From Burkholderiales bacterium (GTDB taxonomy: Bacteria > Pseudomonadota > Gammaproteobacteria > Burkholderiales > Burkholderiaceae_C), in contig JAGWTJ010000003.1 in NCBI GenBank assembly GCA_028869005.1, positions 1-40,683 on the forward strand: DNA of 40,683 nt. The letters are read 5' to 3'. Numbering within the stretch: position 1 is the first letter of the stretch; every line of letters starts with the position of its first letter. Shown one piece after another: positions 1-40,683 of this stretch. The notes beneath the pieces were generated by a model. The model was not told where the DNA came from, searched no databases, and was given only the letters and a program-made list of their open reading frames with translations. Position numbers and translations under genes: made by a program.

Positions 1-582
1 CTGGCCGCGCTCGTGCACCGCGCACTGGCCAAGGACCGCAGTGCGCGGCCGGCCGACTGGGAGGCCTTCGCCGTCGAGTTGTCGGCGCTGGCGAGCGACC
101 GCGGCCTGGCGCGCGGCGCGTCGCGGCAGGTGCTGGACTCCGAGCGTTTCACGTTGTTGCGCTCGCTCGAGTTCTTCGCCGACTTCGGCGACGTCGAACT
201 CTGGGAGGTCGTGCATCGGGCGAAGTGGGAGCGCCACGGCTTCGGCCAGGCGCTCTATCGCAAGGGCGCGCAGGGCAACAGCTTTCACATCATCGCCCAG
301 GGCCGGGTCGAGGTCTACCGCGACGGGCGCTCGGTGGCCTCGCTGCCGGCGGGCACGTCGGTGGGCGAGATGGCCTATCTGGCGCCCAACCCCGAGCTGC
401 GCGTGCACTCGGTGGACATCCTCGTCGCGCAGCCGACGACCACCGTGTCGTTCACGCCCGAGACGCTCGGGCAGCTCTCGCTGACCACGCGGCACGGCTT
501 CGACAAGGCCTTCATTCGCGTCCTGGTGCGGCGGCTGCATGCCGCGCACGAGTCGATCGCGCACCCGCGGCGCATCCTGTAG
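1..582 (+). CDS. C-terminal part of a serine/threonine protein kinase with a cyclic-nucleotide-binding domain (5' end outside window)
   Basis: The frame is open from base 1, so the start lies upstream. The first residues (ALVHRALAKDRSARPADW) look like the last helix of a eukaryotic-type Ser/Thr kinase domain, where the pattern 'kal.kdp..Rp' is typical. After a linker of about 25 residues comes a cNMP-binding (Crp-like) beta-roll, from about residue 55 to 165, with the elements 'YRKGAQGNSFHIIAQGRVEV' and 'GEMAYL'. In this family the module is thought to let the kinase respond to a nucleotide or to use the roll as a protein-binding fold. The phosphate-cassette arginine is not obvious, so actual cAMP binding is doubtful. 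The N-terminal catalytic residues cannot be checked here. The protein is most likely cytoplasmic or membrane-anchored through a part not visible. Confidence 0.75.
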   Translation: MAALVHRALAKDRSARPADWEAFAVELSALASDRGLARGASRQVLDSERFTLLRSLEFFADFGDVELWEVVHRAKWERHGFGQALYRKGAQGNSFHIIAQGRVEVYRDGRSVASLPAGTSVGEMAYLAPNPELRVHSVDILVAQPTTTVSFTPETLGQLSLTTRHGFDKAFIRVLVRRLHAAHESIAHPRRIL

Positions 583-780
583 CGCGCGAGCGGCGCGGCG
601 TCGCTGCGCCTGCGGCCGCTTCCCGGCGCCGTGCCGGCCGCCGGCTGTCGTAACGGCGCGTCACTCGCGGTCATCCGGCGGCGCTCACCATGCGTTCAGG
701 ACTGGCCGGCGCGTGCGCAGTCTGTTGCAATCGATGCCGGCATCCGAACCCCATCCCCACACCGACCGAGGAGCGACCCG

Positions 781-1050
781 ATGAAGTCCACCGTTCTCAC
801 CGCGCTGATCGCCGCCTGTGCCCTGCTGGCCGGCCAGGCCTTTGCCGCCAACGCCGACTGCGAGGCCAAGGCCGTCGGCAAGGACGGCAAGCCGCTGGCC
901 GGTGCGGCCAAGTCGAGCTTCATGAAGAAGTGCGAAAAGGAGGCCGGCACCGCGGCCTGCGAGGCCAAGGCGATGGGCAAGGACGGCAAGCCCTTGGCCG
1001 GCGCGGCCAAGTCGAGCTTCGTCAAGAAGTGCATGGCCGACGCCAAGTAG
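781..1050 (+). CDS. Small secreted protein with two PsiF repeats
   Basis: This 89-residue protein has a clear signal peptide (MKSTVLTALIAACALLAGQAFA, cut after about residue 22), followed by two nearly identical repeats of about 32 residues. Each repeat has the form C-E-A-K-A-x-G-K-D-G-K-P-L-A-G-A-A-K-S-S-F-x-K-K-C, the signature of the PsiF repeat family (phosphate-starvation-inducible protein of E. coli). The two cysteines in each repeat could form a disulfide in the periplasm. The start at 781 is supported by a GAGGAG ribosome-binding site at 768-773 with 7-base spacing. Its molecular role is unknown in any species. It stands alone, and a terminator hairpin follows at 1101-1127. Confidence 0.88.
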   Translation: MKSTVLTALIAACALLAGQAFAANADCEAKAVGKDGKPLAGAAKSSFMKKCEKEAGTAACEAKAMGKDGKPLAGAAKSSFVKKCMADAK

Positions 1051-1100
1051 TCGCCGCGACGGGCGGCTGCGTCTAGCCGGCCCGAGCAAGGAGCGGAAGG

Positions 1101-1127
1101 AGGGGCGCTACGGCGCCCCTTCGTTCG
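1101..1127 (+). terminator. Rho-independent terminator after the PsiF-repeat gene
   Basis: An 8-base perfect stem, AGGGGCGC (1101-1108) and GCGCCCCT (1113-1120), with a TACG loop, is followed by TCGTTCGTT. The U-rich side faces the plus strand. It lies between the convergent psiF-like and lysR genes and may partly serve both. Confidence 0.75.
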
Positions 1128-1128
1128 T

Positions 1129-2040
1129 TCAGCCGCCGCCGCGCCAGTAGCGCTCGTCGCTGTACATGTGCTTGAGGAAGTCGATCCACAGCCGCACCCG
1201 CAGCGGCAGGTGGCGGCGCTGCGCGAACAGGGCATGCACACCGTTGGGCGGCGCCGCAAAGCTCTCCAGCACGGCAACGAGACGCCCTTCGGCGAGGTCG
1301 CTCTCCACTTCCCAGGCGCTGCGCCAGGCGATGCCCAGGCCCGCGAGACACCACTCGCGCAGCACCTGGCCGTCGCTGCAGTCGAGGCGGCCGCCCGGCC
1401 GCAGATGCGTCACCGCGCCGTCCACCATGAAAGCCCAGCCACGCGACTGGCTGGCCTCGGAGCTCAGTGTCAGGCACTCGTGGCGCGCCAGGTCGGCCGG
1501 CGTGCGCGGCGTGCCGGCGCGCGTCAGGTAGCCGGGCGTCGCGACGCACAGACGCCGGTTGTCGGCCAGGCGCACCGAGACGAGACTGGAGTCGGGCAGG
1601 TCGCCGACACGGATGGCGCAGTCGTAGCCCTCGTTGACGATGTCGACCAGGCGGTCGCTCAGGTTCAGGCTCAGGCTCACGTCCGGGTGCTGCGCGATGA
1701 AGGCCGGCACCAGCGGTGCCACGTGGCGCCGGCCGAAGCCGGCCGGCGCCGTGATGCGTAAGTGTCCGCTCGCCTTCACGCCTCCCGCGCCGACACTGGC
1801 TTCGGCATTGGCCAGATCCGTGAGCAGGCGCTGAGCGCTTTCGAGGAAGGCGCTGCCTTCGTGCGTGAGCGTCAGCCGCCGCGTGGTGCGCACGAGCAAC
1901 CTGACGCCCAGACGCTCCTCGAGCGCGTCGATGCGCCGGCCGATGACGGCAGGCGCCACCCCTTCGGCGCGCGCAGCGGCGGTGAGGCTGCCTTTGGCGG
2001 CGACCGCGACGAAGGTTTCGACCTGCTTGAGTCGATCCAT
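1129..2040 (-). CDS. LysR-family transcriptional regulator
   Basis: A 303-residue protein of the usual LTTR length. The N-terminal winged helix-turn-helix (about residues 3-60) contains FVAVAAKGSLTAAARAEGV and the recognition-helix region GRRIDALEERLGVRLL, followed by the linker helix and a periplasmic-binding-protein-like effector domain (about 90-295). The effector domain has the LRITAPAGFGRRHVAPL start common in the DmlR/PA-type subgroup. It probably acts as a tetramer that regulates the divergent haloacid dehalogenase and itself. The ligand cannot be predicted. The start is followed by a good HTH, and the upstream sequence CACAAT lies only 7 bases before ATG, suggesting a leaderless or nearly leaderless transcript. 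Confidence 0.92.
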   Translation of the reverse strand: MDRLKQVETFVAVAAKGSLTAAARAEGVAPAVIGRRIDALEERLGVRLLVRTTRRLTLTHEGSAFLESAQRLLTDLANAEASVGAGGVKASGHLRITAPAGFGRRHVAPLVPAFIAQHPDVSLSLNLSDRLVDIVNEGYDCAIRVGDLPDSSLVSVRLADNRRLCVATPGYLTRAGTPRTPADLARHECLTLSSEASQSRGWAFMVDGAVTHLRPGGRLDCSDGQVLREWCLAGLGIAWRSAWEVESDLAEGRLVAVLESFAAPPNGVHALFAQRRHLPLRVRLWIDFLKHMYSDERYWRGGG

Positions 2041-2124
2041 GGCGCGGATTGTGCGTGTTCAACACATGAATGCAGTCGATTACAGGCACTTAATGTGGGG
2101 GCGCGTATCGAATAAAGTCGATCC
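2041..2124. promoter_or_regulatory. Divergent lysR / dehalogenase promoter region with a candidate LysR operator
   Basis: This 84-base divergent region is AT-richer than its surroundings. GTGTTCAACAC at 2055-2065 is a perfect 5+1+5 inverted repeat and fits the T-N11-A style of LysR operators. On the minus strand CACAAT (2048-2053) ends 7 bases from the lysR ATG and would serve as a -10 for a leaderless message. No clear Shine-Dalgarno precedes the dehalogenase ATG at 2125. Assignment as the operator is inference from position and symmetry. Confidence 0.5.
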
Positions 2125-2805
2125 ATGAAGCCCAGGGCGGTGTTGTTCGATGCGTACGGAACGCTGTTCGACGTCTACAGCGTCGGCCTGCTCGCCGAGC
2201 AACTGTTTCCCGGCCACGGCGACCGGCTGGCGCTGCTGTGGCGCGACAAGCAGATCGAGTACACGCGCCTCGTGACGATGAGCGCGCCCGACGGTGCGCG
2301 CTACCGGCCGTTCTGGGATCTGACGCGCGCCGCGCTGCGCCAGGCCGCGGCGCGACTGGCGCTGGCGCTCGATGCGCGCGCCGAAGAGCAGTTGATGAAT
2401 CAGTACCGGCACCTGTCGGCGTTCCCCGAGAACCGGGAGGTGCTGGCCGAGCTCGCGCGGCGCGGCATCCGCGCCGGCGTGCTCAGCAACGGAGACCCCG
2501 ACATGCTCGCGGTGGCCGTCAAGAGCGCGGGCCTGGCCTCCTTGCTCGACCCCGTGCTCAGCGTGCACGCGGCCAGGCGTTTCAAGACCGATCCCGCGGC
2601 CTATGCGCTCGGCCCGGCGGCGCTCGGCCTGGCCGTGCGCGACATCCTGTTCGTGAGCAGCAACGCCTGGGATGCGATCGGCGCCACCTGGTTCGGCTAC
2701 ACGACGCTGTGGGTCAACCGCGGCGCCGCGCCGCCCGAACAGCTCGACACCCAGCCCACGCATGTCGGCCGCAGCCTGCGCGACGTGCTCGCCTTGTTCT
2801 CCTGA
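2125..2805 (+). CDS. Haloacid dehalogenase, type II (L-2-haloacid dehalogenase family)
   Basis: This 226-residue HAD-superfamily hydrolase matches the length of bacterial L-2-haloacid dehalogenases. Visible motifs are the nucleophile D9 in [10 protein letters not shown]121-N122-G123 (motif II), K154 (motif III, RRFKTDP) and [10 protein letters not shown] at 178-187 (motif IV with D183). The SSNAWD form is specific to type II dehalogenases rather than generic phosphatases. The family replaces the halogen of short 2-haloacids with hydroxyl, giving for example glycolate from chloroacetate, by an aspartyl-ester mechanism in the cytoplasm. The gene is divergent from a LysR regulator, a usual arrangement for an inducible catabolic enzyme. 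Malate synthase G follows 35 bases downstream, and the pair would make chemical sense for a two-carbon acid. The natural substrate could still be another 2-haloacid. Confidence 0.88.
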
Positions 2806-2840
2806 CCCCCCGACCCACACCTGTCCTGCGGAGTCCAGCC

Positions 2841-5078
2841 ATGCGCACCCGGATCCATCAACTTCAAGTCGCCGACGAACTGCTGCACTTCGTCGATCAC
2901 GAGGTGCTGCCAGGCACCGGCGTCGAACGCGAGGCCTTCTGGCGCGGCGTGGACGCCATCGTGCGCGAGCTCGCGCCGAAGAACGCCGCCCTGTTGGCCG
3001 AGCGCGAGCGGCTGCAGTCCGAGATCGATGCCTGGCATCGCGCCAACCCCGGACCCATCCGCGCACCCAAGAAGTACCGTGCCTTCCTCGAGAAGATCGG
3101 CTACCTGGTGCCGCCGCCGGCCAAGGCGTCGGCGAGGACGAAGAACGTCGACGCCGAACTCGCGCTGCAGGCCGGTCCGCAGCTCGTGGTGCCGATCACC
3201 AACGCGCGCTACGCGCTCAATGCCGCCAACGCGCGCTGGGGTTCGCTGTACGACGCGCTGTACGGCACCGACGTGCTGCCCGAGACCGACGGCGCGACCA
3301 AGGCCGGCCCGCAAGGCGCCGCCTACAACCCGGTGCGCGGCGCCAAGGTGATCGAGTACGCACGCCACGTGCTCGATCGCTGCGCGCCGCTGAAGAGGGG
3401 CTCGCACCTCGACGCCGCCGCCTACCGCGTCGTCGACAACCACCTGCTCGTCACGCTGGCCGACGGCCGGCAGGTCGCTCTGGCGAACCCGGCGCAGTTC
3501 GTCGGGTTCCAGGGCGAGATGGACGCACCGTCGGCGGTGCTGCTCGTGCACCACGGCCTGCACCTCGAACTGCGCATCGATCGAGCGCACCCGATCGGCC
3601 GCTCCGACCGCGCGGGCGTCGCCGACCTCGTGCTCGAGGCGGCGCTGTCGACCATCCTCGACTTCGAGGATTCGGTGGCGGTGGTCGACGCCGAGGACAA
3701 GGTGCTGGCCTATCGCAACTGGCTCGGCATCGCCAAGGGCACGCTCACCGAGCAGGTGAGCAAGGGCGGCAGGACGTTCACGCGCGGCCTCGCCGCCGAT
3801 CGCCGCTACACCGGCCCGCGCGGCGAGGACGTGGTGCTGCACGGACGCTCGCTGCTGTTCGTGCGCAACGTCGGCCACTTGATGACGCACCCTGCCGTCC
3901 TGTGGGGCGACGAGGGGCGCGAGATCCCCGAGGGCATCCTCGACGCGGTCGTCACGACGGCCATTGCCCTGCACGACCTGAAGGGCCTGACGGTCGACCC
4001 GCGCAGCGGCCGGCCGGGCGCCGGCGCCATCCGCAACAGCCGCCGCGGCAGCATCTACATCGTCAAGCCGAAGATGCACGGGCCGGCCGAGGTTGCCTTC
4101 GCGGCCGAGCTGTTCGCGCGCGTCGAGCAGTTGCTCGGCCTGCCGGCGGCCACCGTCAAGCTCGGCATCATGGACGAGGAGCGGCGCACCAGCGTCAACC
4201 TGGCGGCCTGCATCGCCGCCGCCGCCGATCGCGTGGCCTTCATCAACACGGGCTTTCTCGACCGCACCGGCGACGAGATGCACACCTCGATGCTGGCCGG
4301 CCCGATGCGCCGCAAGGGCGAGATGAAGGCGAGCGTTTGGATCGCCGCCTACGAACGCAGCAACGTGCTCGTCGGCCTGCAGGCCGGGCTGCGCGGCAAG
4401 GCGCAGATCGGCAAGGGCATGTGGGCCATGCCCGACCTGATGAAGGCGATGCTCGAGCAGAAGATCGGCCACCCGCGCGCCGGCGCCAATACGGCCTGGG
4501 TGCCGAGCCCGACCGCGGCCACGCTGCACGCGCTGCACTACCACCAGGTCGACGTCTTCGCCGTGCAGAAGGCACTGGAGAAGGCCGATGCCGCGTCCGA
4601 CCGCGACGCCGTGCGCGAGGAGCTGCTCGCCGGGCTGCTCACCGTGCCGGTGGACAGGAAGGCCGCGTGGAGCGCCGCCGAGCGCCAGCAGGAACTCGAC
4701 AACAACGTGCAGGGCATCCTCGGCTACGTCGTGCGCTGGATCGACCAGGGCGTGGGCTGCTCCAAAGTGCCCGACATCCACGACGTCGGGCTGATGGAGG
4801 ATCGCGCCACGCTGCGCATCTCGAGCCAGCACATCGCCAACTGGCTGCATCACGGCATCGTGAGCGAGCCGCAGGTGCGTGCCACCTTCTCGCGCATGGC
4901 CAAGGTGGTGGACGAGCAGAACGCGGGCGATCCGCTGTACGAGCCGATGGCCGGACACGAGAGCACGAGCTACGCCTTTCGCGCGGCGCTCGATCTCGTG
5001 CTGCTGGGCAAGGCGCAGCCGAGCGGCTACACCGAGCCGCTGCTGCACGCCTGGCGGTTGAGGAAGAAGGCTTCCTAG
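2841..5078 (+). CDS. glcB: Malate synthase G
   Basis: The product is 745 residues, close to the ~720-730 of malate synthase G and much longer than form A. It condenses glyoxylate with acetyl-CoA to malate in the glyoxylate and glycolate pathways. Conserved blocks include [71 protein letters not shown] and the late [14 protein letters not shown] block. The chosen ATG at 2841 gives the expected N-terminus ([22 protein letters not shown], shortened here). The frame is open far upstream but overlaps the dehalogenase there. A GGAG-like site (GCGGAG, about 2828-2833) precedes the ATG. Co-direction with the haloacid dehalogenase suggests shared use of two-carbon acids, but a separate promoter is possible. 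Confidence 0.96.
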
Positions 5079-5167
5079 GCGCTGTCGGTGGCCAGCGCCT
5101 CGCCGCGCGGGCCCGCCAGCGGATGCGGCCAGTGGCGCAGGCGCGCGCCGGCGCCTGCTCAGAGCTC

Positions 5168-5551
5168 TCAGCCCAGGCGCCGCGCCGCCGCTTCGTGCCG
5201 CGCCTCGCAGGCCACGCAGCGCAGCGCTGCCGGCTCGGCCTCGAGGCGCCGCATCGGTATTTCGCTTTCGCAATCGATGCACAGGCCGTAGCGATCGGCG
5301 TCGATGCGCGCCAGCGCCGCATCGATCTCGGCGAGCTCGGCGCGTTCGATGCCGCCGAGCGCACGGCCGAGCGCGCGCTCGTCCTCGCGATGGGACGGCT
5401 CGTCGGCGTCCTGGCTCAGCACCTCGTGCACGATGTCCTCGCGCGGGCCACCGGCCGCGGGCACGCCCGGGCTACTGTCCAGCCGCCGGCGGCGGCGCAG
5501 CAGTTCGGCGCGCAGGCGGGTGAGTTGCGCAGCATCGAGGACGGCACTCAT
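5168..5551 (-). CDS. DksA/TraR-type C4 zinc-finger protein
   Basis: A 127-residue protein with a charged helical N-terminal half (probable coiled coil, with a DADEPSHREDERALGRAL segment) and a C-terminal zinc finger built from C91, C94, C112 and C115 (YGLCIDC ... LRCVAC). This is the layout of DksA/TraR proteins, which enter the RNA polymerase secondary channel and alter promoter opening, often together with ppGpp. It is shorter than true DksA (about 150 residues), and the paired acidic tip residues are not in the canonical form, so I call it a paralogue rather than DksA. The start is supported by GGAGAG nine bases upstream. It is convergent with malate synthase, and the 89-base gap between them shows only weak hairpins. 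Confidence 0.88.
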   Translation of the reverse strand: MSAVLDAAQLTRLRAELLRRRRRLDSSPGVPAAGGPREDIVHEVLSQDADEPSHREDERALGRALGGIERAELAEIDAALARIDADRYGLCIDCESEIPMRRLEAEPAALRCVACEARHEAAARRLG

Positions 5552-5635
5552 GATCGACTCTCCGGTTGGCCGATCATCTTGCGAGCGCAGGCCCTGCGCA
5601 AGCCCGGCACCGCTCGATGCCCCTGGCGCGCTCCC

Positions 5636-5641
5636 TACAAT
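5636..5641 (+). promoter_or_regulatory. -10 box for a near-leaderless message of the flavoprotein at 5651
   Basis: TACAAT at 5636-5641 ends nine bases before the ATG at 5651, and no Shine-Dalgarno is present. Transcription would start about two or three bases before the ATG. The -35 region is not clear. Position-based inference. Confidence 0.5.
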
Positions 5642-5650
5642 CGCGCGCCC

Positions 5651-6934
5651 ATGTCCGACGCCACCGCCGAGCCCGCCGCCGCGGCCCTGCCCGATCGCTG
5701 CGAGGTCCTCGTGGTCGGTGCCGGTCCGGCCGGCAGCGCCTGCGCGCGCCAGCTGGCCGTGGCCGGCTTCGACGTGCTGCTCGTCGATCAGCACGACTTC
5801 CCGCGCGACAAGGTCTGCGGCGACGGCCTGATCCCCGACGCCCACGCCGCGCTGCGCCGCCTCGGCGTCTACGACGAGGTGGCGGCGGTAGCCGAACCGG
5901 TGTCGCATGTGCGCTGCGTGGCCACGCGCGGGGCTTACTGCGACGTGCCGGGAACGCTGTCGGTGCTGCCGCGGCGCCGGCTCGATCACATCCTCGTGCG
6001 CCACGCCGTGCGTGCCGGGGCGCGACTGGCCACGCCGGTGCGCTTCGAGGCGCCGCTCGAGGAGGCCGGACGCGTCGTCGGCGCGCGCCTGAGAAGCGGC
6101 GGCGCGGCGCGCGAAGTGCACGAAGTGCGCACGCGCTGGGTCGTCGTCGCCACCGGCGCCGTGCCGCAGGCGCTCGCCGCCGCCGGCATGTGCGAGCGCC
6201 ACACGCCGAGCGGCGTTGCGCTGCGCGGCTACGTGAAGAACGAGGCGATGGTGGGCCGCATCGCGCAACTGCAGATCGTCTGGCATGCGCGCATGAAGGG
6301 CGGCTACGGCTGGATCTTTCCGGGCCCGGGCGGCGTGTTCAACATCGGCGCCGGTCTCACCGGCAGCCATGTGCGCACCGCCGGCGGCAAGGGCCGCATG
6401 CAAGACGTGAACCTGCGCCGCTTCTTCGAGGCCTTCTGCGAGGTCTACGCGCCGGCGCGCGAGTTGATGGCCAGCGGCACCTTGCAAGGCGAACTCAAGG
6501 GTGCGCCGCTGCGCTGCTCGCTGGTCGGCGCCAGATGGTCGCGCCCCGGCCTGCTCGTCACCGGCGAGGCGGCCGGCAGCACCTACGCCTTCAGCGGCGA
6601 GGGCATCGGCAAGGCGATGGAGACCGGGATGCTCGCCGCCGACGCGCTGATCGCCGAGCGCAGCGGCCAGGGCGCCGACGCCGACGCCGGTGCCGACACC
6701 GATGCCGCGACGCGCGCGCGCTACGAGGCGTCGCTGCGCTCCGTCAAGCCCAAGTTCGATCTGTACGAGACGGCCAGCCACGTCAACCACCGGCCCTGGC
6801 TCACCGACCTCGTGGTCTGGCGCGCCAACCGCAGCCCGCGCATCCTGCGCCGCATGAGCGGCGTGCTCGAGGAAACACAGAACCCGGGCCGGCTGCTGAG
6901 CTGGAGGGGGATCTTCAAGCTGCTTTTCGAGTAG
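5651..6934 (+). CDS. Geranylgeranyl-reductase-family FAD-dependent oxidoreductase
   Basis: This 427-residue flavoprotein has an N-terminal Rossmann motif VVGAGPAGSACARQL, then DFPRDKVCGDGL, the conserved cysteine block of the geranylgeranyl reductase family. It also has GGYGWIFPGPGGVFNIGAG and the second FAD motif GLLVTGEAAGSTYAFSGEGIGKAMETG. The family reduces isoprenoid double bonds (chlorophyll, archaeal lipid or quinone side chains), but many bacterial members have no known substrate. No bacteriochlorophyll genes are visible nearby, so I do not assign chlP. A low-complexity insertion rich in Asp-Ala (about residues 340-355) is coded by a GCCGAC-type microsatellite near 6675-6710. Start chosen at the first ATG before the Rossmann fold. 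Confidence 0.85.
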   Translation: MSDATAEPAAAALPDRCEVLVVGAGPAGSACARQLAVAGFDVLLVDQHDFPRDKVCGDGLIPDAHAALRRLGVYDEVAAVAEPVSHVRCVATRGAYCDVPGTLSVLPRRRLDHILVRHAVRAGARLATPVRFEAPLEEAGRVVGARLRSGGAAREVHEVRTRWVVVATGAVPQALAAAGMCERHTPSGVALRGYVKNEAMVGRIAQLQIVWHARMKGGYGWIFPGPGGVFNIGAGLTGSHVRTAGGKGRMQDVNLRRFFEAFCEVYAPARELMASGTLQGELKGAPLRCSLVGARWSRPGLLVTGEAAGSTYAFSGEGIGKAMETGMLAADALIAERSGQGADADAGADTDAATRARYEASLRSVKPKFDLYETASHVNHRPWLTDLVVWRANRSPRILRRMSGVLEETQNPGRLLSWRGIFKLLFE

Positions 6935-7003
6935 CGCGCGCCGGCGGTGCGGCAGTGCGGCGGGTACGATGCCGAGCTGCCTCGAACCCGCCGGCGAACC
7001 GTC

Positions 7004-8698
7004 ATGCCCGACATCCCCGTTCCGCGCTTCGACATCTTCTACCGCCACCCCGAGCTGACGCGGCTGCTGCACGACTACGAGGCAGCGGCGCCGGGCCTGG
7101 TGCAGGTGCGCTCGATCGGCAAGAGCCACGAGGGGCGCGACATCTGGCTGGTCGTGCTGACCCAGCAGGCCAGCGGCCCCGACGCCGACAAGCCGGCGCT
7201 GTGGATCGACGGCAACATCCACGCCGCCGAGCTCACCGCGAGCACGGCCTGCCTGTACTGGCTGCACCGGCTCGTGTCGGCCTATCCGTCCGACCCGGCG
7301 GTGCGCCGGCTGCTCGACACGCGCGTCGTCTACCTCGTGCCGCGCCTGAATCCGGACGGCGCCGAACTGGCGCTCGCCGAGCGACCGCGCCATATCCGCA
7401 GCTCGACGCGGCCGTATCCGTACGACGACGAGCCGGTCGAGGGTCTGACGGTCGAGGACGTCGACGGTGACGGCCGCGTGCTGACGATCCGCATCCCCGA
7501 CCCGCACGGCGCCTACAAGAAGTGCGACAAGGACCCGCGCCTGATGGTGCCGCGCGAGCCCGGCGAGTTCGGCGGCCAGTACTACCGGCTGCTGCCGGAG
7601 GGCACGCTCGTCAACTACGACGGCATCAAGGTCACCGCCAACAAGGACCGCGAGGGCCTGGACCTGAATCGCAACTTCCCCGCCTACTGGCGCCAGGAGT
7701 TCGAGCAGGCGGGCGCCGGCCCCTATCCGACCAGCGAGCCCGAAGTGCGGGCCATGGTCGACTTCGTCGTCGCGCACCCGAACATCGGCGCCGCGGTGAG
7801 CTTTCATACGCACAGCGGCGTCATCCTGCGGCCGATGGGCACGCAGAGCGACGACGACATGACGCCCGAGGACCTGTGGCAGTACAAGCGCTTTTCCGAC
7901 CTCGGCGCCAAGCTCACCGGCTATCCGGCGATCAGCCTCTTTCACGACTTCAAGTACCACCCCAAGGAGATCATCACCGGCACGCAGGACTGGCTGTACG
8001 AGCACCTGGGGGCGCTGTTCTGGACGGTCGAGATCTGGGCTCCGAACCGCGAGGCCGGCATCACCGACTACCAGTGGATCGAGTGGTACCGCGAGCATCC
8101 GGTCGAGGATGACCTCAAGCTGCTGGCCTGGAGCGACACGCAGTGCGGCGGCCGGGCGCACGTCGACTGGTACGAGTTCAACCATCCGCAGCTCGGCGCG
8201 GTCGAGCTCGGCGGCTGGGACAAGATGAACTTCTGGCGCAATCCGCCGCCGCAGCTGCGCGAGCGCGAGGCGGCGCGCTTTCCGCCCTGGCTGGAGCGCA
8301 TCGCGCTGTCGTTGCCGCGCCTCGAGGTGCTGCGCGCCGAGGTGCGCGCGCTCGGCGCCGACACCTGGCGCATCCGCTTCGCGGTCGCCAACAGCGGCTG
8401 GCTGCCGAGCTACGTCAGCAAGCGCGCGCTCGAGCGCAAGACGGTGCGCGGCTGCGTGTTCACGCTGCACCTGCCCAGCGGCGTCGCGCTCGTCACCGGC
8501 AAGGAGCGCGTCGAAGCCGGACACCTGGAGGGCCATGCGCCGAAGAACTCGCAGCAGGCCTTCCTGGCCGAGCGCAACCTCACCGGCGACCGCGCCGTCG
8601 TCGAGTGGGTGGTGAGCGGGCCGCGTGGCACGGCGCTGGCACTGACGGCGAGCGCCGATCGTGCCGGCACCGTGCGCTGCGAGGTCACGCTCGACTGA
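7004..8698 (+). CDS. M14-family zinc carboxypeptidase
   Basis: A 564-residue protein whose first 360 residues form an M14 peptidase. The zinc ligands are H73 and E76 (GNIHAAE) and H268 (SFHTHSG), the substrate-binding motif is LNRNFP at 221-226, and the catalytic glutamate is E343 (FWTVEIW). No signal peptide is seen, so it is probably cytoplasmic. The remaining ~200 residues look like a beta-sandwich C-terminal domain. The family removes C-terminal residues from peptides or cleaves modified amino acids. The very tight 'HAAE' and long insert between ligands (130-215) resemble the M14-like group seen in proteobacteria with unknown substrates. The ATG at 7004 is preceded by only a weak ribosome site; a TACGAT -10-like box lies at 6965-6970. 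The next gene starts 13 bases after its stop. Confidence 0.9.
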   Translation: MPDIPVPRFDIFYRHPELTRLLHDYEAAAPGLVQVRSIGKSHEGRDIWLVVLTQQASGPDADKPALWIDGNIHAAELTASTACLYWLHRLVSAYPSDPAVRRLLDTRVVYLVPRLNPDGAELALAERPRHIRSSTRPYPYDDEPVEGLTVEDVDGDGRVLTIRIPDPHGAYKKCDKDPRLMVPREPGEFGGQYYRLLPEGTLVNYDGIKVTANKDREGLDLNRNFPAYWRQEFEQAGAGPYPTSEPEVRAMVDFVVAHPNIGAAVSFHTHSGVILRPMGTQSDDDMTPEDLWQYKRFSDLGAKLTGYPAISLFHDFKYHPKEIITGTQDWLYEHLGALFWTVEIWAPNREAGITDYQWIEWYREHPVEDDLKLLAWSDTQCGGRAHVDWYEFNHPQLGAVELGGWDKMNFWRNPPPQLREREAARFPPWLERIALSLPRLEVLRAEVRALGADTWRIRFAVANSGWLPSYVSKRALERKTVRGCVFTLHLPSGVALVTGKERVEAGHLEGHAPKNSQQAFLAERNLTGDRAVVEWVVSGPRGTALALTASADRAGTVRCEVTLD

Positions 8699-8711
8699 AG
8701 GCGCGGCGGCC

Positions 8712-10283
8712 ATGGACCGGGCCCGCGACGACTTCGCGACGCTGTTCGAGTACCTGCCGATCGGCGCCTACCGCTCGCGCCCGGACGGCACGATGGTGCG
8801 CGCCAATGCGGCGCTGGTGCGGCTCAACGGCTACGCGAGCGAAGCCGAACTGCTGGCGGCCGTGCACGACATCGCGCGCGAGTGGTACGTCGAGCCGCGG
8901 CGGCGCACCGATTTCACGAGCCGCCTCGAGTCCGAGGGCCGTGTCGTCGGCTTCGTGTCGGAGATCAGGCGTCATTGCACGCGCGAGCGCATCTGGGTCA
9001 GCGAGAACGCCTACGTCGTGCGCGACGGCGCAGGCCGCGTCGTGCACTACGACGGCACGGTCGAGGAGATCAGCGAGCGCGTGCGCACGGAGCAGGCGTT
9101 GCGGCGCAGCGAGGCGCGCCTGCAGCAACTGGTGGCGCTGGTTCCGGGTGCCGTGTTTCGCGCGACGGTCGATGTCGACGTCGACATCGACGCCAGTGCC
9201 AGCGCCAGCTTCCGCTACACCTTCATGAGCGACGGCGTGCGCGCCTTGTATGGCATCGAGCCGGCGGAGGCGATGCGCGACCCGGGTGCGCTGACGCGTC
9301 GGCGCCATCCGGACTTCGCGGTCGACACGGCCGAGATGGACGCCGCGCTGCGCGGGGCACTGACGCGTGACGTCGACGTGCGGGTGCGGCTGGACGACGG
9401 CACCGAGAAGTGGGTGCAGGTCATCAGCGCCCCGGCGCCGGGCGAGGACGGCGGCAGCGAGCGCGTCGGGCTGTTGCTCGACGTCACCGCACGCCGGCAG
9501 GCCGAAGCGCTGCGCCAGGAACGCGACCAGGCGGCGGCGGCCGATCTGGCCAAGACGCAGTTCCTCTCGCGCGTCAGCCACGAGTTGCGCACGCCGCTCA
9601 ACGCGGTGCTCGGCTTCGGCCAGTTGCTCGAGATCGAACCCGGCGCCGGCGAGCGGCAGCTCGGCTGGATCCGCCAGATGCTGGCCAACGGACGAGATCT
9701 GCTGGCGCTGCTCGACGACGTGCTTGATCTGTCGAGCGTGCAGGGCGGTGAACTGCCGCTCGACCTGACGGCGGTGCCGCTGCAGGCGGTGGTGCAGGAG
9801 GCCGTCTCGACGCTCGAAGCCGCGGCGCGCGTAGCCGGCGTGACGGTGCACGAAGCGGTCGATCCGGCGCTGGTGGTGCGCGCCGATCGCCGGCGCCTGC
9901 GCCAGATCATCGCCAACCTGCTGTCCAACGCCATCAAGTACAACCGGGCCGACGGTTGGGTGCGGATCGTCGCGGTGCGCAAGGCGGCGCAGGTGGCCCT
10001 CGAAGTGGCCGACAGCGGCCCCGGGCTCAGCGCCGAACAGCGCTCACGCCTGTTCCGCCCCTTCGAGAGGCTCGGCGCGCAACGCGGCACGGTGCCCGGG
10101 ACCGGGCTCGGTCTGGCACTGAGCCGGCAGTTCGCCGACGCGATGGGCGGGGCGCTGACCGTGCGCAGCGCGCCGGCGCGAGGCTCGACCTTCAGCGTGC
10201 GGCTGCCTGCGGCCCACGGTAGCGGCGGTGGCGCTCGACGACCCTCACCCCTGCCCTCTCCCGCGCCGCGGGAGAGGGAGTAA
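8712..10283 (+). CDS. Soluble PAS-PAS sensor histidine kinase
   Basis: A 523-residue kinase without transmembrane segments. There are two PAS domains (about 8-120 and 128-265, the second with a PAC-like end RVGLLLDVTARRQAEAL), then a coiled linker. A HisKA domain carries the phosphoacceptor H290 in SRVSHELRTPLNAVLGF, and a HATPase domain (about 385-500) has the N box ANLLSNAIKYN (N406), the G1 box DSGPGLS and the G2 box GTGLGLALS. No receiver domain or neighbouring response regulator is present, so its partner is elsewhere. The PAS2 start carries a repetitive Val-Asp/Ala-Ser stretch coded by a GTCGAC/GCCAGC microsatellite near 9168-9212. The last ~15 residues derive from a palindromic repeat (10254-10278) and are unlikely to be functional. 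GAAGG at 8697-8701 overlaps the upstream stop, which suggests translational coupling to the peptidase. Confidence 0.92.
   Translation: MDRARDDFATLFEYLPIGAYRSRPDGTMVRANAALVRLNGYASEAELLAAVHDIAREWYVEPRRRTDFTSRLESEGRVVGFVSEIRRHCTRERIWVSENAYVVRDGAGRVVHYDGTVEEISERVRTEQALRRSEARLQQLVALVPGAVFRATVDVDVDIDASASASFRYTFMSDGVRALYGIEPAEAMRDPGALTRRRHPDFAVDTAEMDAALRGALTRDVDVRVRLDDGTEKWVQVISAPAPGEDGGSERVGLLLDVTARRQAEALRQERDQAAAADLAKTQFLSRVSHELRTPLNAVLGFGQLLEIEPGAGERQLGWIRQMLANGRDLLALLDDVLDLSSVQGGELPLDLTAVPLQAVVQEAVSTLEAAARVAGVTVHEAVDPALVVRADRRRLRQIIANLLSNAIKYNRADGWVRIVAVRKAAQVALEVADSGPGLSAEQRSRLFRPFERLGAQRGTVPGTGLGLALSRQFADAMGGALTVRSAPARGSTFSVRLPAAHGSGGGARRPSPLPSPAPRERE
10254..10278. repeat. REP-like palindrome overlapping the kinase 3' end
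   Basis: CCCTCTCCCGCG (10254-10265) and CGCGGGAGAGGG (10267-10278) form a perfect 12-base inverted repeat with a one-base centre, preceded by CCCTCACCCCTG. This is the familiar form of dispersed palindromic elements found in many high-GC proteobacteria. It lies between convergent genes, so it can also act as a bidirectional terminator or a 3'-end stabiliser. It provides the last codons and stop of the histidine kinase. Confidence 0.75.
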
Positions 10284-10289
10284 GAGCGA

Positions 10290-10874
10290 TCAGCGCTGCT
10301 CGAACCTGAACACCGCGACGCTGGCGCGCAGGTTGGGCCAGCGGCGCACCACGGTGCCGTCCTGCAGCCCGAAGCTGTCCGTCACCTCGAGTCCGCACTT
10401 GCGCGCCAGCACCTCGAAGTCGGCGTAGGTGCCGACGCGGATGTTGGGCGTGTCGTACCACTCGTAGGGCAACGCCTTGGTCACCGGCATGCGGCCGGCG
10501 GCCACGCGCAGCCGGTTGGGCCAGTGCGCGAAGTTCGGAAAGCTCACGATGCCGATGCGCCCGACGCGTGCCGTCTCGCGCAGCATGCGCTCGGCGTTGC
10601 GCAGGTGCTGCAGCGTCTCGAGCTGCAGCACGACGTCGAAGCTGCGGTCGTCGAACAGCGCCAGCCCTTCCTCGAGGTCGAGCTGGATGACGTCGATGCC
10701 GTGCTGCAGCGCCGCGTGCACGTTGGCGTCGGCCAGCTCGATGCCGTAGCCGCTGCAGCCACGCGTGCGCTGCAGGTACGCCAGCATCTGGCCGTTGCCG
10801 CAGCCCAGGTCGAGCACGCGGCTGCCCGCCGGCACGAGGCGGGCGATGACTTCGAGGGCGTCGCGTTCGTTCAT
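10290..10874 (-). CDS. metW: MetW, methyltransferase-fold partner of MetX
   Basis: This 194-residue protein is the usual MetW length. It has a class I methyltransferase motif I, VLDLGCGNGQMLAYL, and the MetW-typical blocks GIELADANVHAALQ, LQLETLQHLRN, SFPNFAHWPNRL and LPYEWYDTPNIR. MetW is encoded next to metX in many proteobacteria and supports methionine synthesis at the homoserine acylation step; its own chemistry is not settled. The start at 10874 lies 7 bases after the metX stop, so the two are translated as one unit and share the riboswitch-controlled leader. GGGGATGA just upstream may serve as a ribosome site. Confidence 0.95.
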   Translation of the reverse strand: MNERDALEVIARLVPAGSRVLDLGCGNGQMLAYLQRTRGCSGYGIELADANVHAALQHGIDVIQLDLEEGLALFDDRSFDVVLQLETLQHLRNAERMLRETARVGRIGIVSFPNFAHWPNRLRVAAGRMPVTKALPYEWYDTPNIRVGTYADFEVLARKCGLEVTDSFGLQDGTVVRRWPNLRASVAVFRFEQR

Positions 10875-10881
10875 CCGCGGT

Positions 10882-12012
10882 TCATCCCCGGCATTCGACT
10901 GCGATGCGCTCGAAGTACGCGCGCAGCACCGCGTGATAGCGCGCATCGTCGAGCAGGAAGGCGTCGTGGCCGTGCGGCGCGGCGATCTCGGCGTAGCTCA
11001 CGGCGATCCGGTTGTCGACCAGCGCCTTGACGATCTCGCGGCTGCGCGCCGGCGCGAAGCGCCAGTCGGTGGTGAAGCTGACGAGCAGGAACTGCTTGTC
11101 GCGCGCCGGCGCGAAGGCGCGCGTGAGGTCGCCGCCGGCGGCGCGCGCGGGGTCGAAGTAGTCGAGCGCGCGGGTGATCAGTAAGTAGGTGTTGGCGTCG
11201 AAGTACTCGCTGAACTTCTCGCCCTGGTGGCGCAGGTAGCTCTCGATCTGGAACTCGATGGCCTGCGTCGTGTAGCCGAGTTCGGCTGCCTTGAGCTCGC
11301 GGCCGAAGCGCTCGGCCATCGCGTCGTCGGACAGGTAGGTGATGTGGCCGATCATGCGCGCCACGCGCAGGCCGCGCTTGGGCACGACGCCGTGCTCGTA
11401 GAAGTGGCCGCCGTGGAAATCCGGGTCGGTGACGATGGCGCGCCGCGCCACCTCGTTGAAGGCGATGTTCTGCGCCGACAGGTTGGGCGCCGTGGCCACC
11501 GCGACGCAGTGGCGCACGCGAGCGGGATGGCGCAAGGTCCAGGCCAGCGCCTGCATGCCGCCCAGGCTGCCGCCGATCACGGCGGCGAGCTCGCCGATGC
11601 CCAGCCGCTCGACCAGGCGCGCCTGTGCGTCGACCCAGTCCTCCACCGTCACCACCGGGAAGTCGGCGCCCCAGACGCGGCCGCTGTCAGGATTGACGTG
11701 CATCGGCCCGGTGGAGCCGAAGCACGATCCCGGGTTGTTCACGCCGATGACGAAGAAGCGCTCGGTGTCCAGCGCCTTGCCCGGGCCGACCAGGTTGTCC
11801 CACCAGCCCGCCTGGCCCTGCGCGTCGAGCCCGGCGACGTGCGCGCCGGCGTTGAGCGCGTGGCACACGAGCACGGCGTTGCTGCGCGCGGCGTTCAGCG
11901 TGCCGTAGGTCTCGTAGACGAGCTCGTAGTCGGCGAGCGCGCTGCCGCTGGCCAGCGGCAGCGGCTCGGCGAAATGCGCGCGTTGCGGTGTGACGGGTCC
12001 GATCGAAGCCAT
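10882..12012 (-). CDS. metX: Homoserine O-acyltransferase MetX
   Basis: A 376-residue alpha/beta-hydrolase-fold enzyme of the MetX family. It transfers an acyl group from acyl-CoA to homoserine, the first committed step of methionine synthesis. The nucleophile is S149 (GGSLGGMQ), the oxyanion block is [12 protein letters not shown], and the catalytic histidine is H349 (HGHDAFLLD). Family work shows that many proteobacterial MetX proteins use succinyl-CoA rather than acetyl-CoA, so I leave the acyl donor open. It is followed by metW. The ATG at 12012 sits 6 bases after a U-tract of a terminator-like hairpin, and the only Shine-Dalgarno-like sequence (GGGG, 12023-12026) lies within that hairpin's 3' arm. 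Expression is therefore very probably controlled by the leader described separately. Confidence 0.95.
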
Positions 12013-12018
12013 GAACGC

Positions 12019-12051
12019 AAAACCCCGGCGCCGCTTGCACGGCCACCGGGG
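12019..12051 (-). terminator. Attenuator hairpin in the metX leader
   Basis: Read on the minus strand, CCCCGG (12046-12051) pairs with CCGGGG (12023-12028). An inner stem with a bulge continues toward a TGCAAG-type loop, and UUUU follows at 12019-12022, only six bases before the metX ATG. This is an intrinsic-terminator shape placed where it could stop transcription or hide the ribosome site. The sequence AAGCCGC just upstream (12053-12059) is complementary to GCGGC in the 3' arm (around 12030-12034), so an anti-terminator fold is possible. Confidence 0.7.
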
Positions 12052-12053
12052 GG

Positions 12054-12110
12054 CGGCTTCGTTTTAGCGGTATTTGTAGAGCGCCCGCAAGCCGGAGCAA
12101 ATCGGCGCTG
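12054..12110 (-). ncRNA. SAM-II (S-adenosylmethionine) riboswitch aptamer controlling metX-metW
   Basis: Read on the minus strand, the leader shows the SAM-II order of conserved blocks. P1 is AGCGCC (12104-12109) with GGCGCU (12080-12085); GAUUU follows directly in the loop (12099-12103); UUGC is in the loop (12087-12090); AAAU is in the A-rich linker (12072-12075); and GCUAAAA follows (12062-12068). UUGC can pair with the GCUAA segment as in the known H-type pseudoknot, and loop CGGCUU (12089-12094) is also complementary to AAGCCG (12054-12059). This matches the metX-leader aptamer described mainly in alphaproteobacteria. A terminator hairpin follows immediately. A likely -10 (TATACT, 12120-12125) gives a leader of about 100 bases. 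SAM binding is expected to shut metXW off. The exact P2 register needs a covariance-model alignment. Confidence 0.87.
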
Positions 12111-12119
12111 TCAGGGGGC

Positions 12120-12125
12120 AGTATA
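12120..12125 (-). promoter_or_regulatory. -10 box of the metX promoter
   Basis: TATACT on the minus strand, close to the consensus TATAAT, lies about ten bases upstream of the SAM-II P1 stem, as expected if transcription begins near 12113. No good -35 is seen at 17-base spacing. Confidence 0.55.
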
Positions 12126-12191
12126 GCGGCCGGTCATGCCGGCGCATCTGGCGACGCATCGGCCGCCGCGCTCGTGCTGCGCTCGCTGCCG

Positions 12192-13514
12192 CTAGGACAA
12201 CGCGAGCGCGTCGGCCCAGGTGTTCTCGGCCCAGGCGAGCGCGATGCGGCCTTCCACCTGCCCGGCCGCTGCCGATACTCCGCCCGAGCCGGGCACGGTC
12301 TTGAAGGTCTTCTCGGCGCTGTCGTACTGGTGCACCGAGGCCACGTGCATGGCGTCGCGCGCGGTGACGAAGCTGTAGCAGGTGTTCATCACCACCGGCG
12401 TTGGATTGACGGCGCCGCCGCCCAGTTGCGCGACGATCGCCGCCGCCGCCACCTTGGCGTGCTGATTGGCCATGTGGCCCGACTTGGGCATCAGCGGCGC
12501 CGAGAAGGTGGCGTCGCCGAGCACGTGGATGCCGGGGGCGGCCGCCGCCTCCATGGTCAGCCAGTTCATGCCGACCCAGCGGTTGTTGACGTTGACGATG
12601 CCGGCGCTGCGCGCGATGTCGCCGGCGCGCTGCGGCGGAACCACGTTGAGCACGTCGGCCTTCACGTCCTCGAACTCGAGCTTGGCGAGCAGGGCGCCGG
12701 CGCGGCCGCTCACCTCCTTCAACTCGGCGTTCGGACGGTACTCGAGCACTCCGGCGTAGTGCTCCTTGAACGCCTTCTCGAACAGCGCCTTCTTGCTCTG
12801 CACTTCGGGGTTGGCATCGAGCACCAGCACCTTGCTCTTGGGCTTGGCCTGCTTGAGATAGGCGGCCACGACGCAGGCGCGCTCGTAGGGGCCGGGCGGG
12901 CAGCGGTAGGGTGACTTGGGGATCGACAGCGCGAACACGCCGCCGTCGGGCATCGCCTCGAGTTGCCGGCGCAGCGCCAGCGTCTGCGCGCCGGCCTTCC
13001 AGCCGTGCACGACGGCGCCGCTTTGCACCGCCGCTTCGAGGCCGCCGACCTCGCCCCACATGAAGTCGATGCCGGGCGCGAGCACGAGGCGGTCGTAGCC
13101 GAATTCGGCGCCGCCGGCCAGGCGCACCTTCTTCGCCGCGGCATCGACCGCGACGACCTCGCCCTGCACGATCTTCACACCGGCGGCGCGCAGGCCGTCG
13201 TAGCCGCGCGTCACGTCGTCGATCTGCCTGAAGCCGCCGATCACGAGGTTGGAGATCGGGCACGAGACGAAGCTCGGGTTGCGCTCGATCAGCGTGACGT
13301 CGACGTTGCCGCCCCACAGGCGCAGGTAGCGCGCCGCAGTGCTGCCGCCGAAGCCGCCGCCGACGACGACGACGCGACCGATCGAGGGGCCCGACGGGCC
13401 GCTCGCACAGCCGGTGAGCGAGAGCGCGGCGAGGCTGCCGAAGGCGGCGCCGCCGACGAGCAGGCGGCGGCGCGACAGGGCGGTGGCGTTCTGGAAAGTG
13501 GTGACAGGCTTCAT
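12192..13514 (-). CDS. fccB: Flavocytochrome c sulfide dehydrogenase, flavoprotein subunit
   Basis: A 440-residue flavoprotein with a twin-arginine export signal (LSRRRLLVGGAAFGSL) followed by LTGCASG, so it is exported folded and may also be lipid-anchored. The FAD fold begins at VVVVGGGFGGSTAARYL. The family's redox cysteines are represented by SCPISNLVIGG in the N-terminal half and NTCYSFV in the C-terminal half. YRCPPGPYERA and HVLGDATFSAPLMPKSGHMAN are typical of the FCSD flavoprotein. The enzyme oxidises sulfide to sulfur or polysulfide in the periplasm and passes electrons to the cytochrome subunit encoded directly upstream, 10 bases away. SoxF is a close relative, but no sox genes are in view, so I use fccB. 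The stop at 12192 leaves a 66-base gap to the metX promoter. Confidence 0.9.
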   Translation of the reverse strand: MKPVTTFQNATALSRRRLLVGGAAFGSLAALSLTGCASGPSGPSIGRVVVVGGGFGGSTAARYLRLWGGNVDVTLIERNPSFVSCPISNLVIGGFRQIDDVTRGYDGLRAAGVKIVQGEVVAVDAAAKKVRLAGGAEFGYDRLVLAPGIDFMWGEVGGLEAAVQSGAVVHGWKAGAQTLALRRQLEAMPDGGVFALSIPKSPYRCPPGPYERACVVAAYLKQAKPKSKVLVLDANPEVQSKKALFEKAFKEHYAGVLEYRPNAELKEVSGRAGALLAKLEFEDVKADVLNVVPPQRAGDIARSAGIVNVNNRWVGMNWLTMEAAAAPGIHVLGDATFSAPLMPKSGHMANQHAKVAAAAIVAQLGGGAVNPTPVVMNTCYSFVTARDAMHVASVHQYDSAEKTFKTVPGSGGVSAAAGQVEGRIALAWAENTWADALALS

Positions 13515-13524
13515 GACGTCTGCC

Positions 13525-13851
13525 TCACTTGCCCGTGGGCTTCTGGGCCGCGAAGTAGCTCGCGATGAGCTGCACCTGCGCCTCGCTGTAGCCCTTGGCG
13601 ATCTGATGCATGATGGTCGCCGGCTGGGCGCCGCTCTTGTAGTCGGCCATCGCGGCGACGATCTTGTCCTGCGGCACACCGGCCAGCGAGCGCATGCCGG
13701 CGCGTGCGTTGCCGTTCGTGCCGTGGCAGTTGGCGCAGGTCGCGCCGAGGTGGCGTCCCAGCGTTGCGTCCTGCGCCGTGACGGCGGGCGCGACGCCGAG
13801 GCCGCAGGCGATAGTGAGCGCGGCGAGCGACGCGCGCGGAAGTTGAATCAT
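13525..13851 (-). CDS. fccA: Periplasmic class I cytochrome c, sulfide dehydrogenase haem subunit
   Basis: A 108-residue protein with a signal peptide (cut near residue 26, PAVTAQ) and one haem motif C39-A-N-C42-H43. A distal methionine, probably M81, lies in PATIMHQIAKGYS. It is a mono-haem class I cytochrome, smaller than the di-haem FccA of Allochromatium and typical of the short form found beside FccB in betaproteobacteria. It should accept electrons from FccB and hand them to the respiratory chain. The start at 13851 has a strong GGAGGAGG site about seven bases upstream. Both genes form one operon read leftward. Confidence 0.87.
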   Translation of the reverse strand: MIQLPRASLAALTIACGLGVAPAVTAQDATLGRHLGATCANCHGTNGNARAGMRSLAGVPQDKIVAAMADYKSGAQPATIMHQIAKGYSEAQVQLIASYFAAQKPTGK

Positions 13852-14095
13852 CGGGGCCTCCTCCAGGGTGACGAACGGGCTGCAAGACCGTGTCGATGCC
13901 GGGCCGGCCCGCACTGTCGCCTGCTGCCTCTATGATGGTCGGGGCGAATGTAAGTGGCGCGTGCGGGCCTGCCGAGCGTGGAAACCCGCGCGCCTTACGG
14001 CTCGTGTGGGTATCGGGCGCGCGCTGCGGCGGGTGCTCGCGCGGTGCCCGCGCCGAACAGCGCAAACAGCGCGACGACGCTTCGCGGAGGACATC

Positions 14096-14617
14096 ATGAT
14101 GAAGCGTCGTCACCACCTCGGCCTGCTGGGTGCCGCGTTGCCCGCGGCGCTGCCCGCGCTCGGTTCGTTGCTCGGCGCGAACGCGGCGCAGGCGGCTCCG
14201 GCCCAGCCCGGCGAGCGCGTCGTCTGGCCCGACGTGGTGCTGCTCGACGGCGGTCGTTTCGGCGCCGCGCAGGCCGCCGGACGTGCGGTGGTGGTGGTGT
14301 TCTGGTCCACGACCTGCCCGTTCTGCCGCAACCACAACAAGCATGTGCAAAAGCTGCACCGCGCGGCGCAGGGCAGGCAGCTCGCGGTGCTCGGCGTGGC
14401 ACGCGAGACCGACGCCGCCGTGGTGCAGGCCTACGCGCGCGCTCAGGGCTACGAGTTCCCGATCACGCTGCAGACGCGACCGCTGGCCGAGGCGCTGTCG
14501 ACGCGCAACGTGATTCCGCTCACCGTCGTCGTCGATCGCCAGGGGCGCCTGAAGCAGGTCCTGCCCGGGGAGATGTTCGAGGAGGATGTGCTGGATCTGC
14601 TCGCGCTGGCGGCCTGA
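14096..14617 (+). CDS. Periplasmic thioredoxin-like (TlpA-type) disulfide oxidoreductase
   Basis: This 173-residue protein has an N-terminal signal (after MMKRRHHLG, cut near ANAAQAAP), then a TlpA-like thioredoxin fold. The CxxC is C74-P-F-C77 in FWSTTCPFCRNHNK, and NVIPLTVVVDRQGRL contains the cis-proline region and beta strand. TlpA/ResA-type proteins reduce periplasmic disulfides, for instance on apocytochromes before haem attachment. It lies divergent from fccA-fccB, so a role in maturing that cytochrome or in sulfur handling is plausible but not shown. GGAGG at 14086-14090 serves either ATG 14096 or ATG 14099; I take the first. The 244-base region to fccA contains no further gene that I can support. 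Confidence 0.82.
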   Translation: MMKRRHHLGLLGAALPAALPALGSLLGANAAQAAPAQPGERVVWPDVVLLDGGRFGAAQAAGRAVVVVFWSTTCPFCRNHNKHVQKLHRAAQGRQLAVLGVARETDAAVVQAYARAQGYEFPITLQTRPLAEALSTRNVIPLTVVVDRQGRLKQVLPGEMFEEDVLDLLALAA

Positions 14618-14630
14618 GCGCGCTCAGACC

Positions 14631-15281
14631 TCAGATGTGCCCGGCCGGCCCGAAGCCGAACAGCCAGGCCGCCAGCGAGGTCGGAAACAGCGCCAGCGCC
14701 CGGTCGTGTGCGGCGGCGGCGTCGTTGAAGAACTGGCGCACGAAGGGCAGGCGCTTCTCGCCATCGTGGAAGGCAGCGAGCGGCTCGGCCCAGGCGCCAC
14801 AGGCGCCGTCGCCGGCGCCGGTGGCCTCGGCCAGCGCGATGACGCGCGCCGAGGCGGCGCCGAACGCCGCCTCGGCCGCCAGCCAGGCCGCCGCGTGCTG
14901 CGGCAGCAGCGGCCGCGCGCCGAGCGCCGCGCTGGTCGCTGCGCTGGCGGCGAGCGCCTGCGTCAGCGTGTCGAGGGCGCCATGCTCGGCCGCCAGGGGC
15001 TCGTGCAGCGCGGCGAGCAAGGCCTGCGCGGCCTCCTGCCTGTGGTGCAGCGCGTCGGCGACCGGCAGCCAGGCGTCGGCCACCGTCCGCCGCAGCGCGA
15101 CCAGGCGGTTGTAGGCGCCGAGTGCCCAGAAGAAGAGCACGGCGGCCAGCGCGATGGCGAGCCAGTCGCCGCGCGTCATCGAGGCGACGAACTGGACGCT
15201 GCGGTCGAAGCCGACGCCGAGCAACCCGCTTGCGGCGCGCTCGATGGCGGAGGCGGCGGGGGCGGCTGAGGCGGCGGCCAT
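14631..15281 (-). CDS. LemA-like membrane protein
   Basis: This 216-residue protein has a short N-terminal stretch, one transmembrane segment (DWLAIALAAVLFFWALG, about 42-58) and then a helical domain. The domain begins GAYNRLVALRRTVADAW and ends RQFFNDAAAAHDRALALFPTSLAAWLFGF. Those two ends match the LemA family ('YN.Lv.lr..v..aW' and 'ryYN..v..yn..i..fP'). The middle is alanine-rich and diverged, so I call it LemA-like. LemA proteins are membrane-anchored four-helix proteins of unknown function that are often near Tim44 or HtpX-type membrane proteins. Start uncertain: ATG 15281 or a GTG two codons upstream. It lies 44 bases after proA on the same strand and is probably cotranscribed. Confidence 0.7.
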   Translation of the reverse strand: MAAASAAPAASAIERAASGLLGVGFDRSVQFVASMTRGDWLAIALAAVLFFWALGAYNRLVALRRTVADAWLPVADALHHRQEAAQALLAALHEPLAAEHGALDTLTQALAASAATSAALGARPLLPQHAAAWLAAEAAFGAASARVIALAEATGAGDGACGAWAEPLAAFHDGEKRLPFVRQFFNDAAAAHDRALALFPTSLAAWLFGFGPAGHI

Positions 15282-15325
15282 GTTCACGGTCTGGGCGACG
15301 AATTCCGCCGCGAGTGCGACCGCCG

Positions 15326-16600
15326 TCAGCCGCGCACCTCGCCCTGGCCGAGCACGATCCACTTCAGCGACGTGAGGCCCTCGAGCCCGACCGGCCCGCG
15401 CGCGTGGAACTTGTCGGTGCTGATGCCGATCTCGGCGCCCAGGCCGTACTCGAAGCCGTCGGCAAAGCGCGTGCTGGCGTTGACCATCACGCTGGCCGAG
15501 TCGACCTCGCGCAGGAAGCGCATCGCGTTGGCGTGATTCGAGGTCAGGATGGCGTCGGTGTGGTGCGAGCCGTAGCGTTCGATGTGGTCGATCGCCGCGT
15601 CCAGCGTTTCGACCACCTTGATGCTGATGACGGGCGCCAGGTACTCCTCGCTCCAGTCGCTGTCCTGCGCCGGCACCACCTTGGGCCGCGGCGCCAGCAG
15701 GGCCAGCGCGCGCGGGCAGGCACGCATCTCGACGCCCTTGGCGGCGAAGACGTCGCCGATGCGCGGCAGGAAGGCCGCCGCCTGCGCCGCGTGCACGAGC
15801 AGCGATTCGGCGGCATTGCAGGGGCTGTACTTGTTCGTCTTGGCATTGTCGGTGACGCGCAGCGCGAGCTCGAGATCGACCTCGGCGTCGACGTACACAT
15901 GGCAGTTGCCGTCCAGGTGCTTGAGCACGGGTACCCGGGCCTCGCGTGAGATGCGCTCGATGAGGCTCTTGCCGCCGCGCGGGATGATCACGTCCACCGA
16001 CTCGGGCATCGCGATGAGGCGGCCGACGGCGCTGCGGTCGGTGGTCGCTACCGGTTGCACCGCATCGGACGGCAAGCCGGCCTCGAGCAGCGCCGCCTGC
16101 ACCTCGCGCGCCAGCGCCAGGTTGGACGCCAGCGCCTCGGAGCCGCCGCGCAGGATACAGGCGTTGCCGCTCTTGATGGCGAGCGACGCGGCCTCGATCG
16201 TCACGTTGGGCCGGCTCTCGTAGATCATGCCGAAGACGCCCAGCGGCACCCGCATCTGGCCGACCGCGATGCCGCTCGGACGACGCTTGACGCCGGTGAT
16301 CTCGCCCACCGGGTCGGGCATCGCGGCGAGCTGCGTGCAGCCTTCGGCGAGCGTTGCGAGGATCGCCGGCGTCAGGCGCAGGCGCTCGACGAGCGGCGCG
16401 GCGAGGCCGGCCGCAGCGGCCGCCGCGACGTCGGGCGCATTGGCGGCGATGAGCGCATCCGTGCGCTCGCGCAGGCGGCGCGCCAGCGCGCGCAGCGCGG
16501 TGTCCTTGGCTGCGGTGGGCGCGGCCGCCATGCGGCGCGACGCGGCGCGCGCAGCGACGCCCAGGTGGGCCATGTAGGCGGCGATGTCGGCGACGTCCAT
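15326..16600 (-). CDS. proA: Gamma-glutamyl phosphate reductase
   Basis: A 424-residue enzyme of the aldehyde-dehydrogenase fold, normal length for ProA. It reduces gamma-glutamyl phosphate with NADPH to glutamate semialdehyde in proline synthesis. Visible blocks are [30 protein letters not shown], the active-site cysteine in [15 protein letters not shown], and [28 protein letters not shown] near the end (split here: the last part is the ProA signature). The glutamate kinase gene proB is not adjacent. The ATG at 16600 lies 7 bases after GACAAT, a probable -10 of a leaderless message. Confidence 0.96.
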
Positions 16601-16607
16601 CGCCGCG

Positions 16608-16613
16608 ATTGTC
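16608..16613 (-). promoter_or_regulatory. -10 box for a leaderless proA message
   Basis: GACAAT on the minus strand is separated from the proA ATG by seven bases, with no ribosome-binding site. This puts the transcription start at or next to the start codon. The same geometry occurs at lysR (2040) and nearly so at 5651. Confidence 0.45.
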
Positions 16614-16710
16614 CCAAATCGGCCGGCGTGACGTTGTCGAAGGCGCCGTCGTCGATGTGCCAATGTCGAATGTGCCGTCGCCTACAGCCGCGCCGCCGAT
16701 CACCGCGGCG

Positions 16711-17688
16711 TCAGCGCGCCAGCCAGGCCAGCACGCCGAGCCAGAGCGTCGCCGTCGCCGCGAAGGCGAAGGTCGACAGCACGATCGCTGCCGTCGCCTC
16801 GGCTTCCAGCGTGCGATAGCGCTGGGCCAGGATGAGCGCGTTGCTGCCCACCGGCATCGCGCCCAGCATCACCACCACCGCCAGCGGCGTGCCGGCCAGA
16901 CCGAAGACCCAATGCGCCACCACCAGCACGAGGGCGGGCAGCACGAGCAGCTTGACCGCCGTGACGCCGATCGCCGCACGCACCCGACCGCGCACCCCGT
17001 AGGCGGCCAGCGTGACGCCGATCAGCACCAGGCACACCGGCACCACCGCGTCCGACAGCATCACCAGCACCTCGTCGGCCACCGAGTGCAGGCCCAGTCC
17101 GGTGAAGTTCCACGCCAGGCCGGCCAGCACCGGCAGGATCACCGGGTGCAGCACGGTGTTGCGCAGCGTCAGGCCCAGCGTATGCGCGACCGAGCGTGCG
17201 CCGGCGTGCGCGGCATGGGCATGCGCGATGTCGAGCTCGGCCAGCGTGGTCGCCACCGACAGCAGCACCAGCGCGTGCAGGCTGACGAGCGCGATGTGGA
17301 TGCCCAGGCCCGCCTCGCCGAACAGCGCCGCGGCGAACGGGATGCCGAGCTGCACCGAATTGCCGAAGCTGGTCGAGATGGCGCGCACCGCGGCCGCCGA
17401 TGGGCCGTGTCGCTCGCGCTCGCCGCGGCTCCACGCATAGCTCGCGAACAGCACGGCGAGCGCCGGCACGAAGAAGGCGCTCACCGTGCGCCAGGGCAGT
17501 GTGCCCAGATCCAGCCGCGCCGTGGTGCGAAACAGCAGCGCCGGCACGAACACCGTGAAGGCGATGTTGCCGAGCACGCGTGCGACCACCGGCTGGTCGT
17601 CGCCGAGCCAGCGCGCGCGGCCGGCGACATAGCCCAGGCCGATCGCGAGCAGGATGGCCAGCAGCTTCTGGAAGACGACGAGGGTCAT
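16711..17688 (-). CDS. AEC-family permease (auxin efflux carrier fold)
   Basis: A 325-residue hydrophobic protein with about ten predicted membrane helices in two inverted halves of five, the AEC arrangement. Typical blocks are GNIAFTVFVPALLFRT in helix 2, FGNSVQLGIPFAAALFG in the fourth-fifth helix region and MLGAMPVGSNALILAQRY in the second half, where a 'P.g.na...a..y' motif marks the crossover helix. Bacterial members export or import organic acids such as malate or malonate. The substrate cannot be told from sequence. Its ATG overlaps the stop of the DUF167 gene by four bases (ATGA), so the two are translationally coupled. Confidence 0.9.
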   Translation of the reverse strand: MTLVVFQKLLAILLAIGLGYVAGRARWLGDDQPVVARVLGNIAFTVFVPALLFRTTARLDLGTLPWRTVSAFFVPALAVLFASYAWSRGERERHGPSAAAVRAISTSFGNSVQLGIPFAAALFGEAGLGIHIALVSLHALVLLSVATTLAELDIAHAHAAHAGARSVAHTLGLTLRNTVLHPVILPVLAGLAWNFTGLGLHSVADEVLVMLSDAVVPVCLVLIGVTLAAYGVRGRVRAAIGVTAVKLLVLPALVLVVAHWVFGLAGTPLAVVVMLGAMPVGSNALILAQRYRTLEAEATAAIVLSTFAFAATATLWLGVLAWLAR

Positions 17689-18023
17689 GGCGTCTTGCTC
17701 GGCGCCGCGCCGAGCCGGCGAGCTAGCCATGCCTGCACCTCGGGCTCCGGAGCGTCGATGGCCACCGTCTTGCGTCGCGCGGTCTGGCCCTGCACCAGAC
17801 AGACGGCACGGCGCGGCAAGCCGAGCTCGCCGGCGAGCCAGTCGAGCAGCGCTTCGTTGGCCTTGCCGTCGACCGGCGGTGCCGTCAGCCGAACGCGCAA
17901 GGCGCCGTCGAAGAGGCCGTCGGCGCCGGTGCGGCGCGCGCCGGGCACCACCGCCACCGCGAGGCGCAAGCCGCTGGGCGAGGGCCCGCGGCCCGCCACG
18001 AGGCAGGGCCAGGTCTTGCTCAC
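17685..18023 (-). CDS. DUF167 / UPF0235 family protein (YggU-like)
   Basis: A 112-residue protein with the family core LRLAVAVVPGARRTG and LRVRLTAPPVDGKANEALLDWL, followed by a basic patch (GQTARRKTVAI). This is the small alpha/beta fold of YggU, whose function is unknown. No ATG occurs in frame upstream of the conserved region, so I choose GTG at 18023 (VSKTWPC). A weak AGGGCA lies upstream. The TGA overlaps the ATG of the permease by four bases. A 14-base tandem duplication (18039-18066) lies just upstream. Confidence 0.82.
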   Translation of the reverse strand: MSKTWPCLVAGRGPSPSGLRLAVAVVPGARRTGADGLFDGALRVRLTAPPVDGKANEALLDWLAGELGLPRRAVCLVQGQTARRKTVAIDAPEPEVQAWLARRLGAAPSKTP

Positions 18024-18038
18024 CGGACTGCCCTGCGA

Positions 18039-18066
18039 GCTGCGGGATGAGCGCTGCGGGATGAGC
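18039..18066. repeat. 14-base tandem duplication
   Basis: GCTGCGGGATGAGC occurs twice in direct succession at 18039-18052 and 18053-18066, in the 65-base gap between topB and the DUF167 gene. Probably a replication-slippage duplication; no function inferred. Confidence 0.8.
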
Positions 18067-18088
18067 GCTTGGGGTCTGCGCGGCGCGC

Positions 18089-20758
18089 TCACGCCGTCGC
18101 GCGCCGCGCCGCCTTCTTCGCCGGCACCTTCTTGGCTGGCGCCTTTTTCGCCGGCGGCGTTTCGGCCGCGGTCGTCGTCGCGGCCGCCGCCGGCGCGCCC
18201 GCCGTTTTGCCGGCGAACTTGCGCGGCTCGAACTCGAACACCACCTTGCCTTCCCTGGCGTCGAAGGCGAGATAGGCCTTGAAGGCGCGCCGCGTGCGGT
18301 TGGAGACGAAGCCCTCGAGCAGCGAGGTCTTGCCGGTGGCCAGCAGCTTGCCGAACTCGTCGCGGCTGACGGGCTGCTGCAGGATGATCTTGCCGCTCTT
18401 GAAGTCGCAGGTCTGGTGCGCGCCGACGCTGTGCTCGCATACGTAGTTGGCGCCGTGCTCGTAGACGTGGCCCTTGCACTTGGGGCAGGCACCCAGCGAC
18501 GCCTGGCCCGAGAAGTCGACCGGCGCGCCGTCGGCTTCGCCCTGACGTGCGTCGTCGCCGAAGTCGAACTCGAGCTTCCAGTTGTCGATCTCGTCGTCGA
18601 AGACGAGCTTGAGTTCGGCGCTGAACGGCCAGCCGGCCTTGGAGCGAAAGCCCTCGAGCGGGCCGATGCGCTTGTCGCGCAGGAAGGCCTCGGCCTCGGC
18701 GATCTCGAAGCCGCGCCCGGCCGGGGTCTTGGTGATCGAGAAGCCGCAGCCCTCGGAGACAGCGTCGGCGCCGGTGCAGGCGAAGCGCCGGTAGTTCTCC
18801 TTGACGATGCCGCCGCACTTCGGGCAGCGCGTGGCGAGCGAGGCGTAGTCGCCCGGGATGGTGTCGCGGTCGTACTCCTTGGCCTTCCTGACGATGCGCT
18901 CGGCCATCTGCGCGACGTCGCGCATGAAGGCGTCGCGCGCCAGGCGGCCGTGCTCCATCTCGGCCAGCCGGTACTCCCACTGGCCGGTGAGCTCGGGCTT
19001 GGTGAGGTCGTCGACGTCCAGACCGCGCAGCAGCGTCATGAGCTGGAACGCCTTGGCGGTGGGCACCAGCTCGCGGCCCTCGCGCAGCATGTACTTCTCG
19101 CCGATCAGGCCTTCGATGATGGCGGCGCGCGTGGCCGGCGTGCCCAGACCCTTCTCGCGCATTGCCTCGCGCAGCTCGTCGTCGTCGATCAGCTTGCCGG
19201 CGCCTTCCATCGCCGACAGCAGCGTGGCCTCGCTGTAGCGCGCCGGCGGCCGCGTCTTCAGCGCGATCGCCTCGGCGTCGGCGGCCAGCACCTGCTCGCC
19301 CTCGGCCACCGGCACCAGGTTGGCGTCCTCGTCCTGCGCTTCCTTGCCGTAGACGGCGAGCCAGCCGGCCCGGACCAGCACCTTGCCGTTGGTCTGGAAA
19401 TGATGCGTGCCGCCCGGCGCGGCCACGACGCTCGTGCGCGTCGTGACGAGGTACTCCGCGCTCGGGTAGAACACCGCGAGGAAGCGCTTGACGACGAGGT
19501 CGTAGAGCTTGGCCTCGGGTTCGCTGAGCGAGCCCGGCGCCTGTAGCGTCGGGATGATCGCGAAGTGGTCCGAGATCTTGGTGTTGTCGAACACGCGCTT
19601 GGACGGTTTGACGTAGCCCTCGTCGAGCGCCTTCTTCGCATGGCCCGACAGCGTGGAGAGCGGCCCGGGCAGTTCGGCGCCGGCCAGCATCGCGACCGTC
19701 TTCCTGACGGTGTCCAGATAATCCTCGGGCAGCGCGCGCGAGTCGGTGCGCGGATAGGTCAGCAGCTTGTGCTTCTCGTACAGCGCCTGCGCCAGCGCGA
19801 GCGTGGACTTGGCCGAAAAGCCGAAGCGGCCGTTGGCCTCGCGCTGCAGCGTCGTCAGATCGTAGAGCAGCGGCGAAGCCTGGGTGCTCGGCTTGGCCTC
19901 GTCGCTGACGCTGGCGCGCTCGCCGCGCACCGCGGCGGCGATGGCCTCGGCGTCGGCGGCCGTCCACAGGCGGTCGGCCTTGAGCTCGGCGTCGTCCGCG
20001 TTCTTCTTCCACTTCGGATCGAACCACTTGCCTTCGTAGCTGCCGGCGGCGGCGACGAACTGCGCCTTCACTTCCCAGTATTCGCGCGGCACGTGGCGGC
20101 GGATCCTCTCCTCGCGCTCGACGACGATCGACAGCGTCGGCGTCTGCACGCGTCCCACGGTGGTGAGGAAGAAGCCGCCGTCGCGCGAGTTGAACGCGGT
20201 CATCGCGCGCGTGCCGTTGATGCCGACCAGCCAGTCGGCCTCCGAGCGGCTGCGCGCGGCGTCGGCCAGGCCCAGCATCGACTCGTCGCTGCGCAACTGC
20301 TCGAAGCCGTCGCGGATCGCCTGCGGCGTCATGCTCTGCAGCCACAGGCGGCGGATCGGCTTGGCCAGCGGCTTGCCGCCGGCGGCGTACTGCACGATCA
20401 GGCGGAAGATCAGCTCGCCCTCGCGGCCGGCGTCGCAGGCGTTGACGATGGCGCTCACGTCCTTGCGCCGGATCAGCTTGACCACCGCGTTGAGCCGCGT
20501 CTTGGCCTTGTCGATCGGCGCCAGATCGAAGTGCGGCGGCACCACCGGCAGGTGCGCGAAGCTCCACTTGCCGCGCTTGACCTCGTACTCGTCGGGTGCC
20601 TTGATCTCCACCAGATGGCCGACGGCCGAGGTGACGACGTAGCGCTCGTTCTCGAAGTGCTCGGCGTGCTTTTCGAACTTGCCCGCCGCGGGCGTGAGCG
20701 CGCGCACGATGTCCTGCGCCACGCTCGGCTTCTCGGCAATGATGATGGTCTTGCTCAT
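18089..20758 (-). CDS. topB: DNA topoisomerase III with a histone-H1-like basic tail
   Basis: An 889-residue type IA topoisomerase. The Toprim domain starts IIIAEKPSVAQDIVRAL with the acidic DAGREGELIFR block (109-119). The catalytic tyrosine is Y335 in LLTYPRTDSRALPED. C-terminal zinc-binding modules follow (RCPKCGGIVKE and ACPKCKGHVYE with later cysteines). The enzyme cuts and rejoins single strands and resolves recombination or replication intermediates. It is longer than E. coli TopB (653) because of the zinc modules and a final ~35-residue tail of alternating alanine, lysine and proline (PAKKAPAKKVPAKKAARR), like histone H1 or the Burkholderiales nucleoid proteins. The ATG at 20758 has no Shine-Dalgarno; an 11-base tandem repeat lies directly upstream. 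Confidence 0.95.
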   Translation of the reverse strand: MSKTIIIAEKPSVAQDIVRALTPAAGKFEKHAEHFENERYVVTSAVGHLVEIKAPDEYEVKRGKWSFAHLPVVPPHFDLAPIDKAKTRLNAVVKLIRRKDVSAIVNACDAGREGELIFRLIVQYAAGGKPLAKPIRRLWLQSMTPQAIRDGFEQLRSDESMLGLADAARSRSEADWLVGINGTRAMTAFNSRDGGFFLTTVGRVQTPTLSIVVEREERIRRHVPREYWEVKAQFVAAAGSYEGKWFDPKWKKNADDAELKADRLWTAADAEAIAAAVRGERASVSDEAKPSTQASPLLYDLTTLQREANGRFGFSAKSTLALAQALYEKHKLLTYPRTDSRALPEDYLDTVRKTVAMLAGAELPGPLSTLSGHAKKALDEGYVKPSKRVFDNTKISDHFAIIPTLQAPGSLSEPEAKLYDLVVKRFLAVFYPSAEYLVTTRTSVVAAPGGTHHFQTNGKVLVRAGWLAVYGKEAQDEDANLVPVAEGEQVLAADAEAIALKTRPPARYSEATLLSAMEGAGKLIDDDELREAMREKGLGTPATRAAIIEGLIGEKYMLREGRELVPTAKAFQLMTLLRGLDVDDLTKPELTGQWEYRLAEMEHGRLARDAFMRDVAQMAERIVRKAKEYDRDTIPGDYASLATRCPKCGGIVKENYRRFACTGADAVSEGCGFSITKTPAGRGFEIAEAEAFLRDKRIGPLEGFRSKAGWPFSAELKLVFDDEIDNWKLEFDFGDDARQGEADGAPVDFSGQASLGACPKCKGHVYEHGANYVCEHSVGAHQTCDFKSGKIILQQPVSRDEFGKLLATGKTSLLEGFVSNRTRRAFKAYLAFDAREGKVVFEFEPRKFAGKTAGAPAAAATTTAAETPPAKKAPAKKVPAKKAARRATA

Positions 20759-20760
20759 CG

Positions 20761-20782
20761 GTGCTGGGTCGGTGCTGGGTCG
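20761..20782. repeat. 11-base tandem repeat before topB
   Basis: GTGCTGGGTCG occurs twice in a row (20761-20771, 20772-20782), starting two bases from the topB start codon. On the topB strand it reads CGACCCAGCAC twice and occupies the place where a ribosome-binding site would be. Confidence 0.75.
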
Positions 20783-20804
20783 GTCCGCTGTCGCGGGGCG
20801 TGCC

Positions 20805-20846
20805 TACAATGCCGCCTCTCGCGCGCACGCACACACACGCGCGCGC
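20805..20846 (+). promoter_or_regulatory. SET-gene promoter element with an alternating CG/CA tract
   Basis: TACAAT at 20805-20810 is a good -10 for rightward transcription. From 20820 to 20846 the sequence is a strict pyrimidine-purine alternation (CG and CA steps, with a run of four CA). Such tracts can adopt left-handed DNA under negative supercoiling and can slip in replication. It would form most of the 5' leader of the SET gene. Confidence 0.55.
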
Positions 20847-20850
20847 TCGC

Positions 20851-21429
20851 ATGATTCCAATGTACCGAATGAAGACGACCCCGCAAGCGGGCAGCCGCAG
20901 AATCCGTACCGCGCCTGCCCATGCGGCGGCGCGCCACACCGAGACGCACGCGCGGCCCAGCGCGAGCGCCGCGCCGGCTGCCGGCGGCCGCCGCATCCAG
21001 GTGCGACGCAGCGGCGTGCACGGCAAGGGCGTGTTCGCGCTCAGGCCCATCGCCGCGGGCGAGCGCATCATCGAATACGTGGGCGAGGTGCTCACCTGGG
21101 CCGCGGCGCAGAAGCGCCACCCGCACGACCCGAGCGACCCCAATCACACGTTCTTCTTCCACATCGACGACAAGCACGTCATCGATGCGGCGGTGGGCGG
21201 CAACGCGGCGCGCTGGATCAACCACGCCTGCGAGCCCAACTGCGAAGCCGACGAGGACGGCGGCCGCATCTTCATCGATGCGCTGCGCGACATCGCCCCC
21301 GGCGAGGAACTCTTCTACGACTACGGCCTGATCGTCGACGAGCGCTACACGCCGTCGCTGAAGAAGCAGTACGAGTGCCGCTGCGGCAGCGCGCGCTGCC
21401 GCCGCACGATGCTCGGCAAGAAGAGGTAA
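20851..21429 (+). CDS. SET-domain lysine methyltransferase
   Basis: A 192-residue protein: a basic, low-complexity N-terminus of about 50 residues, then a complete SET domain. Visible elements are GVHGKGVFALRPIAAGERIIEYVGE at the start (GKGVFA, the SAM-binding side), NHACEPNCEA (the pseudoknot NHxCxPN motif) and GEELFYDYG (the ELxYDY motif). A post-SET cysteine cluster, YECRCGSARCRR, could bind zinc with the NHAC cysteine. These enzymes transfer methyl groups from S-adenosylmethionine to lysine side chains. Bacterial targets are mostly unknown; ribosomal and histone-like proteins are candidates. ATGs at 20851, 20860 and 20869 are all possible and none has a ribosome site. Divergent from topB; birA follows 16 bases downstream. 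Confidence 0.88.
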   Translation: MIPMYRMKTTPQAGSRRIRTAPAHAAARHTETHARPSASAAPAAGGRRIQVRRSGVHGKGVFALRPIAAGERIIEYVGEVLTWAAAQKRHPHDPSDPNHTFFFHIDDKHVIDAAVGGNAARWINHACEPNCEADEDGGRIFIDALRDIAPGEELFYDYGLIVDERYTPSLKKQYECRCGSARCRRTMLGKKR

Positions 21430-21445
21430 TCCCCCGCGGGCGGCC

Positions 21446-22378
21446 ATGGACCCGGTGACCGAGCCGACCCACCTGCACTGGGATGCCGAGGCGCTGTGGC
21501 AGCAGTTGCTGCCGCTGCTGCCGGGACTGACGGTCGAGGTGGTGGCGCGCACCGATTCGACCAACAGCCGCCTGCTTGAGCGCGCGCGCGCGGCCTGCGG
21601 CGACCCCGATGCGCCCATCACCCGCCCGGGGCAGATCGGCGCGTTCGGCAGCGAGCCCGCGACGCCGCACGGCCGCCGTGCCGGCGACCTCGAGCCCTGC
21701 CTGCTGGTGGCCGAGCAGCAGACGCTCGGCCGCGGCCGGCTCGGCCGCGACTGGGTGTCGAATCCGGTCGATTCGCTGACGTTCTCGCTCGCGCTGGCGC
21801 TCGATCCGCGTGACTGGTCGGGCCTGTCGCTGGCGGTCGGCCTCGCGCTGGCCGAGGCGCTGGACGAGACCTCGCCGCCCGCAGCGCCGCGCATCGGGCT
21901 GAAGTGGCCCAACGACCTGTGGGCCATCGACGGTGCGGGCCCCGGCCGCAAGCTCGGCGGCATCCTCATCGAGACGGTGAGCGTCGGACGGCGCCGCATG
22001 TGCGTCATCGGCATCGGCGTGAACGTGCGGCCGGTGGCGGTGGAGGGCGTGACCACCGCGGCGCTGCAGGACTTGCTGCCCGGCATCGATGCGCCCGCGG
22101 CGCTGGCGCGCATCGCGCTGCCGCTCGTGCGCGCGCTTTTGCGCTTCGAGCGCGAGGGCTTCGCGCCGCTGGGGCCGGCCTACGCGCGGCGCGACGTGTT
22201 GCGCGGCCACCCGGTGAGCACCAGCGGCGACGCGGGTGCAGGCATGGCCGACGGTGTCGACGACAGCGGCGCGCTGCGGCTGATCGATGCCGACGGCCGC
22301 CTGCGCCGCGTCGTCGGCGGCGAGGTCAGCGTGCGACTGAGCGGCGCCGCGCCGCCTGCGCATCCGGGCTCGGACTGA
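21446..22378 (+). CDS. birA: Biotin--[acetyl-CoA-carboxylase] ligase
   Basis: A 310-residue biotin protein ligase of the short class without an N-terminal helix-turn-helix, so it should not be a repressor. It activates biotin as biotinyl-AMP and attaches it to the carboxyl carrier protein of acetyl-CoA carboxylase. Motifs: VARTDSTNSRLLE, the biotin loop QQTLGRGRLGRDW, KWPNDLW and GILIETVSVG, GIGVNV. An insertion of about 30 residues (GDPDAPITRPGQIGAFGSEP and following) separates the DSTN motif from the biotin loop; this extension is common in Burkholderiales. It is followed at a 32-base distance by a SPOR-like protein; the pantothenate kinase gene often found next to birA is not here. Confidence 0.95.
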   Translation: MDPVTEPTHLHWDAEALWQQLLPLLPGLTVEVVARTDSTNSRLLERARAACGDPDAPITRPGQIGAFGSEPATPHGRRAGDLEPCLLVAEQQTLGRGRLGRDWVSNPVDSLTFSLALALDPRDWSGLSLAVGLALAEALDETSPPAAPRIGLKWPNDLWAIDGAGPGRKLGGILIETVSVGRRRMCVIGIGVNVRPVAVEGVTTAALQDLLPGIDAPAALARIALPLVRALLRFEREGFAPLGPAYARRDVLRGHPVSTSGDAGAGMADGVDDSGALRLIDADGRLRRVVGGEVSVRLSGAAPPAHPGSD

Positions 22379-22410
22379 GAGCGGCGCGCGGCGCATCCGA
22401 GGCAGGCCCG

Positions 22411-23067
22411 ATGCTGCGCGCGCTGCTCGCCCTGGTGCTGCTTGCCAATGTGCTGTTCTTCGCCTGGGCCCAGGGCTGGCTGGAGCCGGCCTGGATGGCG
22501 CCGCGCCAGGCCGAACGCGAGCCGGGCCGCATCGGCGCCCAGGTGCGGCCGGAGGCGATCACGGTGCTGCCGGCGACGGCGGCGAGCGCGGCCGTCGCCG
22601 CGTCGCGCACGCCGGCCGTGGCCTGCATGGAGGCCGGGCCCTTCAGCGACGCCGAGATCGCCGCCGTGCACAGCGCGCTCGAAGGTGCCGGGCTGCCGGC
22701 GGCAAGCTGGCAGCGCGAGCAGGTGCAGCCGGGCGCCTTCTGGGTGGTGTTCGCCGGCCGCTATGCCGACGCCGCGGCGCGCAAGGCGCGCGAGGCGGAA
22801 CTCGAGCGCAATGCGCTGCCCTACGAGATCGCGAGCCAGCCTGCCGAACTGGCCGGCGGCCTCGTGCTGTCGCGTCACGCGAGCAAGGATGCCGCCGAGT
22901 TGGCGCTGGCCGCGCTCGGCGACAAGCATGTCGCCGACCTGCGCGTGGTCGCGGTGCCGCCGGGGCCGCAGCAGCAATGGCTGCGCGTGCCGGCCGCCGA
23001 CGGCCAGACGCAGGCGCGGCTTGCCGCGCTCGACCGCGGCTTCAAGCCCTGCATCGAGCGGCCCTGA
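22411..23067 (+). CDS. Inner-membrane protein with a SPOR-like domain
   Basis: A 218-residue protein with one N-terminal membrane segment (LRALLALVLLANVLFFAWAQ), a Pro/Ala linker, and a C-terminal region with the pattern of a SPOR fold (VACMEAGPFSDAEIAAVHS, FWVVFAGRYADAAARKAREAE). SPOR domains bind denuded peptidoglycan at division sites, so a cell-envelope role is plausible. The domain is divergent and I assign it by pattern only. It follows birA in the same direction. Its last 26 bases overlap the 3' end of the convergent protease gene. Confidence 0.72.
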   Translation: MLRALLALVLLANVLFFAWAQGWLEPAWMAPRQAEREPGRIGAQVRPEAITVLPATAASAAVAASRTPAVACMEAGPFSDAEIAAVHSALEGAGLPAASWQREQVQPGAFWVVFAGRYADAAARKAREAELERNALPYEIASQPAELAGGLVLSRHASKDAAELALAALGDKHVADLRVVAVPPGPQQQWLRVPAADGQTQARLAALDRGFKPCIERP

Positions 23068-25051
23068 GCCGACGCTGCCGCGGCAGCGCCAGCACGCCGG
23101 TCGCCAGCGCGAGCAGTGCGAGCCAGGCTGCGGACATCGCGCCGCCGCCGCTGCTACTGCCGCCGCCGCCGGCGCTGCTGCTGGTGCTGCTACTGCCGCC
23201 ACTCGCCGCCGCCACCGTGACCGTCGTGCTGCGGGTGGCGCTCTGGCCGGCGCTGTCGGTGACGGTGACCGCCACCGTGAAGCTGCCGCCGGCAGCCGCG
23301 GCCCCGACGGTGACGTTGGCCTGGTTGCCGCTCGGCGCGACACCGCCGACGAACGATGCGCTGTCGTTGCCGGCGGTGATGGCCCACTGGTAGCCGACGA
23401 TCGCGCGGCCGGTGCTGGCGCTGGAGCCGCTGGCGTCGAAGCTCACGCTGCCGCCCGCTGCCACCGTGGCCGCCGATGCCGTGAGGCTCGCGCTCGGCTG
23501 CGCGGTCGCCGCCGCTGCGAGCACGGCGGCACCCGCGTCGAGCATGCCGGCGCCGCAGGTCGTGGTGGTGCAATAGCACTCGTCCTGCACGCTCGCCGAA
23601 GGCGCCTTGCAGGCCACGACTCCGGCGCCTGCCCCGCTGGTGGGAAACGGCCGTGCGCTCGATTGCAGCAGCGCTGTCAGGCGCGACGGCGCCAGTGCCG
23701 GATTCACCGACAGCATCAGCGCCACCGTGGCGCTGACCTGCGGCGCGGCGAAACTGGTGCCCACCGAGTAGTTGACGGCGTCGCTGTAGGTGTCGGCGCC
23801 GGCATTGGTGCTGCCGTTGTTGGTCGTCGTCACGATCGGGTACAGGCACGGACCGCTCAGGTTCACGCAATTGCCGCCCGGCGCCGAAATCGCCACCTGC
23901 GGGCCGAGCGACGAGAAACCGACCTTGCTGCCGATGTGGCGCAACGCGGCGACGGCGACCACGCCGGTGCAGCTGCCCGGCTCCGACACCCACTGGCCTT
24001 CGGCGTTGCCGGCGGCGGCGACGACGGTCGCGCCCATCGCCGTGACCCGGTTCACCGCGTCGGCGTAGGCCTGCGTGCAGGTGCAGGGGCCGTTGCTCGC
24101 GGCGCAGCCGCCCAGGCTCATGTTGAGCACGCGTGCCGGCGTCGGGTTGGCGGTCGGCAGGCTAGCCGCACCGGCCGCCCACAGCATGCCGGCGATGATG
24201 TCGGAGTCCCAGCCGCCGCAGGCGGCGAGCACGCGCACCGGCTGCACCATGACGTTGTAGCCGAGCGCCGCCATGCCGATGCCGTTGTCGGTCTTGGCGC
24301 CGATGATCCCGGCGGTCTGCGTGCCGTGCCAGCTGCTCGCCTCGGCGGGTTCGCCGCTGCCGCACTGGCCGGCAGTGGTCCAGTCGCCGGTGTCCTCGGC
24401 GCTCGGGTCGGTGTAGGGCCCGCCGCCGTTGGTCGACACGAAGTTGTAGCCGGGGAGCAGCTTGCCGACGAGGTCGGGGTGCTCGTAGCGGGCACCGGTG
24501 TCGAGGTCGGCGACGACGATCGTCGGCGAGCCGGTGCTGATGGCCCAGGCGCCGACGGCGTTGGTGGCGGCGACGATGGTCGTGTCGCTCGCGCGCAAGT
24601 ACCACTGGCCGGAGGCCGGCGACGTGGCCGGGTTGGCCGCGAACAGCGGATCGTTGGGCACGCCGAGCGCGCGCCGGCGCCGATCGGGTACGGCATATTC
24701 GACATCGGCATCGGCGGCCAGCAGCGTGGCCAGCGCCGACGAAGAGACGGATGCATCGCCGCGCACGACCTGGATGCGGGCGTCGACGACACGCCCGTCG
24801 CGCAGCGTCAGGCCCAGGCGGCGGCCGAGCGTGCCGGCCATCTGCGGCCCGGCCGTCGCCGCTGCCGTGCCGCGTGCCGCCAGGGCCTGCATCAGCGGAC
24901 CCTGGGCCTTGTACTTGACGATCACGCGCGCGCCGCTCGGATCTTCGATCGCGACGGAGGACGCGGCGCCGGTCGCCGCGACCGCCGCCTGCGCCGCCGG
25001 CCAGGCCGCTGCCAGCCAGAGCGCGAGCAGGCACGCCAGCGCCGTCCGCAT
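23042..25051 (-). CDS. Secreted subtilisin-family (S8) protease with a PKD-like domain and GlyGly-CTERM-like tail
   Basis: A 669-residue preproprotein: signal peptide (to about residue 22), propeptide (about 30-125), S8 catalytic domain with D184 (ADLDTGARYEHPDL), H242 (SWHGTQTAGII), oxyanion N349 (AAAGNAEG) and S433 (GTSFAAPQVSA). Several cysteines suggest disulfides. Next comes a PKD/Ig-like domain (about 505-600), then a Gly-Ser tract, a hydrophobic segment (AMSAAWLALLALATGVLAL) and a basic end (PRQRRLRAARCRA). That last pattern, Gly-rich then membrane segment then basic cluster, resembles GlyGly-CTERM sorting tails processed by rhombosortase. The ATG lies two bases after the gap stop, so the protease is coupled to GAPDH. 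No good ribosome site is present. Confidence 0.92.
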   Translation of the reverse strand: MRTALACLLALWLAAAWPAAQAAVAATGAASSVAIEDPSGARVIVKYKAQGPLMQALAARGTAAATAGPQMAGTLGRRLGLTLRDGRVVDARIQVVRGDASVSSSALATLLAADADVEYAVPDRRRRALGVPNDPLFAANPATSPASGQWYLRASDTTIVAATNAVGAWAISTGSPTIVVADLDTGARYEHPDLVGKLLPGYNFVSTNGGGPYTDPSAEDTGDWTTAGQCGSGEPAEASSWHGTQTAGIIGAKTDNGIGMAALGYNVMVQPVRVLAACGGWDSDIIAGMLWAAGAASLPTANPTPARVLNMSLGGCAASNGPCTCTQAYADAVNRVTAMGATVVAAAGNAEGQWVSEPGSCTGVVAVAALRHIGSKVGFSSLGPQVAISAPGGNCVNLSGPCLYPIVTTTNNGSTNAGADTYSDAVNYSVGTSFAAPQVSATVALMLSVNPALAPSRLTALLQSSARPFPTSGAGAGVVACKAPSASVQDECYCTTTTCGAGMLDAGAAVLAAAATAQPSASLTASAATVAAGGSVSFDASGSSASTGRAIVGYQWAITAGNDSASFVGGVAPSGNQANVTVGAAAAGGSFTVAVTVTDSAGQSATRSTTVTVAAASGGSSSTSSSAGGGGSSSGGGAMSAAWLALLALATGVLALPRQRRLRAARCRA

Positions 25052-25053
25052 GA

Positions 25054-26118
<1,065 letters not shown>

Positions 26119-28146
26119 TCAGCGCGCGAGCACCTTGCGCACGACGTCGGCGACGTTGCGCGCGGTGAGCTGGAAATGCGTGAACAGCGCGGCGGCCGGC
26201 GCGCTCTCGCCGAAACGATCGATGCCGACCACCGCGGCGCAGCCGTACTTCCACCAGCCGTCGGTGACGCCGGCCTCGATCGCAATGCGCGGGATGCCCG
26301 CGGGCAACACCGCGGCCTTGTAGGCGCGGCTCTGGCGGTCGAAGACGCTGGTGCTGGGCACGCTGACGACGCGCGTGGCGATGCCGTCGGCGGCGAGCGC
26401 CGCCTGCGCGTGCAGCGCGAGCTGCACCTCGCTGCCGGTGGCCACCAGCACGGCCTGCGGCTTGCGCCGAGCCAGTCCCACCTCGGCCGGCTCGGCGAGC
26501 ACGTAGCCGCCCTTGGCGATGTCGCCGGTGGTCGCCTTGGGCAGGTAGGGCACGGCCTGGCGCGTCAGCAGCAGCGCGCTCGGACGGTCGGCAAGGGCCA
26601 ACGCCGTCGTCCACGCCACCAGCGTCTCGGCGGTGTCGGCCGGGCGCCAGACGTCGAGATTGGGCACCAGGCGCAGGCTGGCCGCATGCTCCACGCTCTG
26701 GTGCGTGGGGCCGTCCTCGCCCAGGCCGATCGAGTCGTGCGTGAAGACATGCACGACGCGCCGCTTCATCAGCGCGGCCATGCGCACCGCGTTGCGCGCG
26801 TAGTCGCTGAAGGTGAGGAAGGTGCCGCCGTAGGGGATGTAGCCGCCGTGCAGCGCGATGCCGTTCATCACCGCGGCCATGCCGAACTCGCGCACGCCGT
26901 AGTGGATGTGACGCCCGCCGTTGGGGGTGCCGTCGTCGGCGATGCGCAGCGCCGGCGTGGCGCTGGTGTTGGTGAGGTTGCTGCCGGTGAGGTCGGCGCT
27001 GCCGCCCAGCAGCTCGGGCATCAGGCGCGTCAGCACTTCGAGCGCGAGCTGGCTGGCCTTGCGCGTGGCCACCGTCTCGGCCCGGGCGTCGGCGGCGGCG
27101 AGTGCCTCGGCCGCGGTCTGTGCGAATGCGGCGGGCAGCTCGCCGCGCAGCCGGCGCTCGAGCTCGGCGGCGAGCTCGGGATGCGCAGCGCGGTAGGCGG
27201 CCAGGGACTGTTGCCAGCGCGCCTGTCGCGCGGCGCCGCGAGGGCGCGCGTCCCAGGCCGCGTACAGCGCCTCGGGCACGACGAAGGGCTCGTGCGGCCA
27301 GCCGAGCGCCTCGCGCGTGAGCCGTACTTCGTCGGCGCCGAGCGCCTCGCCATGTGCCTTGGCGCTGCCGGCGCGGTTCGGGCTGCCCTTGCCGATCGTC
27401 GTGCGGCAGATCACGATGCTCGGCCGCAGCGGCTCGGCGCGCGCCGCCTCGAGCGCGGCATGCACGGCCGCGGTGTCGTGGCCGTCGATGGGCCCGATGA
27501 CGTTCCAGCGGTAGCCGGCGAAGCGCGCCGCCACGTCGTCGACGTACCAGGGCGCGACCGCGCCGTCGATGCTGATGCCGTTGTCGTCGTAGAGCGCGAC
27601 CAGCTTGTTCAGCCGCCAGGCGCCGGCCAGCGCGCAGGCCTCGTGGCTCACGCCTTCCATCAGGCAGCCGTCACCCATGAAGACCCAGGTGCGGTGGTCG
27701 ACGATGGCGTGGCCGGGGCGGTTGAACTCGTGCGCGAGCAGCTTTTCGGCGAGCGCCATGCCGACCGCGTTGGCCAGGCCCTGGCCGAGCGGGCCGGTGG
27801 TGGTCTCGACGCCGGGCGCCACGTCGACTTCCGGGTGGCCGGGCGTCATGCTGTGCAACTGGCGGAACTTGCGCAGCTCGTCCATCGGCAGCGCGTAGCC
27901 GCTCAGGTGCAGCAGCGCATACAGCAGCATCGACGCGTGGCCGTTGCTGAGCACGAAGCGGTCGCGGTCGGGCCACTGCGGGTCGGCCGGGTTGTGCGCG
28001 AGCAGCCCGCTGCCCCACAGCGCCACGGCCATCTCGGCCATGCCCATCGGCGCGCCGGGGTGGCCGGAGCTGGCCTGCTGCACGGCGTCCATGGCCAGCG
28101 CGCGGATCGCGTCGGCCATCGTCTTGTGGTTCTCGGGGTTCGGCAT
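26119..28146 (-). CDS. tkt: Transketolase
   Basis: A 675-residue thiamine-diphosphate enzyme of the pentose phosphate pathway. Blocks seen: SSGHPGAPMGMAEMAVALW, NGHASMLLYALLHL, GPLGQGLANAVGMA, the ThDP-binding MGDGCLMEGVSHEA ... YDDNGISIDG, and HDSIGLGEDGPTHQSVEH in the pyrimidine domain. It exchanges two-carbon units between sugar phosphates. The tkt-gap order is common in betaproteobacteria. The ATG at 28146 has no Shine-Dalgarno; instead its leader is a pyrimidine tract of about 30 bases (28158-28187 read on the minus strand). A TAGAAT box (around 28187-28193) is a possible -10. Confidence 0.97.
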   Translation of the reverse strand: MPNPENHKTMADAIRALAMDAVQQASSGHPGAPMGMAEMAVALWGSGLLAHNPADPQWPDRDRFVLSNGHASMLLYALLHLSGYALPMDELRKFRQLHSMTPGHPEVDVAPGVETTTGPLGQGLANAVGMALAEKLLAHEFNRPGHAIVDHRTWVFMGDGCLMEGVSHEACALAGAWRLNKLVALYDDNGISIDGAVAPWYVDDVAARFAGYRWNVIGPIDGHDTAAVHAALEAARAEPLRPSIVICRTTIGKGSPNRAGSAKAHGEALGADEVRLTREALGWPHEPFVVPEALYAAWDARPRGAARQARWQQSLAAYRAAHPELAAELERRLRGELPAAFAQTAAEALAAADARAETVATRKASQLALEVLTRLMPELLGGSADLTGSNLTNTSATPALRIADDGTPNGGRHIHYGVREFGMAAVMNGIALHGGYIPYGGTFLTFSDYARNAVRMAALMKRRVVHVFTHDSIGLGEDGPTHQSVEHAASLRLVPNLDVWRPADTAETLVAWTTALALADRPSALLLTRQAVPYLPKATTGDIAKGGYVLAEPAEVGLARRKPQAVLVATGSEVQLALHAQAALAADGIATRVVSVPSTSVFDRQSRAYKAAVLPAGIPRIAIEAGVTDGWWKYGCAAVVGIDRFGESAPAAALFTHFQLTARNVADVVRKVLAR

Positions 28147-28191
28147 GTCGCGCGCGCAGGAAAGGGAAGGGGAAAGGCAAAGGACAAATTC

Positions 28192-28203
28192 TAGGCCGGC
28201 CTA
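28192..28203. promoter_or_regulatory. 12-base palindrome between tkt and speD
   Basis: TAGGCCGGCCTA is a perfect inverted repeat in the divergent promoter region, overlapping likely -10 boxes for tkt (TAGAAT on the minus strand) and speD (TATCAT at 28202-28207 on the plus strand). A repressor or activator site is plausible. A purine-rich tract lies at 28158-28187 on the plus strand. Confidence 0.45.
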
Positions 28204-28273
28204 TCATCGAACTTGGAAGATCGCTGCCGGCGCCGTCGTCGTCCCAAGAGGCCGAAGAGGCGCGGCCCTCCTC

Positions 28274-28693
28274 ATGCGCGGACTGCACCTCACTGCCGAC
28301 CTGCACGGCTGCGCCGCCGCCGCCGCGCTGCTGGCCGACGCCGATGGGCTGCGCGCGCTCGCGCTGCGCGCGGTGCGCGCCGCCGGCCTCACGCCGCTGG
28401 GCGATCTGTTCCACCGTTTCGGTGCGCCCGGCGGCGTGACGGGCATGGTGCTGCTGGCCGAATCGCACCTCGCGCTGCACACCTGGCCCGAGCTGGCCGC
28501 AGCGACGCTCGACGTCTACGTGTGCAACCGCGGCGCCGACAACAGCGCCGCCGCCGAGGCGCTGTTGTCGGCGATGGAAGCGGCGTTTGCGCCGCTGCAC
28601 AGCGAACGGAGGTGCGTCGTGCGCGGCGACGTGACGGCGCCGATCCAGATCGGCGCAGCGCACCGAGGCGTCAGTCCGCGAGCGGCGCGGTGA
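28274..28693 (+). CDS. speD: S-adenosylmethionine decarboxylase proenzyme (class 1B)
   Basis: A 139-residue pyruvoyl enzyme of the small bacterial class. The self-cleavage site is E63-S64 in [13 protein letters not shown], with H69 and C84 (LDVYVCN) at the positions of the known catalytic His68 and Cys83 of homologues. The N-terminus [11 protein letters not shown] is the family form. Cleavage yields an alpha chain with an N-terminal pyruvoyl group. The product, decarboxylated S-adenosylmethionine, is the aminopropyl donor for spermidine synthesis, which fits the aminopropyltransferase 2.7 kb away. No ribosome site is clear before the ATG. Its last 23 bases overlap the convergent aldo/keto reductase. 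C-terminal tail ([15 protein letters not shown]) is longer than usual. Confidence 0.93.
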
Positions 28694-29651
28694 GGGCGTC
28701 GATGCGCGCCATCACCTCGGGCGTGAGCCGCTGCGCCAGCTCCAACGCGCCGAGGTTGCTGCGCAACTGCGCGAGCTGCGATGCGCCGGTGATGACCGTG
28801 CTCACGCGCGGGTTCTTCGTCGCCCAGGCGATGGCCAGTTGCGCCAGCGTGCCGCCGAGCTCGGCGGCGATCGGCGCCAGCGCGGCGACGGCGGCGTTGC
28901 GCGCCGGGTGCGTCAGACCCTCGTGCAGGAACGCCATGTTGGGCAGTGCACCGCGACTGCCGGCGGGGATGCCGTCGCGGTACTTGCCGCTCAGCAGGCC
29001 GGAGGCGAGCGGGCTCCACGTGGTGAGGCCCAGGCCGCACTCTTCGTACAGGCGCGCGTACTCGGTCTCGACGCGCCGGCGGTGGAACAGGTGGTACTGC
29101 GGCTGCTCCATCTGCGGCTTGTGCCAGCCGTGGCGGTCGGCGATCTGCCAGGCGGCGCGCACCGCGTCGGCCGGCCATTCGCTGGTGCCCCAATAGAGCG
29201 CCTTGCCCTGCCGGATGATGTCGTGCATCGCCTGCGCCGTTTCCTCGACCGGCGTCGACGGGTCGGGACGATGGCAGTAGACGAAGTCGATGTGTTCCAG
29301 TCCCATGCGAGCGAGCGAGCCGTCGATGGCCTGCAGCAGGTACTTGCGGTTGAGCGTGTCCTTGCGGTTGACGGCCTCGCCGCCGCGCTCCAGGCCCCAG
29401 AAGAACTTGGTCGAGACCAGGTAGTTCAGGCGCGGCCAGCCCAGCGTCTTCAATGCCGCGCCCATCACCTCCTCGCTCTTGCCGCCGGCGTAGGCCTCGG
29501 CGTTGTCGAAGAAGTTGACGCCCGCGTCGTAGGCGGCGGCCATCATCTCGACGGCCGACTTGGTATCGACCTGGTTGTGGTACGTGACCCAGGAGCCGAG
29601 CGACAGCGCGCTGACCCGGATGCCGGCGTGACCGAGACGGCGGTATTGCAT
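28671..29651 (-). CDS. Aldo/keto reductase
   Basis: A 326-residue AKR of the group related to potassium-channel beta subunits and YghZ. The catalytic tetrad is visible: D49 and Y54 ([11 protein letters not shown]), K82 (STKFFWG) and H127 (YCHRPDP). The C-terminal NADPH-binding block is [18 protein letters not shown]. It reduces aldehydes or ketones; the substrate is unknown. An aldehyde product of amine oxidation would be a reasonable guess because the next gene upstream encodes an amine-oxidase-like protein, but this is inference. It overlaps speD tail to tail. Confidence 0.92.
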
Positions 29652-29775
29652 GGCGGTGGCAGGGGAGAGTGGCGGGACAGGCAGGCGAGGTTAGCGCAGC
29701 GCGCCGCGCCGCGCCGGACGTGCGTGGCGCGCGCGGTGCATGCCGTGCGTGACTTGCGTGCTGCGAATCACCCGG

Positions 29776-31419
29776 TCATCCCGCCGCTTCGCAACCGGCC
29801 GTGAAGGCCTCCTCGAACACCGAGTAGCCGGCCAGATCGGCATGCGCGAAGCGTACGCGGCCTCGGGTGCGACGCAGCGCCAGCAAGGCCGGGTGGCGCT
29901 GCATGCCGGGCCGCGGGATGGCCATCGCGTGGCCCCAGCGCATGAGATCGATGCGGCGCACGCGCCGGCGCAGGTCGGGGTGCGCCGGCGCCAGATCGGC
30001 AAGCACGCGCTCGGCCCACGGGCGCCAGTCGGCGGCGAGCAGGGGAGCGCGCGCGGCCGCCGGCAGCGCGTGATACGCGGTGAGCACCGTCGCCCCTTCG
30101 TAAGGCAGCAGGCTCTGGTGCGTCGCGTCGACGTAGCCCAGACTCGTGCTGCTGCCCGCGGCGTGATAGATGACGTTGTCCCACGACGGCGGAGCGCCGA
30201 TGCGCTCGAGCAGCGGCGCGTCGAGTTGCAGGTTGGCCACCAGCCACGGCGCCACCGGCAGCAGCGCGGCGCCGGTGCGCAGCGCATCGGGTGCGCTCTC
30301 GAGCACGCGTGCGGCCACGTGCAGCGGCAGCGCCAGCACCACGCGGTCGGCCAGCCAGGTCTCGGCACGGCCGGCGCGCTCGTCCCACGCCAGCACCTGC
30401 ACGCCGTAGCGCTCCTCGCGCACGGCGAGCACGCTGCGCGCCAGATGCAGCCGTTCGCCGAGCGGCCCCGCCAGCCGCTGCGCGAGCCAGGCGTTGCCTT
30501 CGGGCCAGGTGAAGACGGCGTCGCGCTCGCGCTCGACCGCGCCCGGCGCGTGAAAGCCGTGGCGGCTGGCGAAGTAGTGCACGCCTGCCCAGGCCGACAC
30601 GACCTCCAGGCCGGCGCCGTAGTCGTCGCGGCAGCAGTAGTCGAGGTAAGCGAGCAGCGCCGGGTCGTCCAGGCGCTCGCGCGCGAGCCAGCTCGAGAAG
30701 GTCGTCGCGTCGAGCGCGGCGAGTTCGGCGTCCCAGGCCGAGCGATGCGCCGGCAGCGCGAAGCGCCGCGTGCCGCCCGCGCCGCGCCGCAGCGCGTCGA
30801 TGCGCGCCGCGAAGCGCCGGTACTGCGCCAGCCGCGTCGAGCCCGGCGCCGCCGGCGCGAGCAGGCCCTCGATCCACTGCCCTTCGTAGAACAGGCGCTC
30901 CTGCGGGCTGTGGCACAGGTGGCGCTCGTCGGGCACGGTGCGGCCGTGCTCGATGTGCAGCAGGCCGATCTCGTGCAGCCACTCGGCGACCTCGGTCGAC
31001 TCGGGCTCCGGCAGCGGCAGGTAATGCGCGCCGAGCGGGCAGGCCATGCCGGCCATGACGTGGCCGCGGGCGTTGCCGCCGGCAGCGTCGTCGAGTTCGA
31101 GCACGTGCACGTCGTCGACCCCGCGGCGTGCGAACGAGCGCGCTGCGGCCAGTCCCGCGATGCCGCTGCCGGCGACGAGCACGGCGACCCGGCGCGCGGG
31201 CGTCGGCCAGGCCGCCCGTCGCAGATCGGCCGTGGGGCTGCTCGCGGCCGCCGCGTCGCGCACGCGATGGCCGCGCTCCCAGTTCGCGCCGACCCAGCCG
31301 CCCGGCGGCAGCGGCAGCGCGTCGGAGCGCTCGCATCCGGCCAAGGTCGCCGCAGCACCGGCCGCAAGCAGGGCGCGGCGTGTCGTGCCCTGCGCGCTCA
31401 ACGCGCGACCTTGCCCCAT
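29776..31419 (-). CDS. Exported FAD-dependent amine-oxidase-fold protein
   Basis: A 547-residue protein. The N-terminus has a twin arginine at 14-15 (TTRRALLAAG) and a lipobox LAGC ending at C29, so it may be exported folded and lipid-anchored. The Rossmann motif VLVAGSGIAGLAAARSFARRG is followed by a glutamate-terminated strand (HVLELDDAAGGNARGH), as in flavin amine oxidases and carotenoid desaturase-type proteins. The C-terminal FAD segment is less clear (VRFAHADLAGYSVFEEAFTAG). Its start overlaps the last 22 bases of the aminopropyltransferase gene, so they are coexpressed. Oxidation of a polyamine or of a related amine in the periplasm is the natural hypothesis; no substrate residue proves it. 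ATG at 31419 has only a very close GAGG. Confidence 0.8.
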   Translation of the reverse strand: MGQGRALSAQGTTRRALLAAGAAATLAGCERSDALPLPPGGWVGANWERGHRVRDAAAASSPTADLRRAAWPTPARRVAVLVAGSGIAGLAAARSFARRGVDDVHVLELDDAAGGNARGHVMAGMACPLGAHYLPLPEPESTEVAEWLHEIGLLHIEHGRTVPDERHLCHSPQERLFYEGQWIEGLLAPAAPGSTRLAQYRRFAARIDALRRGAGGTRRFALPAHRSAWDAELAALDATTFSSWLARERLDDPALLAYLDYCCRDDYGAGLEVVSAWAGVHYFASRHGFHAPGAVERERDAVFTWPEGNAWLAQRLAGPLGERLHLARSVLAVREERYGVQVLAWDERAGRAETWLADRVVLALPLHVAARVLESAPDALRTGAALLPVAPWLVANLQLDAPLLERIGAPPSWDNVIYHAAGSSTSLGYVDATHQSLLPYEGATVLTAYHALPAAARAPLLAADWRPWAERVLADLAPAHPDLRRRVRRIDLMRWGHAMAIPRPGMQRHPALLALRRTRGRVRFAHADLAGYSVFEEAFTAGCEAAG

Positions 31420-32987
31420 TCTTCCTCGAAAGTCGAGACCAGCACCTGGTTGGACAGCCGGTTGGGTTCGGCCGGCACGCGCGCCATGTCGGGCGGAAAG
31501 TCCAGCAGCGCGGCCATGCCCTGCGGCGTGAGAAAGCGCAGCCCCGGCGGCAGCCTGGTGATCCCGGGCCAGGGCCGGTGCCCGGCGAGCACGAAGCCCC
31601 ATTCACCGAAGCTCGGCACGTGCGCGTGGTACGGCGTTGTCGCCAGGCCCACCGCCTCGAGCGTGGCGACGACCGTCCAGAAGCTCTTGCGCGCGATGAG
31701 CGGCGAGGTCGTCTGCACGACCATCCAGCCGCCGGCGGCGAGTGCCTGGTCGGCGCGCTGGTACAGGCTCGTCGTGTACAGCTTGCCGAGCGAGAAGTTG
31801 GTGGGGTCGGGGAAGTCGATGACGATGACGTCGAAGCTCTCGCGGTTCGCTTCGAGCCAGGTGAAGGCGTCGGCGTTGACGATCTTCACCTTCGGGTTGC
31901 CGAGCGAGCCGCCGTTGAGCGCCACCAGCGCCGGGTGGGTGGAAAACAGGCGTGTCATGTGCGGATCGAGCTCGACCAGCGTCACCTGCTCGACGTCCGG
32001 ATAGCGCAGGATCTCGCGCACCGCCAGCCCGTCGCCGCCGCCCAGCACCAGCACGCGCCTGGGCGACGCGCCGGCGGCGAAGGCCGCCATTGCCGGGTGC
32101 ACCAGCGCCTCGTGGTAGCGGTACTCGTCGCGCGAGTGGAACTGCAGGTTGCCGTTGAGAAAGAGGCGCACGCCGGCGGGGCCGGCGGTGACGACCACGC
32201 GCTGGTACGCGCTGCTCTCGCGCAGGATCACCGAGTCGCCGTAGAACTGGTCTTCGGCCCAGGTGGTGAGCCGCCCGGCGCTGCCCATCGCCACGGCGAG
32301 CACGGCCACCACGCCGGCGCAGGCCAGTGCGTGCGCGCGCCAGCCGCGCAACTCGCCGCGAAAGAGCACCAGCGCCCACACCGCCACCGCCGCGTTGAGC
32401 AGCCCGAAGAAGACGCCGGTGCGCACCAGCCCCAGGTGCGGCACGAACAGGAGCGGAAAGGCGACGGCGACGACGAGCGCGCCCAGGTAGTCGAAGGTCA
32501 GCACCTGCGACACCAGGTCGCGCAGCGCATAGCGCGCGCCGAAATGGCGCTTGAGGATGCGCATGACGAGCGGAATCTCGAGCCCCACCAGCACGCCCAC
32601 CGTGAGCACGAGGCCGTAGAGCAGCACGCGAAAGCCCGCGCCGTGCCCGGCCGGCAGCACGCTGTGCGCGACGAACAGCGCCGCCGGCATCAGCCCGCCC
32701 ACCAGCCCCACCAGCAGCTCGATGCGCAGGAACTGCGCGACGAGCTGGCGCTCGACGTGACGGCTGGCCCACGAGCCGACGCCCATCGCGAACAGATAGC
32801 TGCCGATCACGGTGCTGAACTGCAGCACCGAGTCGCCGAGCAGGAAGCTCGCCAGCGCCCCGGCGGCCAACTCGTAGACGAGGCCGCAGGCGGCGACGAC
32901 GAACACCGAGGCCAGCAGCGCGACCTCGGCCGGCGAGATCGCGGCGCGCGCGTCCTCGGTGCCGGGCGACGCCGCCGTCGCCGTCAT
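31398..32987 (-). CDS. Membrane-embedded spermidine-synthase-like aminopropyltransferase
   Basis: A 529-residue fusion. Residues 20-238 contain about seven membrane helices (first ALLASVFVVAACGLVYELAA, fourth LLYGLVLTVGVLVGLEI). Residues 245-525 form a SpeE-like domain with QFYGDSVILRESSAYQRVVV, the SAM-analogue motif VLVLGGGDG (312-320), E339 in TLVELDPHMT, and the catalytic aspartates D391 and D394 in VIDFPDPTNFSLGKLY. Classical SpeE is soluble and about 280 residues. The complete transferase motif suggests real use of decarboxylated SAM, and speD is nearby. The transferred target could be putrescine or a membrane-associated amine. No ribosome site precedes the ATG; a triple 9-base repeat lies there instead. 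Confidence 0.9.
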   Translation of the reverse strand: MTATAASPGTEDARAAISPAEVALLASVFVVAACGLVYELAAGALASFLLGDSVLQFSTVIGSYLFAMGVGSWASRHVERQLVAQFLRIELLVGLVGGLMPAALFVAHSVLPAGHGAGFRVLLYGLVLTVGVLVGLEIPLVMRILKRHFGARYALRDLVSQVLTFDYLGALVVAVAFPLLFVPHLGLVRTGVFFGLLNAAVAVWALVLFRGELRGWRAHALACAGVVAVLAVAMGSAGRLTTWAEDQFYGDSVILRESSAYQRVVVTAGPAGVRLFLNGNLQFHSRDEYRYHEALVHPAMAAFAAGASPRRVLVLGGGDGLAVREILRYPDVEQVTLVELDPHMTRLFSTHPALVALNGGSLGNPKVKIVNADAFTWLEANRESFDVIVIDFPDPTNFSLGKLYTTSLYQRADQALAAGGWMVVQTTSPLIARKSFWTVVATLEAVGLATTPYHAHVPSFGEWGFVLAGHRPWPGITRLPPGLRFLTPQGMAALLDFPPDMARVPAEPNRLSNQVLVSTFEEEWGKVAR

Positions 32988-32990
32988 CGC

Positions 32991-33017
32991 GCGCCGGGCG
33001 CGCCGGGCGCGCCGGGC
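32991..33017. repeat. Triple 9-base tandem repeat
   Basis: GCGCCGGGC occurs three times in tandem (32991-33017) directly upstream of the aminopropyltransferase start, in the 52-base gap after the DUF350 gene. Copy number may vary between strains and could tune translation of the downstream gene. Confidence 0.8.
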
Positions 33018-33039
33018 CGCTGCCGCGCCACCCGCGCTC

Positions 33040-33264
33040 CTAGCCGTGCACCGCTGCCGAGACGATCAAGCCGATGGCGATCGCCATCGAGCCGACGACG
33101 ATGGCCAGCGCCACGTTCTTCTTCTCGACGATCTCGGTCCACAGGTGGTAGGGCGTGAGCTTGTCGACGACGACGAAGCAGATCCAGAAGATCGCCACGC
33201 CCATCAGCGCGAACAGCAGCGAGCCGACGATCACGCCCGGTTTGAGCCACTCGATTCCCAGCAT
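33040..33264 (-). CDS. DUF350 membrane protein (YjfL-like)
   Basis: A 74-residue protein with two membrane helices (VIVGSLLFALMGVAIFWICF, about 11-30, and VALAIVVGSMAIAIGLIVSA, about 51-70) joined by a charged loop with KLTPYHLWTEIVEKKN. The pattern matches one half of the DUF350 family, which in full length has two such units; this is the short form. Function unknown; DUF350 genes recur beside aminopropyltransferases, SpeD and DUF4178 genes. GGAGGTGA is an excellent ribosome site seven bases before the ATG. Confidence 0.85.
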   Translation of the reverse strand: MLGIEWLKPGVIVGSLLFALMGVAIFWICFVVVDKLTPYHLWTEIVEKKNVALAIVVGSMAIAIGLIVSAAVHG

Positions 33265-33321
33265 GGGTCACCTCCAGGGTTGTTGCACTGTCTTCACTCG
33301 TTGCACGCCGCTCGCCGGGCA

Positions 33322-34926
33322 TCACTTGTGGCCGCCGCCGCTGCTGCTGCGGCCGCCGAAGCTGCCGCCGCCGGTGCGGCCGGTGCTGCCGGAGCCGCGC
33401 TGCGCCAGGCACTGCCGGTACTCGTTGCTCGATGCGCCGAAGGTGCTCTTCACGTCGGCGCATTCGTCGTGGTCGCAGCTGCCGACGATGGCCAGCACGA
33501 TGATGATGAAAACGACGAGCCACAGGATCGTCTTCAGGCCCTTGCCCGAGGGCGTGAAGCTGCCGACGTCGCGCGCCAGCGCGGTGCTCGCGCCCGCCGG
33601 CAGGCCGAACGCCGCAGCCAGCTCGGCCGCGGGCAACGTGGCGCCGGCCGACCACACGACTTCGCTGCCGGCGGCGCCACGCGTCTCCTCGCGCGACAAC
33701 CTGAGGTTGCTCGCGGCGCCTGTGCCGTCGTAGTCGCTGACCCGGGCGCGTTCCTCGCGCTGCACGCGCCAGTAGAACTCGCCCAGCACCCAGGTGACCT
33801 TGGCGTTGTAGCTGTAGCGCAGCCGGTAGGTCTTGCCCTCGTAGCTCGCCGTGTCGCCGCGCAGTTCGGGCGCGCCGGTGATAGTCCGCACCCAGCTCCA
33901 GCCGTCCTCGGCGTCGACGAGGAAGGCGAAGCCGAGCGTCGGGTGGTACAGCAGGTACTCGCGCCAGAAGGTCGTCTCGTCGTCGCCCGCTTCGGGAATG
34001 TCGCAGCGCTCCATGTAGCCGACGACCTGCCAGCTCTGCGCCGGCTGGCCCGGCGTGAGCGCGGCCAGCACGGCCGACTTGCCGAGCGGGATCTGCGGCT
34101 CGAGACCGCCCGGGCCGGCGTTGTTCTGCGTGTAGTGCGCGAGCTCGGCGCCGACGCCGGCCGAGATGTCGACCACCGACTTGCACTGCGCGCAAGTGAG
34201 GCTTTGCGTCGACGCGAGCTTGGGCTCGAGCGGCGCGCCGCAGTTCGGGCAGGGGATCGTGCGGCTGCCAAGCGTCTTCTCGCTCGTCTCGGCCAGTCCC
34301 TGCATGCGCAGTTCCGCCAGCAGCACCGAGCGGCCGATGCTCCACACCGGGCGCGCCGCGTCGCTGCCGTCGAGCGTGGCCACTTCGCCGGCGGCGTTGC
34401 GCAGGTCGGCGACGAGAAATTCGCCTTCGAGCCGCGGCGGCGTGGGCAACTCGCCTTCGGCGGCGAGCAGCCTGGCGCGCGTGACCGAGGCCACGTCCCA
34501 GGCGCGGCCGTCGGCCTGCACGCGCTGGCCGGCGGCGAGTGCGGACAGCGCCGGCGCATCGGCCGGCAGCGGCGCGTCGAAGGCCAGCACGTAGGCGCCG
34601 TTGTCCTCCGACAGCCACGCCGAGCGGCCGTTGTCGAAGAGGGCGTGCCACTCGTTCCAGGTGCCGCCTTCGTAGGTGTACTGCAGCCGACCGACGAGCG
34701 TGAAGGCGACGCCCTGGCGCGTGCCGCCGGCACCCAGGCGCAGCGGCGAGTGGTCGTCGAACAGCTCGGCGCTCGTGCCGATGCGCCTGAGTGCCGCGCC
34801 GTCGCGCACCAGCGTGCTGCGGCAGTAGCTGCATACCGCACTCGCCGACGCGGCCGAGGCGAACTCGACCGGCGCGCCGCAGTTCGGGCAGGCGGCGCGG
34901 TAGGCGCGCGGCGCGGACGTGGCCAA
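33322..34926 (-). CDS. DUF4178 zinc-ribbon membrane protein
   Basis: A 534-residue protein. A zinc ribbon at the N-terminus uses C13, C16, C32 and C35 (CPNCGAPVEF ... CSYC). A DUF4178 domain follows (about 55-200, with YTYEGGTWNEWHALFDNG), then a second zinc ribbon (IPCPNCGAPLEPK ... CAQCKS) and a second DUF4178 domain (about 290-420, with FWREYLLYHPTLGFAFL). Near the C-terminus is one membrane helix (LKTILWLVVFIIIVLAIVGS) and a Gly-Ser-rich tail. The only usable start is TTG at 34926, as no ATG occurs before the first ribbon. DUF4178 function is unknown. It lies between the SPFH and DUF350 genes with gaps of 39 and 57 bases. Confidence 0.86.
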   Translation of the reverse strand: MATSAPRAYRAACPNCGAPVEFASAASASAVCSYCRSTLVRDGAALRRIGTSAELFDDHSPLRLGAGGTRQGVAFTLVGRLQYTYEGGTWNEWHALFDNGRSAWLSEDNGAYVLAFDAPLPADAPALSALAAGQRVQADGRAWDVASVTRARLLAAEGELPTPPRLEGEFLVADLRNAAGEVATLDGSDAARPVWSIGRSVLLAELRMQGLAETSEKTLGSRTIPCPNCGAPLEPKLASTQSLTCAQCKSVVDISAGVGAELAHYTQNNAGPGGLEPQIPLGKSAVLAALTPGQPAQSWQVVGYMERCDIPEAGDDETTFWREYLLYHPTLGFAFLVDAEDGWSWVRTITGAPELRGDTASYEGKTYRLRYSYNAKVTWVLGEFYWRVQREERARVSDYDGTGAASNLRLSREETRGAAGSEVVWSAGATLPAAELAAAFGLPAGASTALARDVGSFTPSGKGLKTILWLVVFIIIVLAIVGSCDHDECADVKSTFGASSNEYRQCLAQRGSGSTGRTGGGSFGGRSSSGGGHK

Positions 34927-34965
34927 GGGCGGCTCAGCCGGAGCGGGTCGCGGGACGCGTGCCGG

Positions 34966-36024
34966 TCAGACCAGCTTCTTGAGCAGCTCGGCCTTCTTGG
35001 CGGCGAACTCGTCGTCGGTGAGGATGCCCTTGGCCTTGAGATCGGCGAGCTTCTCGAGCGTGGCCATGACCTCGTCGGGCTTGAGCGCGGCCGCCGCCGT
35101 CGCAGTCGCCGCCGCCTGCGCCGCCGTGCCACCGCCCTGCAGGCCCTGGCTGAGCTGTTGCGCCATCACCTGGCCGAGCGCGACGCCTGCGCCCAGCCCC
35201 ATCGCGTCGCCGACCACGCCACCGCTGCCGCCGCCGGCCGCGGCGGCGCCCTCGGCGAACTTCGGGATCGCCTGCGCCGTCTGGTACTGCATGAACTTGC
35301 CCATGTCGCCGCCGACCATGCCCATGCCGATCTTCTGGTCGAGGATCTTCTGCAGCTCCTCGGGCAGCGAAACGTTCTGCACCGTCACCGCGTCGAGCGC
35401 CAGGCCGAGCTTGGCGAACTCGGGCGAGTTGGCCGCCTGCAACTGCCTGGCGAACTCGATCTGGTTGGCCGCCAGGTCGAGGAAGGGGATGCCGCTGGCC
35501 GCGACGGCATTGCTGATGTTCTGCAGCATCAGGCCGCGCAACTGGCCGTCGATGTCATCGAGCGTGAAGCGCTCGCGCGTGCCGCTCACCGCGCTGTAGA
35601 AGGCCTTGGCGTCGGCGATGTGGAAGGCGTAGTTGCCGAAGGCGCGCAGCCGCACGGCGCCGAAGTCCTTGTCGCGGACCGTCACCGGCTGCGTCGTGCC
35701 CCAGCGGCGGTCGAGCTGCTGGCGCGTGACGAAGAAGTAGACGTCGCTCTTGAACGGGCTCTGGAACAGCTTGTCCCAGTTCTTCAGATACGTGAGGACG
35801 GGCAGCGTGTTGGTCGTCAGCTTGTACAGGCCCGGGCCGAACGCGTCGGCCACCTTGCCCTCGTTGACGAACACCGCGGCCTGCGCCTCGCGCACGGTGA
35901 GCATGCCGCCGTACTGGATCTCGTGGTCCGCCATCGGGTAGCGAAAGGCGAGCGTGCCGTCGCCGCTCTCGGTCCATTCGATGACATCGATGAACTGCTT
36001 CTTGATGAAGTCCATCAGGGCCAT
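34966..36024 (-). CDS. SPFH-domain protein with a C-terminal SHOCT domain (YdjI-like)
   Basis: A 352-residue protein. Residues ~20-240 form an SPFH/band-7-like fold of the virion-core/YdjI group (GGMLTVREAQAAVFVNEGKV, FVTRQQLDRRWGTTQPV, VSLPEELQKILDQKIGMGM). A Gly/Ala-rich region (255-315) follows, and a SHOCT helical hairpin ends the protein (MATLEKLADLKAKGILTDDE and following, about 320-352). No membrane helix is seen, so it probably binds membrane surface or other cluster members. SPFH proteins assemble into large cages or scaffolds. The ATG at 36024 is preceded by GGAG with 8-base spacing. It is the first gene of the leftward cluster ending with the FAD protein. Confidence 0.9.
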   Translation of the reverse strand: MALMDFIKKQFIDVIEWTESGDGTLAFRYPMADHEIQYGGMLTVREAQAAVFVNEGKVADAFGPGLYKLTTNTLPVLTYLKNWDKLFQSPFKSDVYFFVTRQQLDRRWGTTQPVTVRDKDFGAVRLRAFGNYAFHIADAKAFYSAVSGTRERFTLDDIDGQLRGLMLQNISNAVAASGIPFLDLAANQIEFARQLQAANSPEFAKLGLALDAVTVQNVSLPEELQKILDQKIGMGMVGGDMGKFMQYQTAQAIPKFAEGAAAAGGGSGGVVGDAMGLGAGVALGQVMAQQLSQGLQGGGTAAQAAATATAAAALKPDEVMATLEKLADLKAKGILTDDEFAAKKAELLKKLV

Positions 36025-36099
36025 GGTGCGTGCTCCGCAAGGAAGTGACGAGGGGCGGCGAATAATACGCGGCGTGAGTGAGCGGGTCGTGGAGCTTTC

Positions 36100-37302
36100 G
36101 TGACGGCGTTGCGCGTCGCCGTCGTCGGCGCGGGGCCGGTCGGGCTGGCGCTCGCGCTGCACGCGCGCGCCTTGCTGCCCGAGGCGCGGCTGACGCTGTT
36201 CGATGCGCGGCCGGCCGAGCGCGATGTGGCGGCCGATCCGCGCACGCTGGCGCTGGCCCTGGGCAGCCTGCAGTTCCTCGAGCGCCTGGGCCTGTGGCCC
36301 GGCGCCGCGGCGGCGCAGGCCGCGGCGATCGCCGAAGTGCATGTCTCGCAGTCGGCGCCGGCGTTCCCGGGCGCTGCGGCGCAGCCCGAGGTCACACTGA
36401 CCGCGCGCGAACTCGGCGTGCCGCAGCTCGGCGCGGTGCTCGGCTATGGCGCCTTGCTGGCACCGATGCAGCGCGCCTGGTTCGACGCCGCCCTCGCCGA
36501 GCCGGCGCGGCTGGAGGCGCGCTTCGGCCGTCCGGTGGCGGCGCTCAAGCCGCTGGCCGGCGCGGTCGAGGTCGATGCCAGCGTCGCCGAAGCCTTCGAT
36601 CTGGCGGTGGTGGCCGAAGGCGGCGTGTTCGGCGAGCAGGCACGCAAGGCCCTCACCAGCGACTACGGGCAGAACGCCTGGGTCGGCGAGCTCACGCTGG
36701 AAGGCGGCGCGCCCGGCGTGGCTTTCGAGCGCTTCACGCCGTCGGGGCCGCTTGCGCTGCTGCCGCTGGCGGCGCGCGAGGGCACGCCGCCCGGGCTCTT
36801 GCGCGCGGCGCTCGTGTGGTGCGTGGCGCGCGACGACGATCCGGTGGACGCCCTCGATGGCCGCCAGCGCATCACCGTGCTGCAAAGCCTGCTGCCGGCG
36901 CGTGCCGGCCGCGTGCACGCGTTGTCGGAGCTCAAGCCCTTCGCGCTCGGCCTCAACGCCGAGCGCACGCTGGTGCAGGGCCGCGTCGTGCGCATCGGCA
37001 ACGCCGCGCAGACGCTGCATCCGGTGGCCGGGCAAGGGCTCAACCTGGGCTTGCGCGACGCGCATCAACTGGTGAGCGCGCTGCGCGACGAGCGCGACGT
37101 CGATGCCGCCTTGCGCCGCGTCGAATGGGCCCGCGCGCCCGATCGCTGGGGCACCATCGCCGCCACCGACCTGCTGGCGCGCAGCTTCACCTGGCAGGGG
37201 CCCGGCATGGCGGCGCTGCGCGGCCTCGGCCTGGCCGCACTGCAGGCCACCGGGCCGCTGAAGGCGCGGCTCGCCCGGCAGATGATGTACGGCTGGCGCT
37301 GA
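36100..37302 (+). CDS. UbiH/UbiF-family FAD-dependent hydroxylase
   Basis: A 400-residue flavin monooxygenase of the ubiquinone hydroxylase family. The N-terminal motif is VVGAGPVGLALALHARAL, the DPRTLALALGS block follows, and the second FAD motif is IGNAAQTLHPVAGQGLNLGLRDA, the UbiH signature. The family hydroxylates the ring of ubiquinone precursors with NADPH and oxygen. Which ring carbon is modified (UbiH, UbiI or UbiF type) cannot be told here. The start is GTG at 36100 with GTGGAG close upstream; the first residues TALRVAVVG suit the family. It is divergent from the SPFH gene with a 75-base intergenic region. Confidence 0.88.
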   Translation: MTALRVAVVGAGPVGLALALHARALLPEARLTLFDARPAERDVAADPRTLALALGSLQFLERLGLWPGAAAAQAAAIAEVHVSQSAPAFPGAAAQPEVTLTARELGVPQLGAVLGYGALLAPMQRAWFDAALAEPARLEARFGRPVAALKPLAGAVEVDASVAEAFDLAVVAEGGVFGEQARKALTSDYGQNAWVGELTLEGGAPGVAFERFTPSGPLALLPLAAREGTPPGLLRAALVWCVARDDDPVDALDGRQRITVLQSLLPARAGRVHALSELKPFALGLNAERTLVQGRVVRIGNAAQTLHPVAGQGLNLGLRDAHQLVSALRDERDVDAALRRVEWARAPDRWGTIAATDLLARSFTWQGPGMAALRGLGLAALQATGPLKARLARQMMYGWR

Positions 37303-37399
37303 GACTCTTTGACGCCGAGTCGCTCGGGTGCCGAGGAGTCCGGGCGCCGAGGGACGCCGGCGCGGGCCCGGTCGCGTACCGGCTTGCCGAGGCCGTCGT

Positions 37400-38953
37400 T
37401 CAGGCCTGCTGCAGCTTGAACACCTGCACCATCTGCGCCAGCCGCGCCGCCTGCTCGCGCAGGCTCTCGGCGGCGGCGGCCGACTGTTCGACCAGCGCCG
37501 CGTTCTGCTGCGTCATGCGGTCGAGTTCGGTGACGGCGGTGTTGACCTGTCCGAGACCGTCGGACTGCTCGGCGGCGGCAGTCGTGATCTCGCCGATCAC
37601 GCTGCTCACGCGCTGCACCGAGCTCACGATCTCCTGCATCGTCGTGCCGGCCTCGGCCACCAGACGCGCGCCGGAATCGACCTTGTCGACCGAGTTGCCG
37701 ATCAGCGCCTTGATCTCCTTGGCCGCGTCGGCCGAGCGTTGCGCGAGGCTGCGCACCTCGGCCGCGACGACTGCGAAACCACGTCCCTGCTCGCCGGCGC
37801 GCGCCGCCTCGACCGCGGCGTTGAGCGCCAGGATGTTGGTCTGGAACGCGATGCCGTCGATGACGCCGATGATGTCGGCGATCTTGCGCGAGCTGGCGTT
37901 GATCTCGCCCATCGTCGTCACGACCTGCGCGACGACGGCGCCGCCGCGCGTGGCGACGTCGGCCGCCGACGCCGCCAGCGTGTTGGCCTGGCGTGCCGCG
38001 TCGGCGCTGTGCTGCACGGTGCCGGTGAGCTGCTCCATCGAACTCGCGGTCTGCTGCAGGTTGCTCGCGGTCTGCTCGGTGCGGGTCGAGAGGTCCTGGT
38101 TGCCGCTGGCGACTTCGGTCGACGCCGTCTGGATGCTCTCGGTGGACTGGCGCACCGACTGCACCAGGGTCGCCAGGCGCTGCTGCATCGTGCCCAGCGC
38201 CAGGATCATCGCGCCGAGTTCGTCGTGCCGTGGCGCGGGCAGCGGGGCTCCGAGATCGCCGTCGGCGATGCGGTGCATCGACCGCTCGACCTCGGCCAGC
38301 GGCCTGAGCAGCGCGCGCGCAGTGAACCAGGCGATCGCCACCAGGCCGGCCAGGCACAGCGCGGCGGCGGCGACGCCCACGCCGAGCAGCGTGCGGCTGC
38401 TCGCCAGCGCGCCTTCGTAGGTGTCGGCCCCGGCCTTCTGCGTGAGCGGGATCAGCGTCTGCAGCGGCTTGACGAAGGCCTTGTGCAGCGTCGCCCAGTC
38501 ATCCTCGAGCAGCACGGCGATGGCGCTGCGGTCCTTGTTTCCGTAGGCGCCCTCGAGCTTGCCGAGCGTGCTGCCGAGCAAGGCCCAGTTGCTCTTGAGC
38601 TGCGTGAACGCCTGGCGCGCGTCGCCCGCAGCGAAGTCGGTGTCGGCGCGCACGGCCAGCGGTGCCCACTGCTCGCCGAGGCTCTTGCGCATCTCGCGCA
38701 GATGGTTGAGCGAGCCCGTGATCGGCATCTGCTCGAGCAGCACGGCAGCGGCGCGGAAGCGCACCTCGAGCAACCCGTTCTCGATGCGCTGCAGACGCAC
38801 CAGGGTGTCCATTTCCTGTCCGTACAGCGAGCCTAGCGCCTGCTGATTGACGCGGTTGGAGCCCACGGCGAGTGCTCCGAGGGCCAGGACGGCTGCGAGC
38901 GCGAGGGCGGCCAGGGCCATCAGGCGGCCCTTCATCGAAAGGCGCAAGAACAT
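37400..38953 (-). CDS. Methyl-accepting chemotaxis protein
   Basis: A 517-residue chemoreceptor. TM1 ([20 protein letters not shown], about 15-34) is followed by a periplasmic helical-bundle ligand domain of about 150 residues (four-helix Tar type). TM2 ([20 protein letters not shown], about 187-206) is followed by a HAMP domain ([22 protein letters not shown]) and the signalling domain with the highly conserved tip [20 protein letters not shown]. It ends QVFKLQQA, without a CheB/CheR-binding pentapeptide. The ligand is unknown. ATG at 38953 has GGAG with 8-base spacing. A short hairpin (GACTC/GAGTC, around 37303-37322) lies between it and the convergent hydroxylase. Confidence 0.95.
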
Positions 38954-38999
38954 GGGATGTCTCCGGGTCAGGAACGGGGGCAGGGCGGCGACGCCGGCT

Positions 39000-39452
39000 T
39001 CACTGCGTGGGCAGGCCCTTGCCCGACCATTCGGGGAAGCCACCCCGGAACCAGTTGATCTTGGTATAGCCGGCCTTCACGGCGACCGCCGAGGCCTTGT
39101 AGCTCTTCCAGCACTCTCCCGAATTGCAGAAGAACACCAGCGGCGCGTTCTTGTCGCCCGGCAGGCGGGCCAGATCGAACTGGTCCAGGCTGGCGTCGAA
39201 GCCGGGCTCCTTGGCGCTCTTTTCCTTGTAGGGCACGCTCTTCGCGCCCTTGATCGTCTTCTCGGCGTATTCGGCGGCGACGCGCGTGTCGATCACCGGC
39301 ACGCCGGCGTCGAGCATCTTCTTCACCTCCTCGGCGCTCACGACCTTTGCGCCGGCCAGGCCCGACGGCGTCTCGGCGGCCAGGGCCGGCGTGCCCACGG
39401 CGACGCAGAACACGGCCGACACGGCCCATTTGATGCAAGTGCGCTTGTACAC
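39000..39452 (-). CDS. Periplasmic rhodanese-like protein
   Basis: A 150-residue single-domain rhodanese with a signal peptide ([19 protein letters not shown], cut near ALAAE). The active loop is C109-N-S-G-E-C-W-K-S; C109 would carry the persulfide and a second cysteine C114 follows. Elements [21 protein letters not shown] and [12 protein letters not shown] frame the fold. Rhodaneses move sulfane sulfur, for example from thiosulfate or persulfide. A link with the sulfide dehydrogenase at 12-14 kb is possible but there is no genomic adjacency. The start is GTG at 39452 with GAAGGA eight bases upstream. It sits 46 bases downstream of no gene in common operon: the chemoreceptor start is beyond it at 38953 on the same strand, so cotranscription is possible. 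Confidence 0.9.
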
Positions 39453-39635
39453 GGCGGAGATCCTTCGCTAGGGTCGGGGGAACCAGACGCGGAGCAAGGC
39501 GGCACGAGGCCGCTTGCAGGCCACGCGACGCGTGCTTGCTCGGCTATCGGCCGCCGGCTGCGCCGCTTGAGCGCTGCACGGCCTGCAGGCGACGGAATTG
39601 GCGTGTTCGGAGTCGCGCCGCGCCTGCCGGGGGAG

Positions 39636-40433
39636 TCAGAGCCGCCGGTGCGCCAGCGCCGGCAGTTGCCGCCGGACCTCGGTCAGCCGCGCGCGGCTGG
39701 CGTTGGCCAGCACCACGCCGGCGCCTTCGTCGCGGCAGGCGAGCACTTCGCCCCACGGGTCGACGATCAGGCTGTGGCCCCAGGTGCGCCGACCGTTGGC
39801 GTGCTGCCCGCCCTGCGCCGGCGCCAGCACGTAGCACTGGTTCTCGACGGCGCGTGCGCGCAGCAGCAACTCCCAATGCGCCTGGCCCGTCGTGTAGGTG
39901 AAGGCGGCCGGCACGACCAGCAGATCGCAGGGCGGGCGCATCAGCGCCCGATACAACTCGGGGAAACGCAGGTCATAGCAGATCGACAGCCCGACGCGCC
40001 AGCCGTCGCAGTCGAACGCCGCCGGCGCGTCGCCGGCGGCCAGCGTGCGGCCCTCGTCGTAGCTCTCCTGGCCGTTGTCGAAGGCAAACAGGTGCAGCTT
40101 GTCGTAATGCGCCGCTTCGCTGCCGTCGGGCGCGTAGACGCACGAGCGGTTGAGCACGCGTGCGGCGTCGACGACTATCGGCAGCGTGCCGCCGACGAGC
40201 CACACGCGGTGCCGGCGTGCCAGCCCGGCGAGCGTCTGCTGGATCGGGCCGTGGCCTGGTTGCTCGGCGGCGGCGAGCTTGTCGGTGTCGCGCCGGCCGA
40301 GCAGGCAGAAATACTCCGGCAGCGCCACCAGTTCGGCGCCGGCCGCGGCGGCCTCGGCCACCAGGCGCACAGCGCTTGCGAGGTTCTCGGCCACGTCGGG
40401 CGTGGACACCATCTGCAGCGCCGCGAGCTTCAT
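39636..40433 (-). CDS. Nit-family carbon-nitrogen hydrolase
   Basis: A 265-residue amidase of the nitrilase superfamily, Nit1/Nit2-like branch. The catalytic triad is E40 (ALPEYF), K112 (YDKLHLF) and C152 (SICYDLRFPELYR), with GHSLIVDPWGEVLA near the end. Close relatives are deaminated-glutathione amidase and omega-amidase, which repair damaged metabolites in the cytoplasm. I do not choose between them. The ATG at 40433 is preferred over an upstream in-frame ATG because KLAALQMVS is the family start. The 183-base gap to the rhodanese gene (39453-39635) shows no clear element. Confidence 0.92.
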   Translation of the reverse strand: MKLAALQMVSTPDVAENLASAVRLVAEAAAAGAELVALPEYFCLLGRRDTDKLAAAEQPGHGPIQQTLAGLARRHRVWLVGGTLPIVVDAARVLNRSCVYAPDGSEAAHYDKLHLFAFDNGQESYDEGRTLAAGDAPAAFDCDGWRVGLSICYDLRFPELYRALMRPPCDLLVVPAAFTYTTGQAHWELLLRARAVENQCYVLAPAQGGQHANGRRTWGHSLIVDPWGEVLACRDEGAGVVLANASRARLTEVRRQLPALAHRRL

Positions 40434-40558
40434 GCGACGATTGTCGCTGCAATGCCCGCGCAGGCAGAGTGTCACGGCCTTGCGACTAGCCTTCGCGCCG
40501 CTGCGGGCGGGTCCGCCGCGGGCAGGGCCGCGCCGCGGGGCGCAGAAGGGAACGATCG

Positions 40559-40683
40559 ATGTCAGAGCCTGTGGCTGCCCAAGCCGCGTACAGCCGATTC
40601 GTGCAGCGCGTGCGCCGCCGCTATGGCGCCGAGCGCGCGTTGCTCGCGCCCGGCATGCCGGGGTTCGACGAGATCACCGCGCT
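40559..40683 (+). CDS. glnE: Start of a probable glutamine synthetase adenylyltransferase (cut by the window edge)
   Basis: Only about 41 residues are present: MSEPVAAQAAYSRFVQRVRR and onward, followed by RYGAERALLAPGMPGFDEIT. The 'SRFVQR.RRRY' start and a proline-glycine linker resemble the N-terminus of betaproteobacterial GlnE. A Nit-family gene is commonly near glnE in this order, which supports the guess. GAAGGG lies nine to ten bases before the ATG. The catalytic domains lie outside the window. Confidence 0.5.
   Translation, partial: MSEPVAAQAAYSRFVQRVRRRYGAERALLAPGMPGFDEITA

Follow-up and report, generated by a model that had tools for sequence, protein, structure and literature searches.

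The metX leader in this contig raises the question of whether the sequence preceding the gene is a SAM-II riboswitch and by what means it would control expression. The window, which is the whole stretch of 40,683 nucleotides analysed here, belongs to a Burkholderiales bacterium. The original prediction placed a SAM-II riboswitch with an overlapping terminator directly before metX on the minus strand. Judged from its sequence, the metX leader is with high probability a genuine SAM-II riboswitch. The reading that we favour, with a probability of roughly 0.8, is that the leader combines a SAM-II aptamer with a transcription-terminating expression platform.

Identity of the metX leader element

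A permissive scan of the 221-base stretch 11980–12200 against 4227 Rfam families identified SAM-II (RF00521, SAM_alpha) at positions 12118–12041 of the minus strand, with a score of 31.8 bits, an E-value of 8.8e-6, and coverage of model positions 1–79 of 79. The runner-up families had E-values of 1.2 or worse, which is the chance level. The covariance-model match is therefore significant, but it does not reach the gathering score of RF00521, which is 36 bits. The default Rfam scan of the window at the gathering score returned no match, because 31.8 bits falls below the curated threshold. We regard this threshold as a conservative cut rather than a defining feature of the class, since the E-value is significant and 71 of the 110 genomes of the family with a match are also sub-threshold; the cut hides many SAM-II copies of Burkholderiales. 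In the whole 3.66-Mb genome, the match in the metX leader was the only significant one (E 3.4e-5), and a second listed match (C322, E 2.1) was discarded as chance. The folding energy of the whole leader was uninformative (z −0.33 relative to shuffles).

The element and the genes that follow it are arranged as follows, all on the minus strand:

12120–12125 (−): TATACT, candidate −10 box, recognised by eye
12104–12109 (−): AGCGCC, SAM-II P1 5' strand, from the RF00521 alignment and P1 pair types in relatives
12099–12103 (−): GAUUU, predicted third strand of the SAM-binding triplex, from the RF00521 alignment and the contacts in the homologous SAM-V structure
12094–12098 (−): GCUCC, P2 5' strand of the outer pseudoknot helix, by register (loop positions −4 to −8)
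12087–12090 (−): UUGC, inner P2 5' strand including the U predicted to face the SAM sulfonium, from the RF00521 alignment, role from the SAM-V paper
12080–12085 (−): GGCGCU, SAM-II P1 3' strand, from the RF00521 alignment
12072–12075 (−): AAAT block, from sequence
12063–12068 (−): GCUAAA, inner P2 3' strand and predicted SAM pocket, from the RF00521 alignment, role from the SAM-V paper; the block GCTAAAA spans 12068–12062
12056–12060 (−): GAAGC, P2 3' strand, four of five pairs with 12098–12094 and one C·A mismatch, by register and sequence
12039–12062 (−): predicted antiterminator hairpin ACG..GCCGCC/GGUGGC CGU, −10.7 kcal/mol by folding, excluding both P2 and the terminator
12023–12051 (−): predicted intrinsic terminator hairpin with a bulged stem, −22.6 kcal/mol, from the hairpin finder and terminators in relatives
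12019–12022 (−): short U tract (UUUU GCGUUC AUG), from sequence
10882–12012 (−): metX, homoserine O-succinyltransferase type (NF047916, 635 bits, above cut-off)
10290–10946 (−): metW, overlapping the end of metX (TIGR02081, 232 bits, above cut-off)

Every SAM-II block named in the original prediction is present in the order and place given there, and the metX assignment of the downstream gene is confirmed. The P1 stem forms six of six pairs, the pocket blocks GAUUU, UUGC and GCUAAA are all present, and the P2 pseudoknot is complete in its inner part and has four of five pairs in its outer part. The genes downstream, metX and metW, belong to methionine synthesis. The hairpin (12051–12023) and TTTT (12022–12019) also lie as proposed, with six bases separating the T tract from the metX start codon ATG at 12012–12010. 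The element shares with RF00521 the P1 stem, the GAUUU third strand, the UUGC/GCUAAA inner P2, the register of outer P2, the methionine-gene context, and a terminator following the aptamer. It differs in its sub-threshold score, in a P1 of near-fixed sequence in the rows examined, and in one mismatch in outer P2. If TATACT is a −10 box, transcription would start just before P1. Boxes similar to it, recognised by eye, precede the element in four relatives (L051, L084, L089 and L109); a strict pattern scan of 11950–12250 found no sigma-70 promoter.

The SAM pocket and pairing in relatives

The GAUUU block (12103–12099) presumably supplies U10, U11 and U12 in SAM-II numbering, and GCUAAA (12068–12063) is taken to hold U44, A45, A46 and A47. 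All of the predicted SAM-pocket bases are kept in the window leader. According to passages of the SAM-V structure paper (PMC6061858), SAM-II binds SAM almost identically to SAM-V, and the pocket bases, mapped by SAM-II numbering, are the U residues of the third strand, the UU of UUGC, and the UAAA of GCUAAA. SAM-V has the same pocket chemistry and differs from SAM-II in acting on translation and in having only a short outer P2. The exact order GATTT, TTGC, GCTAA occurs in 153 of the 160 loci fetched by their RF00521 match, and a near-identical pattern is found in 66 of the 80 leaders anchored on metX.

The pairing was analysed in an alignment of 28 rows from Burkholderiales (A1), in which metX rows were filtered for at least five of six P1 pairs. 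The paired fraction of P1 cells (97.6%) is partly a product of this filter, whereas the variety of P1 pair types is not; outer P2 cells were paired in 61.9%. Two of the three outer P2 pairs had two-sided changes. The covariation score of 0.161, compared to 0.093 in shuffles, was reached by none of 500 shuffles, and the same holds for the paired cells and for the double-changed cells. Sliding the partner strand reduced the pairing from 90% to 39–53%. Two measures were not significant, the count of pairs with changes in both partners (42/500 shuffles) and that of further pair types (59/500). Inner P2 (TTGC with GCTAA) is invariant in A1, but these bases are fixed by the pattern used to select the rows. 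The invariance of GATTT, TTGC and GCTAA in the alignment was dropped as evidence for the same reason.

In a pattern-selected set of 225 unique elements, 74% form the outer P2 pair −5:+4, compared to about 59% in 20 shuffles; this pair is C-G in 104, T-A in 34 and T-G in 20 of them. The register containing this covarying pair consists of −4:+3, −5:+4 and −6:+5. The original prediction had P2-side AAGCCG complementary to the aptamer loop. It is indeed complementary to CGGCUU, but the covarying register joins GCUCC (12098–12094) to GAAGC (12060–12056). The pairing CGGCUU:AAGCCG is possible on paper; as a P2 register it is disfavoured because it consumes the UU of UUGC, which the SAM pocket needs. 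We conclude that P1 and outer P2 pairing covary in relatives of the metX leader.

Predicted terminator and antiterminator

Using a finder of hairpins followed by T-runs, with one dinucleotide shuffle per element, we detected terminators of −15 kcal/mol or lower after 187 of the 225 related elements and in 23 of 225 shuffled sequences. At −18 kcal/mol or lower, the counts were 145 and 7, respectively. A strict pattern scan of 11950–12250 found no stem that fits its rules and called no terminator; the stem of the window's hairpin is bulged and its U tract only four bases long.

The mutually exclusive fold envisaged in the original prediction exists, but the P2 3' strand competes with the terminator 5' arm and not with the 3' arm. 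The predicted antiterminator pairing joins GCCGCC (12057–12052) with GGUGGC (12047–12042) and is extended by ACG/CGU. Among the 197 leaders with a terminator of −12 or lower, 192 were used for a swap test. The duplex between the P2 3' strand and the terminator 5' arm of the same leader has a mean of −9.33 kcal/mol, compared to −8.06 (s.d. 0.17) with swapped arms, and none of 200 permutations were as low. After thinning to dissimilar leaders, permutations at least as low numbered 0/500 for 91 leaders and 5/500 for 33 leaders. With 17 very different leaders the test was not significant (164/500), and relatedness may therefore inflate its result. The own-arm signal holds among moderately related leaders and is not significant among very distant ones. 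Natural double changes in the antiterminator occur in L020 (GGATGCC:GGTATCC) and L057 (GAACGC:GCGTTC).

The P1 3' strand, GCGGGCGC, was considered as another antiterminator. Across leaders it pairs with the terminator 5' arm at a mean of −11.75, compared to −10.11 with shuffled arms, and does better in 140 of 197. In the window it was no better than shuffles (−12.5 vs −13.0), and the P2 3' strand is preferred for this reason.

The predicted antiterminator pairing is worth −10.4 to −11.4 while the RNA extends 22–28 nt past the core, and −4.2 if the P2 strand is held. The best fold depends on where the transcript starts: from 12125 it lacks the terminator (−41.3), and from 12113 it contains it (−37.8). 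The predicted terminator and antiterminator are both present in the window and have counterparts in most relatives. When P1 is included, the terminator state of the window (−33.6) lies below the antiterminator state (−18.4), and the terminator is favoured in either state once its 3' arm is out. A switch in the window would have to be kinetic, since at equilibrium the terminator has the better energy in both cases, and this requirement is the weakest part of the case.

Based on these structures, a mechanism can be proposed. At low SAM, the P2 3' strand GAAGCCGCC would pair with GGUGGC..CGU as the RNA emerges. This antiterminator pairing would delay or prevent the terminator, so that metX and metW are transcribed. 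When SAM is bound, the pseudoknot would hold the P2 3' strand, the terminator could fold, and transcription would stop before metX. The metX leader is most likely a transcriptional OFF switch, which would shut off methionine synthesis at high SAM.

A less likely explanation, which nevertheless carries the most weight among the alternatives, is that the SAM-II aptamer acts on translation, with the hairpin or the aptamer hiding the metX ribosome-binding site and with termination as a minor effect. The hairpin and T tract stop six bases from the AUG, and passages of PMC2258182 class a terminator that lies within 10 nt of the start as a dual-control design. As judged by eye, the only G-rich run near the AUG lies in the 3' arm of the hairpin, and the state with P1 and the hairpin is favoured both with and without masking of the aptamer strands. 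However, a hairpin with a T-run follows the large majority of the related elements, as counted above, and lies at varying distances from the start, with GGAG placed after the T-run in several relatives (for example L065 and L067; by eye). The window aptamer also has no Shine-Dalgarno sequence adjoining the start. In the terminating switch that we prefer, the hairpin may block translation as well, since it ends six bases before the AUG and holds the only candidate Shine-Dalgarno sequence, GGGG (by eye).

Distribution in Burkholderiales and a decayed copy

Matches to RF00521 with E-values up to 0.01 were found in 110 of 150 genomes of the family, 39 of which exceeded the gathering score, and in none of 14 control genomes. 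At the level of the order, 142 of 300 genomes had matches, 51 of them over the gathering score. The suggestion that a beta-proteobacterial SAM-II would be unusual is not supported by these counts, and SAM-II outside the alpha group is already mentioned in the literature.

As an anchor independent of RNA models, we used the best 80 of 573 MetX-encoding loci in named genomes, which include Rubrivivax, Roseateles, Ideonella, Aquabacterium, Rhizobacter, Comamonas and many other Burkholderiales. An order-specific covariance model built from 28 Burkholderiales elements (R1) matched 74 of the 80 metX leaders, including a decayed copy (L033) and a truncated one (L104). At least four of its 28 training rows (the window, L039, L052 and L106) are among these 80 loci, and others share genomes with them. 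R1 found no match in the remaining six metX leaders (L047, L048, L055, L064, L070 and L083). In a phylum sample, R1 matched 55 of 299 genomes, comprising 8 from the family (its own included), 9 from the order, 7 from the class and 31 from other classes. The matches in other classes suggest that the metX-leader form is tied to SAM-II-like elements elsewhere.

The decayed copy comes from SZAS-56, a genome of the same genus (L033, identical to L243; also G094). Its metX leader keeps P1, GATTTG and CTTGC, but GCCGACG replaces GCTAAAA and the T tract of the terminator is interrupted (TTTCGGG). We rejected the idea that this sister genome simply lacks the element. The degradation of both the core and the T tract fits an aptamer and a terminator that work together. 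The loss of GCTAAA in so close a relative invites the explanation that the element of the window has itself decayed, resembling SAM-II while no longer switching in this species, and the outer P2 mismatch, the bulged terminator and the sub-threshold score of the window could be read in the same way. We consider this improbable. The pocket bases and P1 of the window are intact, and the window scores 71.0 bits with R1, 15th of 75 matches and itself one of the 28 training rows, compared to 30.9 bits for the SZAS-56 copy. Furthermore, an equivalent element is retained in the relative L034, where the antiterminator is compensated (GCCATC:GGTGGC).

Structural variants were observed among the relatives. 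Six leaders (L115, L120, L141, L165, L211 and L239) each contain two SAM-II-like patterns in tandem, about 100–160 nt apart, and L120 has a third about 800 nt further on; some of these patterns may be chance matches. An apparent extra hairpin between the P1 3' strand and AAAT is visible by eye in L246, L247, L249, L250, L253 and L049. In L084, L089 and L109, an insert of approximately 33–41 nt separates GATTTG from the P2 5' strand, and the remaining SAM-II is intact.

Relation to known elements

The metX-leader SAM-II is ordinary in kind, a further case of a known arrangement. SAM-II with terminators in beta-proteobacteria is already in print (PMC2258182), and according to passages of Corbino 2005, Bordetella bronchiseptica is among the SAM-II sequences and many of these have terminators. 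SAM-II outside the alpha group is mentioned in Barrick and Breaker 2007 and Meyer 2009, and most SAM-II riboswitches are described as transcriptional in a passage of Huang and Lilley 2018. A close counterpart studied in vivo is the metZ SAM-II of Sinorhizobium meliloti (PMC9373788), in which the aptamer is likewise followed by a predicted rho-independent terminator and a short leader RNA rises at high SAM; it differs in being alpha-proteobacterial and in preceding another gene.

A scan of about 200 proteobacterial genomes (PMC4239095) reported SAM_alpha only in Rhizobiales and Rhodobacterales. The same source describes a novel metXZ element, a pseudoknot with a terminator, in 35 beta-proteobacterial genomes, preceding metXW in 30 of them. 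Its sections on this element name no ligand and treat SAM_alpha as separate. Like the metX-leader element, the metXZ element has metXW as its gene context, a pseudoknot and a downstream terminator. The Comamonadaceae, one of its lineages, are represented here by two Comamonas leaders and one Simplicispira leader that carry the SAM-II element. Because the genes, the lineages and the described architecture agree, compared by description, we infer that the metXZ element is probably SAM-II. The assignment would supply a ligand and a mechanism for the metXZ element, for which those sections name no ligand. The treatment of the beta-proteobacterial metX element in PMC4239095 as a novel RNA distinct from SAM_alpha could instead mean that the leader belongs to another class, binds a different ligand or a protein, and merely resembles SAM-II, which is very improbable given that RF00521 exceeds its threshold in 39 of the 150 family genomes, that the beta-only model R1 matches in other classes, and that the pocket bases occur in nearly all RF00521-matched loci (153/160).

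A related element preceding metK

The same genome contains a weak second match to R1 at C207:3141–3197 (−), with 25.7 bits and an E-value of 3.9e-4, which lies in the leader of the SAM synthetase gene:

C207:3140–3258 (−): SAM-II-like pseudoknot that carries GAGTTA, upstream of metK (loci L264, L266 and L335; relatives in L266–L295)
L264:258–1434 (−): SAM synthetase gene metK, with Pfam S-AdoMet_synt N, M and C domains

From 40 genomes of the same family we fetched 30 metK loci, the leaders of which were readable by script in 28 cases. All 28 share P1 of the form RTCGCY/RGCGAY, GAGTTA, TTGC, a variable stretch, and then GCTAAAGCG. The loop before TTGC ends mostly in GAACWAC or GRNCAAC. The metK form has GAGUUA where the metX form has GAUUUG, consists of 5' and 3' halves in which UUGC and GCUAA lie as much as 77 nt apart, and forms its outer P2 as GAAC:GUUC or GAC:GUC. 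Its predicted pocket departs from that of SAM-II at a single base of the third strand, where G replaces U10 (SAM-II numbering). A model built from the 28 leaders (R2) matches all 30 metK loci, 28 of which are its training rows. No Rfam family matched the element in L264 at E-values up to 0.5, and seven metK loci searched at E-values up to 1 gave only one unrelated weak match. A few metK-type relatives, such as L196 preceding metK, score weakly as RF00521.

Pairing was evaluated in 56 unique metK elements, each required to have at least five of six P1 pairs, by a shuffle comparison that ignores kinship. The pairs lie in the register of SAM-II and covary. The outer P2 pair −6:+5 is formed in all 56 (A-T 29, G-C 23, G-T 4), compared to a mean of 44.2 and a maximum of 50 in 1000 shuffles. 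The next pair is formed in 46 of 56 (shuffles: mean 28.6, highest 37), and the third, in 30 of 56, is no better than shuffles. P1 pairs 5 and 6 occur as four and three Watson-Crick types, respectively.

The metK leaders probably act by other means than the metX leader. In 50 elements with metK downstream, a hairpin of −12 or lower precedes TTTT in only three, as counted by a finder simpler than that used for metX. A Shine-Dalgarno-like GGAG, AGGA, GAGG or GGGG is present in all 50. Pairing that exceeds shuffles joins the P2 3' strand to a downstream segment in 49 elements and the Shine-Dalgarno region to upstream sequence in 42. This points to a translational platform that masks the Shine-Dalgarno sequence. 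R2 matches with E-values up to 0.001 were found in 103 of 200 genomes of the order, some of them not before metK, and in 24 of 299 genomes of the phylum, 18 of which belong to the order or family; in the order-level count, lower scores mix in ordinary SAM-II.

According to a passage of PMC4239095, no known methionine regulator controls metK in beta-proteobacteria, and efforts to identify one were unsuccessful. A footnote in PMC8814607 states that the 5'UTRs of metK, metX and metZ of Burkholderia thailandensis were suspected to be regulatory and cites confirmation as unpublished data. Among the open-licence literature matches listed, we recognised no description of a SAM-II-type element at metK in beta-proteobacteria. 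We consider it likely that Burkholderiales control both ends of SAM synthesis by two sister SAM-II-type switches, the known metX form acting on transcription and an uncatalogued metK form, a distinct SAM-II subclass, acting on translation. Because one triplex base is changed, the metK form may have an altered ligand preference; a SAM-I variant at metK has been described as binding spermidine, a reminder that the ligand of a variant can differ. The metK element addresses the gap stated in PMC4239095, the missing metK regulator. Related aptamers with seemingly different levels of control in one genome offer a clean system for the evolution of expression platforms. The interest of the locus lies in this metK relative and in the probable assignment of the orphan metXZ element.

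In L303, L304 and L316, metK-type elements precede a MATE-type transporter gene and not metK; the assignment is based on Pfam MatE for L303 and on the likeness of the protein starts for the other two. The genomes G303 and G176 (L303 and L304) have an RF00521 match about 70 nt from the metK-type element. The genome of the window also contains two matches to the SAH riboswitch (RF01057) over the gathering score, at C97:802–890 (−) and C100:11575–11658 (+).
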